From positions 1-43,495 of the forward strand of contig DATAOI010000082.1 of NCBI GenBank assembly GCA_036265815.1: a DNA stretch of 43,495 nt. Direction: 5' to 3'. The position numbers and the translations under genes are program-made. Shown in pieces: positions 1 through 43,495 of this stretch. The stretch comes from Gemmatimonadales bacterium (GTDB lineage: Bacteria > Gemmatimonadota > Gemmatimonadetes > Gemmatimonadales > GWC2-71-9). The notes under the pieces are model-generated. The model had not been told where the DNA came from. It was given only the letters and a program-made list of their open reading frames with translations, and made no database searches. How positions within the stretch are numbered: the first letter of the stretch is position 1; each line of letters opens with the position of its first letter.

Positions 1-150
1 GTCGGCGAGCCGGAGAAGGCGTTGGATCAGCTCGAGCCGCTGCTCAAGATGCCGTACTACCTGTCGCCGGGGTGGCTCAAGATCGATCCGGCGTTCGAGC
101 CGCTGCGCAAGAACCCGCGGTTCCAGAAGCTGGTGGCGGGCACCGCGTGA
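1..150 (+). CDS. C-terminal end of a TPR-type Ser/Thr kinase (5' end outside window)
   Basis: Only the last 49 codons are present, in frame from base 1 to the TGA at 148-150. They encode the ending shared by the TPR-kinase paralogues of this region: 'EKALDQLEPLLK', then 'YLSPGWLKIDP', then 'PLRKNPRFQKLVAGTA'. The same ending closes the genes at 2852, 9321 and 13532. The TGA overlaps the GTG start of the next kinase (GTGA), so the two are probably translationally coupled. The kinase part must lie upstream of the window; that it is a full kinase/TPR protein is inferred from the paralogues. Confidence 0.85.
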   Translation, partial: VGEPEKALDQLEPLLKMPYYLSPGWLKIDPAFEPLRKNPRFQKLVAGTA

Positions 151-2852
151 GCGCCGAGCTTCGCGTCGCGCTGGAGGCCGCCCTCGCCGGACGGTATGCG
201 CTGGAACGTGAGCTGGGCCGCGGCGGCATGGCGACGGTCTACCTGGCGCAGGACGTGAGGCATGACCGCCCGGTCGCGCTCAAGGTGCTGCACGCCGAGC
301 TGGCTGTGGCACTGGGCGCGGAGCGTTTCCAGCGGGAAATCAAGCTGGCCGCCCGGCTCCAGCATCCGCACATCCTCACGGTGCACGACTCGGGTGAGAT
401 CGCGGGACCGCCGGGCAGTCCGCCGATTCTCTGGTTCACCATGCCGTACATCGAGGGCGAAAGTCTGCGCGAGCGCCTCACACGCGAGAAGCAGCTCTCG
501 GTCGATGAAGGCCTTCGGATTACCCGTGAGGCGGCCGACGCGCTCGACTATGCCCACCGTCATGGGGTGATCCACCGCGACATCAAGCCGGAGAACATCC
601 TCCTCAGCGAGGGCCATGCGCTGGTCGCCGACTTCGGGATCGGCAAGGCGCTCACCCAGGCAAGCGACCAGAAACTCACCGAGACCGGCATGGCGGTGGG
701 CACGCCGGCCTACATGAGTCCCGAGCAGGCCGCGGGTGACAAGGATCTCGATCCCAGGAGCGACATCTACAGCCTGGCGACCGTGCTCTATGAGATGTTG
801 GCCGGTGCGACGCCGTTCGACGCGCCGACGTCGCAGGCGATGATCGCCCGGCGGTTCATGGAGACGGCGCGCCCCCTGCGGCAGCTCCGCGACGCAGTGC
901 CGGAGCATGTCGAGCAGGCGGTGCAGCGAGCTCTGGCGCGCACGGCTGCCGATCGGTTCGCCAGCGCGGCGGAGTTCGCGCGTGCGCTCGGTGCAAACGT
1001 GTCGGCACCAGTTCCTACCGTGAGGACAGCCGCGGCCCCCGCTCCCGCCCCATCGCCCGCGACCACCGGCGGGCGCCCGCGCGGTAGGCGCAGGGTCCCG
1101 GTCGCCGCCACGTCGCTTGGCCTCGGGTTCCTGCTGGGGCTCGGACTGCTCTTCGGGTGGCTCAAACGGCATGGGCCTCCCGCTCGCGAAGAGAACGGCC
1201 CCCGACGCCTCGCGGTCCTGCCGTTCCAGAACCTGGGCAGCGCGGCGGACGAGTACTTCGCCGATGGCGTCACGGACGCGGTCCGCGGGAAGCTGACGGC
1301 ACTGCCGGGGTTGCAGGTGACCGCGTCCAACAGCTCGACAGAGTACAAGGGCACCGTGAAGTCGGCCGAGCAGATCGGGCAGGAACTGGGCGTGGATTAC
1401 CTGCTCGTGGGGAAGGTGCGCTGGGAAAAGAGCGGTGGCGCCAGCCGGGTGCGGGTGAGCCCCGAGCTGATCCAGGTTTCCACCTCGACTGCCAGGTGGC
1501 AGGAGCCCTTCGACGCGGCGGTGACCGACGTGTTCCAGGTCCAGACCGACATTGCAGGACGCGTGGCCCAGGCGCTGGATGTGGCGCTCGGTAGCGCGGA
1601 GCGCCAGACCCTGGCGGCAAGGCCGACCGCCAGTCTGCCGGCGTACGACGCCTTTCTCAAAGGCGAAGAGATCAGTGTCCGCCTCAGCACCATTGATCCG
1701 GTGACGCTGCGGCGGGCGGCTGGATACTACGAGCAGGCTGTGGCGCTCGACTCCACGTTCGCGACCGCCTGGGCTCAGCTCTCGCGAGCGCGCTCGACGA
1801 TCGCCGGCACCGGCGGCTCGTCACTCGACGGAAGCCTCGCCCGCGTCGGCGCGGAGCGCGCGCTTGTTCTCGCACCCACCAGCTCGGCCGGCTATCTGGC
1901 CATGGGCGACTACTACGCCGCTTCGGGGGATTTTCGACGAGCCGTCGACCAGTACGCAGCGGGGCGGCGGCTTTCTCCCAACGACGCCGAGCTGCTCGCG
2001 TCGGCGTCATTGGCCGAGCAGAGCACCGGCCACTGGACGGATGCGCTCGAGCACCTCCAGCAAGCAAGCCGCATCGATCCGCGCTCGGTTCTCACGGCCC
2101 GGCGGTTGGATCGCGCGTACCTGTTCCTCCGGCGCTATCCCGAGGCGCGTGAGGCCGGCGAGCGGGCACTCCAGATCGCCCCGACGTCGTTGGATGTCAT
2201 CGAGACTCATGCGATGACTTTCCTGGCCCAAGGCGACCTCGAGGGAGCACGGTCCGTGCTCGCCGCCGCCGCCACTCGGGTGGAGCCGACCACGCTGGTG
2301 GCTTTTACCGCCACATTCTGGGATCTCTACTGGGTATTGAATGACGAACAGCAGGCGCTTCTGCGCCGGCTCACGCCGGGACCGTTCGACGACAATCGGG
2401 CGGGATGGGGACTGGCGCTGGCCCAGGCCTATGCGCTCCACGGCGATGCGTTGCACGCGCGGGCCTACGCCGATTCCTCCCGCATCGCGTTCGAGGCGTT
2501 GTTACGCGCTGATCCGAACAACGGACAGAATCGCGTGCTCCTAGGTGTCGTCCTGGCCTACATGGGCCGGAAGGCTGAGGCAGTGCGCGAGGGACAGCGG
2601 GGGCTGGCGTTGGCCCCGATCTCGAAGGACGCGTATGGCGGGGCCTACAATCAACTCCAGCTGTCCCGGATCTACATCATGGTGGGTGAGCCGGACAAGG
2701 CGCTGGACCAGCTCGAGCCGCTGCTCAAGTTGCCGTACTATCTCTCGCCCGGGTGGCTCCGGATCGATCCTACGTTCAACCCGCTCAGGAGCAACCCGCG
2801 GTTCCGGAAGCTGGTCGAGGGGACGACCGCCGCTCCAGGGCAACCCAACTGA
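147..2852 (+). CDS. Transmembrane Ser/Thr protein kinase with TolB-like and TPR domains
   Basis: A 901-residue protein starting at GTG 147, which overlaps the previous TGA. Longer in-frame readings run into the preceding gene. Residues 17-280 are a Hanks-type kinase: glycine loop GRGGMATVYLA, ATP lysine 46 (VALKVL), catalytic HRDIKPEN with Asp145, DFG at 162-164, and GTPAYMSPEQ in the activation segment. A Pro/Ala linker leads to one membrane helix at about 318-339, so the kinase should be cytoplasmic. Residues 354-500 form the TolB-like domain ('AVLPFQNLG', 'YFADGVTD', 'IGQELGVDYLLVGKV') often seen in such kinases and adenylate cyclases. The rest is TPR-like helical repeats, presumably periplasmic. 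Close paralogue of the gene at 6649. Substrates unknown. Confidence 0.93.
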   Translation: MSAELRVALEAALAGRYALERELGRGGMATVYLAQDVRHDRPVALKVLHAELAVALGAERFQREIKLAARLQHPHILTVHDSGEIAGPPGSPPILWFTMPYIEGESLRERLTREKQLSVDEGLRITREAADALDYAHRHGVIHRDIKPENILLSEGHALVADFGIGKALTQASDQKLTETGMAVGTPAYMSPEQAAGDKDLDPRSDIYSLATVLYEMLAGATPFDAPTSQAMIARRFMETARPLRQLRDAVPEHVEQAVQRALARTAADRFASAAEFARALGANVSAPVPTVRTAAAPAPAPSPATTGGRPRGRRRVPVAATSLGLGFLLGLGLLFGWLKRHGPPAREENGPRRLAVLPFQNLGSAADEYFADGVTDAVRGKLTALPGLQVTASNSSTEYKGTVKSAEQIGQELGVDYLLVGKVRWEKSGGASRVRVSPELIQVSTSTARWQEPFDAAVTDVFQVQTDIAGRVAQALDVALGSAERQTLAARPTASLPAYDAFLKGEEISVRLSTIDPVTLRRAAGYYEQAVALDSTFATAWAQLSRARSTIAGTGGSSLDGSLARVGAERALVLAPTSSAGYLAMGDYYAASGDFRRAVDQYAAGRRLSPNDAELLASASLAEQSTGHWTDALEHLQQASRIDPRSVLTARRLDRAYLFLRRYPEAREAGERALQIAPTSLDVIETHAMTFLAQGDLEGARSVLAAAATRVEPTTLVAFTATFWDLYWVLNDEQQALLRRLTPGPFDDNRAGWGLALAQAYALHGDALHARAYADSSRIAFEALLRADPNNGQNRVLLGVVLAYMGRKAEAVREGQRGLALAPISKDAYGGAYNQLQLSRIYIMVGEPDKALDQLEPLLKLPYYLSPGWLRIDPTFNPLRSNPRFRKLVEGTTAAPGQPN

Positions 2853-2904
2853 CCGACCAACCTCTGCTTCCCCGGAGCACGGCTACAAGACAGCTGGAGT
2901 GAGC

Positions 2905-3108
2905 ATGCCATTCAAGAGCAAGGCCCAGCGCAGAAAATTCGCCGAGCTTCTGGTCAAGGGAGAGATCTCGGAGGAGACATTCGAGGAGTGGAATCGGGAA
3001 ACCGGAAAGGCGAAGCTTCCCGAGCGGGTTCAGCCCAAGTCGAGAGCGAAGGCCAAGGCGAAAGCGAAGGCGAAAGCCAAGACTAAGGCGAAGGCCAAGA
3101 AGCGTTAG
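2905..3108 (+). CDS. Small basic protein with histone H1-like Lys/Ala tail
   Basis: A 67-residue protein read from ATG 2905, 52 bases after the kinase. The first 45 residues hold a conserved-looking core (MPFKSKAQRRKFAELL, then EISEETFEEWNRET). The last 25 residues alternate Lys and Ala (AKAKAKAKAKT...KKR), from a repeated AAG/GCG hexanucleotide. 'FKSKAQRRKF' N-termini occur in small uncharacterised proteins of bacteria and phages; the tail resembles H1-like nucleoid proteins. DNA or RNA binding is inferred from charge only. The tail repeat could expand or contract by slippage. Confidence 0.75.
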   Translation: MPFKSKAQRRKFAELLVKGEISEETFEEWNRETGKAKLPERVQPKSRAKAKAKAKAKAKTKAKAKKR

Positions 3109-3144
3109 CGTTAATGGAGGGGGCTAAAGAGGGAAGCGCCTGAC

Positions 3145-5844
3145 TCAGCGTCGCGCCTTCATGTTGGCGGTGAACTCATCAAGCCAGTTTTCGACGTAGA
3201 TCACATTCCGACCCGCCTCCTCGCTCGCCTCCCGGATCATCAGGAAGTGGCGGTCGTCGGGCGCCACATCGTATTCCTGGCGGTTTCGGGCGGCACGGTA
3301 GCCGGACAGATCGAACAAGGGCCGCGGACTTCCAGAGGTGAAGGTCGATCCGGGCGTCACCTCGACCACCATCATCCGTCGCGGGCCTCGGAAGAACAAC
3401 TCCCGGCCGCTATGGGCCCAGCGTGGCTCGGACCCGCCGTCTCGGGAGACGACGTGAGTGGACGTGGGATTGGGGAAGGAGGTGACGTAGATCTCTCGTC
3501 GCCCGCTTGTCAGCAGCGAGTAGGCCAGCCAGTGACCGTCGGGTGAGAGCGAGGCCTCGTTGCTCTGGTCCTTTCCCACTACCAGCGGGACCAGCGCGGT
3601 ATCACTGCCTCGAAGTCGCCGGGCGCGGATATGGCCGATATCTCCTTCTTCGTCCGAGCGTACGACCAGCCACTCTCCATCATGCGAGAGCTCGGCTTCC
3701 CAAAGACCAAAGGTATGGTGCAGCAGCCGCACCGGCGCGGTGCTGCCGTCTACCGGCACCTGATACACATCGTAGGCATCCTGACCGCCGGCGCCGTTCA
3801 TGTTCGACAGGTACACCAGCGCCTTGCCATCCGGCACCCAGGAGGGGCGCCAGTTCACCGTCCCGGTCTGCGACAGTTTCTGACGAGTCCCGTCGGCCCG
3901 CCGGATCCAGAGCTGGGTCGAACCGTCTCGCACACTCACCGCGAGCGCCTTGCCGTCCGGAGACAGCGCGGGATAATGGAAGTCCGCCTGCCAGGCGGTG
4001 TCGAGTGGAACGGCCTGACCGTCCCGAGCAACCCACATCAGCTCGGACGACGCACTGCCGCCTTTGACGGAGTAGAGCGCGGTGCCGGACGGCGACAAGC
4101 TGAAGCTGACCGGCGCCACATCCTCGAGCACCGGGACCACGCCAGAGGTGAGGACGAGCCGCTTGAGATCGATCGACGCGGCGTAGAGGCCGCCGGTGCG
4201 ATCGGTGTAGAGCAGGTGACCACTCGGTGAATACCATGCGCCGGCCGCGTTCGGCACGATCATCCGACCGCTGTCGGCGGCGAAATCGAAGACGTAGATC
4301 GAGGATTCGATGCCGCAGTTCCCCGGGCAGACCGTGGCGAGGACGCCGCGGCTGCCGGGCAACGCCTGCAGGGTGGCGATGTTGACTCGATCGGTCGAGC
4401 TGCTTCGCCTCACCACCCGGCTCTCCCCACCGTCGGCCGACACCCGGCGAAGTTCCTGTTCCTGGCCGACGTAGACGATCGTGCCATCAGCCAGCCAGGT
4501 CGCGCCGAGGTAGCCCGAATTCGAGGAGTTTGCGAGGGTAATCGAACCGCCGCCTTCGACCGGCACCTTGCGCAACCGTCCGTCGATCGTCAGATACCCG
4601 ATCCACCTCCCATCGGGTGAGAAGAAGGGCGAGACGCCGCCCTCCGTTCCAGCCAGTGGAGCGGGCTCGATCTCATCCCGTCGCTTCCGCAACAGCAGGC
4701 TGGTATTGCCGACGGAATCGACGAACACGATGCTCGAGCCATCAGGAGCGATCGCGGCCTGGGTGATCAGGTGCTCGAGCCCCGGGGCGAGAAACTGCCC
4801 GAACGAATGATTCCACAGCGCCACCCGCTGGCGACTCACGCTGCCCCTGGGAGCGCGCCCAAGCCAGCCCCAGAGGGCGAGTGCCCCGGTGATGACGAGT
4901 GCGACAGAGAGCCCAATAACTGAACGGCGGAACGACGGCACCGGGGACACGGGGAAGCGGGACGACGCGCGGCTGATAGTCCTTTCCGTTCCTCCTGACC
5001 GCCGAACCATCGTCTCGTCCCTCAGCGCACCGGCGAACTCCGCCGCACTGGCGAAGCGGTCAGCGGGGAGCTTGGACAACGCGACGCCTACCGCGGCATC
5101 AACGTAAGGCGGGATGGTACGGCGCTGCATGGTGAGCGAGCGCGGTTCCTCGGTCATCATCTTGGCGACGATGGCCTGGGCGGTGGGCCCGGTGAACGGC
5201 GGCTCCCCGACCAGCATCTCGTAGGTGACGCATCCCAGGGCATAGACATCGGAGCGCGCCGTGATCTCCCGCTCGCCCATGGCCTGCTCGGGGCTCATGT
5301 AGTGCGGGGTGCCCAACGACATGCCGGTCTCGGTCATCCGGGTCCCGCCGGCCTTGCTCGCGGCGAGCGCAATGCCGAAGTCGGCCACCAGCGCGGAGCC
5401 ATCGTGCAACAGGATGTTCTCCGGCTTGATGTCGCGGTGGATCACGCCGTGGCGGTGGGCATAGTCGAGGGCACTGGCCACCTCGGTGGCGAGGCGCACG
5501 GCATCATTGATCGGCAGCTGCTTCTCGCGGTTGAGCCGGTCGCGAAGAGACTCTCCTTCGACGAACGGCATCACGTAGTAGGCGGTGCCGTTGACCTCGC
5601 CGCTGTCGATCAGACCCAGGATGTGGGGGTGCTGCAGGGTGGCGATGGTATTGATCTCACGGAGGAACCGCTCAGCGCCGATCACGGCGGCGAGCTCGGG
5701 CTTGAGCACCTTGATGGCGACGTGGCGGTGATGCTTGAGGTCTTCGGCGAGATAGACCGTGGCCATGCCGCCCGCCCCCAGCTCGCGTTCGAGACGGTAG
5801 AGATCGGCTACGGCGTCGGCCAGGCGGGACGGCGGCTGGGTCAT
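3145..5844 (-). CDS. Transmembrane Ser/Thr protein kinase with C-terminal beta-propeller (PD40/WD40-like)
   Basis: An 899-residue protein; ATG at 5844 puts the kinase domain at the usual distance from the N-terminus, and the 108 codons upstream look non-coding. Kinase domain 14-275: GAGGMATVYLA, Lys45 (VAIKVLK), HRDIKPEN with Asp138, DFG 155-157, GTPHYMSPEQ. One membrane helix lies at about 309-329. Residues 335-890 contain repeated blades with 'SPDGRWIGYL', 'SPSGHLLYTD', 'SPDGKALAVSV', 'SHDGEWLVV' and 'SPDGHWLAYSL', typical of TolB/PD40 propellers. The sensor is thus of a different type from the TPR kinases around it. It follows the lipoprotein gene on the same strand after 208 bases, so it may have its own promoter. 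Confidence 0.93.
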   Translation of the reverse strand: MTQPPSRLADAVADLYRLERELGAGGMATVYLAEDLKHHRHVAIKVLKPELAAVIGAERFLREINTIATLQHPHILGLIDSGEVNGTAYYVMPFVEGESLRDRLNREKQLPINDAVRLATEVASALDYAHRHGVIHRDIKPENILLHDGSALVADFGIALAASKAGGTRMTETGMSLGTPHYMSPEQAMGEREITARSDVYALGCVTYEMLVGEPPFTGPTAQAIVAKMMTEEPRSLTMQRRTIPPYVDAAVGVALSKLPADRFASAAEFAGALRDETMVRRSGGTERTISRASSRFPVSPVPSFRRSVIGLSVALVITGALALWGWLGRAPRGSVSRQRVALWNHSFGQFLAPGLEHLITQAAIAPDGSSIVFVDSVGNTSLLLRKRRDEIEPAPLAGTEGGVSPFFSPDGRWIGYLTIDGRLRKVPVEGGGSITLANSSNSGYLGATWLADGTIVYVGQEQELRRVSADGGESRVVRRSSSTDRVNIATLQALPGSRGVLATVCPGNCGIESSIYVFDFAADSGRMIVPNAAGAWYSPSGHLLYTDRTGGLYAASIDLKRLVLTSGVVPVLEDVAPVSFSLSPSGTALYSVKGGSASSELMWVARDGQAVPLDTAWQADFHYPALSPDGKALAVSVRDGSTQLWIRRADGTRQKLSQTGTVNWRPSWVPDGKALVYLSNMNGAGGQDAYDVYQVPVDGSTAPVRLLHHTFGLWEAELSHDGEWLVVRSDEEGDIGHIRARRLRGSDTALVPLVVGKDQSNEASLSPDGHWLAYSLLTSGRREIYVTSFPNPTSTHVVSRDGGSEPRWAHSGRELFFRGPRRMMVVEVTPGSTFTSGSPRPLFDLSGYRAARNRQEYDVAPDDRHFLMIREASEEAGRNVIYVENWLDEFTANMKARR

Positions 5845-6026
5845 CGAGGGTGAAGATCCCTCCGCACGGCTCACCCGGCCGGCCAGAGCCCGCGGGAGCG
5901 TGCTGGTCGGATGGGCGATCGTGTCGTCTGGTTCGGGGTGTAGAGAGATGGAACTTAGCAGCGCCGTCAGGTTGCTGCCATCGGCCCCGGTTCGCCACCC
6001 ACTCGCCCATGTCGGGGTGAGGAGTT

Positions 6027-6044
6027 GCCCGCTTGGGTGCGGGC
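6027..6044 (-). terminator. Possible terminator hairpin after the lipoprotein gene
   Basis: GCCCGC and GCGGGC form a 6-bp GC stem with a 6-base loop, 8 bases past the lipoprotein stop at 6053 on the minus strand. There is no U tract, so it is only a candidate intrinsic terminator between the lipoprotein and the downstream propeller kinase. Confidence 0.35.
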
Positions 6045-6052
6045 TACGCGCA

Positions 6053-6430
6053 CTAGTCGGTGTATCCGCAGAAGACGATGCACAGCACGCCCAGCGTCGC
6101 TGCGGCCGCACCCACCAGCGATCCCCCCACGAGCAAGGCAGTGCGCGGCGCGCTCGGGCGCCTGACATCCAGCTCCCGGACCTGCCCCAGTGGGATGGCG
6201 ACGGCTGTCGTGTCGCGCGTGCCGGTCAGGGTATCGGCCCTGAGCGCGGGATGGTCGAGCTTGAACCGCTGCCCGTCCAGCGTGGTGACGCGGACGCCTT
6301 TCCTCACCAGGTTTGAATCCTGGAGTACTCTCTCGGGAGCGACGTTCGGAGCTTGCCAGCTGCTGCACCCGGACAGCCAGCTGACCAGCAGAACCGCCGA
6401 GCTGTAGCGCCGCCTGATACTTCGCATCAT
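6053..6430 (-). CDS. Small hypothetical lipoprotein
   Basis: 125 residues from ATG 6430 (a second ATG at 6427 is equally possible), with GGGAGG about 5 bases upstream. The N-terminus RRRYSSAVLLVSWLSGC is a lipoprotein signal peptide with lipobox LSGC. The middle ('GVRVTTLDGQRFKLDHP', 'IPLGQVRELDVRR') looks like a small beta-rich domain seen in secreted proteins that mention a configurable 'law' of response, but I cannot name a family. A hydrophobic C-terminal stretch (TALLVGGSLVGAAAATLGVLCIVF) may be a membrane helix. Divergent from the TPR kinase at 6649 and upstream of the propeller kinase. Confidence 0.7.
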   Translation of the reverse strand: MMRSIRRRYSSAVLLVSWLSGCSSWQAPNVAPERVLQDSNLVRKGVRVTTLDGQRFKLDHPALRADTLTGTRDTTAVAIPLGQVRELDVRRPSAPRTALLVGGSLVGAAAATLGVLCIVFCGYTD

Positions 6431-6583
6431 GGGAGCCTCCCCTGTCGGATTGAACCGCGACGGCGAACACCGACATGATCGCAGGTGCCCGTGGCCTCCG
6501 CGTTACCTGAGGGTGACCCAATCCCTGACGCGTAAAGGCAGGCGGGTTGGAGAGTTACTAGCACACCCGGGCCGCGTCTGCCA

Positions 6584-6613
6584 CTGGCGCCGGTTCCGAG
6601 CTGGGCTATTATT
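6584..6613 (+). promoter_or_regulatory. Candidate promoter of the TPR kinase at 6649
   Basis: CTGGCGC (6584-6590), a 15-base spacer, then CTATTATT (6606-6613). Read as TGGCGC-N16-TATTAT it has sigma-70-like spacing. The same two boxes with the same spacing lie upstream of the SYLF gene (12526-12555), and both also have CCCGGGCCGC just upstream. The ATG is 35 bases past the -10-like box. Promoter function is inferred from this recurrence. Confidence 0.55.
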
Positions 6614-6648
6614 GGGTGGCTCTCTCCCCTCTACAATCGAGCTGCGGC

Positions 6649-9321
6649 ATGGCCGAGCCGGTCCGAGGACTGGTAGAATCGCTGCGCGACCGCTACGCGA
6701 TCGAGCGCGAGCTCGGCCGCGGCGGCATGGCCACGGTCTACCTCGCCCGCGATCTCCGGCACGACCGGCCGGTGGCGCTCAAGGTTCTGCACGCTGACCT
6801 TTCCGCCTCGCTCGGGCCGGAGCGTTTCCTCCGCGAGATTCGGCTGGCCGCTCGCCTCCAGCACCCCCACATCCTGACCGTCCTCGACTCTGGCGAGGTC
6901 GCGGTGCCCGGAGCGCCGCCGCTCCTCTGGTTCACCATGCCCTTCGTCCGGGGCGAGAGCCTGCGCGACCGACTCACCCGCGAGAAGCAGCTCCCGGTGG
7001 AAGATGCGCTCCGCATCACGCGCGAGGCCGCCGACGCGCTGGCCTACGCGCACGAGGAAGGGATCATCCACCGGGATATCAAGCCCGAGAACATTCTGTT
7101 GGCTGGCACGCACGCACTGGTGGCGGACTTCGGGATCGCGCGGGCGCTGGGCGCGGGGGACGAGAAGCTCACCGAGACGGGGCTGGCCGTGGGCACACCG
7201 GCCTACATGAGCCCGGAGCAGGCGAGCGGCCAGCGCGATCTCGACCAGCGGACCGACATCTACTCCCTCGGCGTGGTGCTCTACGAGATGCTGGCGGGGG
7301 AGACGCCGTTCGCGGCCCCCACCGCGCAAGCCATGATCGCGCGGCGGTTCATGGAGACGCCAAGGCCGGTGCGGCTGCTGCGCGAGACAGTGCCGGAGCA
7401 GGTGGAGCAGGCGCTCCAGCGGGCGCTGGCGCGGACAGCGGCAGATCGGTTCGCCACGGCGGCCGAGCTCGCGCGCGCACTCGAGCCCGGGACCCGGCCG
7501 CTCGCCTCCGTGACGACAGGCGCCCCACCCATCCCACCACCGGCAACGTCCGCCACGGCCCCCGCGCGTTCGCCGCGCCGGGTCAACGCGGCCGTCACCT
7601 TCGTGCTTGGCCTCCTGGTCACCGCGACGATGGGGATGCTCGTCTGGCAACGGGCCCACCGGAGCGTTGAGGACACGGGCAAGGGTCCCAAGTTCGTCGC
7701 CGTTCTGCCGTTCGAGAATCTGGGCAGTCCCGACGAGGAGTATTTCGCGGACGGGGTGACCGATGCGGTTCGCGGCAAGCTCACGGGGCTGCCCGGCCTA
7801 GAGGTCATCGCGTCCAACAGCTCCAGCCAGTACAAGCATGCCAGCAAGACGCCGCAGCAGATCGGACAGGAGCTGGGGGTGCAGTATCTCGTCGTGGGCA
7901 AGGTTCGGTGGGAGAAGCGCGATGGGACGAACCGGGTGCAGGTGAGCCCGGAGCTTATCCAGGTCTCGACCGGCACGGCCCGGTGGCAGCAGCCGTTCAA
8001 CGCGGCGATCACGGACGTGTTCCAGGTCCAGGCCGACATCGCCGGCAATGTCGCGGAGGCGCTCAATGTGGCGCTCGGTGCCGGCGAGCGGCAGGCACTG
8101 GCCCAGAAGCCGACGCAGAGCATCGCGGCGTATGACGCGTTCTTGAAGGGCGAAGAGGCGTCCGCGAGGTTGGGCGAATCGGATCCAGGCAAGCTGCGGC
8201 AGGCGATCGGTTACTACGAGCGGGCAGTGGCGCTCGACTCCGGGTTCGTCGGGGCCTGGGCGGAGCTCTCGCGGGCGCACTCGGCCCTGTACTACAACGG
8301 ATCGGGCAATGGCGGAGATGCCGGCGCGGCGCTGGCGGGGGCACAACGCGCCGCTGCCGTCGGACCGGACGCCGGCGAGACGCATCTCGCGCTGGGTGAC
8401 TATTACAACCTGGTGGTCGGTGACTTCGCTCGGGCACTGGAGCAGTACGCGGGCGGCCTGCAACGCACACCCGCCAACTCCGACCTGCTGGCCGGCAGCG
8501 CGATCGTCGAGCAGAGCCTCGGACGAATGGACTCCGCGCTGGCGCTCTTTCAGCGTGCCGCGACCCTGGATCCGAGGTCGGTGTTTCCGATTCGCCGGAT
8601 GGCCCGCGCGCTGCTCTGGCTCAGGCGATATCCGGAGGCGCAGGAGGCGACCGAACGGGGGCTCGCCATCGCGCCGGACAATCTGAGCCTGCTGCAGAAC
8701 CGAGCCATGGTGGCCCTGGCTCAGGGGGACCTTGCCGGAGCCCGCGCCAGTCTGCAGAACGCCAAAGGCGTGGACCCGATTGGGCTCGTCGCCTTCATGG
8801 CCAACTACTGGGACACGTACTGGGCCCTAAGCGAGTCGCAGCAGGACCTGCTGCTCCGGTTGACCCCCGCGCCGTTCGACGACAACCGCGGGGCCTGGGG
8901 CCTGACGCTGGCCGGAACGTATAGGCTCCGCGGCCAGGAAGCTCGCATGCGAGCATACGCCGACACCGCCCGGCGAGCCTTCGAGGAGGCGCTGAAGCTC
9001 ACGCCTGACGATGCGCAGAGCCATCCGCTGCTCGGTGTCGCCCTGGCCTACCTGGGACGCAAAGCGGAGGCGATCAGGGAGGGTGAGCGGGGAGTGGCGC
9101 AGGCCCCGATCTCCAAGGACGCGTACGGCGGACCGTACAATCAGCTCCAGCTGGTGCGGATCTACATCCTCGTGGACGAGCCCGAGAAGGCGCTCGACCT
9201 GCTCGAGCCGCTGCTCCGGATCCCGTTCTATCTCTCGCCGGGGTGGCTCAAGATCGATCCGACATTCGACCCGCTGCGGAAGAATCCGCGGTTCATGAAG
9301 CTGGTGGCGGGGACCGCGTAG
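6649..9321 (+). CDS. Transmembrane Ser/Thr protein kinase with TolB-like and TPR domains
   Basis: 890 residues from ATG 6649; an in-frame GTG at 6616 would add 11 residues lying within the promoter-like region, so I prefer the ATG. Kinase domain 14-280 with GRGGMATVYLA, VALKVL, HRDIKPEN, DFGIA and GTPAYMSPEQ intact. Then a low-complexity linker, one membrane helix ('AVTFVLGLLVTATMGMLVW'), the TolB-like domain ('AVLPFENLGSPDEEYFADG', 'IGQELGVQYLVVGKV') and TPR-like repeats to the family ending 'RKNPRFMKLVAGTA'. It is clearly a paralogue of the kinase at 147. A 13-bp hairpin follows its stop. Confidence 0.93.
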   Translation: MAEPVRGLVESLRDRYAIERELGRGGMATVYLARDLRHDRPVALKVLHADLSASLGPERFLREIRLAARLQHPHILTVLDSGEVAVPGAPPLLWFTMPFVRGESLRDRLTREKQLPVEDALRITREAADALAYAHEEGIIHRDIKPENILLAGTHALVADFGIARALGAGDEKLTETGLAVGTPAYMSPEQASGQRDLDQRTDIYSLGVVLYEMLAGETPFAAPTAQAMIARRFMETPRPVRLLRETVPEQVEQALQRALARTAADRFATAAELARALEPGTRPLASVTTGAPPIPPPATSATAPARSPRRVNAAVTFVLGLLVTATMGMLVWQRAHRSVEDTGKGPKFVAVLPFENLGSPDEEYFADGVTDAVRGKLTGLPGLEVIASNSSSQYKHASKTPQQIGQELGVQYLVVGKVRWEKRDGTNRVQVSPELIQVSTGTARWQQPFNAAITDVFQVQADIAGNVAEALNVALGAGERQALAQKPTQSIAAYDAFLKGEEASARLGESDPGKLRQAIGYYERAVALDSGFVGAWAELSRAHSALYYNGSGNGGDAGAALAGAQRAAAVGPDAGETHLALGDYYNLVVGDFARALEQYAGGLQRTPANSDLLAGSAIVEQSLGRMDSALALFQRAATLDPRSVFPIRRMARALLWLRRYPEAQEATERGLAIAPDNLSLLQNRAMVALAQGDLAGARASLQNAKGVDPIGLVAFMANYWDTYWALSESQQDLLLRLTPAPFDDNRGAWGLTLAGTYRLRGQEARMRAYADTARRAFEEALKLTPDDAQSHPLLGVALAYLGRKAEAIREGERGVAQAPISKDAYGGPYNQLQLVRIYILVDEPEKALDLLEPLLRIPFYLSPGWLKIDPTFDPLRKNPRFMKLVAGTA

Positions 9322-9333
9322 GGTGATGAGCCA

Positions 9334-9367
9334 GCCGCACGCCGAGCACTTCGACTCGGCGTGCGGC
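9334..9367. terminator. Bidirectional terminator hairpin between convergent genes
   Basis: GCCGCACGCCGAG (9334-9346) and CTCGGCGTGCGGC (9355-9367) pair perfectly over 13 bp around an 8-base loop. The hairpin sits in the 52 bases between the stop of the TPR kinase (9321) and the stop of the convergent VOC gene (9374), where a shared terminator is expected. No clear U tract on either side. Confidence 0.75.
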
Positions 9368-9373
9368 CACTCG

Positions 9374-9892
9374 TCAGCGCCGGCTTCCGGCCGTCTCTCC
9401 CTCGAACGCCCGCTCGAGCTCGGCGATGTCGAGCTTCTTCATCTGCAGCAGCGCCTGCATCGCCCGCCCCGCCTTCTCCTTATTCGGGTCGCTCATCATC
9501 TCCGCCAGTACGGTGGGCACCACCTGCCAGGATAGCCCGTACTTGTCCTTGAGCCAGCCGCACTGCTGGGAGTTCTTGTCGCCGCCCTGGGAGAGCTTGT
9601 TCCAGTAGTGATCGATCTCCTCCTGGGTCCGGCACATGATCTGGAAGGAGACGGCTTCGGTGAACTTGAAGATGGGGCCGCCGTTGAGGGCGGTGAACGG
9701 CTGGCCGTTGAGCTCGAACTCGACGGTCATCACGGTGCCGGGGGCCTGCCCGTGCACTTCACGGCCAACCTCCCCGTAGCGGGAGATCTTGCCGATTTTG
9801 GAGTTCTTGAAGATGCCGGTGTAGTAGCGGGCGGCCTCTTCGGCCTGGTTGTCGAACCAGAGGCACGGGGTGATCGGTTGGGGTGCAGCCAT
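9374..9892 (-). CDS. VOC-superfamily protein of the PhnB / 3-demethylubiquinone-like type
   Basis: 172 residues with AAGGAG about 8 bases before the ATG. The sequence has the hallmark pattern of PhnB-like glyoxalase-fold proteins: 'PITPCLWFDNQAEEAARYYTGIF', 'VEFELNGQPFTALNGGP', 'EEIDHYWNKLSQGG' and 'CGWLKDKYGLSWQVVPTVLAEM'. It is one VOC module with a C-terminal helical tail. Members are often of unknown function and are usually annotated 'VOC family protein' or '3-demethylubiquinone-9 3-methyltransferase domain'; no reaction can be assigned. It is divergent from the amidohydrolase gene and ends against the terminator hairpin at 9334-9367. Confidence 0.88.
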   Translation of the reverse strand: MAAPQPITPCLWFDNQAEEAARYYTGIFKNSKIGKISRYGEVGREVHGQAPGTVMTVEFELNGQPFTALNGGPIFKFTEAVSFQIMCRTQEEIDHYWNKLSQGGDKNSQQCGWLKDKYGLSWQVVPTVLAEMMSDPNKEKAGRAMQALLQMKKLDIAELERAFEGETAGSRR

Positions 9893-10085
9893 GATCTCGC
9901 TCCTTAGTACGTGTCAAGAACGCACCCGGCACGGGGCCGGCGGATTTCACAATTCACCACACCAAACTCTCACCAGAAGACCTTCAAGGAAAGCCCACTT
10001 TCAAGGCAGTTAGACGTCTAGGCTGAGCGGGCAGGCACGCTGTAGCTTTACACCGGCGATCCGTTCCTCCCCAATGGAGAACTCC

Positions 10086-11495
10086 ATGATAGACCGCATG
10101 GCGGGTGCAGCGCTCCTCGTCCTGGCTCTCGCGTGCCGGCCAGGAAATACCGCGTCCGCACCCGAGCCCGCCGCCACGCCGGTTGGTGCCGTCGCCCTGG
10201 TTGGCGGCACGCTGGTCAATCCGGGCGCTCCGCCGATTCCAAACGCCACAGTGGTCCTGCAGGGCGACCGAATCTCATGCGCCGGACCGACAGCGGAGTG
10301 TGCGCCTCCCAAGGGCTCGACCAAGCTCTCGGTTCAGGGCACGTACGTGGGCCCAGGCCTGATCGACGCCCACGTGCACTACTCCCAGACCGGCTGGGTG
10401 GACGGGAGACCCGACGCGATCGACCTGCGCTCGCAGTATCCCTACGACTCGGTGGTTCGCGACCTGGCGTCTCACCCGGAGCGGTTCCACCGCTCCAACC
10501 TCTGCAGCGGTGTCACCAGCGTGTTCGACGTGGGCGGATTCCCCTGGACCTATGAGGTGGCTCGGGCGAGTCGTGTCGCGAGCGACGCGCCCCGCCTCGA
10601 GGCCGCCGGGCCGCTGCTCGCCACCATCCAAGTCGACTCGCAGATGCGGGGACAGTTCGACTACATGAGCGACAGCGCGACGGTCCAGGCCGCCGTTCGC
10701 GAGCACCAGAGGCAGGGTGCCGAGGCGCTCAAGGTCTGGTACATCCAGGTGCCCGACTCGGGGCATGCGCATGCCAAGGCGATGCTCATGCTGGCCGGCG
10801 AGGAGGCGCGGAAGGCGGGGCTCCGGCTCATCGTACATGCGACCGAGCTGCCCCAGGCGAAGGACGCACTAGAGGCGGGCGCGGTAGTGCTGGTGCACGA
10901 CGTGTTCACGGGGACGGTCGATGACGAGTTCCTGAGCGCGGCCAAGCGAAATCACACCATCGTGATCCCGACGCTCAGCGTGCTCGAGGGTTATGCCGAT
11001 GTCTTCGCCGGGCGATCGCCGGGGCTGCGCTATCCACTGGACTGCATAGATCCCGGCGCACGGCACAAGCTCGAGACGGTGCTTCCCAACTCGCTGCGCG
11101 CCCAGGGCAACGCGTACTGGCAGGGACCGGACGCGAAGCGGGAGCGCGACACCGGTGCGGACAACCTCCGGCGGTTGTATGAGGCGGGGATCCCGATCGC
11201 GATGGGGACGGACGCGGGAAACCCCGGCACGGCGCACGGGCCGAGCGTGTACCGGGAGATGGAAGCGATGCAGCAGGCGGGGATGCCGGCCGCGGCGGTG
11301 TTCGCGTCTGCCACGATCGTCGCCGCCCGCGCCATGGCGCTCGACGGGGAGATCGGCTCGATCGCGCCGGGCAAGCGTGCAGACGTGGTGGTGTTCGAGG
11401 CGGATCCCACGGCCGACAGCCGGAACGTGCGTCGGATCCGGCTGGTGATACGCAACGGCAAGGTCTATCAGCAGCGTGAGTTACTGCCCCACTAA
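10086..11495 (+). CDS. Secreted amidohydrolase lipoprotein
   Basis: 469 residues from ATG 10086, chosen because GGAG lies 6 bases upstream; ATG 10074 in the same frame has no ribosome site. The N-terminus is a lipoprotein signal (LLVLALAC, Cys17), so the enzyme should be anchored outside the cytoplasmic membrane. The metal-dependent amidohydrolase core is intact: HxH in 'GLIDAHVH', lysine in 'ALKVWYI', His in 'LIVHATEL' and 'LVHDVF', Asp in 'MGTDAGN', and the closing 'GSIAPGKRADVVVFEADP'. It resembles imidazolonepropionase/prolidase-like members, but the substrate cannot be told from sequence. No partner gene nearby. Confidence 0.9.
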   Translation: MIDRMAGAALLVLALACRPGNTASAPEPAATPVGAVALVGGTLVNPGAPPIPNATVVLQGDRISCAGPTAECAPPKGSTKLSVQGTYVGPGLIDAHVHYSQTGWVDGRPDAIDLRSQYPYDSVVRDLASHPERFHRSNLCSGVTSVFDVGGFPWTYEVARASRVASDAPRLEAAGPLLATIQVDSQMRGQFDYMSDSATVQAAVREHQRQGAEALKVWYIQVPDSGHAHAKAMLMLAGEEARKAGLRLIVHATELPQAKDALEAGAVVLVHDVFTGTVDDEFLSAAKRNHTIVIPTLSVLEGYADVFAGRSPGLRYPLDCIDPGARHKLETVLPNSLRAQGNAYWQGPDAKRERDTGADNLRRLYEAGIPIAMGTDAGNPGTAHGPSVYREMEAMQQAGMPAAAVFASATIVAARAMALDGEIGSIAPGKRADVVVFEADPTADSRNVRRIRLVIRNGKVYQQRELLPH

Positions 11496-11588
11496 ACAAA
11501 TCTTCATGGGTGATTCAAGCGAGCTTCGCCAGTTCCGGTGTAGCGTGCTCTGGCGCGTGGTTTTCCCTAACGGACGGGGCACTTTCCG

Positions 11589-11762
11589 ATGAACACCGAA
11601 CGAATCCGCATCGAGCAGCAGGGCCTGGCGGGCGTGGTGTGGGTCTGGGCCTGGCTCTTCACCATCGGGTTGCTGCACCTCACGTTCTGGAAGGCGGTGC
11701 TAGGCATTCTCCTGTGGCCGTATTATCTCGGCGTCACCCTCAGCGCGCTGCTTCCCAAGTGA
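11589..11762 (+). CDS. Small two-helix membrane protein
   Basis: A 57-residue ORF from ATG 11589 to TGA 11762. After a charged start (MNTERIRIEQQG) it is almost entirely hydrophobic, with Trp/Leu-rich helices at about 13-32 and 34-54 (VVWVWAWLFTIGLL, VLGILLWPYYLGVTLSALL). Its TGA overlaps the GTG start of the next gene, which supports both being real and co-translated. No family recognised; it may be a partner or anchor for the SRPBCC-like protein. Confidence 0.65.
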   Translation: MNTERIRIEQQGLAGVVWVWAWLFTIGLLHLTFWKAVLGILLWPYYLGVTLSALLPK

Positions 11763-12496
11763 AGCGCCGCGCAGGGCGGGTCATCGGGGCGGGAGCCGCA
11801 ACGGTGGCGCTGGCTGGCCTGGGCTACGTCGGCATGACCTGGCTGCGGTATGGCAAGCGGACGTCGGTACTCGGCCGCCCCGATCCGCTGGTCGACCGGT
11901 TCATGCCGACCTACGAGGTGCGGGAGCTGCACGAGACGAAGGTTGCGGCCCCGGCCGACATGACCTATACCGCGGCGCGCGATCTCGACCTGCAGCGATC
12001 CGGCCTGGTCCGGGCGATCTTCAGGGGGCGCGAGCTGTTGATGGGCGCGCAGCCTCCGAGGGGTCGTGTGCAGCAGACTTTCCTGAGCGAGGCGCTCGCC
12101 CTGGGTTGGCGCATGCTCGCGGACGAGCCGGGACACGAGCTGGTGATGGGTGCGGTGACCCAGCCGTGGGAGGCAAACGTCGTGTTCCGCGGCCTGCCAC
12201 CCGATGAGTTTGCGGATTTCCACCAGCCCGGCTACGCCAAAATCGTCTGGACGATGAAGGTCGACCCGACCGGCCTCGACAGCTCGATCTTCAGCACCGA
12301 GACGCGGGTTGCCACCACGGACCCGCACTCGCGCGAGCGGTTCCGCCGCTATTGGTCGCTGCTCTCGCCCGGCATCCTGCTCATTCGCCGGGAGATCCTG
12401 AGGCTCGTCCGGGAGGACGCCGGCCGGCGCCTCAGGGCCAGGCTGACGCTCCAGGCCGGCGGGGCAGTGATAAGCTCATCGCCCTCAGAAGGTTAG
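11759..12496 (+). CDS. Membrane-anchored SRPBCC-like protein
   Basis: 245 residues from GTG 11759, overlapping the stop of the small membrane protein. One N-terminal membrane helix (VIGAGAATVALAGLGYVGM) is followed by a domain whose pattern ('PTYEVRELHETKVAAPADMTY', 'LGWRMLADEPGHELVMGAV', 'AKIVWTMKVDP', 'SIFSTETRVATTDPHSRERFRRYWSLLSPG') fits the START/SRPBCC hydrophobic-ligand fold. The fold call is tentative. Ligand unknown. C-terminal basic stretch (RRLRARLTL). It probably forms a two-gene unit with the small membrane protein; the promoter for the next gene begins just after it. Confidence 0.72.
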   Translation: MKRRAGRVIGAGAATVALAGLGYVGMTWLRYGKRTSVLGRPDPLVDRFMPTYEVRELHETKVAAPADMTYTAARDLDLQRSGLVRAIFRGRELLMGAQPPRGRVQQTFLSEALALGWRMLADEPGHELVMGAVTQPWEANVVFRGLPPDEFADFHQPGYAKIVWTMKVDPTGLDSSIFSTETRVATTDPHSRERFRRYWSLLSPGILLIRREILRLVREDAGRRLRARLTLQAGGAVISSSPSEG

Positions 12497-12525
12497 GAGC
12501 AGCCCAGAGGGCCCGGGCCGCCACC

Positions 12526-12555
12526 CTGGCGCGCACGTGGTGGAGGGCTATTATT
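12526..12555 (+). promoter_or_regulatory. Candidate promoter of the SYLF gene
   Basis: CTGGCGC (12526-12532), 15 bases, CTATTATT (12548-12555), matching the element before the kinase at 6649 in boxes and spacing, and again preceded by CCCGGGCCGC. The ATG of the SYLF gene is 41 bases past it. Confidence 0.55.
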
Positions 12556-12596
12556 CGGCGTTGCTGCTCCCACCTCAGACGCGGCGTGGCCGCCCT

Positions 12597-13145
12597 ATGA
12601 ACCAGATCCTCGCTCTCGGGACGGTCGCACTGCTCGCCCTGGGTCGTCCGACCGCGCCGGCCGCCGGCTCGGCCGCCGCCGGTCGCGACGAATCCGACGT
12701 CGCGGCCGTCATCGCCAAATTCAAGGAGAAGGACCCGGGCATGGCCCGCGTGTTCGCGCAGGCCTACGGCTACGCCGTGTTCCCCACGGTCGGCAAAGGG
12801 GCCATCGGCATCGGCGGCGCGCGCGGCAAGGGTTGGGTGTACCAGCACGGACACCTGATCGGCCGCTCCACGCTCACCCAGGTGACCATCGGCTTCCAGC
12901 TCGGCGGGCAGGCGTACAGCGAGGTGGTCTTCTTCAAGGGCCCAGACGCGCTGGAGAACTTCAAGCTGGGGCATCTCAAACTCGACGCGCAGGCGTCGGC
13001 GATCGCGCTCACGGCGCGAGCGTCCGGTGACCTGGCCTACCGGAGCGGAGTGGCGATCGTGACGATGGCCAAGGGCGGGCTCATGTACGAGGCGTCCGTG
13101 GGCGGGCAGAAGTTCTCGTTTCACGCCGTCGAGAAGGGAAGCTGA
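12597..13145 (+). CDS. SYLF (Ysc84-like) lipid-binding domain protein, secreted
   Basis: 182 residues from ATG 12597; an in-frame codon at 12537 lies upstream of the promoter-like box and is rejected. A signal peptide (ILALGTVALLALG...APAAGSAAA) precedes a SYLF domain: 'AYGYAVFPTVGKGAIGIGGARGKGWVY', 'IGFQLGGQAYSEVVFFKG', and 'LAYRSGVAIVTMAKGGLMYEASVGGQKFSF'. SYLF domains bind phosphoinositides in eukaryotes; bacterial secreted members are of unknown function. Length fits single-domain bacterial members. It stands alone between the SRPBCC unit and the collapsed kinase gene. Confidence 0.9.
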   Translation: MNQILALGTVALLALGRPTAPAAGSAAAGRDESDVAAVIAKFKEKDPGMARVFAQAYGYAVFPTVGKGAIGIGGARGKGWVYQHGHLIGRSTLTQVTIGFQLGGQAYSEVVFFKGPDALENFKLGHLKLDAQASAIALTARASGDLAYRSGVAIVTMAKGGLMYEASVGGQKFSFHAVEKGS

Positions 13146-13280
13146 CGCAGTGACGGACCGCTCGACCTGGCCGGTTCGGGTACGGGGACTGCACGACCCC
13201 GAGCGCGACCATGACCTACGCGCGAGACTTTCGCGACATACTGTCCGCGTTCTCCGCGGGGGAGGAGAGGATCCCGCCTG

Positions 13281-13532
13281 ATGCCGGATCTCCGAAGCGA
13301 GCTCGCGGCCGCGTTGGCCGATCGATACACCATCGAGCGCGAGCTGGGCCGCGGCGGCATGACGACCGTCTTCCTGGCACTTCTGGGTGAGCCGGAGAAG
13401 GCCCTCGACCAGCTCGAGCCGCTGCTCAAGGTCCCCTACTCTCTCTCGCCCGGCTGGCTCCGGATCGACCCGATGTTCGACCCGTTGCGGAAGAACCCCC
13501 GCTTCCAGAAGCTGGTCGCCGGCACCTCGTGA
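13281..13532 (+). pseudogene. Collapsed Ser/Thr kinase-TPR gene (internal deletion remnant)
   Basis: An 83-codon ORF starting at ATG 13281 with a good ribosome site (GGAGGAG). The first 34 residues match the start of the local kinases up to the glycine loop (GRGGMTTVFLA). It then jumps directly to the terminal tail of the TPR kinases ('GEPEKALDQLEPLLK', 'YSLSPGWLRIDP', 'KNPRFQKLVAGTS'). About 800 codons are missing, including the ATP lysine, catalytic loop, membrane helix and sensor. The join is in frame and the stop overlaps the GTG of the next kinase. It cannot phosphorylate anything, but it may still be translated and may couple translation to the kinase at 13529. Confidence 0.85.
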
Positions 13533-14488
13533 AGCCCGACCTCCGCGCGCTGATCCAGGCCGGCCTGGCCGACCGCTATGCCCTCGACCGCGAGCTCGGC
13601 CGCGGCGGCATGGCCACCGTGGTGCTGGCCCGGGATCTCCAGCACGACCGTCCCGTCGCCATCAAGGTGCTGCTGGCCGAGCTGGCCCAGACCGTCGGCG
13701 CCGACCGCTTCAAGCGGGAGATCCGGGTGGCGGCCCGGCTGCAGCATCCCAACATCCTCAGCGTGCTCGACTCCGGTGACATCGAGGGCCAGCTCTGGTT
13801 CGCCATGCCGTTCGTGGAGGGCGAGAACGTGTACGAGCGGCTCCAGCGGGATGGGCCGTTCGCCCCGGCGGAGGCGCTTCGAATCGCCCAGGCTGCCGCG
13901 AGCGCGCTGGCCTACGCGCACGAGCAAGGCGTGGTGCACCGGGACATCAAGCCGGAGAACATCCTGCTCTCCGGCGATCAGGTGCTGGTGGCCGACTTCG
14001 GGGTGGCGCGGGCGGTGAGCGAGGTGGCCGAGAAGCTGACGGCCACAGGCATGGTGGTGGGCACGCCGACCTACATGAGCCCCGAGCAGGCCAGCGGCGA
14101 GAAGGCGATCGACGGCCGCACCGATACTTTCGCGCTGGGCTGCGTGCTCTACGAGATGATCAGCGGTGATGCCCCCTTCAAGGGGCCCACTCCCCAGGCC
14201 ACCCTGATGCGCCGATTCATGGGACCGCCCCGCCCGCTGCGCCCCATGGCCAACATCTCGGAAGCGGTCGAGCAGGCCATCATGCGCTCGCTGGCCCGGG
14301 AACCGGCCGAGCGGTTCGCCACGGCGGCGGAGTTCGCCGACGCGCTGGCGGGCAAAGCGGTCCCGGCGGCGGCACCTGCGCTGGCCACGGGAGCGGACGC
14401 CTCCACTCCCGCCAAGAAAGGCTGCGGCGCCGCGGTGCTCCTCTTCATCGCCCTTGGCGGCGTGCTCGGGAGGGCCCTCCTGGGCTGA
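13529..14488 (+). CDS. Tail-anchored Ser/Thr protein kinase
   Basis: 319 residues from GTG 13529, overlapping the stop of the collapsed gene. Complete Hanks-type kinase: GRGGMATVVLA, Lys46 (VAIKVL), HRDIKPEN with Asp139, DFG 156-158, GTPTYMSPEQ, ending near residue 280. A short Ala/Pro linker is followed by one hydrophobic segment at the very C-terminus (about 297-317), so the protein is tail-anchored with no extracellular sensor. It is less similar to the TPR kinases than they are to each other. The signal could come from a partner or from the lipid bilayer. A 208-base gap with no recognised feature follows. Confidence 0.92.
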   Translation: MKPDLRALIQAGLADRYALDRELGRGGMATVVLARDLQHDRPVAIKVLLAELAQTVGADRFKREIRVAARLQHPNILSVLDSGDIEGQLWFAMPFVEGENVYERLQRDGPFAPAEALRIAQAAASALAYAHEQGVVHRDIKPENILLSGDQVLVADFGVARAVSEVAEKLTATGMVVGTPTYMSPEQASGEKAIDGRTDTFALGCVLYEMISGDAPFKGPTPQATLMRRFMGPPRPLRPMANISEAVEQAIMRSLAREPAERFATAAEFADALAGKAVPAAAPALATGADASTPAKKGCGAAVLLFIALGGVLGRALLG

Positions 14489-14696
14489 ATCCCTCCGGCA
14501 CCATCATTGCCAAGTCTTGCACTCCGACCTGGGTTCCCAAGCTAACCTCCTGCCCTAGCTGAGTTTCCGTCCCCGCTCCAGCGCTCTGCCAGTTGCAGAA
14601 CGCCACGAACTGGGCGACCGGCGATGGGCCAGGACCCTGGAGGGCTCCATCTCCGACACCGCACCGTCCCAGAGCCGTCGCGGCTTTCCCTTCATC

Positions 14697-17402
14697 GTGG
14701 CGTTCCTCACCGCCTGCTACGCCGTGGCGTACCTGGTGTGGGAGGGCAGCGACTGGGGCAGTCCCCAGATACGCAACCTGATCAGCAACGTCGCCTTCAT
14801 GCCGCTCAACCTGGGCGTGCTGGTGCTGAACGCGCTCGCGTCCCGCCGCACGGTGCTGGACCCCGGGGTCCGGCGGGCTCTCCGGCTGCTGGCGATCGGC
14901 GGCGGGATGGTGTTCATCGGGAACGCCATCTCGGTCCTCTACCTCACCGTGCTCAGCCGGAATCCGGCGGTCACCTGGGCCGACCCGTTCTACCTGGCCG
15001 ACTCGCTGCTCACGCTGAGCGCCCTGCTCTCCTTCCCGCTGGCACGCCGCACCCGGCTGGAGCGGTGGAAGTTCGTGCTCGACGCCGCGATGGTGCTGGT
15101 GGGCGGCGGGGTGGCAATCTGGTACTTCTCGGTCCGGCCCACGGCCGCGTCCGAGGGGAACAGCATCATGGTGACGATCCTCGCCTTTGCCTACCCGCTG
15201 GCGGGCATGCTGGTGCTGCTTGGCAGCACCACTGTCTGGCTCCGACGGCCGATCGACGGCAACCGGGCGGCGTTCCGGCTGCTGATCGGCGGCGTGGTGG
15301 TGAGCATCGTCGCGGACCTCACGTTCAACGTGATCCGGGCCCAGACCGGCGAGCGGCCCGCCAGCTGGACCGACGCGGTGTTCCTGCTCTGCTACGTGAT
15401 GCTCATCGCGAGCGCCGAGCTGTTCTACCGGCGCCCGGTGGCGGGCACGGTCTCGACCGCGGCGCCTCGGCCGAAGATTCAACCGCTGAGCCCCCTGCCC
15501 TATCTGGCCGTCGGCAGCACCTACGCGCTGCTCCTGGTGACCGCCATCCACCCGTGGACCGATCCGGTGAGCGGGCTCGCGCTCGGCGCGCTGCTGGTGA
15601 CGGCCCTGGTGGTGTTCCGGCAGCTCCTCACCGTCCGGGAGAACGTCCGGCTGTTGGCCGAGACGGCGGCACGGCAGAACGAGGCGCGGTTCCGCTCGCT
15701 GGTGCAGCACTCCTCCGACGTCATCATCGTGATCCGCGCCACCGGGGTCATGCGCTTCGTGAGCCCGGCCGCGACCCGGGTGTTCGGGTACGATCCATCC
15801 GCGCTGGCCGGTATGCAGGTGTCCGATCTCCTGCATCCGGAGGATCGGGACCGCGCCGCCAAGTTCGTGACCGACGCCGCCAAGCGCCCCGGCGTGACCG
15901 GCCCGGTGGAATGGCGCTTCCGCCAGCCGGACGGCTCCTGGCTGCACGCGGAGATCCTCGCCACCAACCTGCTGAACGACTCGACGGTCCGCGGCATCGT
16001 GCTGAACACCCGTGATGTCAGCGAGCGCAGGCGGCTGGAGGAGCAGCTCACCCACCAGGCGTTCCACGATCCCCTCACCGGCCTGGCCAACCGCGCGCTG
16101 TTCCGCGACCGGGTGAGTCACGCGCTGGCGCTGGCGCGGCGGCAGGGGAACCCCATCACCGTCCTCTTCCTCGACCTGGACGACTTCAAGAAGGTCAACG
16201 ACAGCCTGGGACATGGCGAGGGCGACCGGCTACTGATCGCGGCCGCGGAGCGGTTCCTCTGCTGCGCGCGAGCGGCGGATACGGTGGCGCGGCTGGGCGG
16301 GGACGAGTTCGCCATCCTGATCGAGCATGTGGCCGGGTCGGACGGGCGGGCGGGCATCCTCGACCGGCTGGCCGCCGCCATGACTCACCCTTTCTCGCTC
16401 AGCGGCAACCAGATCCAGGTGAGCGCCAGCATCGGCGTGGCCACCGCCGCCGGCGACGAGACGGCGGATGACCTGCTCCGAAACGCCGACGTGGCGATGT
16501 ACGCCGCCAAGCGCCGGGGCAAGGGGCGCTCCGAGACGTACGAATCCCGGATGTACGCCGACGTGCGCGACCGGCTGGAGATGGAGGCCGCGCTCCGGAC
16601 CGCCATCGAGCAGTGCCAGCTCACCCTGCACTACCAGCCGATCGTGGTCCTCCGGACCGGGGCGATCCAGGGCGTGGAGGCGCTGGTGCGCTGGGATCAC
16701 CCGCGGTACGGCCATCTGCTGCCCCAGCACTTCGTGCCCCTGGCCGAGGAGACCGGGCTGATCGTGCGACTGGGCGGCTGGGTGATGGGCGAAGCGTGCC
16801 GGCAAGTCCAGGCGTGGCGGGTGGCGTATCCCCAACATTCGCTCTCGGTCTCGGTCAACATGTCGGGGCGGCAGCTGCAACACGCCGCGATCATCGAGGA
16901 GACCCGGAACGCGCTGGTGACTTCGGGGATCGATCCGGCCGCCGTGGTGCTGGAGATCACCGAAAGCGTGCTGGCACAGCAAACCGAGACCATCCTGGAG
17001 CGGCTGCGCCAGCTCAAGGCGCTGGGCGTGCGCCTGGCGATCGACGATTTCGGCACCGGCTACTCGTCCCTCAGCTACCTGCAGCGCTTTCCGATCGACA
17101 TCCTCAAGATCGCGAAGCCGTTCGTGGAGGAGGTGGGTCTCGGGGCCGACCGCTCGGCACTGGCGCGCGCCATCATCGGTCTGGGCGACACGCTCAAGCT
17201 GCACACCATCGCGGAGGGCATCGAGATGGCGGAACAGCGCGGCGCCCTGCTCGAGCTCGGCTGCGGACTGGGGCAGGGACACTACTTCGCGCCGGCATTG
17301 CCACCCCCGGCGATGGAGCGGCTCCTCGGCACCGGGCCGGTGCTGGGTGGAGAGCTCGCCGCATCTCACCATGGCCGCATGGCGGCCGTCTCTCCCACCT
17401 GA
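14697..17402 (+). CDS. Membrane PAS-GGDEF-EAL cyclic-di-GMP protein
   Basis: 901 residues from GTG 14697; the upstream in-frame sequence has no ATG or GTG, but a few more residues from an unusual start are possible. Residues 1-310 hold about eight hydrophobic segments and form an uncharacterised membrane sensor. A PAS domain spans about 330-445, the GGDEF domain about 450-620 with an intact GGDEF near 535 and the inhibitory RxxD (RAAD) five residues before it, and the EAL domain about 640-880 with EALVRW, 'EITES', 'DDFGTGYSSL' and 'KIAKPF'. Both active sites look intact, so it could make diguanylate and degrade it; the net direction cannot be told. Followed after 14 bases by the chemoreceptor-like gene. 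Confidence 0.94.
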   Translation: MAFLTACYAVAYLVWEGSDWGSPQIRNLISNVAFMPLNLGVLVLNALASRRTVLDPGVRRALRLLAIGGGMVFIGNAISVLYLTVLSRNPAVTWADPFYLADSLLTLSALLSFPLARRTRLERWKFVLDAAMVLVGGGVAIWYFSVRPTAASEGNSIMVTILAFAYPLAGMLVLLGSTTVWLRRPIDGNRAAFRLLIGGVVVSIVADLTFNVIRAQTGERPASWTDAVFLLCYVMLIASAELFYRRPVAGTVSTAAPRPKIQPLSPLPYLAVGSTYALLLVTAIHPWTDPVSGLALGALLVTALVVFRQLLTVRENVRLLAETAARQNEARFRSLVQHSSDVIIVIRATGVMRFVSPAATRVFGYDPSALAGMQVSDLLHPEDRDRAAKFVTDAAKRPGVTGPVEWRFRQPDGSWLHAEILATNLLNDSTVRGIVLNTRDVSERRRLEEQLTHQAFHDPLTGLANRALFRDRVSHALALARRQGNPITVLFLDLDDFKKVNDSLGHGEGDRLLIAAAERFLCCARAADTVARLGGDEFAILIEHVAGSDGRAGILDRLAAAMTHPFSLSGNQIQVSASIGVATAAGDETADDLLRNADVAMYAAKRRGKGRSETYESRMYADVRDRLEMEAALRTAIEQCQLTLHYQPIVVLRTGAIQGVEALVRWDHPRYGHLLPQHFVPLAEETGLIVRLGGWVMGEACRQVQAWRVAYPQHSLSVSVNMSGRQLQHAAIIEETRNALVTSGIDPAAVVLEITESVLAQQTETILERLRQLKALGVRLAIDDFGTGYSSLSYLQRFPIDILKIAKPFVEEVGLGADRSALARAIIGLGDTLKLHTIAEGIEMAEQRGALLELGCGLGQGHYFAPALPPPAMERLLGTGPVLGGELAASHHGRMAAVSPT

Positions 17403-17416
17403 GCCGCTGAATAGCC

Positions 17417-18685
17417 ATGGCCTCTGCACGCCAGAAATTCATCACCAACCTGTACCTCGCGGCCATCGCCGCCGTGGCTCCGCTCGGCCTCATCGTGGCC
17501 CTGCTGCTCGCCTCCGTCACCAGCAACCGGGAGGCGGTGATCCGTGGGACGCTGCTCTTCGTCGCCGCCGGCATGGCCGCGGCGTGGACCCTGGTCCGGC
17601 TGCTGCTGGTAAGGGTGCTGAGGCCCACCGGGCGGGCGGCCGGCATCGCGAGCCGGGTGGCGCAAGGGAACCTGAGCACCGACGGCGAGACCGGCAAACC
17701 GGGACAGGATGCGCTCTCCACCTCGCTCAACACCATGCTGCTCAAGCTGCGGGACCTGGTCGGCACCATCCGGCAGCACGCGCACGACGCGGCCGCGATG
17801 GCGGAGGAGATCGCCAGCTCGACCCACCAGATGACGGCATCCACCCAGGAGGTGGCCAGCACCACGGGCGACCTGACGGAGCGCGCCAACCAGCAGGCGG
17901 TCGTGGTCCGGGCCGCGGCCAACGACGCCAGCCGGATCCTGGGAATCGCCCAGGAGCTCGCGGCGGGAGCGGTCGAGGCGGCGGACCGCAACGGTGCACT
18001 GGCCCGGCTGGCCCGCTCGCACCGGGAGCGGCTGGACGCGAGCACGGCGGAGCTGGGACGCCTGGCGGAGGAGGTCGAGCAGGCGGCCACCGAGGCTGAC
18101 GCGCTGGCGGTGGCCTCGGAGGAGATCGAGAAGTTCATCATCCAGACCAAGGCGATCGCCAAGCAGACCCACATGCTGGCCCTCAATGCCTCGATCGAGG
18201 CGGCCCGGGCGGGCGAGGAAGGCAAGGGATTCAGCGTGGTGGCGGAAGAGGTCCGGAAGCTCGCCGGCCAGGCGGCGCAGGCGGCCGCGTCCACCAGCGA
18301 GACGGTCCAGGTGGTGCTGGCCCGGGTGCAGACCGCGCGGGAGCGGCTCATCCGGCTGAGTCATGGCGGGATGGCAGCCAAGGACGCGGCACACGCGGCG
18401 GCGGACGGCCTGATGCACGTGGCGGCGGACGCGGAGGCCAACGACGAATGGACCCGGCGGATCTCCGCGTCCGCCGGCGAGGTTCGCGGGCTGGTCGAGG
18501 GGATCGCCGGGCGCATGCGCGAGGTGTCCGCCGGGACCGAGGACTACGCCGCGGCCGCCCAGGAGATCGCCGCGGCCGCGCAGGAGCTGAACGCGTCGAC
18601 CGAGGAGATCTCCGCCTCGGCCGGCCACCTGGCGGAGGCGGCGGAGCGGCTCACCGGCGCGGTGGGCGGATTCACGCTGGGGTGA
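17417..18685 (+). CDS. Methyl-accepting chemotaxis-like protein without sensor domain
   Basis: 422 residues. Two membrane helices near the N-terminus (about 13-35 and 43-63) are separated by only a few residues, so there is no periplasmic ligand domain. A HAMP-like segment follows, then the coiled-coil signalling domain. Its hairpin tip, at about 240-275, reads '[20 protein letters not shown]' and continues '[16 protein letters not shown]', the most conserved stretch of the family. It may sense membrane or cytoplasmic state, or relay to a CheA-type kinase not found in this window. Placed right after the GGDEF-EAL gene, suggesting coupled control of motility or surface behaviour. Confidence 0.92.
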
Positions 18686-18721
18686 GGACGGTCACCGCCC
18701 CGGCGCGGTGATCCGATGTAA

Positions 18722-18752
18722 ATGGGACGATCCTCTCCGGGAGCCGTCCCAT
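18722..18752 (+). promoter_or_regulatory. Inverted repeat covering the start of the M48 peptidase gene
   Basis: ATGGGACG (18722-18729) and CGTCCCAT (18745-18752) are perfect 8-base complements; the right arm contains the first two bases of the peptidase start codon. The ribosome-site-like GGGAG (18739-18743) lies in the loop, and CTC/GAG inside the loop could extend the stem. Such a fold would hide the start codon, so translational control is possible; function is inferred. Confidence 0.4.
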
Positions 18753-19560
18753 GTCGCGCGGAAGACTCTGGATCGCCCTCTTCGTCGCTGCCATCTCCCT
18801 GTTCGGTTACTTCGGCAGCAGCGTCTTCAATCCCATCACCCAGGAAAAGCAGCACGTCGGCAGCATCACCCCCGAGCAGGAGGTGGCGCTGGGGCTGCAG
18901 GCCGCGCCGGAAATGGAGCAGCAGTACGGCGGGCCCGACCCCGACCAGGAGGCGCAGGCGCGGGTCAGCCGGGTGGGCGAGCGGGTGGTGACCCGGAGCG
19001 CCGCCGGAAAGAGTCCCTACCGCTTCGAGTTCCACCTGCTGAACGATCCCGAGACGATCAATGCGTTCGCGCTCCCTGGCGGCCAGGTGTTCATCACCGA
19101 GGGTCTGCTCAAGCGGTTGACCAGCGAGGGAGAGCTCGCGGGCGTGCTGGGGCATGAGACGGGACACGTCGTGGGGCGACACGGGGCGGAGCACATCGCC
19201 AAGGAGCAGCTCACCCAGGGGCTGACCGGCGCGGCGGTGCTCGCCACCTACGATCCCAACGATCCGTCGAGCCGGAACTCCAGCGCGGTGGCGCTGATGA
19301 TCGGGCAGCTGGTGACCATGAAGTTCGGCCGACAGGACGAGCTCGAGGCCGACCGGCTGGGGGTCAGGCTGATGAGCGAGGCAGGGTACGATCCGCGGTC
19401 GATGGTCGCGCTGATGGAGATCCTGGAAAAGAGCGCCCAAGGCCCCAGGACGCCCGATTTCTTCAGCACGCATCCCAATCCGGAGAATCGGATCGTGCGG
19501 ATCCGGGAGGCGATTCAGGCGCAGTATCCCAACGGGGTGCCGGAGGGGCTGGAGAAGTGA
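18751..19560 (+). CDS. Membrane-anchored M48-family zinc metallopeptidase
   Basis: 269 residues. An N-terminal hydrophobic helix (WIALFVAAISLFGYFGSSVF) anchors or exports it. The zinc site HETGH is at 135-139 within 'LAGVLGHETGHVVGRHG', and the third ligand is the Glu of 'DELEADRLGVRLM'. 'NAFALPGGQVFITEGLL' is also typical of M48 peptidases of the BepA/LoiP type, which act on outer-membrane or envelope proteins. The C-terminal 'FFSTHPNPENRI' is again a family signature. There are no TPRs as in BepA, so it is closer to the short LoiP/YggG-like group. Confidence 0.93.
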   Translation: MSRGRLWIALFVAAISLFGYFGSSVFNPITQEKQHVGSITPEQEVALGLQAAPEMEQQYGGPDPDQEAQARVSRVGERVVTRSAAGKSPYRFEFHLLNDPETINAFALPGGQVFITEGLLKRLTSEGELAGVLGHETGHVVGRHGAEHIAKEQLTQGLTGAAVLATYDPNDPSSRNSSAVALMIGQLVTMKFGRQDELEADRLGVRLMSEAGYDPRSMVALMEILEKSAQGPRTPDFFSTHPNPENRIVRIREAIQAQYPNGVPEGLEK

Positions 19561-19576
19561 TGGGAGGCCGGTGGGC

Positions 19577-19672
19577 GGGAGGCGGTAAGGGCGGTAAGGA
19601 CGGTAAAGGCGGTAAGAACGGTAAGGAATTCAAGCCCTGCACGTACGAACCTTACCGCCCTTACCGCCTCCC
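19577..19672. repeat. 9-bp GGTAAG repeat cluster forming a 23-bp inverted repeat
   Basis: Five tandem units of the form (G/A)(G/A)CGGTAAG(or A) run from about 19580 to 19625. The segment 19577-19599 is the perfect reverse complement of 19650-19672 (23 bp), leaving a 50-base loop. CGGTAAGG within the loop side (19618-19625) gives a second, shorter pairing with 19650-19657. It lies between the M48 stop and the start of the cyanophycin operon. It could be a terminator for the peptidase gene, a transcript-stabilising structure, or a dispersed repeat element. Confidence 0.8.
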
Positions 19673-19705
19673 GTCCTTCCCGCCCTTCGTTAACTTCCGG
19701 GCGCC

Positions 19706-20881
19706 ATGATCCACCTCCTCCGCAACGCCGAGTTATACGACCCGGAGCCGCGAGGCCGCGCCCACCTGCTGGTGGCGGGCGAACGCGTGGCCTGGGTCGG
19801 CACCGACGTGCCCGCCCTACCGGCATCGCTCGGGGTGACCGAGCACGACCTCGAAGGGCGCCGGGTGATTCCGGGCCTGATCGATGGCCACGTGCACCTG
19901 ACCGGTGGCGGCGGCGAGGCCGGACCCAACACCCGGGTGCCGCCGCTCGGGCTCAGCCGCATGACGTCGGGCGGAGTCACCACCGTGGTAGGACTGCTGG
20001 GCACCGATGACGCGGTGCGGACGACCGCGGAGCTGGTCACGGTGGCGCGCGGCCTCAACGCCGAAGGGCTCACGGCCTACTGCCTGACCGGCGGATATCA
20101 TCTCCCTCCGACGACGGTGACCGGCAGCGTCCGGCTCGATATCGTCCTCATCGATCTCATTCTCGGCGTGGGCGAGGTGGCGATCAGCGATCATCGCTCC
20201 AGCCAGCCCATCCTGGACGACCTGCTGCGCGTTGCCGGTGAGGCGCACGTCGGCGGGCTCATGGCGAACAAGGCGGGGATCGTCCACCTGCACGTGGGCA
20301 ACGGCGCACGCGGACTCGAGCTGGTGCGCCGAGCGCTCGGATGCAGCGAGCTGCCGGCCGGCGTGTTCAATCCGACCCACGTGAACCGGCGGAAGGCCCT
20401 CTTCGACGAGGCGCTGGCACTGGCGGAGCGCGGCTGCACCATCGACATGACCGCCTTCCCAGTCGAGGAGGGCGAGGATGCCTGGCCGGCCGCGGAGGCG
20501 CTGCTCAGATACCTGGACGCCGAGCTTCCGGCCAATCGAGTCACCGTGAGCTCGGACGGCGGTGGCTGCTTCCCGACGTTCGACGGTGAAGGCCGAGTGG
20601 TGACGTTCGACGTGGGGCGCCCCTCCGCGCTGGGAGACACGCTGACGGAGCTGCTGGCCGGCGGGCAGGCGCTCGAGCGGGTGCTGCCGGCGTTCACCAG
20701 CAATCCGGCCGGGCTGCTGCGGCTGCCCCGCAAGGGCCGGCTCACCGCCGGCTCGGACGCCGATCTGGTGGTGCTGGACCGGGAGCATCGGCCGGCGGAC
20801 GTCATGGCGCGGGGCCGCTGGCATGTACGTGACGGCACGCCGGCGGTCCGGGGGACGTTCGAGTGGCTCGAGGGCCGCTAG
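19706..20881 (+). CDS. iadA: Isoaspartyl dipeptidase
   Basis: 391 residues, the usual length. The enzyme hydrolyses beta-aspartyl dipeptides, including beta-Asp-Arg released from cyanophycin. The amidohydrolase metal site is visible: His62/His64 in 'GLIDGHVHLTGGGGE', His196 in 'VHLHVG', His225 in 'PTHVNR' and Asp284 in 'VSSDGGG'. In E. coli IadA the bridging ligand is a carboxylated lysine before 'AISDHRS'; here the equivalent position carries Glu157 ('GVGEVAISDHRSSQP'). 'GRLTAGSDADLVVLD' closes the barrel. First gene of a four-gene operon with cyanophycinase and two synthetase-like genes, which fixes its role as the last step of cyanophycin breakdown. Confidence 0.94.
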   Translation: MIHLLRNAELYDPEPRGRAHLLVAGERVAWVGTDVPALPASLGVTEHDLEGRRVIPGLIDGHVHLTGGGGEAGPNTRVPPLGLSRMTSGGVTTVVGLLGTDDAVRTTAELVTVARGLNAEGLTAYCLTGGYHLPPTTVTGSVRLDIVLIDLILGVGEVAISDHRSSQPILDDLLRVAGEAHVGGLMANKAGIVHLHVGNGARGLELVRRALGCSELPAGVFNPTHVNRRKALFDEALALAERGCTIDMTAFPVEEGEDAWPAAEALLRYLDAELPANRVTVSSDGGGCFPTFDGEGRVVTFDVGRPSALGDTLTELLAGGQALERVLPAFTSNPAGLLRLPRKGRLTAGSDADLVVLDREHRPADVMARGRWHVRDGTPAVRGTFEWLEGR

Positions 20882-21705
20882 CGTTGGAATCGCCGCGGGG
20901 CTACATCATTCCGGTCGGCGGGGCCGAGGAGAAGATTGGCGACGTCGAGATCCTGCGCCGGTTTTCCACTATCTGCGGCGGCGGCGACTGCCGGATCGCG
21001 ATCATCCCCACCGCATCGGAGCTGAGCGACACCGGGCTCCGCTACGAGCAGATCTTCACCAGCCTGGGCGTGGGGGAGGCGCGGGAGATCCCGATCGCCA
21101 GCCGGTCCGACTGCGAGCGCCGGGAGTGGCTCGACCTGCTGGATCAGGTGAACGGCGTCTTCCTGACCGGCGGGAACCAGCTCCGGCTGAGCACCATGAT
21201 CGGCGGCACCGAAGTAGCCAAGGCGTTGCGGCGGCGGAACCGCGAAGGGATGCACGTGGCCGGCACGTCGGCCGGGGCGGCGTTCCTCTGCGAGCACATG
21301 ATCGCGTTCGGAAAGGAAGGGTCGCTGCCCCGGTCCAAGATCGTCACCCTGGCGCCGGGGCTGGGACTCACCAACCGGGTGCTGATCGACCAGCATTTCC
21401 GCCAGCGGGACCGGCTGGGGCGGCTGCTCACGGCGCTGGCGTACAATCCGTTCGCCATCGGGATCGGGCTGGACGAGAACACCGCCGCGTTCATCGGTCC
21501 CGACGAGACACTCGAGGTCGTGGGTGGTGGGGCGCTCACCATCGTGGACCCCTCAGAGCTGGAGTTCTCCTCCATGGCGCGGGTCCGCAAGAACGATCCC
21601 ATCTGTCTGATCGGCCTTCGCTTGCACATTCTCGACCAGGGCTCGACGTTCAACCTGCAGACCCGGGCGGCGGCGGCGGCGCCGATCATCGCCAAGCGGG
21701 TCTAG
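20863..21705 (+). CDS. cphB: Cyanophycinase
   Basis: Serine exopeptidase that cuts cyanophycin into beta-Asp-Arg dipeptides. 280 residues from GTG 20863, overlapping iadA by 19 bases. TTG 20884 would give 273 residues and begins just after the iadA stop; it fits the family N-terminus ('PRGYIIPVGGAEEK') equally well. The nucleophile is Ser136 in 'HVAGTSAGAAFL'. 'IAIIPTAS', 'VFLTGGNQLRLS', 'LIDQHFRQRDRLGRLL', 'GIGLDENTAAF' and 'VVGGGALTIVD' are all cyanophycinase signatures. No signal peptide, so it acts on internal polymer. Followed by cphA after 17 bases. Confidence 0.95.
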   Translation: MARGPLALESPRGYIIPVGGAEEKIGDVEILRRFSTICGGGDCRIAIIPTASELSDTGLRYEQIFTSLGVGEAREIPIASRSDCERREWLDLLDQVNGVFLTGGNQLRLSTMIGGTEVAKALRRRNREGMHVAGTSAGAAFLCEHMIAFGKEGSLPRSKIVTLAPGLGLTNRVLIDQHFRQRDRLGRLLTALAYNPFAIGIGLDENTAAFIGPDETLEVVGGGALTIVDPSELEFSSMARVRKNDPICLIGLRLHILDQGSTFNLQTRAAAAAPIIAKRV

Positions 21706-21722
21706 AAGGGTCGTGAGGTCCG

Positions 21723-24530
21723 ATGCGCATACTGGATAGAGCGGTCTACGTGGGCCCCAGCCTCTATGCCCACTTTCCGGTGATCCGGCTGGAGCTGGAT
21801 CTCGGCGAGCTGGAGGAATGGCCGTCGGGGAAGCTGGGGCCGGCGTTCACCGACGCGCTGGTGGCCGCCTTGCCGGGTCTGCAGGAGCACGGCTGCTCCT
21901 ACGGGGAGCCGGGCGGGTTCATCCGCCGGCTCACCGAGGGCGAAGGCACCTGGATGGGCCACATTCTGGAGCACGTGGCGATCGAGCTGCAGAACGTGGC
22001 CGGCGAGCCGGTGACGTTCGGAAAGACCCGGTCCCAGGGTGCCCCGGGCCACTACCACGTGGTCTACCAGTACGAGCAGGAGGACGTGGGCCTCGAGGCC
22101 GGACACCTCGGGATCACCCTGCTCCACTCGCTGCTGCCCCCCGCCCTCCGGCCCGAGGGCTCGGTCCCGGCGGGGTTCGACTTTCCGGCCGAGCGGGACG
22201 AGTTCATCCGCTTTGCCCAGCGGCGGGCGCTGGGTCCGAGCACCATGTCGCTGGTGCGGGCGGCGGAGGAGAGGCGGATCCCCTGGATCCGGCTCAACGA
22301 GCAGAGCCTCATCCAGTTCGGGCATGGACGCTTCCAGCAGCGGATCCAAGCCACCGTCACCAGCCGTACGCCGCACATCGCCGTGGAGCTCGCCTCCGAC
22401 AAGGAGGAGACCAACCGGCTGCTGGCCAACCTTGGCCTGCCGGTGCCGCGCCAGCGGCTGGTGCAGCGGGTGAACGACGCCGTATCCGCGGCGGAGCAGA
22501 TCGGCTACCCGGTGGTGGTGAAGCCGTACAACGCCAATCACGGCCGGGGGATCTCGATCCACCTGACCACCGAGACCCAGGTGCGCGACGCGTTCGAGCT
22601 GGCGCGGGAGCACAGCCGCAGCGTGATCGTGGAGAGCTTCATCACCGGCGAGGACCACCGGATGCTGGTGATCAACGGCGAGCTGGTGGCGGTCTCCAAG
22701 CGGGTGCCGGGACACGTGGTGGGCGATGGGGTGCACACGGTCGAAGAGCTGGTAGAGGAGGTGAACCGCGACCCGCGCCGCGGCATCGGCCACGAGAAGG
22801 TGCTCACCCGGCTGGTGTTCGACCACCAGGCAGACACCCTGCTCGCCGGGCGAGGCTATACCCGCGAGACGGTGCCCGCCGATGGTGAGCGGGTCTTTCT
22901 CCGGTCGACCGGCAACCTCTCCACCGGCGGGACGGCCACCGATCTCACCGACGTGGTCCATCCCGACAACATCGGGATGGCGGTCCGCGCCGTCCGGGCC
23001 ATCGGGCTCGACGTTGGCGGGGTGGACTTCCTCACCAGCGACATCACCGAATCGTACAAGGACGTGGGCGGCGCGATCTGCGAGGTGAATGCGGCGCCCG
23101 GCTTCCGCATGCACATGGCGCCGAGCGAGGGACGGCCGCGCGACGTGGCGGGACCGGTGATGGACATGCTGTTCCCGCCGGGGACGCCGAGCCGGATCCC
23201 CATCGCGGCGGTGACGGGGACCAACGGCAAGACCACCACCGCCAGGATGCTGGCCCACATCCAGAAGCTGGCGGGCCACCACGTGGGACTCACCTCGACC
23301 GACGGGGTGTACATCGACGGGCAGCGCACCGTCGCCGGCGACATGACCGGCCCGGTGGCCACCCGCATGGTGCTGAGCGATCCGGGCGTCGACGTGGCGG
23401 TGCTGGAGATCGCCCGGGGCGGGCTGCTGCGTGCCGGCATGGGGGTGCGGCACTGCGACGTGGGTGCCGTGCTCAACGTCAAGTCCGACCACCTGGGACT
23501 CCGTGGAGTGGGCACGCTGGCGGAGCTGGCCAAGGTCAAGCGGATCGTGGTGGAAGTGGCGCGGGACACCGCCATCCTCAATGCCGACGACCCGCTCTGT
23601 CTGGCGATGGCGGACTACACCGAGGCGAAGCACCTCTGCTACGTGACCATGGACCCCACCCACGGCCTGGTGGGCGAGCACATCAAGGCGGGCGGCCGGG
23701 GCGTGGTGCGTGAGTCGGGCATCAAGGGCGAGATGATCACCATCTACGACCGCGGCGCGCACATCCCGCTCCTGTGGACCCATCTGATCCCGGCCACACT
23801 GGAGGGCCGCGCCCTGCACAACGTGCAGAACGCGATGTTCGCGGCCGCGATGGCCTTCAGCATGGGACTCAAGCTGGAGGACATCCGGCACGGCCTCCGG
23901 ACGTTCGATACCACGTTCTTCCAGGCCCCCGGCCGGATGAATATCTTCGACGAGCACCCGTTCAAGGTGATCCTGGATTACGGGCACAACGCCGCCGCGG
24001 TGGAGGTGATGTGCCAGCTGGTGTCGAGGCTCGAGGTGAGCGGACAGCGGATCTGCGTGCTGGCAGCGCCGGGCGACCGACGGGACGAGGACATCGTGGA
24101 GGTCGGACGGATCGCCGCGGGACACTTCGATCGCTACATCGTCCGCCGGGACGACCATCTGCGGGGCCGGGGACCGGAAGAGGTGCCCCACCTGCTGCGG
24201 GACACGCTGCTCCAGGCCGGGGTTGCCGCCGAGCGGATCGCGGTGATCCCCGACGAGCAGGCCGCGATCGACGCCGCGCTCCGCGAGGCTCAGCCCGGCG
24301 ACCTGGTACTGATTTTCGCCGATGCCGTCACCCGGAGCTGGAAGCAGGTGATCCAGTTCCGCCCCGAGGCACCCAACCGGCCGATCGACCGGACCAGGGC
24401 GGCGGTGGCCGAGCCGGTGGCGGTCCCCGCGGCTCCGAGCCCGGTGCCCGCACCGGGCGAAGATGGCCGGCGGGAGTTCGTCCGCGACGGCCGGGGAGTG
24501 CGGCTCGCGCGCGAGGAGCAGGCGGACTGA
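21723..24530 (+). CDS. cphA: Cyanophycin synthetase
   Basis: 935 residues, slightly longer than the usual 870-900 because of a Pro/Ala-rich, charged C-terminal tail of about 50 residues. It builds the Asp backbone with Arg side chains using ATP. Three parts are seen: an N-terminal domain (1-165), an ATP-grasp domain (about 220-475: 'DKEETNRLLANLGLPVP', 'YPVVVKPYNANHGRG', 'GEDHRMLVINGELVAVSKR', 'CEVNAAPGF') and a Mur-ligase domain (about 490-880: P-loop 'GTNGKTTTARML' near 495, 'LEIARGGLLRAG', 'SDHLGLRG', 'LNADDPLCL', 'HNVQNAMFAAAMAF', 'DYGHNAAAVEVM'). Both ligase sites look complete. Third gene of the operon. Confidence 0.96.
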   Translation: MRILDRAVYVGPSLYAHFPVIRLELDLGELEEWPSGKLGPAFTDALVAALPGLQEHGCSYGEPGGFIRRLTEGEGTWMGHILEHVAIELQNVAGEPVTFGKTRSQGAPGHYHVVYQYEQEDVGLEAGHLGITLLHSLLPPALRPEGSVPAGFDFPAERDEFIRFAQRRALGPSTMSLVRAAEERRIPWIRLNEQSLIQFGHGRFQQRIQATVTSRTPHIAVELASDKEETNRLLANLGLPVPRQRLVQRVNDAVSAAEQIGYPVVVKPYNANHGRGISIHLTTETQVRDAFELAREHSRSVIVESFITGEDHRMLVINGELVAVSKRVPGHVVGDGVHTVEELVEEVNRDPRRGIGHEKVLTRLVFDHQADTLLAGRGYTRETVPADGERVFLRSTGNLSTGGTATDLTDVVHPDNIGMAVRAVRAIGLDVGGVDFLTSDITESYKDVGGAICEVNAAPGFRMHMAPSEGRPRDVAGPVMDMLFPPGTPSRIPIAAVTGTNGKTTTARMLAHIQKLAGHHVGLTSTDGVYIDGQRTVAGDMTGPVATRMVLSDPGVDVAVLEIARGGLLRAGMGVRHCDVGAVLNVKSDHLGLRGVGTLAELAKVKRIVVEVARDTAILNADDPLCLAMADYTEAKHLCYVTMDPTHGLVGEHIKAGGRGVVRESGIKGEMITIYDRGAHIPLLWTHLIPATLEGRALHNVQNAMFAAAMAFSMGLKLEDIRHGLRTFDTTFFQAPGRMNIFDEHPFKVILDYGHNAAAVEVMCQLVSRLEVSGQRICVLAAPGDRRDEDIVEVGRIAAGHFDRYIVRRDDHLRGRGPEEVPHLLRDTLLQAGVAAERIAVIPDEQAAIDAALREAQPGDLVLIFADAVTRSWKQVIQFRPEAPNRPIDRTRAAVAEPVAVPAAPSPVPAPGEDGRREFVRDGRGVRLAREEQAD

Positions 24531-24548
24531 CGGCTCCCCGCCCCGGCG

Positions 24549-26267
24549 ATGACCTTCCTCGATTCGCGCAGACTCACCGGACCGGGACTGCTCCTCGATG
24601 GTCCCGGCGCCATTCTCGAAATTCAACTGGATGACCCGCAGCGTTCCCTCGCCCTGGCTGCCTGGCGACGGGCGGCGCGGCGCATGCTCGATGCCGTCGG
24701 ATGGTCGGGCGAAACGCTCGCGACCAGGATCTTCGCCGGAGGCGCGAGTCTCGCGCTGAGCGCCCCGGCTGACGCGCTGTACGCCGCCACCGAGGTGAAC
24801 GAGTGGGCCTGGGCGGCAGCAGAGGCGGAAATTCAGGGCGGCCCCGAGCCGGACTTCGTCGCAGCGGCGGATCGTATCCGCGCGGCCATCCGGGAGGAGC
24901 AGTGTCCCGCGCTGCTCGCCCTGCGCGACGCGGCACGGGCCCGCGGTCTCACGTTCCTGAGCGACGAGGAGGGCGTGTCGGTGGGCGCAGGCACCGGCGC
25001 GCTGGTCTGGCCGCTCGATCGCCTGCCGGAACCCGGAGCGGTGGATTGGGATCGGGTGCACGAGATTCCCACTGCCCTGGTCACCGGCTCCAACGGAAAA
25101 ACCACCGTAGTGCGGCTGCTCGCGGCCATGGTGGCTGAGACCGGGCAGATCACCGGAACCACCTCGACCGACGCGGTGACCGTGGGCCGCGTGACGATCG
25201 CCCAAGGGGACTATTCCGGGCCGGAAGGTGCCCGGATGCTGCTGCGCCGGCCGGAAGTGGAGGCGGCCGTCCTGGAGACCGCGCGGGGCGGACTGCTTCG
25301 TCGCGGGCTCACGGTCGAGCGGGCCGACGTGGCGGTGGTGACCAACATCGCGAGCGACCATCTCGGCGAGTTCGGGGTGCAGGACCTCGGCGCCCTGGCG
25401 GAGACCAAGCTGCTGGTGACTCGCGCGGTGGGGCCGGAAGGCGGGGTGGTGCTCAACGCCGACGATCCGGTGCTGGTCGTCGGCGCGGCGACTGTGCAGG
25501 CGCCGGTCATCTGGTTCTCGCTCGAGCCCGACCGACCCACGTTACTGAGGCACATTCGGGCCGGCGGCGCCGCCGCGGTGTGCGCCGGCGACGACCTGCT
25601 GCTCGCCACGGGTGACACGCTGTATGTGGTCGGGGCGATCTCGGACCTGCCGATGGCGCAGGGCGGGGCCGCCAGACACAACGTCGCCAACGCGCTCGCG
25701 GCGATGGCGGCCGCGCAGGTGCTGGGTGTTCCGGTGGAGGTGATGGGGCGGGTCCTGCGGCGCTTCGGGGGCAACGCCGAGGACAATCCGGGACGAGCCA
25801 ACGTGATGGAGCTGGGTGGTGTAGTGGTGGTGATCGATTTCGCCCACAATCCGCATGGTGTGGCCGCGCTGGTCCGGATGGCGGCCTCGTTTCCGGCACG
25901 CCGCCGCCTGCTGCTGCTGGGTCAGGCGGGCGACCGGAGCGATGCGGACCTGAGCGGGCTGGCCAGGGCAGCCGTGGCGTTCGAGCCCGACCGGATCGTG
26001 CTCAAGGAGATGGAGCACTACCGGCGGGGCCGGCAGCCAGGCGAGGTGCCCCGGATTCTGGCGGATGAGCTTCAGCAGCTGGGCTTTCCGGCCGGCGCCA
26101 TCGCCCAGGCGGGCAGCGAGCTGGACGGCGTGCGCGAGGCTTTGAGCTGGGCGCGTGCCGGAGATCTGCTGCTGCTCACGGTGCATGAAGACCGAGCAGC
26201 GGTGGTCGGTCTGCTGGAGCGGCTGCGGGCGGAGGGGTGGCGGGCGGGGGAGGCCGTTCCGGGTTAG
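24549..26267 (+). CDS. Mur-ligase-only paralogue of cyanophycin synthetase
   Basis: 572 residues, 18 bases after cphA. The N-terminal 170 residues ('FLDSRRLTGPGLLLDGPGA') do not contain an ATP-grasp domain. From residue 175 a Mur-ligase domain matches that of CphA in every signature: P-loop 'VTGSNGKTTVVRLL', 'TGTTSTDAVTVG', 'LETARGGLLRRG', 'NIASDHLGEFG', 'LNADDPVLVVG', 'HNVANALAAMAAA', 'DFAHNPHGVAALV' and 'MEHYRRGRQPGEVPRIL'. All nucleotide-binding residues look kept, so it is probably active. Known CphA2 enzymes keep ATP-grasp instead, so this is the opposite architecture. A role adding Arg, or another amino acid, to the polymer is an inference. It ends in a 4-base convergent overlap with the methyltransferase gene. 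Confidence 0.88.
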   Translation: MTFLDSRRLTGPGLLLDGPGAILEIQLDDPQRSLALAAWRRAARRMLDAVGWSGETLATRIFAGGASLALSAPADALYAATEVNEWAWAAAEAEIQGGPEPDFVAAADRIRAAIREEQCPALLALRDAARARGLTFLSDEEGVSVGAGTGALVWPLDRLPEPGAVDWDRVHEIPTALVTGSNGKTTVVRLLAAMVAETGQITGTTSTDAVTVGRVTIAQGDYSGPEGARMLLRRPEVEAAVLETARGGLLRRGLTVERADVAVVTNIASDHLGEFGVQDLGALAETKLLVTRAVGPEGGVVLNADDPVLVVGAATVQAPVIWFSLEPDRPTLLRHIRAGGAAAVCAGDDLLLATGDTLYVVGAISDLPMAQGGAARHNVANALAAMAAAQVLGVPVEVMGRVLRRFGGNAEDNPGRANVMELGGVVVVIDFAHNPHGVAALVRMAASFPARRRLLLLGQAGDRSDADLSGLARAAVAFEPDRIVLKEMEHYRRGRQPGEVPRILADELQQLGFPAGAIAQAGSELDGVREALSWARAGDLLLLTVHEDRAAVVGLLERLRAEGWRAGEAVPG

Positions 26268-26998
26268 GGCAGCCGCACCCGCCGGGTCAGCCGAGCGAGA
26301 TAGTGACCGTACTCGTCCGGGGGACTGATGATCTCGCACTGCCAGCCTGTCTCATCCGCATGCCTTCCGAGCGTCTCCTGATCGACGTAGAGCTGGGCGA
26401 ACGGCGGGCCTTTCCGGCCGCCGAACTCGAGCTGGAAGTGGAGCTCGCCGATGTAGCGGCCGTCGGCCCGGCGCAGTGAGCCGGTCCGGCCTGCCTCGGG
26501 GTCCATCCGCACGCGGACATCGGTCGAATCGGCGATGAGCTGTCCGTCCGGCCGAACCAGGCGCCGCATCTTTCGGAGGAATCGCGGCAGACCCGCCAGC
26601 GTCTCGGCCAGGCCGAAGCCGTTCATCAGCACCAGCACGGTGTCGTAGGGCCGGGCGACGAGATCGGCCCAGGTGGACTGCCGGACGTCCCGGACCCCCC
26701 GGTCGCGGAGGATCTGGACCAGCTCGGGCACCGCCTCGATGGCGGTGACCTCGAGGCCCCGGGCCTGGAGCGCCAGGCTGTGACAGCCGGAGCCGGCGCC
26801 CACATCCAGCACCCGGCCGCGGCAGCGCTCCAGCGCGAGCCGCTCGTAGGCGGGGAACTCCGCCGGCTCGCGGAAGAAGTAGGCGACCGGGACCTCGTCG
26901 CGCTCGTAGTCGTCGTAGACCACGATGGCGGCGTCCCGCTGGCCCTGGTGGAAGGCCCGCATCGCGGCGCCGTGCGGCGCCCAGGCGCTCTGATCCAT
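26264..26998 (-). CDS. Class I SAM-dependent methyltransferase
   Basis: 244 residues. Motif I is clear ('GRVLDVGAGSGCHSLALQARG'), followed by the acidic end of strand 2 ('VTAIEAVPELVQILRDRG'), motif 'YDTVLVLMNGFGLAETLAGL' and 'LRKMRRLVRPDGQLIADSTDVR'. The N-terminus ('VYDDYERDEVPVAYFFREPAEFPAYERLALE') and C-terminus are not specific. Substrate unknown. It stands alone, convergent with the cyanophycin operon and divergent from the TonB-like gene; 73 bases separate the two starts. Confidence 0.88.
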   Translation of the reverse strand: MDQSAWAPHGAAMRAFHQGQRDAAIVVYDDYERDEVPVAYFFREPAEFPAYERLALERCRGRVLDVGAGSGCHSLALQARGLEVTAIEAVPELVQILRDRGVRDVRQSTWADLVARPYDTVLVLMNGFGLAETLAGLPRFLRKMRRLVRPDGQLIADSTDVRVRMDPEAGRTGSLRRADGRYIGELHFQLEFGGRKGPPFAQLYVDQETLGRHADETGWQCEIISPPDEYGHYLARLTRRVRLP

Positions 26999-27071
26999 CG
27001 GGGGAATCTAACGGCCGATCCCCCGTGGTATCTTCCGGCTGACAGATCTCATCTTCCGAGGACTCGCAGGG

Positions 27072-27929
27072 TTGCCAAAGCCGCTGGACCTTCCTTCGCG
27101 ACAGCGACCCTGGATCTCCCTGGTGGTGAGCGCGGCGGTGCATGCGCTGCTGCTGGCCCTGGCCGTGCGGTTCTCCCGTGCGCCCGTGGCGGAGCCACCG
27201 AAGGACCAGGCGGAGGCCCGAGACGAGCCACAGCGCCAGGTGGAGATGGTGTACCTGCAGCCTCCACCACCCACCCCGCCCAAAGCGACACCACCGCCGC
27301 CGGCTCCGAAGCCCCCGCCCGCACCTCCCGCGCAGACTCCGCCCCCGCAGCCGCGTCCGCAAGCCGTGGCGCCGCCGCCGAAAGAGGCCCAGACCAGGCC
27401 CGAGCCTGACGCGAACGCCCCGCCGGAAGCCAAGCGCACCGAAGGCGAGGAACCGACCGACGCGGAGAAGCCGCCGGGCGGCGCTCCGGACGCGCCCGAG
27501 GCGACGATGGAGTCCGAGGCACGACGCATCTTCGGTCGCCAGCACCGGGGTCCCGCACCGGGCGCCGGGCCGCGCGCCAGCCGGCCGATGGAGGCATACC
27601 TCCCGGACCATCCCGAGAAGTGTATTCCGCAGCAGCCGCCGGCCGCGGATTCCGCCGGACCGACGCAGTTCGGAGTGGTGACGGGGCGGATCTACCGGCA
27701 GGACAACGGCCGCCCTCTGGTGGGCGCGCACCTGCAGATGCTCGGGACTCCCTACGTGACCTTCACCGACCAAGTCGGGGAGTACCGGTTCCGGTTCGAC
27801 CTGTCGCTGGTGGACAACTGCCGCACCCAGTACGTCAGGGTCACGGCGTCGGGATACGAGTCGCGCCTGCTGGTGCTGGTGGTGGGGCCCAACGTTCGGA
27901 GCGAGGACGTGCTGCTGAAAAAGAGGTAG
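27072..27929 (+). CDS. TonB-like proline-rich protein with C-terminal carboxypeptidase-regulatory-like domain
   Basis: 285 residues from TTG 27072; a GTG about 50 bases later would lose part of the membrane helix. One N-terminal helix ('PWISLVVSAAVHALLLALAV'), of the kind seen in TonB and related proteins, is followed by a long Pro/Ala/Lys linker (residues 60-150) able to span the periplasm. The C-terminus (about 205-285: 'GVVTGRIYRQDNGRPLVGAHLQMLG', 'GEYRFRFDLSLVDN', 'YVRVTASGYESRLLVLVVG') is a CarboxypepD_reg/CNA-B-like beta-sandwich rather than a TonB C-terminal domain, so the partner may be a carbohydrate or a surface protein. Nine bases separate it from the convergent AAA+ gene. Confidence 0.75.
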   Translation: MPKPLDLPSRQRPWISLVVSAAVHALLLALAVRFSRAPVAEPPKDQAEARDEPQRQVEMVYLQPPPPTPPKATPPPPAPKPPPAPPAQTPPPQPRPQAVAPPPKEAQTRPEPDANAPPEAKRTEGEEPTDAEKPPGGAPDAPEATMESEARRIFGRQHRGPAPGAGPRASRPMEAYLPDHPEKCIPQQPPAADSAGPTQFGVVTGRIYRQDNGRPLVGAHLQMLGTPYVTFTDQVGEYRFRFDLSLVDNCRTQYVRVTASGYESRLLVLVVGPNVRSEDVLLKKR

Positions 27930-27938
27930 CCTGGCGCT

Positions 27939-29078
27939 TCAGGACCCGTGGCGGATGAGCGCCAGCACCAGCCCGCTGCCGGCAAGGACCAGCGCCGCGG
28001 CGACCCCGTACCAGAGCGTCCGCCAGCGGGCTCCCGCCGTGGCCCGCATCGACTCCAGCGCGGTGGACTGACTGCTGCCGAGCTGCTCGACGGCTCGGCG
28101 CTGGCGGCGCTCCATGTCCTCGAGCCGCTCCGCCAGGAGACCGAGCTCCGCCCGGAGCTCCTCCTGTCCCTCCACCATGCGCTCGAGGACGCCGGGCACC
28201 GGCGGCGCGCCCGCATCCTCGAACAGCGACTGCTGCATCACCGCCTGGCTGGCGATGACCTCATCCATACCCTGAACGAAGTGGCGCTGGTGGATCCGCT
28301 TGCCCGCGTCCGGGCCGGGCTCGGTGGTGGCGAGCTGGGCGGCCTTGAGTACGGCATTCTTGATGTCGCCGCCGCTCCGGGGATAGGACTCCGCCAGGGC
28401 GTGGAAATCGACGTCATCGGCCAAGGGGGTCTTTCGGGCGTGCAGTTGCACCCGCCAGATCCGCTCGCGCTCCTCCAGATTGGGCATCTCGAACAGGATG
28501 TGGGTGCGGATCCGGCGCTCGAACGCCGGGTCCATGTTGGCGGCCAGGTTGGTGGCGAAGATGACCACGCCGGGAAAGCTCTCCAGCTCGTGCAGGAGCA
28601 CGTTCACCACGGCGTTGGCCTCGCGCTCGTAGGCGGCCGCGAGACTGGTGAAGCGCCGGCCGGCGATGGCGTCCGCCTCGTCGAAGAAGAGCACTGCGTC
28701 CTGCCGGTCGGCGGCACGAAACACCGCCGCGACGTGCTTGGCGGTCTGTCCCACCCAGCGGGACTCGAGCTCCGCGTAGCGCACCACCAGCAGCTTCTTT
28801 TCCAGCGTATTGGCCAGCGCCTCCGCGCAAACGGTCTTTCCGGTGCCGGGCGGCCCCGCGAAATGGAAGGCGAGACCCAGGCCAGTGGTGTGCCGCTCGG
28901 CGAGTCCCCACTGGCGGAAGATCAGATCGTGCTTTCGGACCAGGGCGAGCGCGTTGTTGAGCGCCCGAAGGGTGGTCGCCGGGAGCACGACGTCGTCGAA
29001 CGTTCGCCGGGGGACGAGCGCCTCGACCAGGTCACGGGCGGGCGCGCCGAAGAAGAGATCGCGAATTGAATCGGCCAT
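27939..29078 (-). CDS. Membrane-anchored AAA+ ATPase
   Basis: 379 residues. One AAA+ module: Walker A GPPGTGKT (75-82), Walker B VLFFDEADA (129-137), sensor-1 'FATNLAANMD' (Asn177), arginine finger region 'FERRIRTHILFE' (188-191), and a C-terminal lid ('YPRSGGDIKNAVLKAA'). This is the FtsH/spastin-like classic clade fold. The C-terminal 100 residues are a coiled coil ('LRAELGLLAERLEDMERRQRRAVEQL') followed by one helix (TLWYGVAAALVLAGSGLVLALI) that anchors it. No protease domain. A remodelling role in the envelope is inferred. Fifteen bases downstream of the next gene on the minus strand, likely an operon with it. Confidence 0.9.
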   Translation of the reverse strand: MADSIRDLFFGAPARDLVEALVPRRTFDDVVLPATTLRALNNALALVRKHDLIFRQWGLAERHTTGLGLAFHFAGPPGTGKTVCAEALANTLEKKLLVVRYAELESRWVGQTAKHVAAVFRAADRQDAVLFFDEADAIAGRRFTSLAAAYEREANAVVNVLLHELESFPGVVIFATNLAANMDPAFERRIRTHILFEMPNLEERERIWRVQLHARKTPLADDVDFHALAESYPRSGGDIKNAVLKAAQLATTEPGPDAGKRIHQRHFVQGMDEVIASQAVMQQSLFEDAGAPPVPGVLERMVEGQEELRAELGLLAERLEDMERRQRRAVEQLGSSQSTALESMRATAGARWRTLWYGVAAALVLAGSGLVLALIRHGS

Positions 29079-29093
29079 GGCTTAAAGATACGG

Positions 29094-29462
29094 CTATTCC
29101 CGGATCTGCGGCCGCCGGCTTTCGGCCTGAGCGGTGGAGCCGCCGGTGACCCGATCCCAGGCGTCGCGCACCGCGTCCTTGATCTCCTCCCACACCGACG
29201 GCGCCTCACCCCGGTGCTCGTAGCGCTCCCAGCCCGCCCGCAGGTCGGGCTCGGCCTCGTCCCACCGGCGGCCCAGGCCGTGGACCCCCGCCTCAAAGCC
29301 GTAGCGATACGCGGGACGGAAGCGATCGTAGTAGTCGGGCCCGATGGCATAGGGCCGGCTGCTGAAGTTCTCGAACCAGTAGTTGTCCTCGGTCTCCCAG
29401 GAGGCCTGCCAGTTGGCGGATTCAGCGGGGGAGACGCGGTCGAAGGCGTTGGGATCGCTCAT
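29094..29462 (-). CDS. Hypothetical acidic, aromatic-rich protein
   Basis: 122 residues, upstream of the AAA+ gene and probably co-transcribed. The sequence is rich in Trp, Tyr, Glu and Asp ('SWETEDNYWFENFSSRPYA', 'DYYDRFRPAYRYGFEAG', 'WEEIKDAVRDAWDRVTGG'). The phrase 'FRPAYRYGFE' recurs in small bacterial proteins of unknown function that tend to sit near BON-domain or stress genes. No signal peptide. Only 21 bases separate its start from that of the divergent gene at 29484. Confidence 0.7.
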   Translation of the reverse strand: MSDPNAFDRVSPAESANWQASWETEDNYWFENFSSRPYAIGPDYYDRFRPAYRYGFEAGVHGLGRRWDEAEPDLRAGWERYEHRGEAPSVWEEIKDAVRDAWDRVTGGSTAQAESRRPQIRE

Positions 29463-29483
29463 GGTGGTACCCTCGTCGAAGGG

Positions 29484-29822
29484 ATGCTTAAGATCGGCAC
29501 ACGGTACATTCCATCACGGACGTTGGTGATCTCATTCCTGGGGAGGCGCCGCCGGGTGATCGTGATGGACCGGGAGAACTATGTCGCGCGCGGCTGGTCG
29601 CACGTCCTCTCGACCACCGGCGACGTGCAGGAGCTCGAGACGTTCCGCAAACGGGTCGGAGCTCCGCCCCAGGCGCTGCATCTGGAGAACCGTCGCTGGC
29701 CCCACCTCGATCTCAAGCTCGAGCCGCGCGACCGGGCACTCGCCGCATCGGACGTCCGGGTGTTCGAGCGCACCTCCGAGATGCTTCGCTACCTCAAGTC
29801 GCTCACGCCTGCACCGAAATAG
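29484..29822 (+). CDS. Hypothetical protein, possibly DUF4031-like
   Basis: 112 residues from ATG 29484. A ribosome site is poor there (GAAGGG touches the ATG), and GTG/ATG codons at about 29556-29565 would give an 85-residue protein beginning 'VIVMDRENYVARGWSHVLS'. The pattern 'WSHVLSTTGDVQELETFRKRVG' and 'WPHLDLKLEPRDRALAA' resembles DUF4031 proteins, but this is a weak match. Its stop overlaps the 3' end of the convergent secreted-protein gene by about 20 bases. Confidence 0.6.
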   Translation: MLKIGTRYIPSRTLVISFLGRRRRVIVMDRENYVARGWSHVLSTTGDVQELETFRKRVGAPPQALHLENRRWPHLDLKLEPRDRALAASDVRVFERTSEMLRYLKSLTPAPK

Positions 29823-30159
29823 GGCCCGGGGTCGGCGGCTCGGGCGGGACCAGCAGCCAGGGCGCCCAGTCCGGCACCTGGGTGGGATGAGCCGAGTCCG
29901 GGGTTGGAGGCGTCGCGGGCGGCGAGGTCTCTTCTCGCATAGCCGGCGGCGCGGAATCGGGGGCGCTCGGCGGTGTCGCCTGCAGCGTGTCGCTCGGGAG
30001 GGTCGGGGCAAGCTCCGGCGTGGGACCGGATCGGCTCCGTGGTGCATAGTTGGCCTGCAGCGTGTCGCTCGGAAGCGTGGGCGCGGCCTGCGCGTCGACC
30101 GCGCGGGCTCCGCCCAGGGCGGACCCTAAGACAAGCAGGGACAGCAGAACGATCCGCAT
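29803..30159 (-). CDS. Small secreted proline-rich protein with internal repeat
   Basis: 118 residues from ATG 30159, with GGGAGCGACG upstream. The N-terminus 'MRIVLLSLLVLGSALGGARAVDAQA' is a signal peptide with an Ala-x-Ala site. The mature part is Pro/Ser/Thr-rich and holds two copies of 'APTLPSDTLQA' about 25 residues apart. Low complexity suggests a linker-like or cell-wall role. No family recognised. Longer starts upstream lack a signal peptide and are rejected. Confidence 0.6.
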   Translation of the reverse strand: MRIVLLSLLVLGSALGGARAVDAQAAPTLPSDTLQANYAPRSRSGPTPELAPTLPSDTLQATPPSAPDSAPPAMREETSPPATPPTPDSAHPTQVPDWAPWLLVPPEPPTPGPISVQA

Positions 30160-30343
30160 ACGTCGCTCCCGGTGGGGGTGACAGGCCATGCTCACTCTCC
30201 ATGTTCGGCATTCGCGGTGCCGGCCGCGCCGATCCAGGTCCGCCGGCGAGTGTGACCCGCGACACAATCAGAACCGCAGGTGGGCTGCATTCTGGGAGCC
30301 GCGGATCGGCGCACAGGCGCGCACGGTATCGGGAGGAATCAGG

Positions 30344-33300
30344 ATGACACGCAGACTGTTGGGCCGGGTTCGCGAGGCGGTCCAGCGCTGGCCGGTAGCC
30401 CGACAGTTGAGAGGTGCGGACGGCGATGCCGCCGTGAGCGACCGGACGCGCGGACTCCATTCGCGTCTCCAGGGGACCACGGCGGTGACCAGCATCTGCC
30501 CCTATTGTGCCGTGGGCTGCAGTACCCTGGTGCACGTGCGGGAGGGCCAGGTGGTGGACATCGAGGGAAACCCGGCCAGCCCCATCAACCACGGCGCGCT
30601 CTGTCCCAAGGGCGCGGGCACCTTCCAGTACACCGTCAATCCCAACCGGCTGACCAGGGTGCTCTATCGGCGGCCTTACGGTACCGAGTGGGAGTCGGTG
30701 GACCTCGACTGGGCCATGGAGCGGATCGAGCAGCGGTTCCGCGAGAGCCGGGAACGCACCTGGCGCGATCAGGACGAGAAGGGGCAGCCGCTGCGGCACA
30801 CCGCCGGGGTCGCCTTCCTCGGCGGGGCGGCGCTGGACAACGAGGAGAACTACCTCATCAAGAAGCTGTGCGTCGGCACCGGAGTGGTAGCGGTCGAGAA
30901 CCAGGCTCGAATATGACACTCCTCCACAGTCCCCGGTCTGGGGACACCGTTGGGGCGCGGCGGCGCCAGCACGTTTCTCCGGGACCTCGAGAATAGCGAC
31001 TGCCTGCTGATCATGGGCTCGAACTTCGCCGAGTGTCATCCGGTGGGGTTCCGCTTCGTGATGCTGGCGCGGGAGAAGGGCGCCGAGGTGATCCACGTCG
31101 ATCCGCGCTTCAGCCGGACGTCGGCCTGTGCCACCAAGTACGTCCAGATCCGCGCGGGCAGCGATATCGCCTTCCTCGGCGGGCTGATACGCTACATCCT
31201 GGCCAGCGAGCCGTGGAACACCGATCCCTTCTTCAAGCAGTACGTGCGCCACTACACCAACGCGGCGACGCTCATCGAGAGCGAGTTCCAGGACGTCGAG
31301 GAGCTGGGCGGGATGTTCTCGGGCTGGCAGAAGGACCACTACTGCCCGGATACCTGGCAGTACAAGGGTCTCCAGCGGGTGATCAATCTCGCCGACCAAC
31401 AGGAGGAGGTGTGCCGGATGAAGACCACCCAATCGTGGGGTCTCCATGCCGGCCGAACCATCGGCGACCCACCGCCGCAAGACGAGACGCTGGAGCACCC
31501 GCGCTGCGTGCTGCAGCTGCTCAAGCGGCACTTCGAGCGGTACACCCCGGAGATGGTGGCCCGCGTCTGCGGCTGCCCGCCGGAGCAGGTGGCGGCCACG
31601 GCGGAGGCGCTGCTGCGGAACTCTGGCCGGGAGCGGACCTCGGCGGTGGCGTATGCGTTGGGCTGGACCCAGCATACCAACGGACCCCAGATCATCGCGT
31701 GCTCAGCTATCCTCCAGCTCCTGCTGGGCAACATCGGGCGGCCGGGAGGCGGGATTCAGCCGCTCCGGGGGCACGCCACCATCCAGGGGTCGACGGACAT
31801 CCCCACACTGTACGACCTGCTGCCCGGCTACCTGCACATGCCCACTCACCTTGGCATCGATGCCGACCTGGACAGCTATGTCTGGAACGAGGGCGGAGCC
31901 ACCGGACTCTGGGCATACGTTCGCGAATACATGGTCTCGCTGCTCAAGGCTTATTTCGGAGACGCGGCGACACCGGAGAACGAATTCGGATACCAGTTCC
32001 TGCCCCGGATCGACCGTGACTGCTCCCACCTCCCGATGTTCGTCGACATGCACGGCGGAGGTATCGAGGGGCTCTTCCTCATGGGACAGAACCCGGCGGT
32101 CGGCGGCCCCAACGCGAGCTTCCACCGAGCCGCCATGGGCAAGCTCAAGTGGCTGGTGGTGCGCGACCTCTTCCTGATGGAGAGCGCCACCTTCTGGCGC
32201 GATTCACCGGAAGCTCGCGCGGGGGAAACGCGGCCAGAGGATATCGGCACGGAGGTGTTCGTGCTGCCGGCGGCGAGCGTGGTGGAAAAGGATGGGAGCT
32301 TCACCAACACCCACCGCTTGGTCCAGTGGCACGACAAGGCCGTCGAGGCCCCCGGCGATGCCCGGTCCGATGCGTGGTTCATTCACCACCTGGCACTCCG
32401 GCTCAAGCGGTCGTACGCCGGCTCGACCGAGCCGAAGGACCGGCCCGTCCAGGCGCTCACGTGGGACTACCCGACGGAGGGGCCGCACCAGGAGCCGATC
32501 ATCGAGTATGTCCTGCGGGAGATCAACGGCTACACCTGGGCGCCGACCTGGGAGGGCAGGCGCCAGCTCACGTCCAGGGTCGATCTCAAGAGCGACGGCT
32601 CTACCGCCTGCGGCTGCTGGATCTACCTCGGCGTCTGTACCGACAGCAACCGAGCCCGCGCGCGGGAAGCGGACGACTACGTCTCGCCGGGATGGGGGTT
32701 CGCCTGGCCGGGCAACGTTCGCCTGCTCTACAACCGGGCGTCGGCCGATCCGGAGGGCCGGCCCTGGTCGGAGCGGAAGAAATACCTCTGGTGGGACCCG
32801 GCCAAGAACGAGTGGACTGGGAGCGACATGCCGGACTTCGATCCCAATAAGCCGCCGGGCGACCGGGGCGACCTGCCGGCCGGCGGCCTGGCGGCGCTTC
32901 CGGGCGACGCTCCGTTCCTGATGAAGCCGGATGGCCGGGCCTGGCTCTTCTTCCCCAACGGCATGAAGGACGGGCCGCTGCCGACCCACTACGAGCCATG
33001 GGAGACGCCGGTCGAGAACGCGCTCTATCCCCGGCAGCGGCAGAACCCGCAGACCAAGCACTGGGACATCCCGGGCAACCGCTACCACAAGGTCGGGGAC
33101 CCGGCGTTTCCCTACGTGCTCACCACCTACCGGCTGACGGAGCATCACACGGCCGGGACCATGACCCGGTTCAACAGTTGGCTCGCCGAGCTGCAGCCGG
33201 AGGCATTCGTGGAGCTGAGCCCCGAGCTCGCGACGGAGCATGGGATCACCCAGGGTGACTGGCTCACGGTGGTCACCGCGCGTGGAGAGGCGGAAGCCCG

Positions 33301-33508
33301 GGCACTGATCACCCGGCGCCTGCGGCCGCTGGAGGTGGAAGGAGAGACGATCCACCAGGTCGGTTTCCCCTGGCATTTCGGCTACGAAGGCCTGGTTCAA
33401 GGCAGCTCGGCCAACGACCTGGTGGCTCTGGTGGCGGAGCCGAACGTGTCGATCCCCGAGTTCAAGGCGCTCACCTGCAACATCCGCCGCGGCCGGGCGC
33501 GTTCATGA
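30344..33508 (+). CDS. fdhA: Selenocysteine-containing formate dehydrogenase catalytic subunit
   Basis: 1054 residues from ATG 30344 (GGGAGG eight bases upstream), reading through an in-frame TGA at 30914-30916 as selenocysteine 191. It oxidises formate with a molybdopterin cofactor and passes electrons to a [4Fe-4S] cluster held by Cys52, 55, 59 and 87 ('ICPYCAVGC', 'LCPKG'). After Sec the sequence reads 'HSSTVPGLGTPLGRGG' and 'LLIMGSNFAECHPVGFRFVM', as in FdnG/FdoG ('UHGPTVASLAPTFGRGA' type). 'GSTDIPTLYDLLPGYL' and the C-terminal 'WHFGYEGLVQGSSANDL' are also family features. There is no twin-arginine signal, unlike E. coli FdnG, so it should face the cytoplasm. First gene of an operon with FdhB and an NrfD-like subunit. 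Two ORFs separated by one UGA would be the naive reading. Confidence 0.95.
30914..30945 (+). promoter_or_regulatory. Selenocysteine UGA codon and bacterial SECIS-like hairpin
   Basis: The UGA (30914-30916) is followed by a 6-bp stem GTCCCC/GGGGAC (30929-30934 and 30940-30945) closing a GGTCT loop. The loop begins 18 bases after the UGA, the same distance and the same GGUCU core as in E. coli fdhF, where SelB binds. It is part of the coding sequence. SelA, SelB, SelC and SelD are not in the window and must be elsewhere if the codon is read. Confidence 0.9.
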
Positions 33509-34464
33509 GCAACCCGGCCGCGGGAGTCCAGCACGATGTGGCCGCCTGGGATCAACACGGCGACACACTTGCCGATCAGGCCCGGCAGACGGCAGGAACC
33601 CAGATCACGCCCGGCCGAGCCTACGGCTTCTTCACCGACACCACGCTCTGCATCGGGTGCAAGGCCTGCGAGGTGGCCTGCAAGCAGTGGAACCAGCTCC
33701 CCGCCGATGACATCCACTTCTCCGGAGCCAGTTACGACAACACCCGCCAGCTCTCGGCTACGACTTGGCGTCACGTCACCTTCATCGAACAGTTCGACCG
33801 GGAGCGATTCGCGGGGCTGGAGGCGCCCGAGGTCCGGCCTGGAGCGCTGCCCGAAGGTGAGCAGTGGGCCCAGCCTGGGCAGCGATGGATCTTTCTCTCC
33901 GACGTCTGCAAGCACTGCGTCGACGCGCCTTGCCTCGAGGCGTGCCCCACGGGCTCCATCGTCCGCACCGAGTTCGACACGGTGTACGTGCAGCAGGATG
34001 TCTGCAACGGTTGCGGATACTGCGTGCCCGCCTGCCCGTTCGGGGTGGTCCAGGTCGATCGCGAGCGCGACGGCAAGGCGCATAAGTGCACACTCTGCTA
34101 TGACCGGCTCAAGGATGGCATGGAGCCGGCCTGCGCCAAGGCCTGTCCCACGGACTCGATCCAGTTCGGCCCGGTCGACGAGCTGCTGGAGCGAGCACGC
34201 GAGCGGGCCGAGCAGCTGCGCGAGCGCGGCATCCCGGGCTACCTCTACGGCTCCGGCGGGCCGTTGGAGGAAGAGTGCGACACCAGCGCGATCTCCGGGC
34301 TCAACTGCTTCTTCCTGCTGATCGACCGGCCGGAGGTGTACAATCTGCCGCCGGCTCCGAAGCGGCCGTCCTCCAGCATCGGCGGGGGACTCCTCGCGCT
34401 CACGGCCGCGGCACTGGCGCTCACGGCATCGACGTTCCTTGCGTTCCGGGATGGCAACCGGTGA
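33505..34464 (+). CDS. fdhB: Formate dehydrogenase iron-sulfur subunit
   Basis: 319 residues; ATG overlaps the fdhA stop (ATGA). Electron-transfer subunit with four ferredoxin-type cysteine clusters: 'CIGCKACEVAC' (49-59), 'CKHCVDAPCLEAC', 'CNGCGYCVPAC' and 'CTLCYDRLKDGMEPACAKAC'. One C-terminal membrane helix (GGGLLALTAAALALTASTFLAF) anchors it, as in FdnH. An N-terminal extension of about 35 residues has no signal peptide. It links FdhA to the membrane subunit encoded next, whose GTG overlaps its stop. Confidence 0.95.
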   Translation: MSNPAAGVQHDVAAWDQHGDTLADQARQTAGTQITPGRAYGFFTDTTLCIGCKACEVACKQWNQLPADDIHFSGASYDNTRQLSATTWRHVTFIEQFDRERFAGLEAPEVRPGALPEGEQWAQPGQRWIFLSDVCKHCVDAPCLEACPTGSIVRTEFDTVYVQQDVCNGCGYCVPACPFGVVQVDRERDGKAHKCTLCYDRLKDGMEPACAKACPTDSIQFGPVDELLERARERAEQLRERGIPGYLYGSGGPLEEECDTSAISGLNCFFLLIDRPEVYNLPPAPKRPSSSIGGGLLALTAAALALTASTFLAFRDGNR

Positions 34465-35516
34465 GCCGGCTCCCGATCGCCGGGCCGATTCCGATGGCCC
34501 AACGGGAGGGCCGCGCCTCTCCCTCGGCGCACCGACGCGGGGGCACGCTGCACCTGGAAGACCAGGGCTCTCAGCCGGCACCTCCGGTCAAAGGCGCGAC
34601 CTGGGAGTGGTACATCCCGATCTATTTCTGGCTGGGCGGGATCTCGGGCGGCGCATGGCTGATGACTGCCGCGGAGGATCTTGCCGGCGGCCGGGACCGT
34701 CGCGTCATTCGCGCGGCCCGGTATGTCGCGCTGGGAAGCCTGCTCGGCGGGACGGCGCTGCTCATCGCGGACCTGGGGCGGCCGGACCGATTCCTCAACA
34801 TGCTCCGGGTGTTCCGGCGCCGGTCGACGATGAGTCTGGGAGCATGGGGCCTCACACTGTACGGAGGCCTGGCCGGCGCGGCCGCCCTGCTCCAGGTGGC
34901 GGAGGACGGATGGCTGGGGAACTGGCCAATGCTCTCGAGGATGTCTCGGGGAGCGCCCGGGCGGGTGCTCCACGCCCTCGGACTGCCGCCGGCGCTCTTC
35001 GTGGGCGGATACACCGGCGTGCTGCTCGGCGCCACCAATACGCCGAGTTGGGCGCGCCGAGCCAGGCTGCTGGGGCCGCTGTTCCTTTCGTCCGCGGTCT
35101 CCAGCGGCGCGGCCGCCGTCTCCGCCGCCGTGGAGCTCGCTGGTGGGGTACGGCGACGTACCCGGCGGCGGCTGGCGCGAGCGGAACGGGCGGCACTGGC
35201 GAGTGAGCTGGCGCTCACTATCGTGAGCGAGCGGGAGGCACACCGACTGGTGTCAGCCCACCACGAGCCAGGCGTACTCCGGCCGGCCCGCGGTCTCATG
35301 CTCGCCGCGGGCATGGCGGCGCCGCTGGCGCTCGCCATGACCGAGCATCGCGGCAAGACGCGCCGCCGCAAGGCGGGACTCGCCTCCGCCGCCCTGGCGC
35401 TGGCCGGGAGTCTGGGGCTCCGGTACCTCACCACCTACGAAGGCTACCGCTCCGCCCGTACTCCGGACGATACCTGGCGCCACACCGCGCGCCTCCCGCC
35501 ACGAGACCACGAATGA
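34461..35516 (+). CDS. nrfD: NrfD-family membrane subunit of formate dehydrogenase
   Basis: 351 residues from GTG 34461 (GTGA overlap with fdhB); ATG 34494 is an alternative that trims a charged leader. 'WEWYIPIYFWLGGISGGAWLM' and 'LIADLGRPDRFLNMLRVF', followed by 'RRRSTMSLGAWGLTLYGG', are NrfD/PsrC signatures. About eight membrane helices can be counted. NrfD subunits pass electrons from iron-sulfur partners to quinone and carry no heme. This replaces the cytochrome b subunit (FdnI) of E. coli-type enzymes. Gene symbol given for the family only. Confidence 0.9.
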   Translation: MSRLPIAGPIPMAQREGRASPSAHRRGGTLHLEDQGSQPAPPVKGATWEWYIPIYFWLGGISGGAWLMTAAEDLAGGRDRRVIRAARYVALGSLLGGTALLIADLGRPDRFLNMLRVFRRRSTMSLGAWGLTLYGGLAGAAALLQVAEDGWLGNWPMLSRMSRGAPGRVLHALGLPPALFVGGYTGVLLGATNTPSWARRARLLGPLFLSSAVSSGAAAVSAAVELAGGVRRRTRRRLARAERAALASELALTIVSEREAHRLVSAHHEPGVLRPARGLMLAAGMAAPLALAMTEHRGKTRRRKAGLASAALALAGSLGLRYLTTYEGYRSARTPDDTWRHTARLPPRDHE

Positions 35517-35746
35517 CGGACGAGGTGCGGGGCAAGCTCACCATCGCGCAGGACGATCGGATCCGGCTGATCGACCGGGAGGGGCGGGGCTATCTCTTCG
35601 TGGTCCGGCGAGGCCGGGCGAGCCTGCGCGAGCTCGAGCGTTGGCGGGACCAAGGCACCCAGCTCCGGGTGCGCTATCGGGGCGTTCCCGACGCCGGCGC
35701 GACCGCGGATCTGATCGAGCCCATCGTGTCCGATCCGAAGCCTTAG
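35513..35746 (+). CDS. Small hypothetical protein at the end of the formate dehydrogenase operon
   Basis: 77 residues; the ATG overlaps the NrfD-like stop (ATGA). Basic, soluble-looking, with 'GKLTIAQDDRIRLIDREGRGYLFVVRRG' and 'LRVRYRGVPDAGATADLIEPI', suggesting a small beta-barrel (KOW/OB-like) rather than a membrane protein. No family named. Tight coupling implies a link with the formate dehydrogenase, for example in assembly. Its 3' end overlaps the convergent BON gene by 4 bases. Confidence 0.7.
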   Translation: MTDEVRGKLTIAQDDRIRLIDREGRGYLFVVRRGRASLRELERWRDQGTQLRVRYRGVPDAGATADLIEPIVSDPKP

Positions 35747-36465
35747 GTGGTGGAGCGGCCTGCGCGGGTACGAGACTCCCCGGCCTCGCGCTCGCTCTTT
35801 GAGCCGCGCTGCTCCTCCGAGCTCTCGCCGCTGATCAGGTCCGAGATCTTCTGGCCGATCCCCTGCCGAACCCGAAGCTGGTTGTGGACGTCGATGACGC
35901 CCGAGACGCGCTCGGCGAGGTCTTCGGCGAGCCGCTTGGCGTGCCGATCCTCGACCATGCCGGTGAGCGTGACTTCGCTGTTCTCCACCCGAACCTCGAC
36001 GTCGGACGCGTCGACGTCGGGACTCCGGGTCAACTCTTCGTTGACGTCCTCGCGGATCCGCTCATCAGAGCGCTTATATCCCTTGGGCCCCCTGCCAACG
36101 TGAGAGCCGCGCTGATAGCTCCCTTGCTGACCCGAGTAGGTGCCACCGATGCCGCTCTGGCCCTCGTAACTCCGGCCGAATTCGCGACCCTGCGAGCCGT
36201 AGCCACCCTGCCCGTACTGCCCTTGGCCATAGCCGCCCTGGCCGTACCCACCACCCTGGAAGCCCTGGAACCCCGTCTGACCCGGGCTCCAGTGCTGCCC
36301 ACCCTGATACCCGTAGCCAGGCGGCCCGTAACTGCCTTGGCCATAACCACCTTGATAGTCACCGTAAGCCTGGCCACCACCCTGCCACTGCTCTTCCCGC
36401 TCACCGGGTTTTCGGAACGAGCCGCCTTGTCCTCGGCTCCCGTAGGTGTAGTCGTCGCGATTCAT
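35743..36465 (-). CDS. BON-domain protein with Gly/Tyr/Gln-rich low-complexity N-terminus
   Basis: 240 residues from ATG 36465 (AAGGAG nine bases upstream). Residues 1-125 are almost wholly Gly, Tyr, Gln and Ser with repeated 'GYGQGGYGQGQYGQGGYG'. Residues 138-205 are a BON domain ('DERIREDVNEELTRSPDVDASDVEVRVENSEVTLTGMVEDRHAKRLAEDLAERVSGVIDVHNQL' read as three segments), a putative phospholipid-binding fold. A charged Ser/Glu/Arg tail ends it. No signal peptide, so it is probably cytoplasmic. Low-complexity tracts like this occur in bacterial RNA-binding proteins and in eukaryotic proteins that form condensates. Confidence 0.85.
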   Translation of the reverse strand: MNRDDYTYGSRGQGGSFRKPGEREEQWQGGGQAYGDYQGGYGQGSYGPPGYGYQGGQHWSPGQTGFQGFQGGGYGQGGYGQGQYGQGGYGSQGREFGRSYEGQSGIGGTYSGQQGSYQRGSHVGRGPKGYKRSDERIREDVNEELTRSPDVDASDVEVRVENSEVTLTGMVEDRHAKRLAEDLAERVSGVIDVHNQLRVRQGIGQKISDLISGESSEEQRGSKSEREAGESRTRAGRSTT

Positions 36466-36570
36466 ACTACCACTCCTTCTTTCTGCTCGGGTTACACCAA
36501 TCGCAGTCGAGATCAACAGATGACCTCGGCACCTCGCGCGAGAACCTAGACGCGTCGATGGACCGCAACC

Positions 36571-36599
36571 GTGATTGAAGTCACGCCGTGATGGATCAC
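36571..36599. promoter_or_regulatory. Two operator-like palindromes (Crp/Fnr-type spacing)
   Basis: CGTGA-N6-TCACG (36570-36585) is a perfect inverted repeat with the half-site and spacing used by Crp-family regulators. Three bases later GTGATGGATCAC (36588-36599) is a second palindrome. They lie in the 297-base gap between the divergent BON gene and response regulator, the largest gene-free stretch in the window; nothing else was seen in it. Function inferred. Confidence 0.45.
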
Positions 36600-36762
36600 A
36601 TACATGCACTCGCGTTGTGCAGACCGACAGGCGATTCACCGGAATCATCCTCCCACCGCATACCAAGCTTCCCTCGGGAATCTCACTGGCCCGTGTTGTG
36701 CGGCGATTTCCACGGTCACACCCCTCCCCTGGTACCGTCCACGTCACAACCATGGAGCACCG

Positions 36763-37158
36763 ATGCCCGGGTCTCGTGAGAGAATCCTCGTGGTGGACGA
36801 CACCGAGTCATTGCGGAGCGATGTCTGCCGGATCCTGCGAGGAGAGGGTTACGAGGTCGTTTCGGCGAGCGGGGGGGTGGAAGCGCAATGGTGCTTGGAG
36901 CGGGGCATGCGGGTAGACCTACTGCTGGCCGACCTGGCGAGCCCAGAGGCCGACGACTATCACCTGGGCATCGCGCTGGGCATGCTGCACCCGCACCGGC
37001 CGGTGATCTTCACCTCGGCGCGGAACCGGCACGAGAACATCCAGCGCGGGCTGCTGGATCCGCGCTCGCCCTTCCTGCAGAAGCCGTTTCCACCCTACCT
37101 GCTCACCCGGCTGGTCCGGATGGTCCTCGACAGCTGGGAGCCGCCGCAGGAGATGTGA
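36763..37158 (+). CDS. Single-domain response regulator (CheY-like receiver)
   Basis: 131 residues from ATG 36763 (GGAG six bases upstream); longer ORF starts lack a ribosome site. Complete receiver fold: acidic pair Asp12/Asp13 in 'ILVVDDTES', phospho-acceptor Asp57 in 'VDLLLADLAS', Ser/Thr in 'PVIFTSAR' and Lys in 'FLQKPFPP'. No output domain, so it works by protein contact. No histidine kinase in the window. Possibly linked with the Ser/Thr kinases or the chemoreceptor-like protein, but that is speculation. Confidence 0.9.
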   Translation: MPGSRERILVVDDTESLRSDVCRILRGEGYEVVSASGGVEAQWCLERGMRVDLLLADLASPEADDYHLGIALGMLHPHRPVIFTSARNRHENIQRGLLDPRSPFLQKPFPPYLLTRLVRMVLDSWEPPQEM

Positions 37159-37167
37159 CCGGGCCGG

Positions 37168-38073
37168 TCAGAGGATCTTCTTTCCGAACGCCGACTGCAC
37201 CAGCTCCACCGCGAACAGCGCCGACGTGTTTCCCTGGTCCAGGATCGGGTTGACCTCGACCATCTCCAGCGAGGTCATGACACCCGAGTCATGGAGCAGC
37301 TCCATGATGACGTGGGCCTCGCGGTAGTCGAGTCCGCCCTTGACCGGGGTCCCGACCCCCGGCGCCAGGGTCGGGTCGACCGCGTCCAGATCGAAGCTCA
37401 CGTGCAGCAGGTCGGTCCCGTCGGTCACCCGGGCCAGGGCCCTGGTCATCACTCGATGGATCCCGTGCCGATCGATGTCCGACATGGTATGGACCTGCAC
37501 GCCGGTCTGTTTGAGCCGGCTCTTCTCTCCGGCGTCGAGGCTCCGGATCCCCACCAGCGCGACGTTCTCGGGGGCCACCTTGGGACCCGCCCCGCCGATC
37601 GCGGTGAGCTGCCGAGGACCGAAGCCGAGCAGGGCGGCCAGGGGCATCCCGTGGATGTTGCCGGAGGGGGAGGACTGCGGAGTGTTGATGTCGCCGTGGG
37701 CATCGATCCACAGCACGCCGAGCTTTTTTCTCTTTCGCCTGGCGTAGGCGGCGATACCGGAGATCGTCCCGGCGGCGATGGAATGGTCGCCGCCGAGCAC
37801 CAGGGGGAAGTGCCCCTTGCCCATGATGCGGTCGACGTGGCGGCAGACCAGGGCGGAGACCCGGGTGATCTCCGGCAGATACCGGGCCCGCACGTCCCCC
37901 ACCCTGAGCTGCTCCATGTTCTTGATGGGGATGTCCCCCTCGTCGACCACCTTGTGGCCGAGCTCCCGGAGGGCACCATCGATGCCGGCGATGCGAATGG
38001 CGGACGGCCCCATGTCCACACCGCGACGCCCGGACCCGAGGTCCATGGGGACGCCCAGTACGTGGACGATCAT
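37168..38073 (-). CDS. rocF: Arginase
   Basis: 301 residues, the usual length. Hydrolyses arginine to ornithine and urea with two Mn ions. Metal ligands: His97 in 'LVLGGDHSIAAG', Asp124/His126/Asp128 in 'LWIDAHGDINT', and the pair in 'FDLDAVDPTLAPGVGTP'. 'SGNIHGMPLAALLG' matches the arginine-binding loop of arginases rather than agmatinases. It could use the Arg freed by the cyanophycin operon. Convergent with the response regulator. Alternative: formiminoglutamase-like, less likely given 'GNIHGMP'. Confidence 0.94.
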   Translation of the reverse strand: MIVHVLGVPMDLGSGRRGVDMGPSAIRIAGIDGALRELGHKVVDEGDIPIKNMEQLRVGDVRARYLPEITRVSALVCRHVDRIMGKGHFPLVLGGDHSIAAGTISGIAAYARRKRKKLGVLWIDAHGDINTPQSSPSGNIHGMPLAALLGFGPRQLTAIGGAGPKVAPENVALVGIRSLDAGEKSRLKQTGVQVHTMSDIDRHGIHRVMTRALARVTDGTDLLHVSFDLDAVDPTLAPGVGTPVKGGLDYREAHVIMELLHDSGVMTSLEMVEVNPILDQGNTSALFAVELVQSAFGKKIL

Positions 38074-38091
38074 GGCGCGAGCCGCTCGGCG

Positions 38092-38886
38092 TCAGGGATG
38101 GTGGCCTGACCCTTCCGGAGTGACATAGGCCGCGGTGATTCCCCCATCGACCCGGAAATCCGCCCCCGTGATGAAGGACGACTCGTCCGAGGCGAGGAAC
38201 AGCGCCGCCTGCGCGATCTCACGGGCCTCGCCGAACCGGCCCATGGGGATGTGCACCAGGCGCCGCTGCCGCTTTTCCTCGGTCGAGAGGAACTTCTCCA
38301 GGAGGGCGGTGCGCACCGGGCCGGGGGACAACGCGTTGGCCCGGATATTCTGGCGCGCGTGGATGATGGCGATCTCTCGCGTCATCGCCAGCACCGCGCC
38401 TTTAGAGGCCGTGTACGCGATCTGAGGCGTGGCGGCACCCAGCGTCGCCACGAAGCTCGCGACGTTGATAATGGACCCGCCGCCTGCTTCCAGAAGGTAG
38501 GGAATGCCTGCCCGGCAGCATCGCGCCACCCCTTTCACATTGACGTCGAGCACCAGATCCCAGGTGGCGTCGCTGGTATTCACCACGCCGTCGTCCTCGC
38601 CCGGGGAAACGCCGGCGTTGTTGTACAGCACAGTGACCTTCCCGAACGCACGCGCGGATTCGGCGTAGAGTCGCTCGACATCGGTCGTCGAGCGTACGTC
38701 GCCCGGGAGGAACCGGGCCTTGCCGCCCGCGGCTCTGATCTCCCCTGCCACCGCTTCACCCGCCGCCGGGTTCACGTCGTTGACGACAACGGCCGCCCCT
38801 TCCGCGGCAAACAGGCGGGCGGCTTCAGCGCCGAGTCCTGCTCCGGAGCCGGTGATGACGGCGACTTTTCCATCCAGACGTCCCAT
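38092..38886 (-). CDS. SDR-family oxidoreductase
   Basis: 264 residues from ATG 38886; longer starts run into the glutamine-synthetase-like gene. NAD(P)-binding TGSGAGLG (residues 13-20), 'NNAG', catalytic Ser in 'SIINVASFVA' and 'YTASK'. 'INVASF...RVDGGITAAY' ending is typical of classical SDRs annotated as 3-oxoacyl-ACP reductase-like. Last gene of a three-gene operon (aldehyde dehydrogenase, glutamine-synthetase-like, SDR), 5 bases after the middle gene, so it may oxidise or reduce an intermediate of the same pathway. Confidence 0.9.
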   Translation of the reverse strand: MGRLDGKVAVITGSGAGLGAEAARLFAAEGAAVVVNDVNPAAGEAVAGEIRAAGGKARFLPGDVRSTTDVERLYAESARAFGKVTVLYNNAGVSPGEDDGVVNTSDATWDLVLDVNVKGVARCCRAGIPYLLEAGGGSIINVASFVATLGAATPQIAYTASKGAVLAMTREIAIIHARQNIRANALSPGPVRTALLEKFLSTEEKRQRRLVHIPMGRFGEAREIAQAALFLASDESSFITGADFRVDGGITAAYVTPEGSGHHP

Positions 38887-38891
38887 TGGCC

Positions 38892-40256
38892 TCACGCGCG
38901 CTCGAAGTTCCGCAGCAGGTCGATATCGGTGACCCGCCGGTCGTACACCATCTGCTCCTGACGGGCGGTGTTCACGTAGTGGTCCACGACGACGTCCCCG
39001 AACGCCTCCCGCGCGATCGCGGAGTCGTCCAGCAGGCGGACGGCCTCGTACAGCGACTTCGGCACCTCGCGCACTGCGGGGTCGCGGTAGGCGTCGCCGG
39101 TGTAGAGGCCCTCGAACGTGAGGCCGTGCGTGATCCCGTGGATACCGGCCGCGATGGTGGCCGCGAAGGCGAGGTAGGGATTGGCGTCGGCGCCGGGGCA
39201 GCGGTTCTCCACCCGAATGGCCTTGGGCGAGTGGCCCAGGATGCGGAGACCGCAGGTGCGGTTGTCCACGCCTGCCACCAGTCGCGTGGGCGCGAAGGTT
39301 CCCGCCATGTAGCGACGATAGCTGTTCACGTAGGGCGCGTAGAACACGCTGAAGTCCCGCCCGCAGGCGAGCTGTCCGGCGACCCATTGCTGCAGCCGCT
39401 CCGACATGTGGGCCGGTCCGGCCTTGGCGTAACCCACCGGCTCACCGGTCTGCGTGTCCCAGAGAGAGCTGTGCAGATGGAAGGAGCTCCCTGCCAGGGC
39501 GGCATTCCACTTGGCCATGAAGGTGATGGACTTGCCCATCATGGCGGCCACTTCCTTGATCCCGTGCTTGAACAGGACGTGGTGGTCGGCCATGAGCACC
39601 GGCTCCTGATGCGCCAGATTCAGCTCCTCCTGCCCCGGCCCCCACTCTCCCTTGGAGCTCTCGACCTCCAGGCCGAGGGCGTCCATGTGACGCCGCAGCG
39701 CCTGCATGAGCGGCTCTTCCTTGGTGGTCTGGAAGATGTGGTAGTCCTGGATGTACCGGCCGACGGGATCGAGCACGCGGTACCCCTTGTCGAAGGCCTG
39801 CTCGTAGGTGTCGTTGAAGACATAGAACTCGAGCTCGGAGGCCAGCCGAATGGTGAGCCCGAGATCCGCCGCCCGCCGTACCTGTGCCTGCAGCACCTGG
39901 CGCGGGGCCACCGGCAGCGGCTTGTGGTCCTTCCCTTCGACGTCGCCCAGCACCAGGGCCGTTTTGTCGAGCCAGGGGATCACGGCGATGGTCGAATGAT
40001 CGGGTCGGACCATGAAGTCTCCGTACCCGAGCTCCCAAGAGAACAGGGCGTACCCCGGCAGCGGCTCGTTCTCGATGTCGCAGCCGAGCAGGTAGTCGCA
40101 TCCTTCCCAGCCCTCGTGCGCGGCGGCAAGGTAGGTGCGGCCGGTGTAGCGCTTGCCCGTGAGCCGCCCCTGCTGGTCCGGGAACACGGCGAGCACGGTA
40201 TCGATGGCGCCCTGCTCGACCATGCGCCCGAGCTCGGCGAGGCCGACGGTCTTCAT
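38892..40256 (-). CDS. Glutamine-synthetase-family ligase (gamma-glutamylpolyamine synthetase-like)
   Basis: 454 residues. Active-site motifs of the GS fold are all there: 'ASELEFYVF', 'KGEWGPGQEELNL', 'GSSFHLHSSLW', 'DNRTCGLRI' and 'IRVENRCPGADANPYLA'. No regulatory adenylylation Tyr motif. With an aldehyde dehydrogenase and SDR in the same operon it fits the PuuA/GlnA3/GlnA4 group, which links glutamate to putrescine, other polyamines or ethanolamine. Which amine is used cannot be read from sequence. Its ATG overlaps the aldehyde dehydrogenase stop (ATGA). Confidence 0.9.
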   Translation of the reverse strand: MKTVGLAELGRMVEQGAIDTVLAVFPDQQGRLTGKRYTGRTYLAAAHEGWEGCDYLLGCDIENEPLPGYALFSWELGYGDFMVRPDHSTIAVIPWLDKTALVLGDVEGKDHKPLPVAPRQVLQAQVRRAADLGLTIRLASELEFYVFNDTYEQAFDKGYRVLDPVGRYIQDYHIFQTTKEEPLMQALRRHMDALGLEVESSKGEWGPGQEELNLAHQEPVLMADHHVLFKHGIKEVAAMMGKSITFMAKWNAALAGSSFHLHSSLWDTQTGEPVGYAKAGPAHMSERLQQWVAGQLACGRDFSVFYAPYVNSYRRYMAGTFAPTRLVAGVDNRTCGLRILGHSPKAIRVENRCPGADANPYLAFAATIAAGIHGITHGLTFEGLYTGDAYRDPAVREVPKSLYEAVRLLDDSAIAREAFGDVVVDHYVNTARQEQMVYDRRVTDIDLLRNFERA

Positions 40257-41671
40257 GGGGAGGTCTCGAAGTAGATGTTCTTGATCTCGGAGTAGTGGTC
40301 GAGCGCGTGCATGCCGAGCTCGCGCCCGAGCCCCGACTGTTTGAACCCGCCGAAGGGAGCCTGGAGGTGCACGCTGGACGAAGAGTTGACCGACAGCACT
40401 CCGGTCTGCACCGCGGCAGCCACCCGGAGTCCGCGCTTCAGATCGTTGGTCCAGAGCGAGCCCGACAATCCGTAGATCGACCCGTTGGCGATGGCGACCG
40501 CCTCCGCCTCGGTGTCGAACGGGATGACGCTGGCGACGGGGCCGAAGATCTCCTCGTCCACGATTCGCATCCCGGGGCGCGCGTCGGCGAACACGGCGGG
40601 CTGGAGGAAGTATCCCGGCCCCTCGATCCGCTGGCCGCCGGTCACCAGCCGCGCGCCCTCCTGCTTTCCCAGGGCGAGGTACCGCTCGGTGACATCGCGC
40701 TGGCCGGCGGAGATGACCGGCCCCATCTGGGTCTCTTCGGCGAGCGGATTGCCCACCACGGTACCATCGGCCGCCGCGCGCATCGCCTCCACGAATTGCG
40801 GATAGATGGAGCGCTCCACGATGGTGCGCGAGCGGGCGCAGCAGTCCTGCCCCGCGTTGGCGAACACCGATGCGGCCGCCTCGCCCGCGGCCTGTGCGAC
40901 GTCTGCATCACCGAACACGATACAGGGTGATTTACCCCCCAGCTCCAGCGACACGCGCTTGATGGTCTGGGCGGCCGCGGCCATGATGGCGCGACCGGTC
41001 GCGGTCTCGCCGGTAAAGCCGATCTTCGCGACGTCGGGATGCGACGACAGCGCTGCTCCGATCGCGGCACCCGGACCCGGGAGCACGTTGAGCACGCCGG
41101 GCGGCACACCCGCCTCGAGCGCGAGCTCCCCCAGGCGCAGGGCGGTGAGCGGGGTGAGGCTCGCGGGCTTGAGCACGACCGTGTTCCCGCAGGCCAGGGC
41201 CGGGGCCACCTTCCAGGTGGCGATCACCATGGGGAAGTTCCACGGCACGATCAATCCCACCACCCCGAGCGGCACGCGCAGGGTGATGTCGATCCCACCC
41301 TTCTTGACCGGGATGGTCTCGCCGACGTGCTTGTCGGCCGCGCCGGCGTAGTAGCGCAGCGTGTCGGCGACGTGATTGGCTTCCCAGCGGGCGTCGCCGA
41401 TGGGCTTGCCGACGTTGCGCGCCTCCAGCACCGCGAGCTCCTCGGCGTGGGCGCGCACCAGGTCGGAGAACCGGAACAGGATCTCGGCTCGGGCCACCGC
41501 GGTTCGGGCGGCCCACCCGGGAAACGCCGCTTTGGCGGCGGTGATGGCCGCTTCGAGCTCGGCCGGACCAGCCGCGGCGACCTCTTCGAACGGTTCGCCC
41601 TTGGCCGGCTCCATCACACCGATGACGCCCGAGCCACTCGGGCGCCGGTCGGCGATCAACAGGTTCCGCAT
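40253..41671 (-). CDS. NAD(P)-dependent aldehyde dehydrogenase
   Basis: 472 residues, standard length. Catalytic set complete: Asn145 in 'PWNFP', Lys168 in 'VVLKPAS', Glu243 in 'LELGGKSP' and nucleophile Cys277 in 'NAGQDCCARSR'; also 'EEIFGPV' and 'PFGGFKQSGLGRELG'. First gene of the operon; likely oxidises the aldehyde formed from a gamma-glutamyl amine, as PuuC does. A 110-base gap lies upstream, containing what may be the last codons of a lost gene ('APEEEFALLIEAGRELKR', ending at 41682). Confidence 0.94.
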   Translation of the reverse strand: MRNLLIADRRPSGSGVIGVMEPAKGEPFEEVAAAGPAELEAAITAAKAAFPGWAARTAVARAEILFRFSDLVRAHAEELAVLEARNVGKPIGDARWEANHVADTLRYYAGAADKHVGETIPVKKGGIDITLRVPLGVVGLIVPWNFPMVIATWKVAPALACGNTVVLKPASLTPLTALRLGELALEAGVPPGVLNVLPGPGAAIGAALSSHPDVAKIGFTGETATGRAIMAAAAQTIKRVSLELGGKSPCIVFGDADVAQAAGEAAASVFANAGQDCCARSRTIVERSIYPQFVEAMRAAADGTVVGNPLAEETQMGPVISAGQRDVTERYLALGKQEGARLVTGGQRIEGPGYFLQPAVFADARPGMRIVDEEIFGPVASVIPFDTEAEAVAIANGSIYGLSGSLWTNDLKRGLRVAAAVQTGVLSVNSSSSVHLQAPFGGFKQSGLGRELGMHALDHYSEIKNIYFETSP

Positions 41672-41781
41672 CGATCCTCGATCAGCGCTTGAGCTCCCTG
41701 CCGGCCTCGATCAGCAAGGCGAACTCTTCCTCCGGCGCCACATATTCACCCGAATCGGGGGTTTGGCAAGTCGAGGAGCGG

Positions 41782-42129
41782 CTAGGCGATCTCTCGCTTG
41801 GGGGCTGCCGGACGCCAGCGCACCCGGGCGAGCGGCACCCGCCCGCGTGCGTCGAAGACGATGCCCTCGCTCTCCAGCAACTGTCGCTGGGTGACCTCGT
41901 CGCCGGGCGCGGCACGGAGACTCACCCCGCCGGCGGCATTGATCACCCGATGCCATGGGACCCGGGAGCCGGGCGGCAAGGCGTGGAGGGCGTAGCCCAC
42001 CTGGCGCGCGTGGCCGGACAGGCCGGCCAGCTCGGCGACCTGGCCGTAGGTTGCCACCCGGCCCCGGGGAATGCGGCGCACCACCGAGTAGATCCGGGCA
42101 CGAGTCCCGTCCGACGCCCGCGAACGCAT
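41782..42129 (-). CDS. Alkyltransferase-like (ATL) DNA-binding protein
   Basis: 115 residues from ATG 42129. It has the C-terminal domain of O6-alkylguanine-DNA alkyltransferases ('IYSVVRRIPRGRVATYGQVAELAG', 'ARQVGYALHALPPGS', 'PWHRVINAAGGVSLR'). The reactive Cys of PCHRV is Trp59 (PWHRV), as in E. coli YbaZ and fission yeast Atl1. Such proteins flip out O6-alkylguanine and hand it to nucleotide excision repair rather than reverse it. It borders the integron remnant; a few more N-terminal residues (from 42138) are possible. Confidence 0.9.
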   Translation of the reverse strand: MRSRASDGTRARIYSVVRRIPRGRVATYGQVAELAGLSGHARQVGYALHALPPGSRVPWHRVINAAGGVSLRAAPGDEVTQRQLLESEGIVFDARGRVPLARVRWRPAAPKREIA

Positions 42130-42152
42130 GAGCTCTAACCTAACCGGACCGC

Positions 42153-42509
42153 ATGAGGGACAGCGCCGTCGAGGATCTACTGGCACCGGCCGATCCGGAG
42201 AGCGGTCGCGTTCGGCGGCACCACCTCCATGGGTCGGTCGTGCAGCGGGCCATGACCGCAGCGGTCCGGGCGAGCGGGATCGGGAAACGGGCGAGCTGCC
42301 ATACTCTGCGACACTCCTTCGCAACCCATCTCCTCGAGGCCGGGTACGACATCCGGACGGTTCAGGAGCTCTTGGGGCACCCGGATGTGTCGACCACGAT
42401 GATCTACACGCATGTCCTGAACCGGGGAGGCCGGGGGGTCCGAAGCCCGGCGGACCGCCTGGGGGATGAATGTGGATGCAGGAATGGCGGAATAGACTGC
42501 GGTCGGTGA
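42153..42509 (+). pseudogene. intI: IntI-type integron integrase, C-terminal fragment
   Basis: About 118 codons from ATG 42153, of which 20-105 match the end of integron integrases: '[20 protein letters not shown]', '[21 protein letters not shown]', '[20 protein letters not shown]', '[13 protein letters not shown]'. Catalytic His50/Arg53, His76 and the nucleophile Tyr85 are present. The SAM-like N-terminal domain, the first catalytic Arg and the IntI-specific insertion are missing: full enzymes have about 320 residues. The break lies next to the start of the ATL gene on the other strand. Confidence 0.88.
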
Positions 42510-42553
42510 TGTTAGTGCCTGATGACCGGCAAGGGATGTAGGTCCATTGATTA

Positions 42554-42560
42554 GTTAGGC
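42554..42560 (+). other. attI-like core site
   Basis: GTTAGGC fits the GTTRRRY core at which integron integrases cut. It lies between the integrase fragment and the first cassette gene (ATG 42575), where the attI/cassette junction is expected. Confidence 0.6.
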
Positions 42561-42574
42561 CGCGAGAAGACCCG

Positions 42575-42976
42575 ATGACGCACTCGAGGGTCGTGACCCA
42601 CAACGACGCTGCCTTCGAGGCGATTCGACAGGTGCAGGATGCCTGGATCGCCGCAGAGCTCCGCGGGGACATCGAAGGGGTCCTTTGCCTGTGCACCGAT
42701 GATGTGCGTTGGCTCGTGCCGGGACGCATCGCCCTGGAGGGTCGGGAGGCAGCGCGGGACCTGCTTCAGGCTACGCACGTGGACTTGCTGGACATCCGCG
42801 CTAGCGACCTGTGCGTGGAACACAGCGGGGAACTGGCCTTCAAGACCAGCCGCTATGAGACTCGCTACCGCACGGGTGGGCAGGAGAGGGTGGGGCGCGG
42901 TACCCATCTATGGATCCTGCGCCGAGAGGGAGCGAAGTGGCGGGTGGCGCTGGTGACGTGGCAGGCTGAAGAGTAA
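42575..42976 (+). CDS. Cassette 1: SnoaL/NTF2-like protein (DUF4440-type)
   Basis: 133 residues. 'AAFEAIRQVQDAWIAAELRGDIEGVLCLCTDDVRWLVPGR', 'LEGREAARDLLQA' and 'GTHLWILRREGAKWRVALVTWQ' are typical of SnoaL/DUF4440 small alpha+beta barrels, a group with ketosteroid-isomerase fold and diverse roles. Active-site assignment is not possible. No close promoter was seen, so expression may depend on the integron. Lies directly before an attC site, 17 bases after the CDS stop. Confidence 0.8.
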   Translation: MTHSRVVTHNDAAFEAIRQVQDAWIAAELRGDIEGVLCLCTDDVRWLVPGRIALEGREAARDLLQATHVDLLDIRASDLCVEHSGELAFKTSRYETRYRTGGQERVGRGTHLWILRREGAKWRVALVTWQAEE

Positions 42977-42992
42977 GTCCAAGCGGCTCGCT

Positions 42993-43132
42993 GCCTAACC
43001 CGCGCATGCAGCCGACAGGCCGCAGCGGCGCGAAGTCCCGTGCGGGCGGCACCCTCCTGGAACGCGCTAAGGACCGTAGGTTTCTGCGGGCGCGACCTTG
43101 GGGGCCTGCAGCTGATGCGCCAGTCGTTAGAC
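42993..43132 (+). other. attC recombination site 1
   Basis: 140 bases. R'' GCCTAAC (42993-42999) and R' GTTAGAC (43126-43132) bound the site. L'' GCGCATGCAGC (43002-43012) pairs with L' GCTGATGCGC (43111-43120) leaving one unpaired G, the extrahelical base that marks attC sites. CAGGCC further in also pairs with GGCCTG. Length lies at the long end of known attC sites. Confidence 0.88.
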
Positions 43133-43163
43133 ACACTCGCAGGAAGGTCGCGCCGGAGAACGC

Positions 43164-43388
43164 ATGCGGCGGCAAATCGTGGGATTCCGGGAGGACGCTG
43201 AAGGCCACTGGGTGGCGGAGCTCGAGTGCGGCCATACCCTGCACGTCCGACATGAGCCACCGTGGCAGGTGCGGCCCTGGGTGCTGACGCCGGAGGGGCG
43301 TGCGGCCATGGTCGGGAGCGACCTCGACTGCCTTCGCTGTGACAGCGAGGACCTGAAGGGACAAGGTCCGCGCGGGCTCGGTGCCTAA
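43164..43388 (+). CDS. Cassette 2: DUF3565 protein
   Basis: 74 residues. 'QIVGFREDAEGHWVAELECGHTLHVRHEPPW' and 'RPWVLTPEGRAAMVGSDLDCLRC' follow DUF3565, a small family with conserved Cys-Gly-His and a C-terminal Cys pair that could bind a metal; function unknown. The stop TAA falls inside the GCCTAAC box of the next attC, so the gene and the recombination site are fused at their edge. Confidence 0.9.
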   Translation: MRRQIVGFREDAEGHWVAELECGHTLHVRHEPPWQVRPWVLTPEGRAAMVGSDLDCLRCDSEDLKGQGPRGLGA

Positions 43389-43495
43389 CCCGCAAATGCA
43401 GCCGACAGGCCGAAGGCTGCGGCACTCCGCTAAGGCGCGGCCTTCTGTGAGCGGCCAGTGGAACGAAGATTTGTGCGGGCGCTAAGAGGATGGCC
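43383..43495 (+). other. attC recombination site 2, left part (cut by window end)
   Basis: R'' GCCTAAC (43383-43389) and L'' GCAAATGCAGC (43392-43402), followed by CGACAGGCC as in attC 1. No good L'/R' partner is seen before 43495, so the site probably continues past the window. Confidence 0.7.

Follow-up and report, generated by a model that had tools for sequence, protein, structure and literature searches.

Cyanophycin synthetases and related ligases

Cyanophycin is a nitrogen-storage polymer of industrial interest that is built by cyanophycin synthetase (CphA). In the characterized species it is made by CphA alone, and that enzyme by itself is thought to determine what the polymer is composed of.

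Several features of the known synthetases are relevant here. In CphA1, an HxxEH motif makes primers (PMC9262961), and activity of the M domain requires residues D585 and H586 in SuCphA1 (PMC9262961) and the P-loop Lys in TeCphA1 (PMC9427784). CphA2 (PDB 7ta5 and 8fxh) is a reduced CphA paralogue that has one active site and repolymerizes beta-Asp-Arg (PMC9262961 and PMC10206079). We compared these systems with MurX (name given here), a 572-aa product of an ATG open reading frame at positions 24549–26267 (forward strand) of the window, that is, the whole 43,495-nt stretch analysed, from a 4.6 Mb genome of Gemmatimonadota kinship; among the matches listed, its closest named relatives are Gemmatimonadales MAGs. 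MurX has in common with CphA1 (TIGR02068; PDB 7lg5, 7lgq, 7wac, 7lgm and 7lgn) the linker segments, the M domain and the catalytic residues, and the predicted fold of its N-terminal part resembles the CphA1 N domain. It differs in lacking the ATP-grasp core and the zinc motif, in its altered donor loop and in a His that replaces Asp/Glu; it also falls into a separate clade (about 37% identity in the M domain), and the two genes lie in one operon. CphA2 resembles MurX as a reduced paralogue with one synthetic site and a matching N-terminal fold, but the reduction is opposite: CphA2 retains ATP-grasp, whereas MurX retains only the Mur site, so that the preliminary description aptly called MurX the reverse of CphA2.

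A plasmid protein of Legionella adelaidensis (WP_058462805.1, 622 aa; locus L151, 5323–7191) has also had its G domain removed. It matches the CphA profile over positions 1–210 and then 480–877, so the same type of deletion is visible in plain sequence. Unlike in MurX, the zinc motif HxxEH is retained and the donor loop resembles that of CphA; its Mur domain is full. The gene lies beside a cyanophycinase and an isoaspartyl peptidase gene, and cphA is absent within 6 kb.

RefSeq labels MurX only as a 'Mur ligase family protein'. The accessible part of a gene-cluster survey of cyanophycin genes (PMC10206079) makes no mention of it, and our searches of the open literature turned up no account of it, though the CphA1-structure paper (Nat Chem Biol 2021) and the dipeptide-hydrolase paper (PNAS 2023) may mention it. 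Within that literature, the view of MurX as an undescribed enzyme is upheld. The conservation of a Mur-only ligase with a gene of its own suggests that many non-cyanobacterial cyanophycin systems may include an extra enzymatic step.

Operon structure and co-occurrence with cphA

MurX is the last gene of an operon with the order iadA-cphB-cphA-MurX, all on the forward strand, in which neighbours overlap or are spaced by 17–18 nt. The other genes encode an isoaspartyl dipeptidase (iadA, 19706–20881; TIGR01975, 394 bits against a cut-off of 331), a cyanophycinase (cphB, 20863–21705; TIGR02069, 256 bits, cut-off 126.6) and a 935-aa cyanophycin synthetase 1 (cphA, 21723–24530; TIGR02068, 1131 bits, cut-off 850). 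The cphA product matches PF18921, RimK and the Mur M and C families, with the N, G and M domains all present. MurX is indeed the fourth gene, as described earlier, directly 3' of the end of cphA at 24530 and in a shared operon with cphB and iadA.

This arrangement is widespread. At least 80 MurX relatives occur in Gemmatimonadota, Acidobacteriota, Planctomycetota and three classes of Pseudomonadota (i.e. Alpha-, Beta- and Gammaproteobacteria), and they form a single clade in the M-domain tree (support 99/100). Among the matches listed, cphA lies directly upstream in 78 of 80 loci; the exceptions are a locus that begins at MurX (L044) and one whose nearest cphA genes are on the opposite strand (L031). 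Spacing was measured at 69 loci, and in 68 of these the two genes share a strand, with MurX starting a median of ~14 nt after the cphA stop. A CphA-MurX fusion, suspected from long open frames, was rejected: cphA lies in another frame.

We then surveyed four genome samples with the MurX N-terminal profile and, for CphA, PF18921; the samples are named, by our own reading, after the orders of the loci used as their centres, and the taxon survey is itself a sample. Genomes with both genes, MurX only, CphA only and neither number 43/1/27/227 in Gemmatimonadota, 71/1/8/120 in Xanthomonadales, 7/1/68/124 in Burkholderiales and 12/0/3/182 in Rhodobacterales (P = 4e-32, 9e-44, 5e-3 and 9e-17, respectively). 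Overall, cphA accompanies MurX in 133 of 136 MurX genomes, which rejects a lack of co-occurrence, the outcome that the preliminary description had named as counting against its proposal. None of the three MurX-only genomes is a convincing counter-example. One (G485) has the rest of a cphA beside MurX at a contig edge, and another (G541) gives a partial, marginal match. In the third (G042) MurX and cphB are both broken and cphA is undetectable; a tblastn search with the CphA of the window returned Mur-domain matches only, inside the broken MurX, and the cphA-sized gap holds other sequence. Among the CphA-only Xanthomonadales, cphA is truncated by the contig end in five of eight. In two genomes (G345 and G465) MurX and cphA are on separate contigs.

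Some loci contain further genes. In one genome (G005; L113, 5541–8195) a divergent CphA gene lies on the opposite strand between a type I cphA and MurX. In seven Rhodobacteraceae loci (L034–L036, L038, L039, L044 and L068) a gene resembling isoaspartyl aminopeptidase, by its motif as judged by eye, is found ~1.3 kb downstream of MurX on the opposite strand.

Domain architecture of MurX

The only Pfam domains in MurX are Mur_ligase_M (residues 178–389; 25080–25715, forward strand; PF08245, 79 bits, cut-off 24) and Mur_ligase_C, the lid domain (residues 415–543; 25791–26177, forward strand; PF02875, 48 bits, cut-off 28.4), which places it in the Mur ligase superfamily. A Pfam search of the 572 residues returned no ATP-grasp domain, in agreement with the preliminary description, and MurX is therefore not a CphA2, its remaining site being the Mur site. 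Its best NCBIfam match is to the Mur part of TIGR02068 (profile positions 477–858). The score of 359 bits lies well below the cut-off of 850, so by whole-protein score MurX is not cyanophycin synthetase 1, but its M domain is of CphA type with the CphA catalytic residues. Nor is it MurE, for which it scores 77.7 bits against a cut-off of 257.3.

The N-terminus, of about 170 residues, was earlier considered unrelated to CphA. It has no match to PF18921 (the CphA N domain) or to any other Pfam domain, yet its predicted fold is that of CphA N. An AlphaFold model of the whole protein (55 sequences aligned; pLDDT 95.1, pTM 0.93) aligns in VIA-align from residue 1 to 562 with CphA1 (7lgq_A, chain residues 1–872) over 553 residues (Z 36.5, 30% identity). 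The next-best fold is MurE (2wtz_D, Z 26.8), which shares the Mur ligase fold and chemistry; MurX differs from it in lacking the DNPR loop, in having CphA-specific Arg/Asp residues and in an N-terminal part that matches CphA. Residues 1–166 modelled alone (pLDDT 95.4) recover only CphA1 and CphA2 at significance in Foldseek: these make up the top 14 chains (7lgn_A, E 1.2e-6), and the first unrelated chain has E 1.7e-2. VIA places 164 of the 166 residues on CphA residues 1–480 (to chain residue 477/480; Z 12.7). Sequence-only tests are weak but in the same register: a profile-profile alignment pairs MurX 1–150 with CphA 1–204 (single-comparison P ~7e-4), and hhalign pairs residues 101–149 with CphA 152–203 (P ~1e-3 for the N-terminus). 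The homology of the N-terminus thus rests on predicted structure, which argues against an unrelated domain, and that part of the preliminary description is revised.

Because the predicted fold spans both ends of CphA, MurX appears to be a CphA from which the ATP-grasp core (roughly residues 205–465) has been cut out. The N-terminal part would comprise (i) a reduced CphA N domain (residues 1–98; 24549–24842), (ii) a segment that corresponds to where the G domain of CphA begins (residues 99–149; 24843–24995; CphA about 152–203, by hhalign) and (iii) a linker corresponding to CphA about 465–480 in the VIA alignment, with approximate boundaries (residues 150–171; 24996–25061), all on the forward strand. 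In the model a short loop occupies the place of the CphA zinc-site helix; an HxxEH or HExxH motif occurs in 1 of 86 MurX sequences, while HxxEH is present in all 75 cognate CphA. The zinc-hydrolase (endo-cyanophycinase) helix of the N domain is, on the model, lost in MurX.

In two MurX proteins (Luteimonas panaciterrae, L093, and Pseudoxanthomonas sp. CF125, L096) an in-frame insertion of ~175–190 residues (about 8261–8832) separates the N domain from the linker; when tested for L093, it matched a DUF559 domain (1.8e-30).

Catalytic site and presumed donor side

We compared residues in 86 MurX relatives and 91 CphA (75 type I and 16 type II). The catalytic positions are K184 in the P-loop (TGSNGKTT, within 25083–25109), E243, D270-H271, K287, R416, D430 and H433. 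All are invariant in both sets, at a mean pairwise identity of 47% for MurX and 71% for cognate CphA. They include the equivalents of TeCphA1 K499 and E558 and of SuCphA1 D585 and H586 (86 of 86), bearing out the earlier statement that the Mur-ligase motifs are all kept. All MurX also share several CphA-type residues that are absent from MurE (i.e. D221, R246, R251, N434 and R495), so that the acceptor is probably the same as that of CphA, or cyanophycin-like.

The presumed donor side is different. In an alignment that includes MurE and both types of CphA, the presumed donor loop of MurX (KEMEHYRRGR, residues 486–495; 26004–26033, forward strand) is one residue longer than that of CphA, and this alignment is ambiguous by one residue. 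The consensus is K[ED][IML]xx[YF]LRGR in MurX, versus RRDDxLRGR or KEDxDxRGR in CphA. His546 (26184–26186, forward strand) aligns with a residue that is acidic in 90 of 91 CphA (74 Asp and 1 Leu in type I; 14 Asp and 2 Glu in type II), is Glu in the solved CphA1 structures and is never acidic in MurX (73 His, 10 Leu, 2 Gln and 1 Phe). By analogy with the MurE fold, we infer that both positions would contact the incoming amino acid. Since the acidic donor-site residue is replaced, a donor other than Arg, as suggested by the earlier reader, is plausible, at about one chance in three. No conserved neighbour within 8 kb of the MurX loci names the donor amino acid.

Possible roles of MurX

The most economical account is that MurX could act with CphA as a ligase on the terminal Asp of cyanophycin. 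We favour, at a probability of roughly 0.45, an active ATP-dependent side-chain ligase that works beside CphA and may well use a donor other than Arg, or one in addition to it. In this view MurX is a paralogue of cyanophycin synthetase that diverged long ago; the G domain that adds Asp (the ATP-grasp core) was lost together with the zinc endo-cyanophycinase helix, and the frame of the N domain and the whole Mur ligase were retained. It would then work in trans with CphA at the chain-terminal Asp of cyanophycin, and the polymer would carry side chains of a second kind. More tentatively, bacteria of several phyla may store a two-letter cyanophycin, in which CphA adds Arg and MurX, as the second side-chain ligase, adds another residue. 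If the donor is not Arg, MurX would be a genetic handle on polymer chemistry. As CphA suffices in the characterized species, MurX could also be a minor accessory.

The intact catalytic site, the CphA-type acceptor residues and the strict pairing with cphA would also suit an extra Arg ligase in trans, one that completes Asp residues left by CphA without Arg or speeds the second half-reaction, and the acidic residue of MurX at position 487 (E/D) could stand in for the lost one and rebuild an Arg pocket. We consider this unlikely, however, given that MurX has His, Leu or Gln in place of the acidic residue common to both CphA types and the solved CphA1s, and that its donor loop is longer by one residue and has gained a hydrophobic position. 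Less likely still is a role in turnover alongside CphB and IadA, in which free Asp or beta-Asp-Arg would receive the amino acid that MurX adds, to give dipeptides or primers. Such a role would fit the presence in the operon of genes for degradation (cphB with iadA or an iaaA-like gene) and the promiscuity of IadA for beta-aspartyl dipeptides (PMC10206079). Against it, MurX keeps the N-domain frame that holds the polymer in CphA (PMC9262961), and primers should not be missing where the HxxEH site is present in every cognate CphA. It seems improbable that MurX is a subunit of the CphA oligomer with a structural or regulatory role and no catalysis. In other bacteria CphA does stand beside paralogues with a degenerate M domain, and subunit roles may therefore exist, but those partners have mostly lost the P-loop, unlike MurX, whose catalytic residues are invariant over 86 sequences at 47% identity. 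An inert subunit, and with it the purely regulatory role entertained in the preliminary description, is thus unlikely.

Other reduced CphA partners

CphA without MurX is often accompanied by another kind of reduced paralogue. Among Gemmatimonadota whose CphA is of type II we found ten partners of 307–402 aa (e.g. L115, 7255–8322; L117, 8372–9469; L121, 7555–8622), usually directly 3' of cphA. All ten carry HxxEH and have no recognizable ATP-grasp or intact Mur domain; by eye, they seem to end in what is left of a degenerate Mur domain. Such a partner may be a hydrolase dedicated to making primers, and so the opposite case to MurX. In Burkholderiales, a CphA' of ~730 residues, with HxxEH and ATP-grasp but with the Mur P-loop mostly lost, stands in tandem with a CphA that has a weak N domain (L142–L147; L137, 4600–9368). 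The tandem, which also occurs in one Xanthomonadales genome (G463), was not seen in the MurX genomes of the order.

The reduced partners thus retain different sites, and MurX alone among those seen keeps only ligase chemistry. Evolution seems to have dismantled CphA along several routes, with a different active site lost in each, and such forms bear on how the three sites of CphA cooperate. A second CphA paralogue with a shortened ATP-grasp, annotated as two overlapping open reading frames, is present on a plasmid of Deinococcus sp. KNUC1210 (L150, 4687–7186), where it adjoins cphA, an isoaspartyl peptidase gene and a cyanophycinase gene.
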